In this document: positions 1 through 35,744 of the stretch, piece by piece
How the letters are laid out: every line of letters begins with the position of its first letter
How positions within the stretch are numbered: position 1 is the stretch's first letter
Assembly (NCBI GenBank): GCA_016649835.1
Contig: JAENWX010000003.1
Coordinates: 1-35,744 of the forward strand
Origin: Minisyncoccota bacterium
GTDB lineage: Bacteria > Patescibacteriota > Minisyncoccia > Phycocordibacterales > UBA9973
Reading direction: 5' to 3'
Length of the DNA stretch: 35,744 nucleotides
Translations under genes and position numbers: made by a program
Notes under the pieces: generated by a model
Told to the model about the DNA's origin: nothing
Database searches by the model: none
The model's input: the letters and a program-made list of their open reading frames with translations, nothing else

Positions 1-1
1 A

Positions 2-142
2 ACAAAATCAACAAGAAATATGTCTGGTTTAAAAATTGTTTACACGGAGGAATATCCTTCCTTAAAAGAAGCTCGTGCTCGTGAAGTATATTTCAAGACA
101 GCGGCTGGTAGAAAGTTTCTGAAGAAAAATTTGCGGTCGTAG
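2..142 (+). CDS. GIY-YIG nuclease family protein, C-terminal end (partial)
   Basis: The window opens inside a plus-strand reading frame giving ...TRNMSGLKIVYTEEYP then SLKEARARE and ending GRKFLKKNLRS. This is the typical tail of the small single-domain GIY-YIG (UPF0213/YhbQ-like) proteins: a short beta strand ending in Y-T-E, then a helix with A-x-x-R-E, then a basic end. The catalytic GIY and YIG strands lie upstream of the window, so activity cannot be judged. Family members are small predicted endonucleases of uncertain cellular role. The TAG stop (140-142) lies inside the acceptor stem and position-8 region of the tRNA-Asp gene, so the two genes overlap by about 10 bases. Family call from the tail alone is fairly good. 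Confidence 0.7.
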   Translation, partial: TKSTRNMSGLKIVYTEEYPSLKEARAREVYFKTAAGRKFLKKNLRS

Positions 143-206
143 CTCAACTGGTTAGAGCACTCGCCTGTCACGTGAGAGGTTGCCGGTTCAAGTCCGGTCG
201 ACCGCG
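133..206 (+). tRNA. tRNA-Asp (anticodon GTC)
   Basis: A full cloverleaf can be drawn. The acceptor GCGGTCG pairs with CGACCGC, the D-stem is GCTC/GAGC, the anticodon stem CTCGC/GTGAG carries loop CTGTCAC (anticodon GTC), and the T-stem is CCGG/CCGG with loop TTCAAGT. The discriminator is G, as expected for Asp. The 3' CCA is not encoded (GCAAA follows), so it must be added by a nucleotidyltransferase. The 5' end overlaps the stop of the preceding GIY-YIG gene, so the tRNA may be processed from a shared transcript. Confidence 0.97.
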
Positions 207-256
207 CAAATAATAAAAGCCTCCTTTTAAGGGGGCTTTTATTATTTGCGCGGTCG
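199..256 (+). terminator. Extended inverted repeat or terminator that includes the tRNA-Asp acceptor end
   Basis: Bases 199-224 and 231-256 are reverse complements over 26 bp with a single G.T pair, around a TTTTAA loop. The inner part (AAAAGCCTCC / GGGGGCTTTT) is an ordinary intrinsic terminator followed by T-rich sequence. The outer part extends through the tRNA 3' acceptor strand, so the sequence after the terminator is an exact antisense copy of CGACCGC plus the trailer. A plain terminator does not need this extension. Confidence 0.85.
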
Positions 257-463
257 ATAAAATGTGAAACATTTTAAGGACTTGAACGCCGGAGCAATAT
301 TTTGACAGTAGTTAAAATGCGAGGCGGTGCCCAGACAAATTTTTGTGTCGACAAAAATTTAGTCGCGGGAAAGATTCCGGTCGACATTCATATTTAGTCG
401 AGGTCAAGAAGCGCGAATGAGTACATTCGCCTACTTGGCACTCGCGCTCCGGTCGATACTCCC
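257..463 (+). repeat. tRNA-Asp 3' flank: antisense T-arm copy plus hairpin modules
   Basis: No coding potential is seen here. Right after the antisense acceptor copy comes a small hairpin (TAAAATG / CATTTTA, 258-276), then GGACTTGAAC (278-287), the exact antisense of the tRNA T-arm GTTCAAGTCC. Next is the module GGTGCCCAGAC (326-336), a 10-bp stem with loop GTCG, and AGTCGCGGG (361-369). The same module with a different stem follows the tRNA-Ser gene near 26474. The region ends with a hairpin closed by GCGCGA (411-416) and TCGCGC (442-447). Function unknown. Confidence 0.75.
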
Positions 464-498
464 ATAAAAAATACCCCTGTATAAAAATACAGGGGTAT
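464..498 (-). terminator. Intrinsic terminator downstream of the 544-1032 gene
   Basis: Perfect 12-bp stem ATACCCCTGTAT / ATACAGGGGTAT (471-482 / 487-498). Read on the minus strand it is followed by a T-run (464-470), so it terminates the minus-strand gene ending at 544. Confidence 0.85.
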
Positions 499-543
499 AG
501 AGATTAAAACCTCAATTTTTTTCTGCGAAATACAAAAAATAAT

Positions 544-1032
544 TTAAGCAGCTAAAGTTTTTGAAACCAAAGGATCAATTGGTAGAACAGCAGACGGGCT
601 ATTAGCGTTCCAATCACACCCAAGCCAAAAGTGGTCCCAGCGCCACTTACCACCGTACCAGTACAAGCACAGAATATAACGGCTACCGCTAGAGTTCCGA
701 AGAACAGTTCCGTCAAAAAAAATGTATGTCGTATTTCTATTTGTTTGCTCTTTCCATTTGGAAGGTATTAGAGTTTGGTTTTCCCAAAGTGTTTTAAAAA
801 CACCAACATCCAAGCGGATACGATTTGTTTTTGCTTTTAGACGTTTGAGTTTGTCTTCACCCTTAATGCTTTTTTCTCCCTTTTCCAAGGTTGAGTCAAG
901 CATCACGCAATTTAAATCGATTTCGGTGAGAGCAACTGCTCTTTCATCTTGTTCTAGAATAGACCATCCTTTACCAATATAGGTTGTTGGATCAAACGGA
1001 TCTGACCGGTCAATACTTACTTTACTACCCAT
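544..1032 (-). CDS. Conserved hypothetical protein, unrecognised family (162 aa)
   Basis: The protein begins MGSKVSIDRSDPFDP and has no signal peptide or membrane span, so it is probably a soluble cytoplasmic protein. The middle is basic and helical (GEDKLKRLKAKTNRIRLD). The C-terminal half is rich in aromatic residues (FFDGTVLR, YILCLYWYGGKWRWDHFWLG), suggesting a compact beta-rich domain. It resembles a hypothetical family I associate with Patescibacteria, but I cannot name a function. The start is followed by good coding sequence and has no clear Shine-Dalgarno site. A perfect 14-bp palindrome lies 27 bp upstream and recurs before the next gene (1223-1891), suggesting shared regulation. 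It ends in its own terminator. Confidence 0.8.
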   Translation of the reverse strand: MGSKVSIDRSDPFDPTTYIGKGWSILEQDERAVALTEIDLNCVMLDSTLEKGEKSIKGEDKLKRLKAKTNRIRLDVGVFKTLWENQTLIPSKWKEQTNRNTTYIFFDGTVLRNSSGSRYILCLYWYGGKWRWDHFWLGCDWNANSPSAVLPIDPLVSKTLAA

Positions 1033-1059
1033 GATTTTATCTTTTTATTTGTTTGTTGA

Positions 1060-1073
1060 GAACAATATTGTTC
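1060..1073. promoter_or_regulatory. Operator-like palindrome GAACAATATTGTTC, copy 1
   Basis: Perfect 14-bp palindrome in the leader of the 544-1032 gene. The identical sequence, flanked by a similar TTTATTTGTT stretch, occurs upstream of the 1223-1891 gene at nearly the same distance from the start codon (27 versus 22 bp). Shared sequence and spacing point to a repressor site or a common leader element; the binding protein is unknown. Confidence 0.65.
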
Positions 1074-1189
1074 TTTGTGTTTATTAAAGCACTATATTGC
1101 TTATTATGTCAATATGCCTATTTTTTCCTTTAAATTGAAATAAATCTATTGTCGCGTTTTCAGCAGAGTCCAATATGGTGTGCAAAAAT

Positions 1190-1217
1190 AAAAAGAGTAA
1201 CATTAGTTACTCTTTTT
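1190..1217 (-). terminator. Intrinsic terminator of the 1223-1891 gene
   Basis: Stem AAAAAGAGTAA / TTACTCTTTTT with a 6-nt loop, immediately downstream of the minus-strand stop at 1223 and ending in a T-run on the minus strand. Confidence 0.8.
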
Positions 1218-1222
1218 AAAAA

Positions 1223-1891
1223 TTAAATGTGCTTTTTTATAAAAGCGAACCAAACAAAATTGTAATTCAAACTGCTTAAGTAATACAAATTTGCTTTGCG
1301 TTTAGTATTATTCCAACTCAGATTGCAAGCACTAGCTGTATTATATAACAAGCATCCGGTTGTCTCAACAACATACATTGAACTTGCTCCAAGCTCCATG
1401 TTAAGTTTTGGAAATTGTTCACCAATTGCAAATGGAACATGTGGAGTAGTTTTGAGTAATCCATTTTGTTTTCCCCAATCGCAAGCTTCAGGATAACTTC
1501 CCTTACCATTAATCCACTTAAACAAAACAATAACTTCATCAGTAATTTTGTTCTCTCTAGACTGATATAGATCTGCCACTTTTAGAGCCTTATGATCTAA
1601 ATCTGTTTGCGGTCCACCTGCCATTGCTGCCTCTTTGTATGACCTTGTGTAATCTACCTTAAGTTCAATTAAATGGACACGGGCTCCGATTTTATTTGCT
1701 TCAATTTGAAGCTCGTTAAACCAATTATATCCATTCTTAATCTCATCACAAAATCTTTTAACATCTTCAGGATTATTAAGAAACCTTACAAAAGCCTCTC
1801 TGGAAACTCCATTTTCTCTAGCTTTTCGAGCTAACTGCACGCCATTTCTATTTGTAACGTGCTTTTCTGAATTTACTTCATTCTGTTGCAT
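1223..1891 (-). CDS. Hypothetical protein, unrecognised (222 aa)
   Basis: Soluble protein with no signal peptide or membrane segment. The N-terminal third is charged and helical (ARKARENGVSREAFVRFL). A central segment (GARVHLIELKVDYTRSYKEAA) alternates hydrophobic residues as in beta strands, and the C-terminal part is Asn/Tyr/Trp rich. I do not recognise a catalytic motif. The gene is monocistronic, with its own extended -10 promoter (1936-1944), a GAACAATATTGTTC palindrome in the leader and its own terminator. The start ATG at 1891 follows the palindrome by 22 bp. It sits between two other unknown genes and shares the palindrome only with the one downstream (544-1032). Confidence 0.75.
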   Translation of the reverse strand: MQQNEVNSEKHVTNRNGVQLARKARENGVSREAFVRFLNNPEDVKRFCDEIKNGYNWFNELQIEANKIGARVHLIELKVDYTRSYKEAAMAGGPQTDLDHKALKVADLYQSRENKITDEVIVLFKWINGKGSYPEACDWGKQNGLLKTTPHVPFAIGEQFPKLNMELGASSMYVVETTGCLLYNTASACNLSWNNTKRKANLYYLSSLNYNFVWFAFIKKHI

Positions 1892-1913
1892 AACGTCTAT
1901 TTTATTTGTTGTG

Positions 1914-1927
1914 GAACAATATTGTTC
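1914..1927. promoter_or_regulatory. Operator-like palindrome GAACAATATTGTTC, copy 2
   Basis: Identical to the palindrome at 1060-1073. Here it sits 8 bp downstream of the predicted -10 box (TATAAT, 1936-1941 on the minus strand), at the likely transcription start, where a bound repressor would block transcription. It could instead form a hairpin at the 5' end of the mRNA. Confidence 0.7.
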
Positions 1928-1935
1928 TTATTTAT

Positions 1936-1944
1936 ATTATAACA
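1936..1944 (-). promoter_or_regulatory. Extended -10 promoter TGTTATAAT
   Basis: Minus-strand TG-T-TATAAT upstream of the 1223-1891 gene. It matches the TGnTATAAT pattern that recurs before many genes in this window and has no clear -35 box. Confidence 0.65.
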
Positions 1945-1993
1945 TAAAATAAACACTTGCGTCAATGCATATATTTTACTCAATTTTTAATTT

Positions 1994-2021
1994 AAAAAGA
2001 GTAGCCATAGCTACTCTTTTT
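1994..2021 (-). terminator. Intrinsic terminator overlapping the stop of the 2020-2631 gene
   Basis: Stem AAAAAGAGTAGC / GCTACTCTTTTT with loop CATA. The 5' edge on the minus strand overlaps the TAA stop at 2020-2022. Confidence 0.8.
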
Positions 2022-2631
2022 AAATTACTCTCAATTCCTCAAAAAAGTTTTGATACATTTTTATCACTCGCCTACCTTCAACCTGGCTTAAAGAAAAGTC
2101 AGAACCGGTATGCGCTATTTGATTTCGAACCAAGTGTGCACTCCATGCATCTTGGATGCTTCTGTATCCACTCTCTTTAGCTCCATCTAAAAGCTCGCTT
2201 ACAGTTCCACCAGACAAACCATTTTCTTTTAAAATTTCTTCCATTAGAGAATCAGCCTCAATAATAGCAACTCTCCAGTCTGATTCATTTGGGCTTTCTA
2301 TTAAGGTCTGAATATAATGCCATCGTGGGTTTGAATTTCTATTTCTTTCTTTTTCTCTTAGATGAGCTTTGTGTATTTCGTGCTCGATTTCTTCCTTGTC
2401 GTAAATCTGGATTTCTATTAGTCTCACAATAGAAAAAATAATGATTGCTATTATTATAATAGACAAAATAGCCGATATTATACCAGCAATATTCCATGTG
2501 TTTGGATTCGATAAAAATTCAACTATCGATTGTGTATATTCAATTATTTTACTAAATACGTATTCAACATTTAAATAATTGGGATTAAACAAAGGCTTAT
2601 CTAATGCTGATTGTATTACGGTTTGCTCCAT
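2020..2631 (-). CDS. Membrane-anchored protein with HEPN-like C-terminal domain (203 aa)
   Basis: An N-terminal extension (about 1-45) precedes one strongly hydrophobic helix (about 48-72, IAGIISAILSIIIIAIIIFS). A charged linker (EIEHEIHKAHLREKERNR) and a helical cytosolic domain follow. The C-terminal domain reads DWRVAIIEADSLMEEIL ... LVRNQIAHTGSDF. RNQIAH matches the R-x4-H signature of HEPN domains, which are often ribonucleases in toxin, defence and RNA-processing systems. The HEPN assignment is inferred from the motif and its helical setting. No obvious antitoxin partner is adjacent. The start ATG abuts a 120-bp inverted-repeat element (2632-2757), and the stop lies in a terminator, so the gene is a single unit. 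Confidence 0.72.
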   Translation of the reverse strand: MEQTVIQSALDKPLFNPNYLNVEYVFSKIIEYTQSIVEFLSNPNTWNIAGIISAILSIIIIAIIIFSIVRLIEIQIYDKEEIEHEIHKAHLREKERNRNSNPRWHYIQTLIESPNESDWRVAIIEADSLMEEILKENGLSGGTVSELLDGAKESGYRSIQDAWSAHLVRNQIAHTGSDFSLSQVEGRRVIKMYQNFFEELRVI

Positions 2632-2757
2632 CTCGTTAGAAGTAGAGAATCTTTAAATTCTCATACATTAAATTAATTAATAATCAAAATACTATTACAA
2701 TTCTTTAAAATAAATCCCGTAAGCTATATGACATATATGACTTCTAACGGGATGCAT
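2632..2757. repeat. Intergenic inverted-repeat element abutting a start codon (type 1)
   Basis: On the minus strand the interval starts ATCCCGTTAGAAGTCA next to the gatA stop and ends ACTTCTAACGAG directly before the ATG of the 2020-2631 gene. The ends are inverted repeats (CGTTAGAAGT / ACTTCTAACG). An inner hairpin TCCCGT ... ACGGGA is also present. The same architecture occurs at 7504-7630, 8850-8980 and 9559-9689. Confidence 0.75.
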
Positions 2758-2765
2758 ACTTTATA

Positions 2766-4184
2766 TTATATATGTTTTTCAAAATCTTTCCCAATTGTAA
2801 AAAGGATATCCTCTCTCAAGAAAGGTGCCATTATATGAAAACCAAATGGTAGTCCTTCACTGTTTTTTCCTGATGGAATAGATATAGCTGGAATTCCGGC
2901 AATGTTAGCTGGAACTGAAAACAAATCAGCCAGGTACATACTAAGTGGATCTTTTGATTTTTCTCCAAATTTAAAAGGCATCATTGGTGAAGTTGGAGTA
3001 ACAATAGCATCAACTTCTAAAAATATTTTTGTTAGCTCATCTTTAATGGCATCGCGAACTTTTATGGCTGTATTGTAATAAGCATCATAATATCCATGAG
3101 AAAGAATATATGTTCCTAGTAATATTCTTCTGCGAACTTCTTTACCAAAACCTTTTCCTCTACTTTTTGTATAAACATCATAAAGATTTGCACCATCCTC
3201 GTGTAATCCATATCGAATACCATCATAACGTGCCAAGTTACTAGAAACTTCAGCGGGAGATATTATGTAATAAACAGCAAGAGAATATTTAATTAAAGGT
3301 AATGAAACATCTACTATTTCGTAACCTGCTTCTTCTAACTTTTTACAGCTTTCGTTAAAATTTTTAATTATTTCAGGATCAGTCCCCTCTGTACTTAAAA
3401 ATTCTCTAGGAATACCTATTTTCTTTTTAAGTGGCTGTGACTCTAATCTGTTTTCTTTTTTTATTGAAGTACTATCTTTTTCATCATAATCATTAATAGC
3501 GTTAAAAAGAATTTCAGCATCTCTTACTGTTTTACCAAAAGGACCTACCTGGTCGAGAGAGCTTCCCATGGAAATGATTCCAAAGCGAGAAACAGCTCCA
3601 TATGTTGGCTTGAGTCCTACTAGGCCACAATAAGATGCAGGCTGGCGTATTGAGCCTCCTGTGTCACTTCCTAGGGATACCAGGGCTCCATTCATAGCAA
3701 CTGCAGCTACTGAACCTCCCGAAGAACCACCTGGTACACGTGTTATATCTAGCGGGTTTTTTGTATTACCAAAGGCACTTGTCTCGGTGGAAGAACCCAT
3801 AGCAAATTCATCCATGTTTGTTCTTCCTAAAAATACTGCACCTTGTTTTTTGAGTTGTTTTACAATACCAGAATCATAAGTTGCTTTATAATTTTCAAGT
3901 ATCAAAGATGAAGCTGAAGCGATATGCCCTTCAAAAAGCATGTTGTCTTTTAGTGCCATAGGGATGCCTGTCATTAAAGTATCAGTGCCATTTTTAAACA
4001 TTTCTTCGGCAATTTTTGCTTGCTCTAATACATCATTATAAATTTCTCTATATGCATTTATCTCTTCATTTTTTTCTTTGATAACTTCCAAATAAGAATT
4101 TACTAATTGGGTTACTGTAAATTCACCGCTCTTAAGAGACGCATGGGCTTTTTCAATTGTTAAATTTTTTAAATCTATCTGCAT
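2766..4184 (-). CDS. gatA: Aspartyl/glutamyl-tRNA amidotransferase subunit A
   Basis: GatA hydrolyses glutamine and passes the ammonia to GatB, which converts Glu-tRNA(Gln) (and often Asp-tRNA(Asn)) to the amidated form in the cytoplasm. The 472 residues carry the amidase-signature Ser-cisSer-Lys triad: Lys in MALKDNM (about residue 78), cis-Ser in PGGSSGGSVAAVA (about 152) and the nucleophile Ser in GSDTGGSIRQPAS (about 177). The length is slightly below the usual 480-490. gatC lies directly upstream on the same strand with a gap of about 34 bp, as expected for an operon. gatB is not in the window. There are no signs of damage. Confidence 0.97.
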   Translation of the reverse strand: MQIDLKNLTIEKAHASLKSGEFTVTQLVNSYLEVIKEKNEEINAYREIYNDVLEQAKIAEEMFKNGTDTLMTGIPMALKDNMLFEGHIASASSLILENYKATYDSGIVKQLKKQGAVFLGRTNMDEFAMGSSTETSAFGNTKNPLDITRVPGGSSGGSVAAVAMNGALVSLGSDTGGSIRQPASYCGLVGLKPTYGAVSRFGIISMGSSLDQVGPFGKTVRDAEILFNAINDYDEKDSTSIKKENRLESQPLKKKIGIPREFLSTEGTDPEIIKNFNESCKKLEEAGYEIVDVSLPLIKYSLAVYYIISPAEVSSNLARYDGIRYGLHEDGANLYDVYTKSRGKGFGKEVRRRILLGTYILSHGYYDAYYNTAIKVRDAIKDELTKIFLEVDAIVTPTSPMMPFKFGEKSKDPLSMYLADLFSVPANIAGIPAISIPSGKNSEGLPFGFHIMAPFLREDILFTIGKDFEKHI

Positions 4185-4218
4185 TTTAGTTACTAGTATT
4201 TAACGGCTAGTTGCTAAC

Positions 4219-4518
4219 TTATAATATTTGTTTAACTTTTAGGAATCCATCTTGAGTGTCTGGCATTTCTGCAATAATCTTTTCTGTATATTCTCCCCGA
4301 CTATTTGCAACAACATCTTCACGCATTACATTGTGCAAAAAATAGTTTTCTGGTTTTTTATTTTCTAGGGAAATTTTCTCGCTCAATTTTAATGCCTCTT
4401 GCACCTGACCAACATATGCCAAAATAGGATCAAAATCTTTTGCGATTTTTGTCATTTCTTCATCGCTCATATCAATACGAGCTAAATCAGCTAATTTTTT
4501 AACATCTTCTAGTTGCAT
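4219..4518 (-). CDS. gatC: Aspartyl/glutamyl-tRNA amidotransferase subunit C
   Basis: GatC is a small helical protein that wraps around GatA and GatB and stabilises the amidotransferase. The protein MQLEDVKKLADLARI ... FDPILAYVGQVQEAL ... MREDVV ... FLKVKQIL has the usual N-terminal helix pair and the conserved R-x-D-x-V motif before the C-terminal extension, and its 99 residues are normal length. The ORF track starts 13 codons earlier, but MFYIIIKICYSKH is not conserved in the family. The ATG at 4518 lies 6 nt after a TATTCT box, consistent with leaderless transcripts elsewhere in the window, so I chose it. Followed by gatA. Confidence 0.93.
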   Translation of the reverse strand: MQLEDVKKLADLARIDMSDEEMTKIAKDFDPILAYVGQVQEALKLSEKISLENKKPENYFLHNVMREDVVANSRGEYTEKIIAEMPDTQDGFLKVKQIL

Positions 4519-4562
4519 ATGTTTAGAATAACATATTTTGATAATTATATAAAACAAAAAAC

Positions 4563-4620
4563 GTTATTTACTTTTTACATATTTCTTACGCTATCGCGCA
4601 CAAATGTGTAAAAAGTAAAT
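4563..4620. terminator. Imperfect palindrome or terminator 3' of the Cas2-like gene
   Basis: Arms TTTACTTTTTACAT and ATGTGTAAAAAGTAAA enclose ATTTCTTACGCTATCGCGCACAA. The inner sequence resembles the perfect palindrome on the other side of the same gene (5125-5158): both contain ACATATTTC followed by TACGCTAT and a diverged right half. It probably acts as terminator for the minus-strand gene and may be a degenerate copy of the same element. Confidence 0.65.
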
Positions 4621-4622
4621 TA

Positions 4623-5105
4623 TTATCTACCATCATATCCTTTCTCTAGTTTAAAAGTTTTTAGATTATCCTTTAATCCAATTTTTTTGACATAGTCCAT
4701 AAATTCTTTAGGTAAAGGTGACGGGCCAACCCAAACACTTCTTTGAATCATAATGTATCCAAATTTATGTAAATGTCTACGAAACCAATCCCTCTCCGGC
4801 TTTTTATCTTCTGGAATATCATACATAACCAATAGGTTTTTTGGTGCATTTTGAGGATATGAAAATTCAAAAATCTTTTGTGACAATAATTTATCTTTGA
4901 GATATTTTTGACCTTTTTTGGTAAGAATAATATTTTTATCCTCTGTGCTTAAATAGCCTTCATCACAAAGTGAATAATATGCATTTTTAATAGATTTTGA
5001 ATTCTTATTTTTAAAAACTGGTAAACCAAAAATATTTACATCGATGCCTTTATAATTAGCAAATTTGGTATTAAATAAATTAAGAAGATCTTGTTTTATT
5101 GTCAT
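4623..5105 (-). CDS. PaaX-like protein with HTH and Cas2-like ferredoxin-fold domain
   Basis: Residues about 1-75 look like a winged helix (KNAYYSLCDEGYLSTED then NIILTKKGQKYL). Residues about 88-160 match the Cas2/PaaX C-terminal fold: a first strand NLLVMYDIPEDKK, then WFRRHLHKFGYIMIQRSVWVGP, then LKTFKLEKG. The Asp in the first strand (V-M-Y-D-I-P) is the position of the Cas2 metal ligand. No cas1 or CRISPR array is in the window. PaaX-type repressors share this layout, so a DNA-binding regulator or a stand-alone nuclease is more likely than a CRISPR adaptation protein. The ATG lies 6 nt after a TGATATAAT box and related palindromes flank the gene, so autoregulation is possible. Confidence 0.8.
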   Translation of the reverse strand: MTIKQDLLNLFNTKFANYKGIDVNIFGLPVFKNKNSKSIKNAYYSLCDEGYLSTEDKNIILTKKGQKYLKDKLLSQKIFEFSYPQNAPKNLLVMYDIPEDKKPERDWFRRHLHKFGYIMIQRSVWVGPSPLPKEFMDYVKKIGLKDNLKTFKLEKGYDGR

Positions 5106-5111
5106 AATTTT

Positions 5112-5120
5112 ATTATATCA
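5112..5120 (-). promoter_or_regulatory. Extended -10 promoter TGATATAAT, leaderless configuration
   Basis: Minus-strand TGATATAAT ends 6 nt before the ATG at 5105, so transcription should start at or beside the start codon. No Shine-Dalgarno site is present. Confidence 0.7.
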
Positions 5121-5124
5121 TAAT

Positions 5125-5158
5125 ACATATTTCGTACGCTATAGCGTACGAAATATGT
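5125..5158. promoter_or_regulatory. Perfect 34-bp palindrome upstream of the Cas2-like gene
   Basis: Perfect palindrome with arms ACATATTTCGTACGCTA and its complement, immediately upstream of the -10 box of the PaaX/Cas2-like gene. It could be that protein's operator. Its central TACGCTATAGCGTA is shared with the palindrome at 23378-23419 and, in degenerate form, with 4563-4620. Confidence 0.7.
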
Positions 5159-5190
5159 AAATTAAAATAAATACAATATAAATATTTTGT

Positions 5191-5226
5191 TTAAGTAGGA
5201 TTAAGTAGGATTAAGTAGGATTAAGT
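5191..5226. repeat. Tandem decamer TTAAGTAGGA, 3.6 copies
   Basis: Three exact copies of TTAAGTAGGA followed by TTAAGTG. The repeat lies in the 235-bp non-coding interval between ligA and the Cas2-like gene, which otherwise holds only the palindromes and the ligA terminator. Confidence 0.9.
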
Positions 5227-5280
5227 GTAATAAATGAAGCTTAAATCATTTATAAAAATTTATTTTGGAAACAATTAAGA

Positions 5281-5315
5281 AATACAATGATTAAAATATT
5301 TTTAATCATTGTATT
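5281..5315 (-). terminator. Hairpin terminator of ligA
   Basis: A 16-bp perfect stem (AATACAATGATTAAAA and complement) with a TAT loop, 25 bp downstream of the ligA stop. It is AT-rich, so strength is uncertain, and the palindrome could act in both directions. Confidence 0.65.
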
Positions 5316-5340
5316 TGGAAAAAATTGATAAATATAATAC

Positions 5341-7503
5341 TTAAATCAGCTTCAGAAATTCATTTTCGGTTAGAACTTTTATGCCTAGTTTTTTTGCATC
5401 ATTGTATTTACTACCTGGCTTATCCCCCGCTACTACATAGCTAGTATTTGAAGAGACTGAAGAAGCCACAGAACCTCCTAATTCAATTATTTTTTTCTTT
5501 GCGTCGTTACGAGATAGAGCAGAAAGTGTTCCTGTTAAAACAAAAATTTTACCTGACAATTTAAGACTCTTTGCTTTTTCATGGTAAATAGAAACTCCAT
5601 TTTTAATAAGCTTTTCTATAAAATGTAAATTGGTTTTGTCTTTAAAATAATTAAAAACACTTTGTGATACCACTGGACCTATATTGGCTATTTTATTTAT
5701 GGTTTCAATGTCAGCTGACATTATTTTATTTAGAGAGCCAAAGTTGTCTGCTAAATCTCTGGCTGTTTGCTCGCCAACGTGTATTATTCCAAGTGAATAA
5801 ATAAACCTCCAAAGAGATATTTTTTTATGTGACTGAATAGAAGATATTATATTGTCTGCAGATTTTTCTCCAAAACGTTCCAAACCAGCAAGGTCTGCCT
5901 TTTCAAGAACAAACAAATCCGCCCCATCACTTACCAGCCCTTCATCTTTTAATCTATCTAAAATTCTTGGACCTATCTCGTATATTTCAAATATATTCAC
6001 AAAATGCTGCAAGCCTCTTCTACTTCTAGCTGGGCAATTTTTGTTTGTGCAGTAAAAAGCAACAGACTTTGATACTGATTCCGTTAAAACCTTAGAGGCA
6101 AGATTCATGCCTCGCTTTAGAGGTACAACCTCCGAAGCCAATTTAGAGGTTGGACCTCTTAGCGAATAGTCCTCGCCCCTCATAGGACTTTCTTCAAGTC
6201 CCGCTAAATTGCTTTTTAAATTTATATTTTTTTCTGGACCGGATCTTTTCTCTACTTTAAAATCGCACACAGGGCAAGTGTCCGGCATTTTAAATTTCTT
6301 TTCTTTTCCATTTCGAAGGTTTATCAAAACTTCAACAACCTCAGGAATAACATCCCCTGCTTTTTGTATAACCACAGTGTCACCTGTTCTAATATCAAGA
6401 CGGTTTATCTGGTCCATATTATGAAGTGTGGCTTTTGAAACAGTAGAACCCGCAACTAAGGTTGGGTTAAAGTGGGCCACAGGAGTTAGAACCCCTGTGC
6501 GTCCTACGTTTACAGAAATATCTTTTAGTGTGGTTGTGGCGCGCTCTGCTTGGTATTTATATGCAACCATATAGCGAGGTGCCTTCCCAACAACACCCAA
6601 AACATCTTGTAGCTCTATCTCGTCTACTGAGACAACAACCCCATCTGTTCCATAAGGAAGATTTGGTCTAATTTTTTCTATTTCTTCTATAAAAGAAAAA
6701 ACTTCTTCAAAAGAATTAGCTTTCTTCTCATATGGAGCGACTTGAAAACCTAAGCCCCTGAGAAGATTATGTTTTTCAGAATGGTTTTTAATTTTTAATT
6801 CTTCATTCGTAATTCTTAATTGAGCCACATCCCAAGCAAAAAAATCTAGATTGCGTTCTTTTGCGATATTTGGGTCGAGCTGGCGCAAACTCCCTGCTGC
6901 TGCATTTCTGGTATTTGCAAAAGGTTGCTTACCTTCTTTAATTTGTTTTTTATTTAAAGAAATTAATATTCTTTTTGGCATTACCACTTCCCCACGGACT
7001 TCTAAATAACTAGGATATGGTGCTTTGAGTTTTAGCGGAACAGTCACAATCATTTTTAGATTTTCAGTTACATCTTCACCAATAAATCCATCTCCGCGAG
7101 TTGAACCTTCTACAAAAACTCCATCTTTGTAAATAAGAGAAGCAGACAAGCCATCTAGTTTTAATTCACAAAAATATGAGTGCTTTTTATTTATAAGTTT
7201 TGAAATACGAGTCTCCCAATCTAATACTTCTCCAAACGAAAAAACGTCATTCATGGAAAGCATCCTGATTTCATGTTTAACTTTTACAAATTTATCCAAA
7301 GGTTTACCACCTACTCTGTTTTCTGGAGCATTTAAATCAATATATTCTGGATTTTTTTCTAAAAGTAACCTGAGTTCTTTATTTAGAGAATCATATACAT
7401 CATCCGTTACCCATGGGGCATCTTCTACGTGGTATAAAAATCTTAACCTAGAAATCTCTTCCCGAAGTTTTTGTATTCGGTTTTTAATTTGAGAATCTTT
7501 CAT
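5341..7503 (-). CDS. ligA: NAD-dependent DNA ligase, with a hairpin-coded insertion in the zinc finger
   Basis: LigA seals nicks during replication and repair using NAD+. Domains in order: Ia and adenylation domain with the Lys nucleophile in CELKLDGLSAS (about residue 113), the conserved TRGDG and EVRGEVVMP motifs, OB fold (NVGRTGVLTPVA), Cys4 zinc finger, helix-hairpin-helix repeats (LERFGEKSADNI, NIGPVVSQSV) and a C-terminal BRCT domain (LSGKIFVLTGTL). The length is 720 residues, against about 670 usually. The excess lies between the two Cys pairs of the zinc finger (CPVC about 408, then CTNKNC about 484), where roughly 60 extra residues are coded by closely spaced palindromes. The ATG at 7503 abuts an inverted-repeat element. 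Confidence 0.97.
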   Translation of the reverse strand: MKDSQIKNRIQKLREEISRLRFLYHVEDAPWVTDDVYDSLNKELRLLLEKNPEYIDLNAPENRVGGKPLDKFVKVKHEIRMLSMNDVFSFGEVLDWETRISKLINKKHSYFCELKLDGLSASLIYKDGVFVEGSTRGDGFIGEDVTENLKMIVTVPLKLKAPYPSYLEVRGEVVMPKRILISLNKKQIKEGKQPFANTRNAAAGSLRQLDPNIAKERNLDFFAWDVAQLRITNEELKIKNHSEKHNLLRGLGFQVAPYEKKANSFEEVFSFIEEIEKIRPNLPYGTDGVVVSVDEIELQDVLGVVGKAPRYMVAYKYQAERATTTLKDISVNVGRTGVLTPVAHFNPTLVAGSTVSKATLHNMDQINRLDIRTGDTVVIQKAGDVIPEVVEVLINLRNGKEKKFKMPDTCPVCDFKVEKRSGPEKNINLKSNLAGLEESPMRGEDYSLRGPTSKLASEVVPLKRGMNLASKVLTESVSKSVAFYCTNKNCPARSRRGLQHFVNIFEIYEIGPRILDRLKDEGLVSDGADLFVLEKADLAGLERFGEKSADNIISSIQSHKKISLWRFIYSLGIIHVGEQTARDLADNFGSLNKIMSADIETINKIANIGPVVSQSVFNYFKDKTNLHFIEKLIKNGVSIYHEKAKSLKLSGKIFVLTGTLSALSRNDAKKKIIELGGSVASSVSSNTSYVVAGDKPGSKYNDAKKLGIKVLTENEFLKLI
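6095..6210. repeat. Palindrome cluster inserted in frame within ligA
   Basis: Consecutive hairpins: GAGGCA/TGCCTC (6095-6113), GAGGT/ACCTC (6120-6132), AGAGGT/ACCTCT (6145-6159), GTCCT/AGGAC (6169-6188), with longer-range AATTTAG/CTAAATT and TTAGCG/CGCTAA. The DNA encodes the segment between the zinc-finger Cys pairs of LigA and keeps the frame. It looks like a palindromic element fixed inside a housekeeping gene. Confidence 0.75.
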
Positions 7504-7630
7504 CCGGTAGTGAAAAATGGCATTATGGATTCACCATTTTTATCTTATATTTTACAAAAAATTATAATATCTAATAAATCTATTAATAAAATTCCCGTTA
7601 CACAACTATGCCATTTTATACTACGGGATT
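7504..7630. repeat. Intergenic inverted-repeat element abutting the ligA start (type 2)
   Basis: On the minus strand the element begins ATCCCGTAGTATAAAATGGC and ends GCCATTTTTCACTACCGG directly before the ligA ATG, so the ends are imperfect inverted repeats of about 20 bp. An inner hairpin TCCCGT ... ACGGGA repeats the design of 2632-2757, although the arm sequences differ. Confidence 0.7.
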
Positions 7631-7642
7631 CATAAAAACAAA

Positions 7643-8134
7643 TTATTCTGAGAAATTAACTACGACTTCACGTTCAACTGTTCTTAAATTAGTTTTATTA
7701 CAAATATTATATCCTTTTGCTGATATTCTTGTTTTTGTAATTTCATTTGGATAAACTCCTGTAATCGTTTTTGTAACATCTATTCTAAAACATGGATCAG
7801 TGGAGGTTCCATTTGCAAGAGTAGGATAAACAGTATAACCAGTTGGAGTAGTAGATACAACTAAATTTTCACCAGCACAAGTCCAATTACCAACAATAGC
7901 TCCATATACTCTGTCTGCATAAAGCCCACAATCTGAAGCTGAGTCGGCTTGATAAAAAGCAGTTTGTGAATCTTTTGCTAAAGAAGAAAGTACGAGTTGC
8001 TTATAAGCTGTGTTTGATAACCCAGCAGTAATAACAGAAATAGCGCTCACAATAACAACTGTAAATAAAATTGCGTATCCTTTTTGTTTATTAATTTTTA
8101 TAAAATTATTAATCATTTTATTTATATCTGCCAA
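7643..8134 (-). CDS. PilX-like minor prepilin
   Basis: The basic N-terminus (MADINKMINNFIKINKQKG) is followed by a hydrophobic helix, YAILFTVVIVSAISVITAGL. This is the PilX-type variant of the class III signal (cleavage after Gly) in which the usual F-T-L-x-E is replaced by Y-A-I-L-F. The rest is a small periplasmic-type domain with Cys residues (DSASDCGLY, NWTCAG, DPCFRID, YNICNK) that may form disulfides. It overlaps the upstream PilV-like gene by 13 bp and ends the minor-pilin cluster. Its probable role is priming pilus assembly with the other minor pilins. An in-frame ATG six codons in is an alternative start. Confidence 0.78.
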   Translation of the reverse strand: MADINKMINNFIKINKQKGYAILFTVVIVSAISVITAGLSNTAYKQLVLSSLAKDSQTAFYQADSASDCGLYADRVYGAIVGNWTCAGENLVVSTTPTGYTVYPTLANGTSTDPCFRIDVTKTITGVYPNEITKTRISAKGYNICNKTNLRTVEREVVVNFSE

Positions 8135-8853
8135 TTCATAAGAGTTGTATCTAGCGACCTTGTTTTAGTTAAACCTCCATTTTTCCAAGAAACAGTAATG
8201 GTAACATTTACTCCATCATTGGCCACATTTGGAACCACTAATATTTGTCTCTTGAAACTAGTTTTCACTCCTCCAATAGAATTATAATTATAGAAAACAC
8301 CACCTGCAGAATCTGCATGATAATATAAAGCGCATTCTGTTGTAGGACATGCTCCGAGTGTTGCTCCTACGGTTTGGCCTATACCACTTGATACATCTAT
8401 ATAACATCCATTATATTGATTTGCTGTTGCATTACAAAGAGCATATTTTGCTACAAATGTATTCCATGGACCTACTACATCTACACCTGTCTGAAGAAAA
8501 ACACTAGAGTCTCTGTCATTTCTAATATAGTCTATTGCTTCTTGTAAAAGATAACTGGCAGTTATTTCATCTCTAGCATATCTTGCAGCAAACAAACTGT
8601 TTGCAACAACTGTCATAAGACTAACAATAGTAATTGTTAGGATTAAAACTGCAACCATTGTTTCAACGAGTGTAAACCCCCGACACCAAATTTTGTGTTG
8701 TGTTTTTGTTGCACTACTAATAAAAGTTTTAAAAATTGATTTATTACTATATTTAAGTTTATTAAGAAAACTGTCTAAAACACTGTGCGACGACACAAAA
8801 TTTGGGGGGGGGGTAAATCCTTTATTATTTTTTTTATAAATATTATTTATCAT
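8122..8853 (-). CDS. PilV-like minor prepilin interrupted in frame by an inverted-repeat insertion
   Basis: The class III signal GFTLVETMVAVLILTITIVSL is intact but lies about 60 residues into the protein, after an unusual leader. The leader starts MINNIYKKNNKGFT, runs into three prolines coded by a C10 tract, then 45 low-complexity residues, before CRGFTLVE. Removing the insertion joins KGFT to LVET and restores a normal prepilin. The insertion has inverted-repeat ends and a duplicated GGxTTTAC-like target (8672-8820). The mature part (ASYLLQEAIDYIRNDRD ...) is PilV/PulJ-like. I chose the ATG at 8853 because the upstream 25 codons belong to a duplicated intergenic element; the ORF track starts at 8928. 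A change in C-tract length would shift the frame. Confidence 0.75.
   Translation of the reverse strand: MINNIYKKNNKGFTPPPNFVSSHSVLDSFLNKLKYSNKSIFKTFISSATKTQHKIWCRGFTLVETMVAVLILTITIVSLMTVVANSLFAARYARDEITASYLLQEAIDYIRNDRDSSVFLQTGVDVVGPWNTFVAKYALCNATANQYNGCYIDVSSGIGQTVGATLGACPTTECALYYHADSAGGVFYNYNSIGGVKTSFKRQILVVPNVANDGVNVTITVSWKNGGLTKTRSLDTTLMNWQI
8677..8813. mobile_element. MITE-like insertion with inverted ends and a G10/C10 tract
   Basis: Terminal inverted repeats CCAAATTTTGTGTTGT (8686-8701) and ACGACACAAAATTTGG (8790-8805) bound about 130 bp of AT-rich sequence. Target-like words GTAAACC (8672-8678) and GTAAATCC (8813-8820) lie outside. The right end carries ten consecutive G (8804-8813). 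No transposase is encoded, so this is a non-autonomous element or palindromic repeat inserted in the prepilin signal codons. Confidence 0.7.
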
Positions 8854-8980
8854 CCCATTAGAAGTAAATACTCGCAATCTACTTGTCAGATTTATTATAT
8901 TATTTATTTTTGTGTAAATTGTTTTCATAATTTATTTTTATTTACTTTATGATTGCGACTTCTAACGGGATAGGTATATT
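8850..8980. repeat. 131-bp duplicated intergenic element, copy 1
   Basis: Nearly identical to 9559-9689 (offset 709 bp, few differences). Its ends are inverted repeats: on the minus strand TCCCGTTAGAAGTCGCAATC at one end and GATTGCGAG then ACTTCTAATGGGA at the other, the latter directly before the ATG at 8853. The spurious N-terminal peptide MKTIYTKINNIINLTSRLR in two ORFs comes from this element. Confidence 0.85.
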
Positions 8981-8983
8981 TAT

Positions 8984-9562
8984 TTAAAAATTGCGCTGTG
9001 AAGCTAAAGTTTGAATAGAAAAACTTGATGGAATTCCTTTTACCAGAACTGAGCCTTTCATTATTATATATACGCTTGCTTGTTTAGTATCATTAGGAGT
9101 AGAACCATTTACAATAAATTTCAACTCATCTATTCTTACATCTGGTGAAACAATAGGGACGCATACGTTCCCTTCTCCGCAACGCTCAATAGAAGTACCA
9201 CTTGCAGACCTTTTATATGCGATCTTGTTTGTAGCAGTAGGATCTTGCGGTCTGAATGCTATCAAAGTACCAGGTGATGTGCTCGTGCAATCTTTAACAT
9301 CTGTTAAATTACTCAAGTTAACAGTATCTTCTGCAAGAACACAATAATAGTTGGTTCCCATACGTATAGAACGAGTCATACTTTCCATTGCAAAGTTTAC
9401 GTTGTCCATAGCAAAACGTAGAGCTCTGGAAGTTTTGGATGCATCAAGTAAAGTAAAAAGAGAACCCATTGAGGCAAGCATTATAACAACAAAGATAGAG
9501 GTGGCTACCATTAATTCAACGAGTGTGAAGCCTTTATTTATTTTTCTATTTTTTGTAATCAT
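8984..9562 (-). CDS. PilW/PulJ-like minor prepilin
   Basis: From the chosen ATG the protein reads MITKNRKINKGFTLVELMVATSIFVVIM, a textbook prepilin leader (basic, cleavage between G and F, Glu at +5) and N-terminal helix. The globular part (MGTNYYCVLAEDTVN ... IERCGEGNVCVPI ... ISPDVRIDELKF-like) resembles PilW/PulJ minor pilins and has a Cys pair. The ORF-track start at 9637 adds 25 codons from the duplicated element, which places an implausible stretch before the leader, so 9562 is preferred. It sits between the FimT-like and PilV-like genes in the order usual for minor-pilin clusters. Confidence 0.82.
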   Translation of the reverse strand: MITKNRKINKGFTLVELMVATSIFVVIMLASMGSLFTLLDASKTSRALRFAMDNVNFAMESMTRSIRMGTNYYCVLAEDTVNLSNLTDVKDCTSTSPGTLIAFRPQDPTATNKIAYKRSASGTSIERCGEGNVCVPIVSPDVRIDELKFIVNGSTPNDTKQASVYIIMKGSVLVKGIPSSFSIQTLASQRNF

Positions 9563-9689
9563 CCCATTAGAAGTAACCGCTCGCAATCTACTTGTCAGAT
9601 TTATTATATTATTTATTTTTGTGTAAATTGTTTTCATAATTTATTTTTATTTACTTTATGATTGCGACTTCTAACGGGACGGGTATATT
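9559..9689. repeat. 131-bp duplicated intergenic element, copy 2
   Basis: Second copy of the element at 8850-8980. It spans from the stop of the upstream FimT-like gene to the ATG at 9562. The left edge lies at the start codon and the right edge at the previous stop, so the element forms the whole intergenic region. Confidence 0.85.
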
Positions 9690-10359
9690 AATTTGAAACA
9701 CTTATTTGACCATTGTTTGAGATAGTTACTGTTTTTGTGGTTACAGGAATTTCGCTAGTTGCTAATATTATTTGTATATATGATATGCCTTCCATAGCAT
9801 CACAGCTGGTATTGGTCACAGCACTTTTATAACAAAAAACTGGCTCTGGGTTTGGGCGTTTAAAAACTATATCCAAAGTCCCAGTTGCGGGTAGTGTCTT
9901 ATCAACAAGATAACCTCCTACATAATATTTTATTCCTAATATTTTATCTGTACTTGCTATATTTAAAACCTCAAGACATTCACTTCCGGTAGTAGGAGCT
10001 CCACAAACTGTATTATAATCATACATTTTATTTTGGACCACATCCATATCTGCAAATAAAATAAATGCTTTATTAGTGCCAGAGTAGGTACCAACAGGTA
10101 GAGGATTTACAGTGAAATGAACTCCGTAACCAACATCAAAAACTGAGTCAGTACTATGAACTCCAATGGCGTAGCCTTGAGCTTTTCTGACTGATAAAGC
10201 AATATCATCGGCTAGGTTTTGGATAGATAAAGAGGATCGGAATTTACCATAGTCAAAAATAGTTATCCCCGAGATAATCACGAAAATGAAAATCACAACC
10301 AAGAGTTCAACTAGGGTTACTCCTTTATTATATTTTATTTTGTGAAAATTTTTAAACAT
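9688..10359 (-). CDS. GspH/FimT-like minor prepilin
   Basis: N-terminus MFKNFHKIKYNKGVTLVELLVVIFIFVIISGI is a class III signal with V at +1 instead of F, then FDYGKFRSSLSIQNLADDIALSVRKAQGYAIG, the N-terminal helix and A-x-A-Q-G-Y-A segment of FimT/GspH pseudopilins. The C-terminal beta-rich part contains two likely disulfide pairs (YNTVCGAPTTGSECLE, FCYKSAVTNTSCDAM). It is probably a tip pilin or a primer of assembly; FimT-type pilins also bind DNA in some competent bacteria. It lies 18 bp after pilD on the same strand. Confidence 0.85.
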   Translation of the reverse strand: MFKNFHKIKYNKGVTLVELLVVIFIFVIISGITIFDYGKFRSSLSIQNLADDIALSVRKAQGYAIGVHSTDSVFDVGYGVHFTVNPLPVGTYSGTNKAFILFADMDVVQNKMYDYNTVCGAPTTGSECLEVLNIASTDKILGIKYYVGGYLVDKTLPATGTLDIVFKRPNPEPVFCYKSAVTNTSCDAMEGISYIQIILATSEIPVTTKTVTISNNGQISVSN

Positions 10360-10377
10360 TATATTAGTATCTAATAA

Positions 10378-11190
10378 TTATATACTAAATAATCTAATTA
10401 AAGAAAAGATATCTAAATTAAATATGAAAACAATAAGGGCGCTAACTATCAGAAATGGAGCAAAAGGTATTTCTGACTTCATATTTAGCTTATTTCTGGA
10501 TAAAAACATCGCTGTTAAGCTTATAATAGTACCTATCCAAAATGATAGTATTACCATAGCAATACCAGCGTATAGTCCTAGCAACCATCCAATACCCAAC
10601 ACCAGCTTCCCATCACCAAGACCCATAAGTCTTCCTTTTGAAAACAACCAAAGTAGTGCAAATGGTAGAGCAAGCACAGGACCAGCAAGCAATGCGGAAG
10701 TAGATGGCATTACAAATAAAGAACCAAAAGGTAGCGGATTTATAAATGTTGAAATAAGTGAAACAACTATAAAAATAAAAACAAGTTTGTCTGGGATTAT
10801 TTTGTGGCGTAAGTCGTAAACTGATATCACTATAAGTAGTGAAAAGATAAACATATACGACACAATAAAGAAAAGATATATATTACTTGAAAAATATAAA
10901 ATGGGCATAAACTTATATGCGATGAGCGCAAAAACAATACCAGAAATAACTTCTACGAGAGGATATTGGTGAGATATTTTACTTGCGCAACGACGGCACT
11001 TGCCTGACTGAATTAGAAAACTAAGAACTGGAATAAGTTCGTACCATCTGAGGTGCTTGTTGCAAGTCATACAAATAGACCTACCCCTAACGATAGTCAT
11101 ACCTGTATTAAATCTATAAATAACTACATTTAAAAAACTTCCGATAATTGTGCCCATTAAAAAAATAAAAATAAATATAAGTATGTACAT
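10378..11190 (-). CDS. pilD: Prepilin peptidase (A24 family)
   Basis: PilD is the membrane aspartyl protease that cleaves prepilin leaders and usually N-methylates the new N-terminus. The 270-residue protein has the GSFLNVVIYR motif after the first helix, the cytoplasmic zinc site CMTCNKHLRWYELIP ... CRRCASKIS, and both catalytic Asp: YDLRHKIIPD and the GxGD motif in MGLGDGKLVLG. About eight membrane helices are predicted. All expected residues are present. It sits between the major pilins and the minor pilins, its substrates. Confidence 0.96.
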   Translation of the reverse strand: MYILIFIFIFLMGTIIGSFLNVVIYRFNTGMTIVRGRSICMTCNKHLRWYELIPVLSFLIQSGKCRRCASKISHQYPLVEVISGIVFALIAYKFMPILYFSSNIYLFFIVSYMFIFSLLIVISVYDLRHKIIPDKLVFIFIVVSLISTFINPLPFGSLFVMPSTSALLAGPVLALPFALLWLFSKGRLMGLGDGKLVLGIGWLLGLYAGIAMVILSFWIGTIISLTAMFLSRNKLNMKSEIPFAPFLIVSALIVFIFNLDIFSLIRLFSI

Positions 11191-11298
11191 GAATATAGTA
11201 TAACATTCTGTGGAGAATTTTGGTATAGGGGAAACTTAATTAAAATTAACTTAATTTTTAAATAACAAAATGCACTACAGAATAAATTGAGACAAATA

Positions 11299-11333
11299 AA
11301 AAACACTCCGAATAAATTCGGAGTGTTTTTTAT
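11299..11333 (-). terminator. Terminator of pilin gene 1
   Basis: Stem AACACTCCGAA / TTCGGAGTGTT with TAAA loop and flanking A/T runs, just downstream of the stop at 11347. It separates the pilins from pilD. Confidence 0.88.
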
Positions 11334-11346
11334 TTGATTAAATTAA

Positions 11347-11847
11347 TTATTCTACACAATTACCTGCTGCATTTATTTCTGCAGTAATAGCTGTTTGTCC
11401 GCCGTCAGCAACAGTAACCTCTTTAGATTTACCTGTATTATCAACACACCATGCTTTTGTTGAACTAGATTTTAACCCAGCCACTATAGCCCAAGTTGCC
11501 TGATTGGCACTTGAAGAACACGCAGCCAATACTCCTTGACCTATAGTGGCAGTAATAGCAGCTTGTACATTGGCGTTACCAAATATTGTACCTGCTGTAG
11601 TAGGACATACACCTGCAGTTACAGCTGTAGCAGCACATGCTACTGCTCCATCACTACTATAACAACCCTTATCTGTAAAAATAAGTTCTCCTTGCGCACG
11701 CATGTTTCCTAAATTTGACTTAATAGCAGCATCTGCTCCTTTAGCACGAGCTGTGTTAAGTGAGGCTAAAACAACTGAAGATAATATACCGATGATTGCG
11801 ATAACAACTAGCAATTCGATTAATGTAAAACCTTGATTTTTTTTCAT
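11347..11847 (-). CDS. Type IV major-type pilin 1
   Basis: Prepilin leader MKKNQG then FTLIELLVVIAIIGILSSVVLASLNTARAKGADAAIKS. Cleavage is expected between G6 and F7, and Glu at mature +5 is present. The globular domain of about 120 residues is Ala/Thr/Ser rich with several Cys (GCYSSDGAVACAA, VLAACSSS, KAWCVD, GNCVE), fitting disulfides and a C-terminal D-region. It is one of three tandem genes with nearly identical first 40 residues and divergent C-terminal domains. It has its own extended -10 promoter, 5' hairpin and terminator, so the three can be expressed independently. Confidence 0.93.
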   Translation of the reverse strand: MKKNQGFTLIELLVVIAIIGILSSVVLASLNTARAKGADAAIKSNLGNMRAQGELIFTDKGCYSSDGAVACAATAVTAGVCPTTAGTIFGNANVQAAITATIGQGVLAACSSSANQATWAIVAGLKSSSTKAWCVDNTGKSKEVTVADGGQTAITAEINAAGNCVE

Positions 11848-11871
11848 AATAATTTTTATCTTTAATAATAT

Positions 11872-11887
11872 GTCTTTCTCGAAAGAC
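11872..11887 (-). promoter_or_regulatory. Conserved 5' UTR hairpin of pilin gene 1
   Basis: Minus strand GTCTTTCGAGAAAGAC, a short perfect stem about 25 nt upstream of the start codon and near the predicted 5' end of the mRNA. The same element precedes the two other pilin genes. Its position fits an mRNA-stabilising 5' hairpin. Confidence 0.7.
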
Positions 11888-11903
11888 GCGACTTTGCTTT
11901 TAA

Positions 11904-11912
11904 ATTATATCA
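11904..11912 (-). promoter_or_regulatory. Extended -10 promoter TGATATAAT of pilin gene 1
   Basis: TGATATAAT on the minus strand, followed by a roughly 50-nt leader carrying the GTCTTT hairpin. No good -35 box is seen. Confidence 0.7.
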
Positions 11913-11920
11913 TACAATAA

Positions 11921-11952
11921 CAAAAAAACTATCTTTTAAGATAGTTTTTTTG
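11921..11952 (-). terminator. Terminator of pilin gene 2
   Basis: Hairpin AAAAACTATCTT / AAGATAGTTTTT ending in T7 on the plus strand and A-rich on the other side, 15 bp past the stop at 11967. The palindrome can serve the minus-strand gene. Confidence 0.8.
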
Positions 11953-11966
11953 TATAAAAATTTATA

Positions 11967-12437
11967 TTAACACGCCACACCTGTTGTTGTTGCTGCCGCT
12001 TTTCCTCCGGAAAAACCAGTTGAATCTACACACCAGTGAGAGAAACTACCGTCAGCAACTTTTAATGGAACAGAAACTACCCAAGCAGAAGAAGAACCTA
12101 TAGATGAGCCACAAAATCCTGCAGCACCTCCAGCAGAAACAGCAGACGCAACTTGCGCAACTATATTTTTTTCTCCTTTTGTACCCGCTGGATCAAAAAG
12201 TGAACCCGCAGCTCCAGTACAACTAGATGCATTGGCAACAGTTCCGTATGCACTTCCAACCGTATCATAAACCATCTCAGCCTGAGCACGAATATTTGCT
12301 AAGTTTGATTTAATTGCAGCGTTAGCTCCTTTAGAACGTGCTGTATTTAGTGATGCCAAAACAACTGAAGATAATATACCAATAATAGCAATAACAACTA
12401 ACAGTTCGATAAGAGTGAAACCTTTATTTTTATTCAT
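11967..12437 (-). CDS. Type IV major-type pilin 2
   Basis: MNKNKG|FTLIELLVVIAIIGILSS, then VVLASLNTARSKGANAAIKS: almost identical to pilins 1 and 3 over the leader and spine helix. The C-terminal domain differs (AYGTVANASSCTGAAG, AGFCGSS, SHWCVDSTGFSGGK, VAC end) and has four Cys. The shared W-C-V-D-x-T-G motif near the C-terminus is also found in pilins 1 and 3 and may mark the disulfide loop. Own promoter, 5' hairpin and terminator. It could be an alternative major subunit or an antigenic variant. Confidence 0.93.
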   Translation of the reverse strand: MNKNKGFTLIELLVVIAIIGILSSVVLASLNTARSKGANAAIKSNLANIRAQAEMVYDTVGSAYGTVANASSCTGAAGSLFDPAGTKGEKNIVAQVASAVSAGGAAGFCGSSIGSSSAWVVSVPLKVADGSFSHWCVDSTGFSGGKAAATTTGVAC

Positions 12438-12462
12438 AATAATTTTTTAACTTTCATAATAT

Positions 12463-12478
12463 GTCTTTTTCGAAAGAC
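12463..12478 (-). promoter_or_regulatory. Conserved 5' UTR hairpin of pilin gene 2
   Basis: Minus strand GTCTTTCGAAAAAGAC, 6-bp stem with CGAA loop, same distance from the start as in pilins 1 and 3. Confidence 0.7.
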
Positions 12479-12501
12479 ATGACACTGCTTTTAATATTTT
12501 C

Positions 12502-12510
12502 ATTATATCA
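12502..12510 (-). promoter_or_regulatory. Extended -10 promoter TGATATAAT of pilin gene 2
   Basis: Exact TGATATAAT on the minus strand upstream of the hairpin leader. Confidence 0.7.
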
Positions 12511-12542
12511 TATACAAATTAAATGTATACAATGTTTAAATC

Positions 12543-12574
12543 AAAAAACACCCCAATATTATTGGGGTGTTTTA
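12543..12574 (-). terminator. Terminator of pilin gene 3
   Basis: Stem AACACCCCAAT / ATTGGGGTGTT with A/T runs on both sides, 17 bp downstream of the stop at 12591. Confidence 0.88.
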
Positions 12575-12590
12575 AAAATATATTAATATA

Positions 12591-13001
12591 TTAACAAACT
12601 AGGTCCGTTGTAGCAGTTAGGGATGTTCCTGTATTTACTTTTGCTGCTCCTGTTGAATCAACACAGTAGAAGCTAGTGCTTGCTTTAAGCTGTGCTTCAA
12701 GTCCCCATGCTGCTGCAGTATCAACACATTTTACATTTGTTCCTCCAGCTGTTCCTGCTCCTGTAACCATAGCAGGAATACCTGTTGTTGCTGTTGTACA
12801 AACGCTTAAGTAACTTGAGGAATTACCATCATAGTATAATTCTGCCTGTGCTCTAGCGTTATTTATAGTTGACTTTATTGCAGCATCTGCGCCCTTGGAA
12901 CGAGCTGTGTTTAGAGAAGCCAAAACAACTGATGATAATATACCTATGATTGCAATAACAACCAATAATTCTATAAGAGTGAAACCTTTATTTTTATTCA
13001 T
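12591..13001 (-). CDS. Type IV major-type pilin 3
   Basis: MNKNKG|FTLIELLVVIAIIGILSS with the same spine helix as pilins 1 and 2, then a shorter C-terminal domain (136 residues in total) with Cys in LSVCTTA, NVKCVDTA, FYCVDSTG and a terminal Cys. It is the first pilin gene downstream of pilC and has its own TGATATAAT promoter, GTCTTT hairpin leader and terminator. Of the three it has the smallest head domain. Which of the three is the main subunit cannot be told from sequence. Confidence 0.93.
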   Translation of the reverse strand: MNKNKGFTLIELLVVIAIIGILSSVVLASLNTARSKGADAAIKSTINNARAQAELYYDGNSSSYLSVCTTATTGIPAMVTGAGTAGGTNVKCVDTAAAWGLEAQLKASTSFYCVDSTGAAKVNTGTSLTATTDLVC

Positions 13002-13023
13002 AATAATTTAACTTTAATAATTT

Positions 13024-13039
13024 GTCTTTTTCGAAAGAC
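13024..13039 (-). promoter_or_regulatory. Conserved 5' UTR hairpin of pilin gene 3
   Basis: Minus strand GTCTTTCGAAAAAGAC, identical to that of pilin gene 2. Confidence 0.7.
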
Positions 13040-13065
13040 TCGACTGCTTTTAATAATCTCTATAC

Positions 13066-13074
13066 ATTATATCA
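13066..13074 (-). promoter_or_regulatory. Extended -10 promoter TGATATAAT of pilin gene 3
   Basis: Exact TGATATAAT on the minus strand, leader of about 60 nt with the hairpin. Confidence 0.7.
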
Positions 13075-13122
13075 CATAATTAATTAAACAATGCAATATA
13101 TTATTGTTGCGGATATCTGCTT

Positions 13123-14331
13123 CTAGCTGATACCTCCAGCAATATCATAAATAGGCATCAAAATAGCTGCAAGCAGTATACCGACACCCAAACCTAGCAT
13201 TATAATCATAATAGGCTCGATTAAACTCACCATTGTATCGACTGCATCGTTTACTTCTCGAGTATAGAAATGCCCAAGAGTTTTTAAGATGTTTCCAATA
13301 GAACCTGTTTCCTCTCCAACACGAATCATACCAGACATAATAGTTGGGATTTCGGTATGTTTAGAAAATGCATCTGAAAGAGAGCTCCCCCCCTTCACAG
13401 CTTCTGCTACATCTTTCAAGATATTTTCATAAACCAAGTTTCCTGTGACCGCACTTGTGAGCTCTATGGCACGAACGATAGGAATACTGGATGAAAGCAT
13501 TGTATCCATGTTGTCAGAAATACGAGCTAGATATAATTTGGAATATATGTTTTTGAAAACTGGAACTGAAATTTTTAATCTATCAAAATATAACTTTCCT
13601 GCAGTGGAACGAGAGAATCGTGCTAAATAAATCATTAAAAGTACTAAACCAATAAGCAAAAAGGCTCCATAATTTATTAGAAAATCACTGAACCCCATTA
13701 TTATCTTTGTGAAGAATGGAATAGCCATTCCTGACTCTTTAATAATAACTGTAAGTTTTGGAATAATGAAAACGAACATCATTCCCATAACAATAACGAA
13801 AACTCCAATAACGAAACCCGGATATATAAGAGCGTTTTTGGTTTTAGAAGAAAGCTGGTACTGACGGTCGAGATAATCTGCTAAATAAGAAAAAGTCTGC
13901 GTGAGCTTACCTGACTCTTCCCCTGACTTGACCATGTTTACATAAAAATCTGAAAATACTTTTGGGTGTTTGGATAGGGCGACAGAAATATACACCCCGG
14001 ATTTAATATCTTCGGAAACCTCACTCAAAATATGAGATAATTCTTGGTTCTCTGTATTTTCAGAAAGAAGATTGAACGCTTTTAGAGCAGCAACTTGTGA
14101 CTCGAACAAAGTGGACATCTGTCGTGACATTATCACGATATCTTTCATGGGAACAGAACCTGTAAAGAAAGCTCTCTCAAAAATACTTTTTTTAACAACA
14201 CTTTCGTTGATACTAGAAAGAATTAAACCACGGCGCTGAATAGCTGCTATGGCTAAATCCCTGGAGCCCGTTTCAATGGAACCAGTTTTTTTCTCCCCTG
14301 TGCTAGTTATTGCTTCGTAATTAAATATCAT
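13123..14331 (-). CDS. pilC: Type IV pilus inner-membrane platform protein
   Basis: PilC/GspF sits in the membrane at the base of the pilus and transmits the action of PilB and PilT to pilin subunits. The 402 residues contain two repeats of the T2SSF domain, recognisable by MSRQMSTLFESQVAALKAF (about 65-85) and ISDNMDTMLSSSIPIVRAIELTS (about 275-300), each followed by G-E-E-S/T-G (SGEESGKL, VGEETGSI). Three to four hydrophobic helices are visible, and the C-terminal IEPIMIIMLGLGVGILLAAILMPIYDI is typical. The start is 3 bp after the pilT stop, showing translational coupling. Confidence 0.96.
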   Translation of the reverse strand: MIFNYEAITSTGEKKTGSIETGSRDLAIAAIQRRGLILSSINESVVKKSIFERAFFTGSVPMKDIVIMSRQMSTLFESQVAALKAFNLLSENTENQELSHILSEVSEDIKSGVYISVALSKHPKVFSDFYVNMVKSGEESGKLTQTFSYLADYLDRQYQLSSKTKNALIYPGFVIGVFVIVMGMMFVFIIPKLTVIIKESGMAIPFFTKIIMGFSDFLINYGAFLLIGLVLLMIYLARFSRSTAGKLYFDRLKISVPVFKNIYSKLYLARISDNMDTMLSSSIPIVRAIELTSAVTGNLVYENILKDVAEAVKGGSSLSDAFSKHTEIPTIMSGMIRVGEETGSIGNILKTLGHFYTREVNDAVDTMVSLIEPIMIIMLGLGVGILLAAILMPIYDIAGGIS

Positions 14332-14334
14332 ATA

Positions 14335-15396
14335 TTAAAACATTTGCTCTAAGGCCTTAGGGTTAATAGAATATTCATAAGCTATATCTAAGCTTATTTC
14401 ACCTCGTTGTACTAAGTCGATAAGACTTCTGTTCATGTCTATCATGCCTTCATGGGAAGAAGTTTCAATAACGGTATCAATCTCGTGGGTTCTTTTTTCG
14501 CGAATAAGATTGGCAACGGCTTTGTTGTTTATGAGAAGCTCATATGCTGGAATACGTCCACCAGAAATTCGAGGAATCAGACGCTGTGAAAATATACCTA
14601 GCAAACTAGAAGCCAATTGTAATCTGATTTGGCCTTGCTGTGATGCTGAGAATGAGTCAATAATACGGTCGATAGTTTGTGAAGCATTATTTGTATGAAG
14701 TGTTGATAAAACCAAGTGCCCTGTCTCTGCGGCAGTAACTGCAGCTGAAATAGTATCTGCATCACGCATTTCTCCAATAAGAAGAACGTTTGCATCTTCA
14801 CGAAAAGCGGCTTTTAATGCTCCAACGAAATCTTCAGTATCTACTCCTATTTCTCTTTGGTCAATAATAGACCTTTCTGGTTGGTATATAAATTCGATAG
14901 GGTCTTCTATGGTAATAATATGAGCTGCTGTTTCAGCATTTATCATATTTATCATAGTAGATAATGTTGTGGACTTACCTTGCCCCACTGGACCTACAAC
15001 CAAGAAAAATCCTTGTTTTTTTCTAGAAAAATCTTTAAGAATTAAAGGAAGGTTTAGCTCTTCAAAAGATTTAGGTTTTGGAACTAGACGAATAGCGATA
15101 CATATCATACCGCGTTGGAAAAATGCATTTCCGCGTAGTTGAACCTTGCCGTCGTTTAGATTTGCGGAAAAGTCGGAACTTTTTGTTTCTACAAATTTCT
15201 TGTATCTCTCGGGATTAATAAATGTACCTAAAATACCTAGCATGTCTGCATCGGTCATGACATTACTGTTTACAAGAAAAACAAGCTGTCCGTTTATTCT
15301 AATGGCGGGCTTGCGACCAACACCCAAGTGAAGGTCTGAACCATCTTGGTCTATTAGATTTTGTATTAAACCATGAACGAAATTTTTGTAATCCAT
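14335..15396 (-). CDS. pilT: Pilus retraction ATPase
   Basis: PilT is the hexameric ATPase that depolymerises pili. The N-terminal PAS-like domain begins with the family motif DGSDLHLGVGRKPAIRINGQL. The ATPase core has Walker A GPVGQGKSTT (about 133-142, with V and Q where T and S are usual), the Asp box TIEDPIEF, Walker B VLLIGEMRDADT and the His box HLVLSTLHTN. The AIRLVP motif characteristic of PilT-type ATPases is present as IAIRLVP. The length is normal. It lies between the response regulator (6-bp gap) and pilC. Confidence 0.95.
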   Translation of the reverse strand: MDYKNFVHGLIQNLIDQDGSDLHLGVGRKPAIRINGQLVFLVNSNVMTDADMLGILGTFINPERYKKFVETKSSDFSANLNDGKVQLRGNAFFQRGMICIAIRLVPKPKSFEELNLPLILKDFSRKKQGFFLVVGPVGQGKSTTLSTMINMINAETAAHIITIEDPIEFIYQPERSIIDQREIGVDTEDFVGALKAAFREDANVLLIGEMRDADTISAAVTAAETGHLVLSTLHTNNASQTIDRIIDSFSASQQGQIRLQLASSLLGIFSQRLIPRISGGRIPAYELLINNKAVANLIREKRTHEIDTVIETSSHEGMIDMNRSLIDLVQRGEISLDIAYEYSINPKALEQMF

Positions 15397-15402
15397 AAAA
15401 TA

Positions 15403-15801
15403 TTATTGTTGTTTATTTGAATCATTAATTATTTTAACTACTTTTTCTATAACTTCACTTGGTATGCAAGAGGCCTTTATAATATAACCCGCTGCTCCTA
15501 GTGCATTTGCGCGAGTAACATCTGATGGCTGACCTCTATTTGAAAGAAATATTGTTTTTGCTTTTGGTGCTAAATTTTCTTCTTTTATTTTCTCATATAA
15601 TTCAAACCCATCCATTTCGGGCATCATTATATCTAAGAGAATAATATCAGGAGAAAGCCCACCACGTAATTTTTCTAATGCTAAAGCTGAACCCAGAGAA
15701 GTAGAAACATCAAAATTTGATTTGATAAATTTTAATGCATACATATCAAGAAGGAAACTATCGTCGTCCACAATTAAAATGTTTTTCATTTCTGCTTCCA
15801 T
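15403..15801 (-). CDS. Single-domain response regulator (REC)
   Basis: CheY-like receiver with no output domain: acidic pair in LIVDDDSF, phospho-acceptor Asp in ILLDIMMPEMDGFEL, conserved Ser in TIFLSNRG, and Lys in YIIKAS. It probably relays a sensor kinase signal to pilus dynamics, since it is sandwiched between pilB and pilT; no kinase gene is in the window. The ORF track extends the start by 68 codons into the 83-bp repeat array, which is clearly non-coding. I place the start at MEAEMKN (15801), 7 nt after a TGTTATAAT box; the internal MKNILIV start (15789) is possible. It appears to have its own promoter within the pil cluster. Confidence 0.9.
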   Translation of the reverse strand: MEAEMKNILIVDDDSFLLDMYALKFIKSNFDVSTSLGSALALEKLRGGLSPDIILLDIMMPEMDGFELYEKIKEENLAPKAKTIFLSNRGQPSDVTRANALGAAGYIIKASCIPSEVIEKVVKIINDSNKQQ

Positions 15802-15808
15802 ATGTTTT

Positions 15809-15817
15809 ATTATAACA
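15809..15817 (-). promoter_or_regulatory. Extended -10 promoter TGTTATAAT of the response regulator
   Basis: Located at the edge of the repeat array and 7 nt from the ATG at 15801, giving a leaderless or nearly leaderless mRNA. Confidence 0.65.
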
Positions 15818-16143
15818 ATAAGTGAGGAGCATATGCAAATAAAGTAATCTTTGATTTGCATAATGTCCGAACGCCGTTGTTCTATCGTAATCGATATAAC
15901 AACAAACGAGGAGCGTATGCAAATAAATACCAATTTATTTGCATCACGTCCGAGAGCCGTTGTTCTATCGTAATCGATATAACAATAAGTGAGGAGCATA
16001 AGCAAATGAATACCAATTTATTTGCTTAATGTCCGAACGCCATTGTTCTATAGTAATCTATATAACAACAAGTGAGGAGCATATGCAAATGAATTAATAT
16101 TTATTTGCATAATGTCCGAACGCCGTTGTTCTATCGTAATCGA
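15811..16143. repeat. Array of four 83-84 bp hairpin repeats between pilB and the response regulator
   Basis: Units at 15811-15894, 15895-15977, 15978-16060 and 16061-16143. Each contains AACAAY, GTGAGGAGC or a variant, an inner stem such as ATGCAAAT/ATTTGCAT with variable loop, ATGTCCGAACGCC, RTTGTT, and a small hairpin ATCG-TAAT-CGAT. Differences between units are compensatory: unit 3 has ATAG/CTAT in place of ATCG/CGAT and AAGC/GCTT in place of ATGC/GCAT; unit 2 has CGT/ACG in place of CAT/ATG. This points to selection on, or copying of, base-paired structure. It has no coding function and no CRISPR-like spacers. Confidence 0.92.
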
Positions 16144-16180
16144 TATAATACAAATATAAATGTTTTGCTACGTATTAAAA

Positions 16181-17920
16181 CTATGTGTTATAAACTTCCT
16201 GTATTGGTATAAATCCTTTCGTGCTTTTCATTATGGCATCTTCGCGTAGAGTAAGCATTCCCTTTTGACGTGCCGAATTATAAATTACACTTTCTTCTGG
16301 ATTTTTAAGAATGATGCTTTGCATCTCCTTGTCTATTTTAAACATTTCAAAAAGAGCGATACGTCCACTAAGACCACTAGCACTTTCTGGAGAAGCTACA
16401 GCTTCAAAAATAGAATTGCCTAAATTTAATTTAGACCTATATACTTCTGGCAGGTCGGCAAATTGTTTGTCGAACATTTTTTGAGTTGATTCATCTATTG
16501 GAATTTCATGTTTTGAATTTGGATGAATTCTACGAGCCAAACGCTGAGCCATGCAAAGAATAAGAGTAGGGGCAATAAGATATGGGTCTATTCCCATATC
16601 TATAAGACGAGGAATAGCACCTATTGCGTTATTGGTGTGAAGAGTGGATAAAACTAAGTGACCAGTAAGAGCCGCCTGAATAGCTAGCTCTGCTGTTTCT
16701 TTATCGCGGATTTCTCCAACAAGAATAATATCTGGATCCTGACGAAGAATTGAACGCAGTCCAGAAGCGAATGTATAACCGATTTCAGGCATAACTTGTG
16801 ACTGATTAACTCCATCAATCTTGTATTCAACAGGGTCTTCTAGGGAAACAATATTTCTATCTTCTTTATTTAGTTCACCAAGCATAGAATATAGAGAAGT
16901 CGTCTTACCAGAACCCGTAGGACCTGTCATCAATATTAAACCATACGGTCTAGCTAATGCTTCACGAATAAGAACTAAATTTTCCTCTGATAAACCAATA
17001 TCATCAATTTTATGAATACCTCTTTGTGAGTCAAGAATACGCATCACAACCTTTTCTCCGAAATATGCGGGCATGGTAGATACACGAAAATCAATTTTAC
17101 GATTATCTATTTTAGCAGAAAATCCACCGTCTTGAGGTTTTCGTTTTTCGTCTAATCTAAGTTTTGAAAGAATTTTTATACGGGCTACCACTCCATTGAA
17201 TACATTTATAGGTAAGAAAAGTGAGGTATGAAGAATACCATCCACACGAAAACGAACTTTTACTTTATCTCCTGTGTTTTCAATGTGTATATCGGAAGCA
17301 AGTCCTTCCGTGGCACTACGCAATATAACCGCAACAATTTTAATAATCGGAGCATCTTCAACTATTTTTTCTTCTTCTCCTGGTTTTAGGTTATCTGATG
17401 TTTTGGCACTTGATTCAATAGTCACACCTGCGTCTGTTGCGCCTGCGATTTCTGTATCAAGTTCGTTTAAAGCTTGGTCAACTTCTTGAGTAGTATCCCC
17501 TTCATATCTTTCCATTAATTTATTAAAAACAGAAATTGAAATCAAATATAATTTGAAGGGCTTGTTTAGCTTGGATGTAATAAAAGTTAATGCATCTACT
17601 GCTTGAATATTTTCTGGGTCAACTATTCCAACTTCTAAAAAAGAATCTGTTAAGTCGATAGGCACAAAGTGGTATATTTTAGCCGCTCCGATTGGGATAA
17701 GTTGAAGAACTGAAACTGGTACACTTTTTGGATCAACATTTTTAACTGGAACACCAAAAATTTCACCTTTTATTTCAAGGATTTTTTCTTCATCAATATT
17801 AAAGTCGAGCAGCGCTTCATCAATGTTACCGTTGTATTTCTCTTCGGCAATTTTAGTAACTTCAGGCAGCTGGCTCTCTTTAAGAAGACCACGTTTTATA
17901 AGCTCTTCTGTAAGTACCAT
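16181..17920 (-). CDS. pilB: Pilus extension ATPase
   Basis: PilB/GspE powers pilus polymerisation. The N-terminal MshEN-type domain (about 1-150) is followed by an IKIVAVILRSATEGLASDIHIE segment and the RecA-like core: Walker A GPTGSGKTTS (about 333), Asp box SLEDPVEYKIDGVNQ, Walker B IILVGEIRDKETAE and His box HLVLSTLHTN. The tetra-Cys zinc motif common near the end of PilB/GspE is missing: the region after ARRIHPN has no Cys, so the metal site has been lost. The length, 579, is normal. It starts 4 bp after the PilP-like gene and is followed by the repeat array. Confidence 0.95.
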   Translation of the reverse strand: MVLTEELIKRGLLKESQLPEVTKIAEEKYNGNIDEALLDFNIDEEKILEIKGEIFGVPVKNVDPKSVPVSVLQLIPIGAAKIYHFVPIDLTDSFLEVGIVDPENIQAVDALTFITSKLNKPFKLYLISISVFNKLMERYEGDTTQEVDQALNELDTEIAGATDAGVTIESSAKTSDNLKPGEEEKIVEDAPIIKIVAVILRSATEGLASDIHIENTGDKVKVRFRVDGILHTSLFLPINVFNGVVARIKILSKLRLDEKRKPQDGGFSAKIDNRKIDFRVSTMPAYFGEKVVMRILDSQRGIHKIDDIGLSEENLVLIREALARPYGLILMTGPTGSGKTTSLYSMLGELNKEDRNIVSLEDPVEYKIDGVNQSQVMPEIGYTFASGLRSILRQDPDIILVGEIRDKETAELAIQAALTGHLVLSTLHTNNAIGAIPRLIDMGIDPYLIAPTLILCMAQRLARRIHPNSKHEIPIDESTQKMFDKQFADLPEVYRSKLNLGNSIFEAVASPESASGLSGRIALFEMFKIDKEMQSIILKNPEESVIYNSARQKGMLTLREDAIMKSTKGFIPIQEVYNT

Positions 17921-17924
17921 TTAT

Positions 17925-18578
17925 TTAGTTTGTAGTAAATGAAATTACATCACCACAATTAGCTAGATTGTTAATTTTTGCACACGCCTTAAAAAAGTAG
18001 GTTGTCTTGGGAGTTAAACCTATTATATTATTCATAAAAGTGCCAACAAGTGACTGCTTAGATGTAACAATTTGAGTTAGACCTTGTACTGTTGCGCCAT
18101 ATTGAAAATAAGTATCTGTGACTACTCCGTTTGAATTAACTATTCCATTCAAAACCGCAGACTTATCTGTGATATCAGAGGGTTCTTCTGTTATTACAAC
18201 TGGAGCAGTACTTTCCATACTAACTGTTGTTGCAGAAATTGGAGCAAAAGGATTTATTCTTCCTGGCTTAACTGGCTCTATTCTTACACTATTATTTTTA
18301 AGTGAATTAAATCCACTTGACTCAAAAATAGAAGTGTCCATTGTTATGTTTTTTAGAGAAACTAGAGTTGTTAGAAAAGCAATATCAGAACTTATATCAT
18401 CTCCTAATGTAGGAATAGTGCTTGGTGAATCTGAAGGAATATTTGAAACTAAAGCCGCACCAAAAGCTACGGGAACTATTTCTCCTGAATTTAAACTATT
18501 TGAAGAATACAAATATACTCCCCCAACTAAAAGAAAGACTGTAGATACTATTAAGAATTTGTTATATTTATTTTTCAT
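17925..18578 (-). CDS. PilP-like pilus lipid-side protein with fibronectin-type C-terminal domain
   Basis: One N-terminal membrane helix (KFLIVSTVFLLVGGVYLYS, about 7-26) anchors an outside domain. The motif KPGRINPFAPI (about 104-114) resembles the R-x-N-P-F segment found in PilP-like partners of PilN/PilO. The C-terminal 90 residues (EEPSDITDKSAVLNGIVNSNG ... FQYGATV ... GLTPKTTYFFKACAKI) read like an Fn3-type beta sandwich with the Y-x-F-x-A-x-A motif. Gene order and spacing (1 bp from pilO, 4 bp from pilB) support the PilP slot. No secretin exists here for it to contact, so its role may be cell-wall anchoring. Confidence 0.78.
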   Translation of the reverse strand: MKNKYNKFLIVSTVFLLVGGVYLYSSNSLNSGEIVPVAFGAALVSNIPSDSPSTIPTLGDDISSDIAFLTTLVSLKNITMDTSIFESSGFNSLKNNSVRIEPVKPGRINPFAPISATTVSMESTAPVVITEEPSDITDKSAVLNGIVNSNGVVTDTYFQYGATVQGLTQIVTSKQSLVGTFMNNIIGLTPKTTYFFKACAKINNLANCGDVISFTTN

Positions 18579-18579
18579 A

Positions 18580-19170
18580 TTATTTTAGCCAATAAATTTC
18601 TATTTTTAATGTGTAACTATAAATATTTGGGTTGGTGGTTTCTCCTGCCCCTGCAGAAGGAACCAAAAATGAAATTGATTTAACATCTACTAAGCGTAAG
18701 TTAAGTTCTAAATCTTTTAGGAAATCTACAAAGTCATCGTATCTGCCTTCTATAACGAATTCCATTGGGAAAACTCCATATGGCAAATAATCCTTTGGGT
18801 CCTTTTCTGCAACCACTACATTGTCTTTATTTACTATTCCTTCTTCCAAACTTTTAGTCTCAAACTTTATATCTTTTATAGGCATTCCATGTAGACTTGC
18901 AATCTTTTCTATTTCAAGAATTAGCTGAATATTACCAATAGTTGTAGGTAAAAAATGTTCCAAATTGGCCTTATCTTCATTTTTTACATTTTTATATATT
19001 TCTATTAAGTCATCCCTGGTCTTTTGTAATTCTGTTGAGTTACTAAGAGCAGTATTGTATGTATTTACTTCAGTATTTAACCGTCTTATATCTCCATACA
19101 TAGGATCTGTAAAAACAAAGAATAATGCTATCGAGATAATTATAAACGAAATTGAAAATATTAATCTCAT
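18580..19170 (-). CDS. pilO: PilO-like pilus assembly protein
   Basis: The N-terminal helix (LIFSISFIIISIALFFVFTDP) is followed by a coiled coil (DIRRLNTEVNTYNTALSNSTELQKTRDDL) and a ferredoxin-like domain (YGVFPMEFVIEGRYDDFVDFLKDLELNLRLVDVKSI). This is the layout of PilO, which pairs with PilN in the alignment complex. The F-x-I-x-G-x-Y-x-x-F-x-x-F-L motif is well kept. It sits 4 bp after pilN and 1 bp before the PilP-like gene. Confidence 0.88.
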   Translation of the reverse strand: MRLIFSISFIIISIALFFVFTDPMYGDIRRLNTEVNTYNTALSNSTELQKTRDDLIEIYKNVKNEDKANLEHFLPTTIGNIQLILEIEKIASLHGMPIKDIKFETKSLEEGIVNKDNVVVAEKDPKDYLPYGVFPMEFVIEGRYDDFVDFLKDLELNLRLVDVKSISFLVPSAGAGETTNPNIYSYTLKIEIYWLK

Positions 19171-19174
19171 AAAA

Positions 19175-19831
19175 TTATTGTGTTCTATTATCTAAACCTA
19201 ATGATAATGGATTGGCAGAAGTGTCATTTAAACTCTGGATATTGGTTGGCAAAATATTATTTTTATAAGAAAGAAGACTTGGGTCAACTGTAAATTTAAG
19301 ACTGAAACTAATGTTGTTACTTTTATCTTTTGTTAAATTATAAAATAAAATATTTTTAAATGAACTACCTTTTGGAGTATTAAAAGCATCTGACTGAAGA
19401 ACTATGGATTTGTAATCAAGGGCTATACCTTCTATGATCACTGCAAACCCATCGGCACCTGTCTGCTGGCTAAAATTGGTATATTGAACAGATGGAATTG
19501 TTATCTCCCCTAATAAAGCAAACATCGGAGACATAATGATATGTTTATTTAAAACTTGTTTTGATATTTCAATTCTTTTGTCAAATAAACCCAACTCGTC
19601 TATAGTATCTTTTTCAAAACTATCACGGGCTACCAACAAAGAAGCAGACAGTGACTCTCTTTGTTTTGTTAAATAAGATTTATATAAAAATAATCCAACG
19701 GGAGCTATTATGGAAACTACTAATAAAAAAGTAGCTATTATTGAAAAAAGACTCTTTGGCTCCTTGCTAGTAGAAACAGAAGACGTTATTGGCTTCTTTG
19801 GTATAAATGATGTTTGAAATTGATTTTCCAT
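19175..19831 (-). CDS. pilN: PilN-like pilus assembly protein
   Basis: A cytoplasmic N-terminal tail (MENQFQTSFIPKKPI) is where PilN family members contact PilM. A membrane helix (LFSIIATFLLVVSIIAPVGLFLYKSYL, about 28-54) and coiled-coil plus alpha/beta outer domain follow. Residues about 105-160 (PMFALLGEITIPSVQYTNFSQ ... VIIEGIALDYKSIVLQSDAF) match the PilN core strand-helix pattern. The tail motif differs from the classic NLLP sequence, so the name relies on position between pilM and pilO and on architecture. Confidence 0.83.
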   Translation of the reverse strand: MENQFQTSFIPKKPITSSVSTSKEPKSLFSIIATFLLVVSIIAPVGLFLYKSYLTKQRESLSASLLVARDSFEKDTIDELGLFDKRIEISKQVLNKHIIMSPMFALLGEITIPSVQYTNFSQQTGADGFAVIIEGIALDYKSIVLQSDAFNTPKGSSFKNILFYNLTKDKSNNISFSLKFTVDPSLLSYKNNILPTNIQSLNDTSANPLSLGLDNRTQ

Positions 19832-19842
19832 AATATATTTAT

Positions 19843-20979
19843 TTATGATAATTGACGTAGAGCTAAACCAACTGCTACGGAAAACTCGGGTCCACTAACT
19901 TCTAATATTGGTCCGAGAAAAGCTGGTGCTTCTGTTTTGGAAAAAGGATTGCCATAGATAACTTCTATTTTAAAATTTTCTTTAGCACCTTCGAGTAACC
20001 CTTGCAACAGAGAACCTCCTCCGACTAAAATAATTTTACTAATGTTTTTATTATACTTCTTCTCGTACGCAAGCACAACACTGCTGATATCTGAAAAGAT
20101 ATAATCTATGGATAAACTTATTATACTGGCTACTTTTGAATCAATTTTGGCATCTAGTCCAACTGATCTTTTTAATTTCTCTGCTTCTTCAAATGTTATA
20201 GCCATGGACTGTGCAATATTTTTGGTGATATCTTGAGAGCCACGATTTACTACGTGGAACACGCGAACTATTCCCGCTTCTACTATAGACACTTTGGTTT
20301 TAGAAGCCCCGAAGTCTATCAATAAAACTGGAGCCAAGTCGTGGTTGAAAGAAGAACGAATATTACTAAAGATTTCCATTTCAAAAGAATCGGAATGTAA
20401 ATTTGTCTTTTTTAAAATATCTCGATATTTAGATAAGGTGTCATTGTGAATAGCAACAACTAAAACTTCTATGTTTGATTTTACTATACTTTCATTTTCT
20501 GTATCAGTTTCAAATGACTCCGCTTCTTGAGGAATTACAAACCAATCGAGAGCAACTTCTGAAATAGGAACTGGAATATATTTGCGGGCTTCAATAGGAA
20601 TAATTTTTGATAACTGACTTTCGGAGATTTTACCAGGCAAAGAGAGAGTGAAAATCAAACTGGACAATGAAGGGATGGCTATCACCGCACTGTTGGTGGT
20701 TACGTTTGATTCTTTTATAACATCGAGCAGTGCGCGAGCAATGTCTTCTGTTTGTAAATTTGTTACTGCTCCAATATCTGTCTTGCCGTATGGACCAAGA
20801 GAAAGAACGCCGTATGTTTGTAATACAGCTTTACCTCCCTTCTTTTTCAACTGAACAACTTTTATAGAGGAAGACCCAATATCTATACCAAGTGCATCGT
20901 CTTTAAATTTATTTGAGGCAAAAACACTTGATAGACTGGTAAGCCCCTCAGAAAATATTTTTTTTAATGAATTATCCAT
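19843..20979 (-). CDS. pilM: Actin-like pilus assembly ATPase
   Basis: PilM is a cytoplasmic actin-fold protein that binds the PilN tail. The 378 residues show the phosphate-1 motif LGIDIGSSSIKVVQL (about 29-43), phosphate-2 LLIDFGASKTKVSIVE (about 226-241), adenosine motif ISKIILVGGGSLLQGL and the family segment LPGKISESQLSKIIPIEARKYIPVPISEVALDW. It is the first gene of the leftward pil operon, divergent from comF across 45 bp holding a TGATATAAT box. No damage seen. Confidence 0.95.
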   Translation of the reverse strand: MDNSLKKIFSEGLTSLSSVFASNKFKDDALGIDIGSSSIKVVQLKKKGGKAVLQTYGVLSLGPYGKTDIGAVTNLQTEDIARALLDVIKESNVTTNSAVIAIPSLSSLIFTLSLPGKISESQLSKIIPIEARKYIPVPISEVALDWFVIPQEAESFETDTENESIVKSNIEVLVVAIHNDTLSKYRDILKKTNLHSDSFEMEIFSNIRSSFNHDLAPVLLIDFGASKTKVSIVEAGIVRVFHVVNRGSQDITKNIAQSMAITFEEAEKLKRSVGLDAKIDSKVASIISLSIDYIFSDISSVVLAYEKKYNKNISKIILVGGGSLLQGLLEGAKENFKIEVIYGNPFSKTEAPAFLGPILEVSGPEFSVAVGLALRQLS

Positions 20980-20994
20980 GTTTAATCAGTATTT

Positions 20995-21003
20995 ATTATA
21001 TCA
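20995..21003 (-). promoter_or_regulatory. Extended -10 promoter TGATATAAT of the pilMNOPB operon
   Basis: In the 45-bp divergent interval between pilM and comF, 15 nt upstream of the pilM ATG. A TAAAAT box on the plus strand 7 nt before the comF ATG could drive comF. Confidence 0.6.
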
Positions 21004-21024
21004 TATCTAGTGTAAAATAAGAAA

Positions 21025-21696
21025 ATGAAATTAAGTATAGATTTCAATCAAATAAAGAATTTTTTATTGGGATTATTTTTCCCCATAAAATGCGTTGGGT
21101 GCCAAGCAGAAAATGAAATACTATGCGCTAATTGTATCAAAAAAATAGGATTAAGTGAACAAAAAATTGACGGAGATATTTTTGCAGTATTTAGCTATCA
21201 AGATGAAATAATAAAAAAAGCTATATGGGAGTTGAAATATCACCAAAAACGTTATATAGGTGACAAGCTGGGTAAATTATTATATGAATATTTAATTGAA
21301 GAAATTTCTGATATTAAAATGGATGTATCAGGCAGGTCTATATATGTCATCCCTACCCCTATCTCAAATAAAAAAATGAGGACTCGAGGTTACAACCAAT
21401 CTTTGGCTATTGTGAAGGGTTTTTGTAGTACAGAAGGAAAAGAAGTTTTTGAAATAAAAAATAAAATAATTAATAAAAAAGTGGATAACATTCCTCAGGC
21501 AAAAATTACAAACAAAAAAAGAAGATTGGAAAATGTGCGAGGGGTTTTTGAAATAAAAAATAAAGAGAGTGTTAAAGGCCGAACTATCATTGTCGTAGAC
21601 GACGTCACAACTACCGGTGGAACGCTAACAGGAATAATGAAAATTCTTAAAAAAGCGGGAGCTAAAAAAGTTTATGGATTTGCAGTGGCGCATTAA
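21025..21696 (+). CDS. comF: ComF family phosphoribosyltransferase-like competence protein
   Basis: The N-terminal zinc ribbon has Cys pairs CVGC and CANC (about residues 21-36) and is followed by YQDEIIKKAIWELKYHQKR, a hallmark of ComF. The central IYVIPTPISNKKMRTRGYNQSLAI matches the family PVP...R-x-R-G-F-N-Q motif, and IIVVDDVTTTGGTL is the PRPP-binding loop. ComF proteins are needed for natural transformation, probably acting with ComFA on incoming single-stranded DNA, though the reaction is unsettled. The position next to the T4P operon supports DNA uptake. Start ATG 21025 lies close to a TAAAAT box. Confidence 0.93.
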   Translation: MKLSIDFNQIKNFLLGLFFPIKCVGCQAENEILCANCIKKIGLSEQKIDGDIFAVFSYQDEIIKKAIWELKYHQKRYIGDKLGKLLYEYLIEEISDIKMDVSGRSIYVIPTPISNKKMRTRGYNQSLAIVKGFCSTEGKEVFEIKNKIINKKVDNIPQAKITNKKRRLENVRGVFEIKNKESVKGRTIIVVDDVTTTGGTLTGIMKILKKAGAKKVYGFAVAH

Positions 21697-21733
21697 CCTC
21701 CGTCTATTTATAAAGATTAGATAAGTAAATTTT

Positions 21734-22076
21734 AAAATAGCTCTTCTCTGAGGGTACGGAAATTTATTGCTATAAATTTCCTGAAGTGTTCACGCCGACG
21801 CGTTCACCTTCCTTACAGGAACAGTATACCTTTTGGATACTTTGATTACAAAGATATCTCAAAAGTTCTTGCGAAAGCTCCAAGCGTTCGTTTTCTCACC
21901 TCTCTGATAAGACTATTTAAAAATTTACCTGACACAATAATTTATTATAAAATAATTAAATTATAGGCTAGAAACAAACAAAATAGTCTTTTAAAAATGC
22001 ATTGCGGAAGGCGTCGGCCTGAGCATAACAAATTTTCAGCAGAAAATTATGTGCGGATTTTTAAAAGAGCTATTTT
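21734..22076. ncRNA. Candidate structured RNA or DNA in the comF-ATP-grasp intergenic region
   Basis: No ORF is seen in this roughly 450-bp gap. Its ends AAAATAGCTCTT (21734-21745) and AAGAGCTATTTT (22065-22076) are perfect 12-bp complements. An inner pair AAGACTATTT (21909-21918) and AAATAGTCTT (21981-21990) is also perfect. Smaller hairpins include GGAAATTTAT/ATAAATTTCC, GTATCC-type pairs around AGTATACCTTTTGGATACT, and AAATTTTC/GAAAATT near 22030. A T-run follows on the plus strand. It does not match RNase P RNA, tmRNA, SRP RNA or 6S RNA as I know them. Transcription and strand are unproven. Confidence 0.45.
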
Positions 22077-22148
22077 GTTTTTTTCTTATGTGCTCAAGTG
22101 GTAAAAACCATAGTAATTTATGTTTAGTTTTTATAATTAATATTAAAT

Positions 22149-23360
22149 ATGTTATCATTAAAACTAATGTCTAATAAAAATAAAAATTATTGTGTTGATT
22201 GTGGTGGTAGTCAGGTGAACCATACTATTACTTATACTTCTATATTATTAGGAGCTCTTGTCGAACCATGGACAAACTGGATGGGAAACTGGATTCCTAA
22301 AGCATCGTTTGATTGGATGGGTATTCCACTAACTAAAACTTTAACCTTTTTAAAATTAGGAAAAATTTCATACGAACCTAAGAGTGATGACAGTGGCAGA
22401 GCCAGAGTACTTTGGGATGAAGCTATTAAAAGAGAAATAAATATGTACGAGTTTCGTTTGTTTAATATTGGACATGATATTTTTGTATCCAATTATAAAA
22501 ATGATAAAAGATTTTTTGATGTTCTTCCACGACCAAAAATTTATAATCCAAAAGGTTTAGACTGGATGGATAATAAAGGCGAAATGAAAAAGCATTTTGA
22601 AAAAGCTGGAATAAAAATAGCCAAAGGTGGTGTTACTCATTCAACAAAAAATGCTCTTAAAATTTTTAATTCTCTAAATAAGCCAGTAATAACAAAACCA
22701 AATCTAGGCTCACGAAGTCGCCACACAACAACTCACCTGAGTACTCCAGAAGAATTTTTGAAGGCATTTAAAGTTGCCCGCCAGCTTTCACCTTGGGTCA
22801 TGATAGAAGAAGAACTTTCTGGATATGTTTTTAGAGGAACTCTTATTGGAGGAAAGCTAATTGCCGTACTCCGCAGAGAACCTGCTTATATAATAGGCGA
22901 CGGAGTTCACAATGTAAAAGAACTTATAGAAATTGAAAATAAAAATCCACTCAGAGAGGGTCCAATATTTCACCAGCTGTCACTAGATGCGGAAGCCATA
23001 AAAGAATTAACACATTGGGGACACACAGAAAATACAATACCTAAAAAAGATGAAATAATAACTCTTGGACAAAAAACAAGTAGAGCTGTTGGTGGTGGTA
23101 TTATTGACATGACTGATGTTGTTCATCCTGATAATAAAATAATGTTAGAAAGAGTTGCGGAAGTTCTTGATGACCCTCTTATTGGAGTAGACTTTATAAT
23201 GGACGATGTATCTGTCTCCTGGAAGGACCAACCGAGGTGTGGAGTTATAGAATGTAATAGTGCTCCATTTATAGACCTGCACCACTTCCCCCTTGTAGGA
23301 AAACCCCGCGATGTAGCTAGTGCTCTTTGGGATATAGTTTATCCGGAATCTAAAAAATAG
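22149..23360 (+). CDS. ATP-grasp ligase, cyanophycin-synthetase-like
   Basis: Residues about 155-390 form an ATP-grasp domain: KKHFEKAGIKIAKGGVTHS, PVITKPNLGSRSRHT (ATP-binding Lys and Gly-rich loop), PWVMIEEELSGYVFRGTLIGGKLIAVLRREPAYIIGDGVHNVKELI and the metal-binding GVIECNSAPFIDLHHFP. The R-R-E-P-A-x-x-I/V-G-D-G segment is typical of cyanophycin synthetase and glutathione-synthesis ATP-grasp enzymes that ligate amino acids to carboxylates. The C-terminal Mur-ligase half of CphA is absent. The N-terminal 150 residues hold CVDCGGSQ and are not recognised. The substrate is unknown. The second ATG at 22167 (MSNKNKN) is a possible start. Confidence 0.82.
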   Translation: MLSLKLMSNKNKNYCVDCGGSQVNHTITYTSILLGALVEPWTNWMGNWIPKASFDWMGIPLTKTLTFLKLGKISYEPKSDDSGRARVLWDEAIKREINMYEFRLFNIGHDIFVSNYKNDKRFFDVLPRPKIYNPKGLDWMDNKGEMKKHFEKAGIKIAKGGVTHSTKNALKIFNSLNKPVITKPNLGSRSRHTTTHLSTPEEFLKAFKVARQLSPWVMIEEELSGYVFRGTLIGGKLIAVLRREPAYIIGDGVHNVKELIEIENKNPLREGPIFHQLSLDAEAIKELTHWGHTENTIPKKDEIITLGQKTSRAVGGGIIDMTDVVHPDNKIMLERVAEVLDDPLIGVDFIMDDVSVSWKDQPRCGVIECNSAPFIDLHHFPLVGKPRDVASALWDIVYPESKK

Positions 23361-23377
23361 AAAAAATAAAAATGTAA

Positions 23378-23419
23378 AATTCCCCCAATCCTACGCTATA
23401 GCGTAGGATTGGGGGAATT
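23378..23419. terminator. Perfect 42-bp palindrome between convergent genes
   Basis: Arms AATTCCCCCAATCCTACGCTA and exact complement with no loop. It lies between the convergent ATP-grasp and HAD genes and is likely a bidirectional terminator. Its centre TACGCTATAGCGTA matches the palindrome at 5125-5158, although the outer arms differ completely. Confidence 0.8.
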
Positions 23420-23448
23420 ACAAATTGAAAAATATTTTTTCAAAAAAT

Positions 23449-24471
23449 TCAAATTTTGAACAAAAAATTATTTTTATCAGAAAACAATAACGGAACTCCC
23501 TTGTTATCAATTTTTACATTGCCCACAACAAAAGCTTCAGTGTCTGTATTTTTAATAATCTTTTTAAGCTCGCTGTTATTTTTAATTTGGCTTCTTATTT
23601 TTGCTAACTCCCCCATGTCTTTAAGAACGAGAATTCCTTTTATAAATACTTCCACTCCATCATCTTTATATCTATAACCGCTTCCAATATCACCGGAAAG
23701 AGAGTCCCCGACTATAACCAGCTTTTCTTTTGAAACTGAAATACCCTTGGCCTCGAGTTGTTTTATTAGTTTTGGTATTATAATTTCTTTTCCACCACCT
23801 ACCATATCTTCATCTGTAGCTATATCTATAAATAAATCATTCAAGTTAAGGTATTTTGCAATAGTGTGTACAAATTGTTTTCCGTTTGCTGTCATTCCAA
23901 ACATTGGCACTCCAAGTGTTTGGTAAAGTTTTGCTAAGGCTATAACTGGTATTATTTTAGATGACTGAAATTCTTGTGGATTATTTATAAAAATTTTATC
24001 TGCAATACCTGATGCAATTTCAACATATCTATCCAAATACATTTTTGCAATTTTATGGTCTTCATTTCCTTCACTATCGATTTCCTTACGTTTTATATCA
24101 AGACGTTCTTTTGTATAAACTTCTGGGTCAATCCATTCATTGTATCCAAGACCATAAATTCCATTCATTCTATCAAATTCGCGAAAAGAATTTCCTAATC
24201 TAAATCCTTTAAAATATACATCTTCAATATCATCAAAATCTTTTTCAAAAACTTCTTTAAACAAAATTTTAATAGCTTTGCCATGAATATTTTTTAATTC
24301 TGCTAGAGTTTTATCTATATCAAAAAAAGCCACGGCCATTGGTGTTCCATCGGGTGTTATAGTGATAGATATTTCCTTGTATTTTCCATCAATACCTGCG
24401 AGTTCTGATTTAATTAGAACAGTTGAATTTTTATTCTTTATGTCTTCCATTTTTTGTGTAATTTTTATCAT
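23449..24471 (-). CDS. HAD superfamily hydrolase
   Basis: HAD motif I AVAFFDIDKTLAEL (nucleophile and acid Asp, about residue 52-54), motif II Thr in VPMFGMTANGKQ, motif III Lys probably in the SKEKLVIVGDSLSG region, and motif IV GDSLSGDIG. A helical cap of about 120 residues lies between I and II. It probably dephosphorylates a small molecule, which cannot be identified from sequence. The C-terminal 60 residues form an extra beta-rich part. The ORF track uses a TTG at 24474; I use the adjacent ATG at 24471, and ATG 24450 (MEDIKNK) is also possible. It overlaps the upstream gene by about 40 bp, so the two are co-transcribed. Confidence 0.82.
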   Translation of the reverse strand: MIKITQKMEDIKNKNSTVLIKSELAGIDGKYKEISITITPDGTPMAVAFFDIDKTLAELKNIHGKAIKILFKEVFEKDFDDIEDVYFKGFRLGNSFREFDRMNGIYGLGYNEWIDPEVYTKERLDIKRKEIDSEGNEDHKIAKMYLDRYVEIASGIADKIFINNPQEFQSSKIIPVIALAKLYQTLGVPMFGMTANGKQFVHTIAKYLNLNDLFIDIATDEDMVGGGKEIIIPKLIKQLEAKGISVSKEKLVIVGDSLSGDIGSGYRYKDDGVEVFIKGILVLKDMGELAKIRSQIKNNSELKKIIKNTDTEAFVVGNVKIDNKGVPLLFSDKNNFLFKI

Positions 24472-24961
24472 CAATAGTAATTTCTGAATCAGGAGCTATA
24501 TTAACATCTGCTCTAAGACGAGAGATGTATTTTTTTTGTACAATATAGCGCCCTAAAAACTTTCTGAACTCTTCTATGCGTGCCTCCTCATTTATTTCTC
24601 CGAAATGTTCAAAGGGTTTACTCTCTGGAGTAAATTCATGGTGTCCTCTTATTTCCCCATCTCTAAAAACACGGATATGATATTGCTCATCAAAGCTTTC
24701 TAGCTTACGCCAAGAAAGAACTTGCCCTTTATCGTGCCATGCTACAAAGTGATTTCCAAAACCCCATTCAGTGTGTAAATGGCGTTCTAAATCTTTTAAA
24801 GTTTTTCCTGGAGCAAGCCACCCTATATGATATGGCTGACGGCCCTTTTCATGCCATGCTAAGTGCCATTTTAAAAAATGAGTTTGCATCCATGGAAATA
24901 TAAAGTAAATCTTTTTCCAAATATTTTTTTTTATTCTTTGACTTAGTGTTAAATTGGTCAT
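24431..24961 (-). CDS. Hypothetical protein rich in Trp and His (176 aa)
   Basis: Not recognised. There is no membrane helix and no signal peptide. The N-terminus is basic and aromatic (RIKKNIWKKIYFIFPWMQTHFLKWHLAWHEKG). The core contains repeated W/H motifs (LAWHEKGRQPYHIGW, FVAWHDKGQVLSWRKLE, EIRGHHEFTPE) that suggest a compact alpha/beta fold, possibly with metal or nucleotide binding, but I see no known catalytic set. It overlaps the HAD gene downstream and follows the 47-aa membrane peptide by 7 bp, so the three may form one operon. Confidence 0.78.
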   Translation of the reverse strand: MTNLTLSQRIKKNIWKKIYFIFPWMQTHFLKWHLAWHEKGRQPYHIGWLAPGKTLKDLERHLHTEWGFGNHFVAWHDKGQVLSWRKLESFDEQYHIRVFRDGEIRGHHEFTPESKPFEHFGEINEEARIEEFRKFLGRYIVQKKYISRLRADVNIAPDSEITIDDKNYTKNGRHKE

Positions 24962-24968
24962 TTTTATT

Positions 24969-25112
24969 TTATATATTATTTATAGTATAAGCATCTAATA
25001 TTGAATTTATAAAATAAGCTTCTAAAATTTTAGAGAAAACAACATATATAGAAACAACAATAGCAACTAGAATAAAAACTATAATCCAGTATCTAATTAA
25101 TGTCATTTTCAT
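24969..25112 (-). CDS. Small single-span membrane protein (47 aa)
   Basis: Too short for the ORF track. It reads MKMTLIRYWIIVFILVAIVV followed by SIYVVFSKILEAYFINSILD and a polar tail. A basic start, one hydrophobic helix and an outside tail fit a type II or III membrane peptide. The ATG is 7 nt after an exact TGCTATAAT box and the stop is 7 nt before the next gene, so it is very likely real and the first gene of the operon with the 24431-24961 gene. Function unknown. Confidence 0.72.
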   Translation of the reverse strand: MKMTLIRYWIIVFILVAIVVSIYVVFSKILEAYFINSILDAYTINNI

Positions 25113-25119
25113 AACTGCT

Positions 25120-25128
25120 ATTATAGCA
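25120..25128 (-). promoter_or_regulatory. Extended -10 promoter TGCTATAAT
   Basis: Minus-strand box 7 nt upstream of the ATG of the 47-aa peptide; leaderless configuration. Confidence 0.65.
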
Positions 25129-25149
25129 TGAAAATTGTAATCTAAAAAT

Positions 25150-25187
25150 AAAAAAACCGCTTCATTTTGAAGCGGCTTTTGTTTTTT
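25150..25187 (-). terminator. Terminator of the DksA-like gene
   Basis: Stem AAAACCGCTTCA / TGAAGCGGCTTTT with flanking A/T runs, directly downstream of the minus-strand stop at 25200. Confidence 0.87.
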
Positions 25188-25199
25188 AGTTCATCGGTC

Positions 25200-25625
25200 T
25201 TAACGACGTTTATGAACTTTTTTGTTTTTGTCTTCTTCTTTTTTTGCCTCAACACATGTTGTTGCAGTCAAATTAGACAGAAGTCTTTGTTTGGGAATCC
25301 TTTGCCCAGTAATGCGGCAAATCCCATACTGCTTCGAATGCACTCTATTCAGTGCATGTTTTAAATCTACTTCGTGCCTCTCAAAATGACCTATTTCCAA
25401 ATCATTTTGGATCTTAGCCGCTTCATCCTGCCCGGCTTGATCCTGAATGAAAGCTTTTCCTGTATCGTCGGTACCATTTGGGTTTCTACAGGCTCCCTTT
25501 AAAAGAGAGATTTCTTTTTTAACAGCTTCTAGTTTAACTAGAATTAGTTTTTCAAAATTTTTCAATTCTGAGTCGGAAAATCTTACAAATGAAATTTCTT
25601 TTACGCTTGTTTTTACTTTTGTCAT
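25200..25625 (-). CDS. DksA/TraR family protein with reduced zinc site
   Basis: DksA/TraR proteins enter the RNA polymerase secondary channel and tune transcription, often with ppGpp. The first 95 residues form a coiled-coil hairpin (NFEKLILVKLEAVKKEISLLKGA ... DQAGQDEAAKIQNDLEIGHFERHEVDLKHAL). The C-terminal part YGICRITGQRIPKQRLLSNLTATTCVEAKK aligns with the zinc finger. Only the first Cys of each C-x2-C pair remains (C-R-I-T and C-V-E-A), so four-Cys zinc binding is lost, as in some other phyla. The tip acidic residues (AGQDEAAK) resemble the DksA D-x-x-D-x-A tip. It is monocistronic with its own terminator. Confidence 0.87.
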   Translation of the reverse strand: MTKVKTSVKEISFVRFSDSELKNFEKLILVKLEAVKKEISLLKGACRNPNGTDDTGKAFIQDQAGQDEAAKIQNDLEIGHFERHEVDLKHALNRVHSKQYGICRITGQRIPKQRLLSNLTATTCVEAKKEEDKNKKVHKRR

Positions 25626-25744
25626 GATTATTAAATTTTAATGTTTTTATTTAGTTATATTATACACTTTTAGGTGAAATTGTCAAGATACATATATTCC
25701 ACCCTCTTTACTCAAAAAGACCTGTATTTTAAAAGACTAATTAT

Positions 25745-26055
25745 ATAAGAACGAAAAATCTTTCGAATCTTGCACGCACTAGGTGAGACCGTGAGTACAC
25801 TTTTCGCCTATTACATAGGCAGGTACTTTTCCGCCTATGGCAAGGAAAAGTCTTTCGAATCTTCCTCACGGTTCGATTTACTAATCGCACACGCGAGACC
25901 GTGAATACACTTTTCGGTCCCTACTGGACCAGTACACCTTTTCGTTTCGGTTAACACCGAAAAACGAAAAGCTTTTCGAATCTCGCACGAAAGCCAAGCA
26001 GTTGGCTTTCTCGTCTCCACATATTTAAAAAGCCCTAGCGGGTTTTTTAAATATG
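25745..26055 (-). repeat. tRNA-Ser(GCU) 3' flank: antisense tRNA copy and repeat modules
   Basis: No credible gene is present. Reading from the tRNA leftward: an inverted repeat/terminator copies the acceptor end (26015-26060). A hairpin GAAAGCCA/TGGCTTTC with loop AGCAGT (plus strand, 25989-26010) follows, then TTCGAATCTCGC (25975-25986), which equals the tRNA T-arm in antisense orientation. Three modules built on TTTCGAATCT and GAGACCGTGARTACAC then follow (25967-25982, 25895-25916, 25846-25862, 25785-25806, 25755-25770). One contains ACTGGACCAGT. Much of this sequence is shared with the flanks of the other tRNAs. Confidence 0.8.
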
Positions 26056-26142
26056 CGGAGCCGGCGAGATTCGAACTCGCGAGGGGTTTTATCCCCTGCA
26101 TCTTTAGCAAAGATGTACCTTAGACCACTCGGACACGGCTCC
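26056..26142 (-). tRNA. tRNA-Ser (anticodon GCT)
   Basis: Acceptor GGAGCCG/CGGCTCC, anticodon stem CATCT/AGATG with loop TTGCTAA (GCT), long variable arm AGGGGATAAAACCCCT and T-arm GCGAG-TTCGAAT-CTCGC. The discriminator is G, as for Ser. No CCA is encoded (GCATAT follows). It reads AGC and AGU codons and is divergent from a second tRNA-Ser gene 90 bp away. Confidence 0.97.
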
Positions 26143-26232
26143 TTAAACACTTTAATACCTTATCATATTTAACATTTTTACTCAAAAAACTCATTTTATG
26201 TTTCAAGATAAATATGCTAATATAAGCAAATT

Positions 26233-26319
26233 GGATGAGTGGCCGAGAGGCTTAAGGCAGCGGTTTACTAAACCGCCGTCCCTTTACCGGGACCGTGAGT
26301 TCGAATCTCACCTCATCCG
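26233..26319 (+). tRNA. tRNA-Ser with unusual anticodon ACT
   Basis: Acceptor GGATGAG/CTCATCC, D-arm GCC/GGC, anticodon stem GCGGT/ACCGC with a 7-nt loop TTACTAA, variable arm GTCCC/GGGAC, T-arm GTGAG-TTCGAAT-CTCAC and discriminator G. The long variable arm and G73 identify it as Ser. The loop places ACT as anticodon, expected to read AGU; A at position 34 is very rare for this box and would duplicate tRNA-Ser(GCU) next door. No CCA encoded. Confidence 0.85.
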
Positions 26320-26324
26320 CATGT

Positions 26325-26357
26325 TGAAAAAATTGCCCCTATTAAGGGGCTTTTTTC
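26325..26357 (+). terminator. Terminator of tRNA-Ser(ACU)
   Basis: Stem TTGCCCCT/AGGGGC around ATTA followed by TTTTTT. It is nested inside a larger inverted repeat: CATCCGCAT (26314-26322) and ATGCGGATG (26360-26368). Confidence 0.87.
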
Positions 26358-26640
26358 TTATGCGGATGCGAAGACGTGAACTGCTCATTTAGTAAAATGA
26401 CCTACTGGGTTCACGTCTGGGTGAGATTCGAACAGCGGAGTCATATTTTGTTAGCAAACAAAATAGACGAGCTGGTGCCCAGACAAAACTTTTTGACGAA
26501 AAAGTTTTAGTCGCGGGCGAAACATGTACTCATGGTCTCGGGAGGAAGATTCGAAAGACTTTTCCTTGCCGTAGACGGAAATACCTCATTTAGTAAAATG
26601 ACCTACTGGGCGCCGCAGTATTGGCGAATCTCACCGCCTC
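26358..26640 (+). repeat. tRNA-Ser(ACU) 3' flank: antisense tRNA copy and repeat modules
   Basis: Order: antisense acceptor ATGCGGATG (26360-26368); hairpin AGACGTGAAC/GTTCACGTCT (26372-26381/26409-26418); GTGAGATTCGAAC (26421-26433), the exact antisense of the tRNA T-arm; GGTGCCCAGAC, a 10-bp stem with GACG loop, AGTCGCGGG (26474-26517); and a block around AAGATTCGAAAGACTTTTCC that repeats one in the tRNA-Ser(GCU) flank. A 26-bp word ending GACCTACTGGG occurs twice exactly (26384-26409, 26585-26610). No coding sequence seen. Confidence 0.82.
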
Positions 26641-26657
26641 CCCATTCACACATATTC

Positions 26658-26666
26658 TGATATAAT
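26658..26666 (+). promoter_or_regulatory. Extended -10 promoter TGATATAAT
   Basis: Ends 6 nt before the ATG at 26673, giving a leaderless mRNA for the 42-aa peptide. Confidence 0.65.
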
Positions 26667-26672
26667 ATTTAC

Positions 26673-26801
26673 ATGAAAATGGAACTCAATAAAACCAAAA
26701 CACTAATACTTCTTTTTATATTTATTACAATTGGTGGAATTATTTTATACGGAGAAAATAATCCTAATAACTTTTCGCCATTAGATTACATAATTAAATA
26801 A
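26673..26801 (+). CDS. Small single-span membrane protein (42 aa)
   Basis: Too short for the ORF track. MKMELNKTKTLILLFIFITI then GGIILYGENNPNNFSPLDYI and IK. A positively charged N-terminus, one hydrophobic helix (about 10-26) and a short polar tail resemble the 47-aa peptide at 24969-25112, including the MKM start. It has an exact TGATATAAT box 6 nt upstream. It is convergent with the MscS gene, leaving 4 bp between stops. Function unknown. Confidence 0.65.
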   Translation: MKMELNKTKTLILLFIFITIGGIILYGENNPNNFSPLDYIIK

Positions 26802-26805
26802 GTTT

Positions 26806-27633
26806 TTATTTCAATGATTCTACAAAGCGGATTATAGTTTCTTTAATTTTTGCTGACTTATGAGACTTGGCTATAAATGAAATTTTTATAGAAACTTCTC
26901 CTTTTTCGTTGTAATCGAAATCTATTTTATATTTCTTTCCAGCGTAACCTTTAAAGTGCCCCACTTTTAAAATACTTCTTTTGGGTAATAGCTCTTCTAA
27001 ATAATCTTCAATTTTTTTCATCCAGGCATCAAAGTTATCTGGAAAATTCTCATTATTGTAATAAATGGATAAAGATATTTTATTGTAATCTCCAGACTTG
27101 AGTTGCTGCTGATTAACTATCTGACCCAAAAACATAAAATTGGGAATATGGTGGAGCCTTCCGTTGTATTCTCCGTTTTCGTCTTTTCCAATAAGATCAG
27201 TATACAAAGGTTTTACTCTTAAAATTTCTCCCAAAAAATTATCTATTTGAATATTATCTCCAGATTTATAATTTGATAAAATATAAAAAAATGAAACTAA
27301 AGAAGCAAGAGGTTCTTTTAAGATTATAATAAGTGCACCTGTAGCAACTGCCAAAATACTAAAAGCTTGCACATTGTATGCACCCAACACTGCAATAATA
27401 CCTATAAAAATAATTACAAAACGAATAATATCAATGTGCTGGATTTGTTTATTGTGTTCAACTGACAAATCTTCTATTTGTTCAATAGATTCAATGCTTT
27501 CTTTTTTAAGCTTAAATTCTTTTACTTTTTGACGCTTTACGTGTCTCAAAACTAACTCTATAAATATAAACAACAATAAGAGTGCCGCGGCACTTAGATT
27601 TTGCCCATATGAAAATGATTGAAAGAATGACAT
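26806..27633 (-). CDS. MscS-family small-conductance mechanosensitive channel
   Basis: MscS channels open under membrane tension to release solutes. Three hydrophobic segments are seen: about 10-30, 71-92 and the pore-lining 95-125 (YNVQAFSILAVATGALIIILKEPLASLVSFFYIL). A beta domain follows with the family pattern Y-K-S-G-D-N-I-Q-I-D-N-F-L-G-E-I and HHIPNFMFLGQIVNQ, and an alpha/beta C-terminal domain ends the protein. Pore-helix Gly/Ala packing is looser than in E. coli MscS. I moved the start from 27660 to ATG 27633: an AGATATAAT box lies 6 nt before it, and the track start would be upstream of that box. Confidence 0.87.
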   Translation of the reverse strand: MSFFQSFSYGQNLSAAALLLLFIFIELVLRHVKRQKVKEFKLKKESIESIEQIEDLSVEHNKQIQHIDIIRFVIIFIGIIAVLGAYNVQAFSILAVATGALIIILKEPLASLVSFFYILSNYKSGDNIQIDNFLGEILRVKPLYTDLIGKDENGEYNGRLHHIPNFMFLGQIVNQQQLKSGDYNKISLSIYYNNENFPDNFDAWMKKIEDYLEELLPKRSILKVGHFKGYAGKKYKIDFDYNEKGEVSIKISFIAKSHKSAKIKETIIRFVESLK

Positions 27634-27639
27634 ATGCTG

Positions 27640-27648
27640 ATTATATCT
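27640..27648 (-). promoter_or_regulatory. -10 box AGATATAAT of the MscS gene
   Basis: TATAAT ends 6 nt before the ATG at 27633. This decides the start codon and implies leaderless translation. Confidence 0.6.
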
Positions 27649-27712
27649 TAAAAAGAACAAAATATAAACAGGGTCTTTTATTCTAAAATAAAATATTTCT
27701 TGTTATTTTATA

Positions 27713-27721
27713 TGATATAAT
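27713..27721 (+). promoter_or_regulatory. Extended -10 promoter TGATATAAT of recG
   Basis: Ends 7 nt before the recG ATG at 27729; leaderless configuration, divergent from the MscS promoter. Confidence 0.65.
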
Positions 27722-27728
27722 TTAAAAC

Positions 27729-29915
27729 ATGAATTTAGGTGATAAAATTGAATCTCATTTTAGAATAGATATAAATCAAAAAAAAGCACTGGCTAAACTC
27801 GGAATACATGAAGTCCGAGATCTTTTATATTATTTTCCTTCTAGATATACAGATATAAGTGAATTTCGTTATATAAACACTTTAAAAGATGGTGAGCAGG
27901 CCACAATAGTTGGAATCATATCTAACCTTCAAACAAAAAAAGGTTTTAAAAGTAAAATTCCTATGGGCCAAGCCACTATTACTGACCTAACTGGCAAGCT
28001 AAATATTATTTGGTTTCATCAGCCGTACTTGGCAAAGATGCTAAAAGAAGGTTCTACTGTAAGAGTTACAGGTAAAGTATCCGAAAACAAAACTTACGGA
28101 CTAACTCTTACGAACCCAGAAATAAATAAAGAAGATATTCTTCCTATTGATTTACATGATTCACTTTTTCAGAAAAAAGAAGGAGTTGAACAATTTGGAT
28201 ACCCAGTCTACCCTGAATCAAGAGGAGTAACATCAAAATGGATGTATCATGCTATTAATAAAATTCTTAAATCTGATTGCGTAAATAATATTCAAGATTA
28301 TTTAGATAAAGAAATTTTAAATAAATATAAACTACCAAGCCTTCATACTGCTCTAGTCTGGATACACTCTCCTCAAAAAAAAGAGCATGCGGAAATTGCC
28401 CGCAAAAGATTTGCTTTTGAAGAAGTATTTTTTATACAACTTGCTCGCCAGCAAGAAAGAAAAAAATATGAGGAATTATATTCTTATAAACTTATAGTTA
28501 AAGACAGCGATATAAAAGATTTCGTTTCTCGTTTTCCTTTCAAACCTACAACTTCTCAAAGTAGTACTATTCATACAATTTTAGAGGATTTAAAAAAAGA
28601 TAAACCAATGTCACGCTTAGTAGAAGGAGATGTTGGAAGTGGTAAAACTTTCGTGGCTGCAACAATAGCATATGCTGTTATTAAAAACAGACCAGTGGGT
28701 CAATCTTTTGGAAATCTCCAGGTTGCTTACATGGCACCTACTGAAGTGCTAGCCACACAACTATTTGAAAATTTTACTCAATATTTTGAACATACCGGTA
28801 TATCTATTGCCCTTATAACATCATCTGGTTGCCGTAAATTCCCTAGCAAATCAGGTGGGTGGAAGGATGGACAACAGATTAAAACCTGGACTCCTATAGC
28901 AAAGAACCAGCTTCTTAAATGGATTAAAAACGGTGAAATACCAATAGTGATAGGCACTCATTCTCTAATATCCAAATCAATAGAATTTGAAGATTTAGGC
29001 TTAGTTATTATTGATGAGCAACATAGATTTGGAACAAATCAAAGAATGAAACTCGCAAAAAAAGAAGGCCACTCTCCTCATTATCTTTCTATGACAGCTA
29101 CGCCTATTCCACGAACTTTAGCACTTACAATATACGGAGACTTGGATTTATCAATAATTGACCAAATGCCTTTGGGGCGAAAAACTGTTATCACTGAAAT
29201 AGTTTCCGAAAATAAAAGACTGGAAGCTTACGAAAAAATTAAAAAAGAATTGGAGAGTGGTCGCCAGCTATATGTAATTTGTCCAAAGATTGACGAGACA
29301 ACAGACGACGAAGATAAAATAAAACTTGATGTAAAGTCTGTAACAAGCGAAGCTAAAAGATTACAGAAAGAAGTTTTCCAAAATTATCGTATTGATATAA
29401 TGCATAGTAAAATGACCAAACAAAAAAAGGAATTGGTTATGAAGGAATTTGCGGAACACAAGATAGATATTCTTGTGTCTACTTCTGTTATTGAAGTTGG
29501 AGTTAATATTCCAAATTCAACTGTAATTATTATTGAGGGGGCAGAGAGATTTGGTCTTGCTCAGCTTCACCAGCTTCGTGGAAGAGTAATACGTTCTAAC
29601 TATCAATCATATTGTTATTTATTTGCGGATGCAAAAAGCGATAAAACTATAGACAGATTAAAAGCTTTAACAAAAGCAGCAAATGGATTTGAACTTGCTG
29701 AACTTGATTTGTCTTTAAGAGGAGCCGGGCTACTAGGTGGCGACAAACAATGGGGCATCACAGATATTGGGATGGAGGCTCTCCGAAATATAAAGATGGT
29801 GGAAGCTGCAAGAACAGAAGCTATAAATATAATTCAAAATGATGTTGAATTAAAAAATTCTCCCCTTTTGGCAAATACTCTCTCGGCTAAAAATATTAAG
29901 CTGCATTTTGAATAA
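27729..29915 (+). CDS. recG: ATP-dependent DNA helicase RecG
   Basis: RecG remodels stalled forks and branch-migrates Holliday junctions. The N-terminal wedge/OB domain (about 50-150: GEQATIVGIISNLQTKKGFKSK ... GKLNIIWFHQPYLAKMLKEG) precedes the helicase core: Walker A VEGDVGSGKTFVA (about 300), MAPTEVLA, DEQH motif VIIDEQHRFGTNQR (about 428), SMTATPIPRTLALT, and motif VI QLHQLRGRVIRS. The C-terminal segment ELAELDLSLRGAGLLGG is family-specific. About 20 extra residues (GCRKFPSKSGGWKDGQQ) sit between motifs Ia and II. The length of 728 is otherwise normal. Terminator shared with the convergent gene downstream. Confidence 0.97.
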   Translation: MNLGDKIESHFRIDINQKKALAKLGIHEVRDLLYYFPSRYTDISEFRYINTLKDGEQATIVGIISNLQTKKGFKSKIPMGQATITDLTGKLNIIWFHQPYLAKMLKEGSTVRVTGKVSENKTYGLTLTNPEINKEDILPIDLHDSLFQKKEGVEQFGYPVYPESRGVTSKWMYHAINKILKSDCVNNIQDYLDKEILNKYKLPSLHTALVWIHSPQKKEHAEIARKRFAFEEVFFIQLARQQERKKYEELYSYKLIVKDSDIKDFVSRFPFKPTTSQSSTIHTILEDLKKDKPMSRLVEGDVGSGKTFVAATIAYAVIKNRPVGQSFGNLQVAYMAPTEVLATQLFENFTQYFEHTGISIALITSSGCRKFPSKSGGWKDGQQIKTWTPIAKNQLLKWIKNGEIPIVIGTHSLISKSIEFEDLGLVIIDEQHRFGTNQRMKLAKKEGHSPHYLSMTATPIPRTLALTIYGDLDLSIIDQMPLGRKTVITEIVSENKRLEAYEKIKKELESGRQLYVICPKIDETTDDEDKIKLDVKSVTSEAKRLQKEVFQNYRIDIMHSKMTKQKKELVMKEFAEHKIDILVSTSVIEVGVNIPNSTVIIIEGAERFGLAQLHQLRGRVIRSNYQSYCYLFADAKSDKTIDRLKALTKAANGFELAELDLSLRGAGLLGGDKQWGITDIGMEALRNIKMVEAARTEAINIIQNDVELKNSPLLANTLSAKNIKLHFE

Positions 29916-29942
29916 AAAATACCCCATAAGGGGTATTTTTTA
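29913..29942. terminator. Bidirectional terminator between recG and the 1146-aa gene
   Basis: Stem AAAAAATACCCC / GGGGTATTTTTT with a short loop between convergent stops at 29915 and 29954; A and T runs make it work on both strands. Confidence 0.88.
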
Positions 29943-29953
29943 TTCAAAATTAT

Positions 29954-32900
29954 TTATTTTGTTTTTTCTTGTTCAGCTTTAGTTATCTTTATATTGCCGT
30001 TCTTTAATTCTCCTTCTAATTCATTTTTATCATACGACACTAAAGTTTCTACTCCCTTGCTGTCTGTATAGATTGCTTCAATTTTAGTTTTTCCAAAAAA
30101 TCCAAAGAATCCGCCGCTTGAAATTACTTTTGTAACTTTAAAGGAACCACTTTCACTCTTAAATTCGGTACCTATTTTTGATAAATCTTTTGCAGTAAAT
30201 ACTTTTTCTGCAGTAGATATATTTGTAGGAGTTTTTCCTAAGACTTCCTCTGGTTTCTTTTTTTCTTCTGTTGTTACTGTTTTTTGTTCAACTTCTGTAG
30301 TTTTCACAATTTCAGGGTTAACTTCAGACTCACCCTTATTTATACCTCTACCATCCTCTGCTTCACTTTTATCTAAACGTTTAATTCCTGCATCAGTAAA
30401 TTCAACAACATCACCTGCTTTGTATGTTTCGTTTGAAGTTTCTACTTTTTTCGAGATACTTAGAAGGCCATCTAATTCATCTCCGATTTTCATTACTTCT
30501 TCCTTGTTCCAAGTTATATTTTTACCTTCTTCAATATGATTAAGTTCGTTATATCTTTTTTTACCATAAGCGGACTTAAAATCTTTTTCAGTTAAAGTAA
30601 GGACTCCTTCGGATGATTGCTCTTTTTTATTTATCATCTTAAGGTCATCATACATTCCGTCATATTCTTCTTTGCTAATTTTATTAACAACATCTTTTTT
30701 CTCAATCTTATCTATATCATCTGCCACAACCGGAGCTACATCAATTTTATCTATATCTTCTTTGGTGACAGTAGTTACATCAATTTTATTTATATCTTCT
30801 TCAGAGATTTGTTCTGGTTTTATTTCCTTTGCTTGATTAACTTTTCCAAGAGGTCTATGAGCAACCAACGGAACAAACAATGGCATCTCTGTTCCCATAG
30901 TTGGACTAAGATTATCGATAGTTACATCTACATGTGAGGGAACGATATCTTTTATTTTATCTAGGCCTTCTCCAACCACTGTACTAAGAGTTCGAATATG
31001 TTCAACTCCATTTTTATCTATTCCCATTTTCTGAACAATCTCAATAAATTTTGCATGTGAGACCATATGTCCGTCAGGGCCAGGGCTAAAAATTTGTTGC
31101 ATTAGTGGATTATTGTGGTCAAAAATAATATTTCCACTTGCATCAATAGGAACAGGAATTCCTTGGCCTTGATGTGATCCGTCTAGAAATATCATCGCCA
31201 TTAGGTTACCCTTACCCATTGCTTCTTGAGCATTTACAGACAAACCATCTTGAAATGAACCTCCTGGTGTCATATGAGAAATATTTAAAACATAATCTCC
31301 ATTTTCTGCTACACCAGTTCCGTTTATACCACCCCAATGAGTACCTAGCTCATTTAAGTCTGCTCCGAGTAATTTGCCAGTCTCAGGATCTACGTTCATG
31401 CCTGTATCGTTCCCATACCACAAATCATGATTAACATTTATTGTTTCTCCAGGGTGGTTTGCTAGCCAGTCTTGCGCACTACCCGTTATTTCTTTAGTAG
31501 AATCAATCACGCTATGAGTAGCTGTTGCTAAAATTCCATCTTGTCCAAGTCTTTGAATAGATGCTGCATCTAAACCTCCATTTACATCAAATGTTGGCTG
31601 AAAATGACTTGTTACAACATGGTCTCCTCTTAATAAATCAAACGTACCATCGGCATTATTTACCAAACTAGTGCCTTCTGGAATATTTATATCATGTCCA
31701 TTAAATACTGCTGTAATTGCATTCCCCATACCCATATGAGATGGGTTTCCAGACACCCAACCACGAATATGTTCAAATGGTGTTTGAATAGAAGCATGAC
31801 CCTCTTCTGGCTTAACTAAACCTTCAACAAAACCTTGAACATCATCTTTAAAGAAAGCTAGACCTTCTTGAATTGTTCCTCCAATAATTAAACCGACTAC
31901 AGCTGTTTGGGCCATTTTTTTAGCGATACGTCCTGCTTTATATTTACGGAAAGCTTTATCCTGAGCAGTAATTCCTTTTTCTCCACCTAGCAATGTATCT
32001 TCGATAACTTGTGTTTGTTCTGCCAAAAGAGCTTCAAAAGTTTTTCCGTCTTTCAAACCATCTTTTAGATCACCTTCAAGTCTTTTGCGTAATTCTACTT
32101 TTGCTCTTGCTGTTAGAATAGTAAGGTCAGTGCTCTCCTTTTCAACATTACCAATTCCTGAATATGAAATAAGGTCTATTTTATTTCTTGCATTAAGTCC
32201 TTTGCGCGCATCTATTTCACCTAGACTTGCAATAATTTTATCTATATCTTCTTGTTTAATATCTTTTGGAACATCTTTACCGTCTTTATCTATATCAAAC
32301 ATTAAATCGCGTAAATTTTGAGCAAGAACATTTGAGCTTTCCATTGTGTATGCAAATCTATCTAATTGTTCTCTACTCTTATCACCTTTTTCTGTTTCAC
32401 TCCCTTCAGCTGCTTCAATATCGCGTTGTTTTTTATCAAGAACAACCTTCCTACTTGCACCTACGCCTGCAGATAGAGCAGCAAGAGCTACCGAACCACC
32501 TAAAGAAAATAATGCTGCCGCCTTACTAGTCATAAGCTTCTTGCTTAATCCCACCGAAAGAGAATAGGTTAAGCCAATTGCAGTAGAAACAACTGCTGGG
32601 CTGATAAATTTACCAACAGGAGTTTTATTTGTCCAATCCACCGCTTTATCTATCATATTAAAATGAGCTTCTGTTTTAAGACTACTTTTTGCCTTACCAA
32701 TAACAATTTCTAAATCAAAATCTAACTCTTCTATTTTAGCACCATGCTCTATAGCAAGACGTGCATTTTGAGCGATTTCAAAAAGATTGTCTGCGTAATG
32801 ATTAGCACCTTTTAATAAATCTTCACCTTTTAAAATCTTTATTGAATTATTTTTACCAGTTTTAAAAGCCTCTTCATCTATCTTGCTCATTGCATAATCA

Positions 32901-33394
32901 TTTATCAAACTTTTTAGCTCAGTTTTTGCTTTTATTGTTTCTGGGTCTTTATCGTCGAGCATTTTTTTAGCTTCTCCTTCAGCAAGTGTACCTTCATAGT
33001 CGGAAGTGAAACGGTCAGAAATTGCTTTCATAGTATTTTCATGAGCTGTTTTGTCTTTGTTTTCTAATCTTCCTGTATAAATATTTCCAGTACTATCTAT
33101 TTCCTCTTTTACTTTATTAACTTCCTTTTGTCTATAATATTCATCAAAAAATGTATGTTTCCACATTTTTTTAAAGAAACCAATTTTATTGCTTCCGTAT
33201 GATTCAGCCATATTTGCATCAGCTGCTTTTCTGGCTTCATTTTCTGCTAACTCTGATATATTTACTATGGACACACCTTGTTTAACTTTCTCTAGTGCGC
33301 TTTGCTTAGCTGATTCATTAATCTGCATTTCTGAATTTCCATCTTTTATATCATTATTTTCGTTATTTATTATTTTTTTTGGAGGTATATCCAT
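29954..33394 (-). CDS. Very large protein of unknown function with membrane-like segments (1146 aa)
   Basis: Not recognised. Residues about 1-250 are charged and helical with no signal peptide. Hydrophobic, Gly/Ala-rich stretches occur near 270-315 (PAVVSTAIGLTYSLSVGLSKK, AALFSLGGSVALAALSAGVGA) and near 495-515 (AVVGLIIGGTIQEGLAFF), enough for two or three membrane spans. Residues 520-880 are Gly/Asn/His-rich and probably extracellular beta structure (GTHWGGINGTGVAENGDYVL). A repeat region follows (about 890-940) with E/D-D-I-N/D-K-I-D units. The C-terminus is Lys/Glu-rich, ending in a small beta domain. It may be a large surface protein or a multidomain envelope factor. A 108-aa gene lies just upstream on the same strand. 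Confidence 0.85.
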   Translation of the reverse strand: MDIPPKKIINNENNDIKDGNSEMQINESAKQSALEKVKQGVSIVNISELAENEARKAADANMAESYGSNKIGFFKKMWKHTFFDEYYRQKEVNKVKEEIDSTGNIYTGRLENKDKTAHENTMKAISDRFTSDYEGTLAEGEAKKMLDDKDPETIKAKTELKSLINDYAMSKIDEEAFKTGKNNSIKILKGEDLLKGANHYADNLFEIAQNARLAIEHGAKIEELDFDLEIVIGKAKSSLKTEAHFNMIDKAVDWTNKTPVGKFISPAVVSTAIGLTYSLSVGLSKKLMTSKAAALFSLGGSVALAALSAGVGASRKVVLDKKQRDIEAAEGSETEKGDKSREQLDRFAYTMESSNVLAQNLRDLMFDIDKDGKDVPKDIKQEDIDKIIASLGEIDARKGLNARNKIDLISYSGIGNVEKESTDLTILTARAKVELRKRLEGDLKDGLKDGKTFEALLAEQTQVIEDTLLGGEKGITAQDKAFRKYKAGRIAKKMAQTAVVGLIIGGTIQEGLAFFKDDVQGFVEGLVKPEEGHASIQTPFEHIRGWVSGNPSHMGMGNAITAVFNGHDINIPEGTSLVNNADGTFDLLRGDHVVTSHFQPTFDVNGGLDAASIQRLGQDGILATATHSVIDSTKEITGSAQDWLANHPGETINVNHDLWYGNDTGMNVDPETGKLLGADLNELGTHWGGINGTGVAENGDYVLNISHMTPGGSFQDGLSVNAQEAMGKGNLMAMIFLDGSHQGQGIPVPIDASGNIIFDHNNPLMQQIFSPGPDGHMVSHAKFIEIVQKMGIDKNGVEHIRTLSTVVGEGLDKIKDIVPSHVDVTIDNLSPTMGTEMPLFVPLVAHRPLGKVNQAKEIKPEQISEEDINKIDVTTVTKEDIDKIDVAPVVADDIDKIEKKDVVNKISKEEYDGMYDDLKMINKKEQSSEGVLTLTEKDFKSAYGKKRYNELNHIEEGKNITWNKEEVMKIGDELDGLLSISKKVETSNETYKAGDVVEFTDAGIKRLDKSEAEDGRGINKGESEVNPEIVKTTEVEQKTVTTEEKKKPEEVLGKTPTNISTAEKVFTAKDLSKIGTEFKSESGSFKVTKVISSGGFFGFFGKTKIEAIYTDSKGVETLVSYDKNELEGELKNGNIKITKAEQEKTK

Positions 33395-33427
33395 GTTAGT
33401 AATTTAAGTTAGTGAATAATATACTAT

Positions 33428-33754
33428 TTATGAAAGATAAGTTTGTTTAAATACAATAAGTTCTGTTGCTATTAACTGTGATAAACCTGGAATATTATCT
33501 GAGCAAAACTTTTGCATCTCAGTATCTGAAACATCTTTATCCATTAAATCATTAAATTCTGCAAGTTTTTCTTCTGAAAGATTACTAATGATAACCATAT
33601 TTACGGCGTCTTCTACTCTACTCAATAAATCCTTCTTGATTTGATCAATAACTTCCTTTTCTAAATCTGCTGGATAATTTTTCTCTGCAACTAGACGGTC
33701 AACAAACATTTGTAAATCTAAACTCTCACCTGTTTTTTTTGTTTCTTCGTTCAT
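33428..33754 (-). CDS. Small acidic helical protein, DUF5663-like (108 aa)
   Basis: Soluble and almost wholly helical: DLQMFVDRLVAEKNYPADLEKEVIDQIKKDLLSRVEDAVNMVIISNLSEEKLAEFNDLM, then DTEMQKFCSDNIPGLSQLIATELIVF. The pattern resembles a small family of helical proteins common in Patescibacteria (I believe DUF5663); that name is from memory. Function unknown. It lies 33 bp upstream of the 1146-aa gene on the same strand, so the two are probably co-transcribed. A TATAAT box about 37 nt upstream could be the promoter. Confidence 0.75.
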   Translation of the reverse strand: MNEETKKTGESLDLQMFVDRLVAEKNYPADLEKEVIDQIKKDLLSRVEDAVNMVIISNLSEEKLAEFNDLMDKDVSDTEMQKFCSDNIPGLSQLIATELIVFKQTYLS

Positions 33755-33905
33755 AATATAAATAGTTAATTATTAATTTTAATTATATTCATTATATACT
33801 TATTTGCCAAAGCAATATAATTGTTATTATATTATAACATATTTATATACATAATGTCAATGGATATAAATGACCAGTAAATACAATTTATTTAATTTTG
33901 AGTAT

Positions 33906-33942
33906 AAAAAATACCACTAAGTTAAACTTAGTGGTATGTTTT
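33906..33942 (-). terminator. Terminator of the LysM lipoprotein gene
   Basis: Stem ATACCACTAAGTT / AACTTAGTGGTAT with an A-run on one side (T-run on the minus strand), 20 bp after the stop at 33960. Confidence 0.87.
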
Positions 33943-33959
33943 TGGTTAAGAAGTTGGGA

Positions 33960-34763
33960 TTATTTCCCTTCTTCTTTTAATGGCTCGGTTTTTTGTTCTT
34001 CAACAACAGGGGCAGGGGCAGGTTTTTCTACTCCATGATTAAAAAATTTTGCAGACATTACAAAAAGGTTTTCATTTTTCTCAATAAACAATCGAGAAAG
34101 TTGATTCTTTTTTGCACTATCTGACAAAATATCCAGTGCATGATCCTGGAAATCTTGCTCGCGTCCCAAAAGAGTTGCCCGTGTGGCTAGGTCAATATTG
34201 CCTCCGTTATGGATAGCAATATGAACAGCAGTAGATGAACTAATTTCTACTTTATTATTTTTTTGATAGTAATCTATCAACCAAACAACAAATGCAATTA
34301 GTGCTCCAATCAGCAACCATCCCCACCAAGGAATTCCTGAATCAGATTTTATTGGTGTAGAGGTTGTTGTTGTTACAGTTTCTTCAACCGTATAACTTGG
34401 AATAAGAATTTCGTTTCCGATTTTAACAACCTCTCCAGGATAGATTATTACAATCCATTGCTTTCTTTCTGGATTGAAATAAATTCTGCCGGGAGCATTT
34501 AGAAATGGGTTCATGGCTATTATTTCACGCCATTTAAATCCTGTTCCGTATTCCTTTTCAGAATAACCCCAAACAGTTTCACCTTTTACAACCACTTTGG
34601 TTTTTATAGTAAAACCATTCATGTCCGAAATGGAGGTTTTGGTTGTTGTTGTCGTAGTTACAACCTTTGATGAAGGTTGGTTACCACATGAACTAATCAT
34701 AAACGCCATAACGGCAACGGTTAAAAATACAATTTTTCTCATCTTTACGTTTTTTGTTTTCAA
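33960..34763 (-). CDS. LysM-like lipoprotein with internal membrane span
   Basis: The signal peptide RKIVFLTVAVMAFMISSCG ends in a lipobox-like S-S-C, so lipidation and export are likely. After a Thr-rich linker, residues about 57-125 resemble a LysM peptidoglycan-binding domain (VVKGETVWGYSEKEYGTGFKWREIIAMNP ... PGEVVKIGNEILIP), though with a long insertion. A second Thr-rich linker leads to a membrane helix (WWGWLLIGALIAFVVWLIDYY), then a cytosolic-type domain with HIAIHNGGNIDLATRATLLGRE and a Pro/Glu tail. Start: TTG at 34763, 6 nt after AAGGA, the clearest Shine-Dalgarno in the window. The promoter is a canonical TTGACA-16-TATAAT. Both are unlike the neighbours, so recent acquisition is possible. 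Confidence 0.82.
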   Translation of the reverse strand: MKTKNVKMRKIVFLTVAVMAFMISSCGNQPSSKVVTTTTTTKTSISDMNGFTIKTKVVVKGETVWGYSEKEYGTGFKWREIIAMNPFLNAPGRIYFNPERKQWIVIIYPGEVVKIGNEILIPSYTVEETVTTTTSTPIKSDSGIPWWGWLLIGALIAFVVWLIDYYQKNNKVEISSSTAVHIAIHNGGNIDLATRATLLGREQDFQDHALDILSDSAKKNQLSRLFIEKNENLFVMSAKFFNHGVEKPAPAPVVEEQKTEPLKEEGK

Positions 34764-34800
34764 ATTTGGTCCTTAGTTGGAAGCCAAACGATTTAGGTAT

Positions 34801-34828
34801 ATTATAGCAGATTAGAGAAAATTGTCAA
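34801..34828 (-). promoter_or_regulatory. Canonical sigma-70-type promoter TTGACA-N16-TATAAT
   Basis: Minus strand -35 TTGACA (34823-34828), 16-bp spacer, -10 TATAAT (34801-34806) preceded by TGC. It is the only full consensus promoter I found in the window and drives the LysM lipoprotein gene. Confidence 0.85.
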
Positions 34829-34834
34829 GCGGGT

Positions 34835-35181
34835 GATGTGGCTCTAGGACCGCGAGTACGCAGTAGGTCAGTACTGGACCAGTACAAATTTTATGGCGGA
34901 CACTGTCGTCAGGAATAATTTGCTTTTCGTCAAAAGCAAATTTTCACGACCCTCAATCAGTAGATTGACCTACTGGGCGACTCGGCTCGTCAGCCTCCGT
35001 CTTTATTTCTTTTATTTAAAAAGAAATAACCCTACTGGACCAGTACACCTTTTCGAACCATAGACGAGGACCGTGAGTACACTTTTCGGCTACCACGTAG
35101 CCAGGTACTTTTCGCTCCGATATCAATCGGAGAACGAAAAGTCTTTCGAATCCTAGACGCAGGCAAAGCAGTTTGCCTGCT
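34835..35181 (-). repeat. tRNA-Ile 3' flank: antisense tRNA copy and repeat modules
   Basis: Reading leftward from the tRNA: a hairpin GCAGGCAA/TTGCCTGC with loop AGCAGT (35159-35180); TTCGAATCCTAGA (35145-35157), which is the tRNA T-arm in antisense orientation; a module with GACCGTGAGTACACTTTTCG (35069-35088); a word containing ACTGGACCAGT identical to the tRNA-Ser(GCU) flank (35032-35055); a hairpin AATTTGCTTTT-CGTC-AAAAGCAAATT (34917-34942); and the palindrome GTACTGGACCAGTAC (34871-34885). No ORF with coding character; the 64-aa track ORF is an artefact. Confidence 0.8.
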
Positions 35182-35245
35182 AGGGCGGACCATATTAAAA
35201 AACCACACACTTTTCAGTGTGTGGTTTTTTAATATGGTCCGCCCT
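35182..35245 (-). terminator. 29-bp perfect inverted repeat including the tRNA-Ile 3' end
   Basis: Left arm 35182-35210 and right arm 35217-35245 are perfect complements. The inner part is a terminator (ACCACACAC/GTGTGTGGT plus T-run); the outer part reproduces the acceptor strand and CCA of tRNA-Ile. Confidence 0.88.
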
Positions 35246-35311
35246 CTAGGATTCGAACCTAGGACCCCAGAGGTATAAGCTCTGTGCTCTAACCAACTGA
35301 GCTAAGGACGG
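35235..35311 (-). tRNA. tRNA-Ile (anticodon TAT) with encoded CCA
   Basis: Acceptor CCGTCCT/AGGGCGG, D-arm GCTC/GAGC, anticodon stem CAGAG/CTCTG with loop CTTATAC (TAT), T-arm CTAGG-TTCGAAT-CCTAG and discriminator A followed by CCA. It reads AUA directly with U34, whereas most bacteria use CAU modified to lysidine. It is the only tRNA of the four with an encoded CCA. It lies downstream of ftsH on the same strand. Confidence 0.93.
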
Positions 35312-35364
35312 ATACAGTGGTTATTTTTTAATACTACAAAATAAAGTGAGTTTATGCAAAGAGC

Positions 35365-35744
35365 TTAAGCTTTCTTTTCCGTGTCTATTGCACTATCTTT
35401 TTTCTTTAATTCTATACCGTGGCGAGTTAATATCTTCTCATATTCTTCTTGTTCTAGGGTTTCAACTTCAATCAACTTCTTGGCAATATCTACAAATGCT
35501 TTCTGGTGTTCTTTAAGAACTTTCTCAGCAGAAACTAGTCCGTCATTTATTATCCTAGAAATCTCTTCATCTACTTTAGTAGCAATATGTTCAGAATGTT
35601 CTTTATTATTACTTTCAGCATATGGATTCATTCCATCTTTCCCAGCTAAAGCCACAGGGCCTATGACATCTGACATACCCCATCTAGTCACCATAGCTCG
35701 AGCTAGGTTAGTAGATACCTGTAGATCGCTCGATGGTCCAGTAG
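35365..35744 (-). CDS. ftsH: FtsH ATP-dependent zinc metalloprotease, C-terminal part (partial)
   Basis: The frame open at the window edge reads TGPSSDLQVSTNLARAMVTRWGMSDVIGPVA, the standard FtsH protease-domain segment, including the Asp (SSDL) that is the third zinc ligand. It continues HSEHIATKVDEEISRIINDG ... ALLEVETLEQEEYEKIL-like helices and ends with a short acidic/basic tail (ELKKKDSAIDTEKKA). FtsH is the membrane-anchored AAA protease that degrades damaged membrane proteins and regulators. The AAA domain and HEXGH site are outside the window. The track start at 35694 is internal. Confidence 0.95.
   Translation of the reverse strand, partial: TGPSSDLQVSTNLARAMVTRWGMSDVIGPVALAGKDGMNPYAESNNKEHSEHIATKVDEEISRIINDGLVSAEKVLKEHQKAFVDIAKKLIEVETLEQEEYEKILTRHGIELKKKDSAIDTEKKA

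Follow-up and report, generated by a model that had tools for sequence, protein, structure and literature searches.

A tRNA-Asp gene in a Patescibacteria genome is followed by DNA in which part of the gene's own 3′ end is repeated in antisense, which raises the question of what this copy is and by what means it could match its tRNA. The window, i.e. the whole stretch of DNA that was analysed (35,744 nucleotides), represents contig 21 of a 56-contig, 735-kb genome. The host order consists of tiny, mostly uncultured bacteria, whose genomes are among the smallest known bacterial ones.

Anatomy of the tRNA-Asp flank

The features observed at the tRNA-Asp locus, together with related elements elsewhere in the window, are listed in Table 1. 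The tRNA gene runs into a palindrome, the arms of which (198-226 and 229-257) are 97% complementary and separated by a 2-nt loop. The arm on the tRNA side takes in the acceptor 3′ strand CGACCGC (199-205), the discriminator G206 and C207; the terminator-like core of the palindrome consists of CCTCC/GGGGG followed by a T-rich arm, and the antisense acceptor copy, GCGCGGTCGA, is located at 248-257. An earlier note on this DNA had described a terminator stem that reaches into the acceptor strand, which is indeed the case, although the length of 26 bp that it gave has to be corrected to 29 positions.

The inverted acceptor copy is separated from the inverted T-arm copy by a hairpin, designated here as hp1, which occupies the position held at other tRNAs by AGC..AACTGCTT..GCG hairpins. 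Downstream of hp1, GGACTTGAAC (278-287) was shown to be the exact reverse complement of GTTCAAGTCC (186-195), which includes the T-loop TTCAAGT (187-193). The claims that the T-arm is copied in antisense after the TAAAATG/CATTTTA hairpin and that the flank mirrors this particular T-loop were thus borne out, with the restriction that the T-stem part of the copy is incomplete (GG instead of ACCGG, the rest being replaced by the hairpin). When positions 184-300 were folded as ssDNA, the predicted structure was a three-way junction composed of exactly the palindrome, hp1 and inverted-copy parts (−47.8 kcal/mol, z = −13, with none of 200 shuffles being equally good). The core that follows (288-375) is common to tRNA-Ser(ACT) in the window, the tRNA-Glu element of genome G018 (L214) and tRNA-Asp of genomes G005 and G010.

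Table 1. Features of the tRNA-Asp locus and related elements in the window
Feature	Position	Strand	Remarks
tRNA-Asp (GTC)	133..207	+	ARAGORN; Rfam RF00005, 68.3 bits
Direct copy 1 of the 3′ end: T-loop	187-193		within tRNA-Asp
Direct copy 1: T-stem 3′ strand	194-198		within tRNA-Asp
Direct copy 1: acceptor 3′ strand	199-205		within tRNA-Asp
Direct copy 1: discriminator	206		within tRNA-Asp
Palindrome with 29-nt arms	198..257	.	acceptor strand, terminator-like core and inverted acceptor copy
hp1 hairpin	258..276	.	TAAAATG (258-264) / CATTTTA (270-276)
Inverted T-arm copy GGACTTGAAC	278..287	-	exact complement of 186-195
Type-B core module	288..375	+	GCCGGAG..hairpin..GAGGCGGTGCCCAGACAAA..hairpin..TTTAGTCGCGGG
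Direct copy 2 of the tRNA 3′ end	376..385	+	TCCGGTCGAC, decayed downstream
Remnant of second tandem unit	390..447	+	TTTAGTCGAGGTCAAGAAG..ATTCGCCTACTTGGC..CTCGCGC, identified against L095, where one unit is present intact
Further direct copy of the tRNA end	448..456	+	TCCGGTCGA
Same family, 3′ of tRNA-Ser(GCT)	25740..26054	-	tRNA at 26055-26142 (-)
Same family, 3′ of tRNA-Ser(ACT)	26321..26640	+	tRNA at 26233-26320 (+)
Same family, 3′ of tRNA-Ile(TAT)	34840..35234	-	tRNA at 35235-35311 (-)

A family of elements in the source genome

A common architecture was observed in the 3′ flanks of at least 22 of the 35 tRNA genes, and of the tmRNA gene, of the source genome. The tRNA is followed by a spacer, which is usually a bidirectional terminator, then by an inverted copy of the acceptor end, hp1 (of the AGC..AACTGCTT..GCG type), an inverted T-arm extending to T54 or G53 and a conserved hairpin core, of which there are several types; the unit is completed by the tRNA 3′ end, copied once more in direct orientation. 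The inverted copy spans the T-loop to the discriminator, is split by the hairpin and lies between two direct copies. Units measure about 114-190 bp, which leaves no room for a gene, and no cassette ORF was found inside them.

Type-A cores are represented by a long hairpin (ACTTTTCG..CGAAAAGT or variants), a 5- to 6-pair hairpin with a GTR loop and a mini-hairpin, GTGTACTCAC, while GGTGCCCAGACAAA is present in type-B cores, which were observed at Ser, Glu and Asp elements both in this genome and in others. A covariance model built from eleven type-A units (R1), which detects mainly type-A cores, matched 47 units in the source genome; those without an adjoining tRNA are located at contig ends or at sites where an island has come between tRNA-Gln(CTG) or tRNA-Trp and its element (L058, L060). 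The hp1 pattern was found 12 times, in all cases at element positions, compared with no occurrence of the reversed control. Within the window, the tRNA-Ser(GCT) element comprises two type-A units (25892-25987 and 25782-25866) and a truncated third, the tRNA-Ser(ACT) element a type-B unit and then a further unit ending in CGAATCTCACC, and the tRNA-Ile(TAT) element a type-A unit (35064-35157) with further units to 34843. The tRNA-Asp flank is one of more than 40 copies, insertion-like and with conserved cores, a fact missed by the earlier note, as were the additional copy of the tRNA end in direct orientation and the absence of the element from about half of the orthologous tRNA-Asp loci.

A small sub-motif (a stem with CCTACTGGG) was observed within several different hairpin loops, and could be taken for an inserted module in its own right (window positions 26380-26409, 26582-26610 and 34961-34977, and the terminator loop 3′ of tRNA-Asp at L100). 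What appears to be a full inverted copy of tRNA-Lys at the end of contig C50 (L003) was set aside as a probable fold-back artefact of assembly, since the sequence expected to follow, with a normal element, is present at the end of contig C16 (L041).

Filled and empty orthologous sites

Presence and absence of the element were both observed at orthologous sites, the filled sites exhibiting clean inserts that begin exactly where the tRNA gene ends and that duplicate the tRNA end. At tRNA-Asp, L098 differs from L097 by a clean 148-bp insert that ends in the duplicate tRNA end, the next 220 bp being 90% identical starting at base 1, and L095 carries a 186-bp insert compared with L099, L113 and L116. 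A 125-bp insert distinguishes L109 from L117 at tRNA-Thr. At L112, compared with L117 and L110, an insert of 114 bp lies between tRNA-Met and tRNA-Asp (flanks 94% identical); this tRNA-Met element is not accompanied by a terminator, indicating that an intrinsic terminator alone is insufficient to account for the repeat. Approximately half of the tRNA-Asp orthologues possess only a plain terminator in place of the element. Units may also occur in tandem, as exemplified by three equal-scoring units with 134-bp spacing at a tRNA-Ser gene of genome G002. The direction of change is not proven by these comparisons, since filled and empty pairs fit deletion between direct repeats equally well.

Tracking of the resident tRNA

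The central claim of the earlier note, that the copy follows its own tRNA, was supported by the comparison of orthologues set out beforehand as well as by counts across tRNA/tmRNA flanks. Among the 11 tRNA-Asp orthologues that bear the element, the base matching R57 of the resident T-loop was present in ten, with L105 as the single exception: TTCAAGT is accompanied by CTTGAA, TTCAAAT by ATTTGAA (L106) and TTCGAGT by CTCGAA (L108). An extra T is present in the loop copy at three of the tRNA-Asp orthologues (L098, L107 and L112). The antisense T-arm 12-mer of the resident tRNA, allowing at most one mismatch, was found in 124 of 291 tRNA/tmRNA 3′ flanks, far beyond chance when compared with 2.1% for the 12-mer of another tRNA in the same flanks; upstream, the own 12-mer was found in only 2 of 291 flanks. 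In flanks with an exact T-stem copy, all seven bases of the own T-loop were matched in 68 of 92 cases, compared with 23% upon shuffling, and rare T-loops were mirrored too (TCCGAGT of Ala, TCCGATT of Gly/Thr and TTCAAAT of His/Tyr).

In 68 of 120 element flanks, a second direct copy reaching 10 nt or more was detected, compared with 1.7% for other tRNAs. The T-loop is missing from most of these second copies, yet is mirrored in the inverted copy. The same core can be associated with differently tailored arms, as illustrated by the tRNA-Tyr and tRNA-Lys elements of genome G008, the cores of which are 92% identical. In the source genome, the tRNA-Gly(CCC) element combines an inverted acceptor of other Gly tRNAs with an inverted T-arm near that of its own tRNA, suggestive of an element that was transferred and then rewritten in part. 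Vertical inheritance by tRNA type was rejected, as cores fail to cluster by tRNA.

Another explanation, namely ordinary terminators with chance similarity to tRNA sequence, can draw on the normal bidirectional terminator that is present in many tRNA flanks. It is incompatible with the tracking statistics, the conserved cores and the insertion polymorphism and is refuted by the shuffled-tRNA controls, and is thus considered practically eliminated.

Pairing at the level of DNA

Covariation of the paired positions was shown to be strong, as both partners had changed in 21 of 28 pairs (0 of 500 shuffles). Across 285 hairpins, 2221 Watson-Crick pairs were counted, with 9 top-strand G.U pairs, 9 A.C pairs and 28 other mismatches, whereas the acceptor and T-stems of the tRNAs at the same loci, which served as a control, contained 133 G.U compared with 18 A.C pairs. 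The hairpin set and the tRNA control passed different hairpin filters; the symmetry of G.U and A.C within the hairpins is independent of the filter. The near-absence of G.U, without strand bias, therefore indicates that pairing is maintained as DNA and not as antisense RNA. Template switching during replication has been described as a source of perfect stems and of homogenized inverted-repeat arms (PMC8794818, PMC8604942).

A read-through or antisense transcript that pairs with the T-arm and acceptor of the tRNA, thereby controlling its maturation or stability, would account for arms complementary to each tRNA, for the strong covariation and for the conserved loops. However, such an RNA would be expected to accept G.U pairs, and these are not tolerated on either strand, unlike in the tRNA control, so that the antisense-RNA reading is disfavoured by this test. 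It is further weakened by the terminator-like hairpin that in most cases lies between the tRNA and the copy, by the many tRNA-Asp orthologues without an element and by the position of the L112 insert inside the tRNA-Met/tRNA-Asp cluster. Except for tRNA, no Rfam family scored above the gathering threshold, and permissive thresholds yielded only tRNA and chance matches, meaning that neither G.U-tolerant stems nor a known-family match, as criteria for a structured RNA, were met. Regulation by such a transcript is accordingly regarded as improbable.

Distribution and genomic location

Type-A units were detected in 46 of 61 related genomes, while in a phylum-wide draw of 240 genomes, which was filtered more strictly and limited to E-values up to 1e-5, matches were restricted to the genus, family and order of the source genome. 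Carriers include Nomura-, Taylor- and Vogelbacteria and other Paceibacterota MAGs. Two identical-scoring units were also observed in a MAG labelled Rickettsiales (L196, JAQTXT010000081.1), probably because a Patescibacteria contig was placed in the wrong bin.

In six whole genomes, nearly all matches were observed directly 3′ of a tRNA or tmRNA gene and on the same strand. The remaining matches were classed only where inspected, and these exceptions correspond to contig ends, tRNA pseudogenes (L238, L242), decayed copies (L235, L213) and sites at which an island lies between the tRNA and the element (L214, L215, L227, L231, L233), the latter keeping their tRNA-specific arms. The pseudogenes that still bear an element at their 3′ side are the 5′ half of a tRNA-Arg(GCG) and a tRNA-Ser(GCT) without its acceptor end.

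The very high occupancy of tRNA genes could suggest a DNA structure that benefits the host, either as a decoy or barrier protecting tRNA 3′ ends from islands or as a mark of replication or transcription boundaries, and these tRNA ends are indeed used as integration sites by islands that carry large serine recombinases. Presence of the element is, however, patchy among close relatives, and it does not prevent integration, because islands integrate between the tRNA and the element. A protective or boundary function is thus thought very improbable.

Candidate enzymes and islands

No mobilising enzyme was identified, and the way in which the element moves is inferred and not demonstrated. Tyrosine recombinases (PF00589) were matched in 58 of the 61 genomes searched and are single-copy in most, but no match was obtained in the source genome (G000), which is the most element-rich and about 92% complete, and they were consequently rejected as driver. 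Y1 transposases, present in 37 of 61 genomes, co-occur with the element positively but loosely: outside the genus, both were found in 15 genomes, the element only in 7, Y1 only in 3 and neither in 12. These counts were not corrected for phylogeny, and R1 is mostly blind beyond type A. Y1 was not found in genomes G023, G033, G036 and G046, which have 9-12 units, and no R1 unit was located beside those Y1 genes for which positions were compared; the co-occurrence is inconsistent and gives no firm support to Y1 as driver. Large serine recombinases were dismissed as driver on the grounds that their islands take up positions next to the element, and that tRNAs lacking it are targeted as well.

Large serine recombinase (PF07508) genes were observed in convergent orientation, directly adjoining tRNA 3′ ends (L117 1536-2984 (-); L118; G000:C44:18772-19032 beside tRNA-Trp C44:18017; L060 and L058). 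At the other end of these islands, short displaced tRNA fragments lie beside a recurring GTTCCAAC..AACCACAC motif. According to Islander (2014; PMC4383910), only tyrosine integrases were known to target tDNAs. An island rich in genes lies between tRNA-Gln(CTG) and its hairpin element, and probably another between tRNA-Trp and its own (G000:C36:7665-17393 (L208) and G000:C2 (L209)); the C2 ORF at 3935-5323 resembles a Shedu-type defence nuclease by eye, without further support.

The element might alternatively be an ssDNA-folded recombination site or integrative element, in which the folded strand uses the inverted and direct tRNA copies to rebuild a double-stranded attachment site that a recombinase joins to the tRNA T-loop. 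This proposal is consistent with the start of the inverted copy at T54 or G53, i.e. at one end of the 7-nt T-loop, with T-loop and T-stem regions being known crossover sites of tDNA islands (PMC4383910), with the folded L098 element, which forms a stem of the tRNA 3′ half and a side hairpin, and with tandem arrays. Conversely, no recombinase shows a clean correlation with the element, the core pattern was found in no viral contig, and a recombination site alone leaves unexplained how different tRNA-matched arms come to flank the same cores. It is therefore considered rather unlikely, without being dismissed.

Proposed mode of spread and maintenance

On balance, and with moderate confidence, we favour the interpretation that the elements constitute a family of short, gene-less, hairpin-forming DNA at tRNA and tmRNA 3′ ends of one Patescibacteria order, with spread, rewriting and slippage as inferred processes. 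Direct evidence covers the anatomy, the location, the match to the resident tRNA, the presence or absence at orthologous sites and the DNA-level pairing. In ssDNA, the inverted copy can pair either with the tRNA, giving the three-way junction, or with the second direct copy. Cores may spread between tRNA genes through an unidentified trans-acting enzyme or through recombination, and fold-back (template-switch) copying of the resident tRNA may generate or rewrite the arms. If the fold-back partner is the tRNA gene itself, as we propose, this would explain why the T-loop is mirrored although it is missing from most second copies. Inverted pairing would also bring the two direct copies together, and slippage between them could result in precise loss of a unit or in tandem duplication; as such slippage would be precise, the tRNA would never be damaged. 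The conservation of cores and loops goes beyond what template switching alone can account for and suggests the involvement of a protein or of a functional fold. A bolder possibility, put forward tentatively and at somewhat less than even odds, is that of a new class of mobile DNA that rebuilds its own ends from any tRNA beside which it inserts, in which a gene-less, ssDNA-folding core inserts at tRNA/tmRNA T-loops and both duplicates and inversely copies the target end, so that essentially every tRNA gene can be occupied and none is broken.

Relation to known systems

REP/BIME sequences with their RAYT (Y1) transposases, MITEs and Rickettsia palindromic elements are short, gene-less, palindromic and multi-copy, and are possibly mobilised in trans. 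The present elements share the first four properties and may likewise be mobilised in trans, and Y1 proteins are common in these genomes. In a REP/BIME-RAYT system, the cognate Y1 gene is typically bordered by the repeats. Nevertheless, they are confined to tRNA/tmRNA 3′ ends, and so do not meet the REP/BIME criterion of dispersed intergenic location; their arms are tailored to the tRNA, no adjacency to Y1 was seen among the positions compared and no Rfam match was obtained.

tDNA islands (Islander; PMC4383910) resemble the element in their location at tRNA/tmRNA 3′ ends, with an intact tRNA on one side and a displaced fragment on the other, and in forming tandem arrays. The criterion of an intact tDNA with a displaced direct fragment is met, whereas those of an integrase and of a length of at least 2 kb are not: the element is about 0.11-0.2 kb, lacks genes and an integrase, and adds an inverted, hairpin-split third copy of the tRNA end. 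As Islander excludes anything below 2 kb or with an inverted fragment (PMC4383910), it would discard these elements.

Integron attC sites and the ssDNA hairpin attP of CTX phage (XerC/XerD-dependent integration of filamentous phages, PMC4246890) also have inverted repeats, side hairpins and arrays, and the element could similarly fold from one strand into a recombination site. It differs in that it has no gene cassette and that no dedicated integrase was found (no PF00589 match in the source genome and no cassette ORF inside units, so that the attC criterion of a linked integrase and gene cassettes is not fulfilled); moreover, its arms consist of host tRNA sequence and vary from site to site. 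Template-switch palindromes (PMC8794818, PMC8604942), including the coding palindromes of Nematomorpha (PMC6649704), are likewise perfect inverted repeats kept identical in DNA, but they do not form a family of inserts that have conserved cores and duplicate their target.

No description of the family was found in the open-access literature, subscription papers and preprints having been outside the search. Because neither an Rfam family nor a paper matches it, the size and integrase features of tDNA islands are lacking and REP-like dispersal is absent, we call the family categorically new, its means of movement being unknown, with the caveat that the literature search covered open-access sources only.

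Implications

The element serves as a warning that compensatory covariation alone is no proof of a functional RNA. If the interpretation favoured here is true, the element would partly account for assembly breaks at tRNA genes in such genomes. It would also offer a natural system in which to follow target-derived ends, duplication and loss driven by DNA hairpins, and harmless use of tRNA genes by a parasite. In some of these genomes, a hitherto unrecognized element, its arms continually matched to the host gene, would then be present at over half of the tRNA genes.
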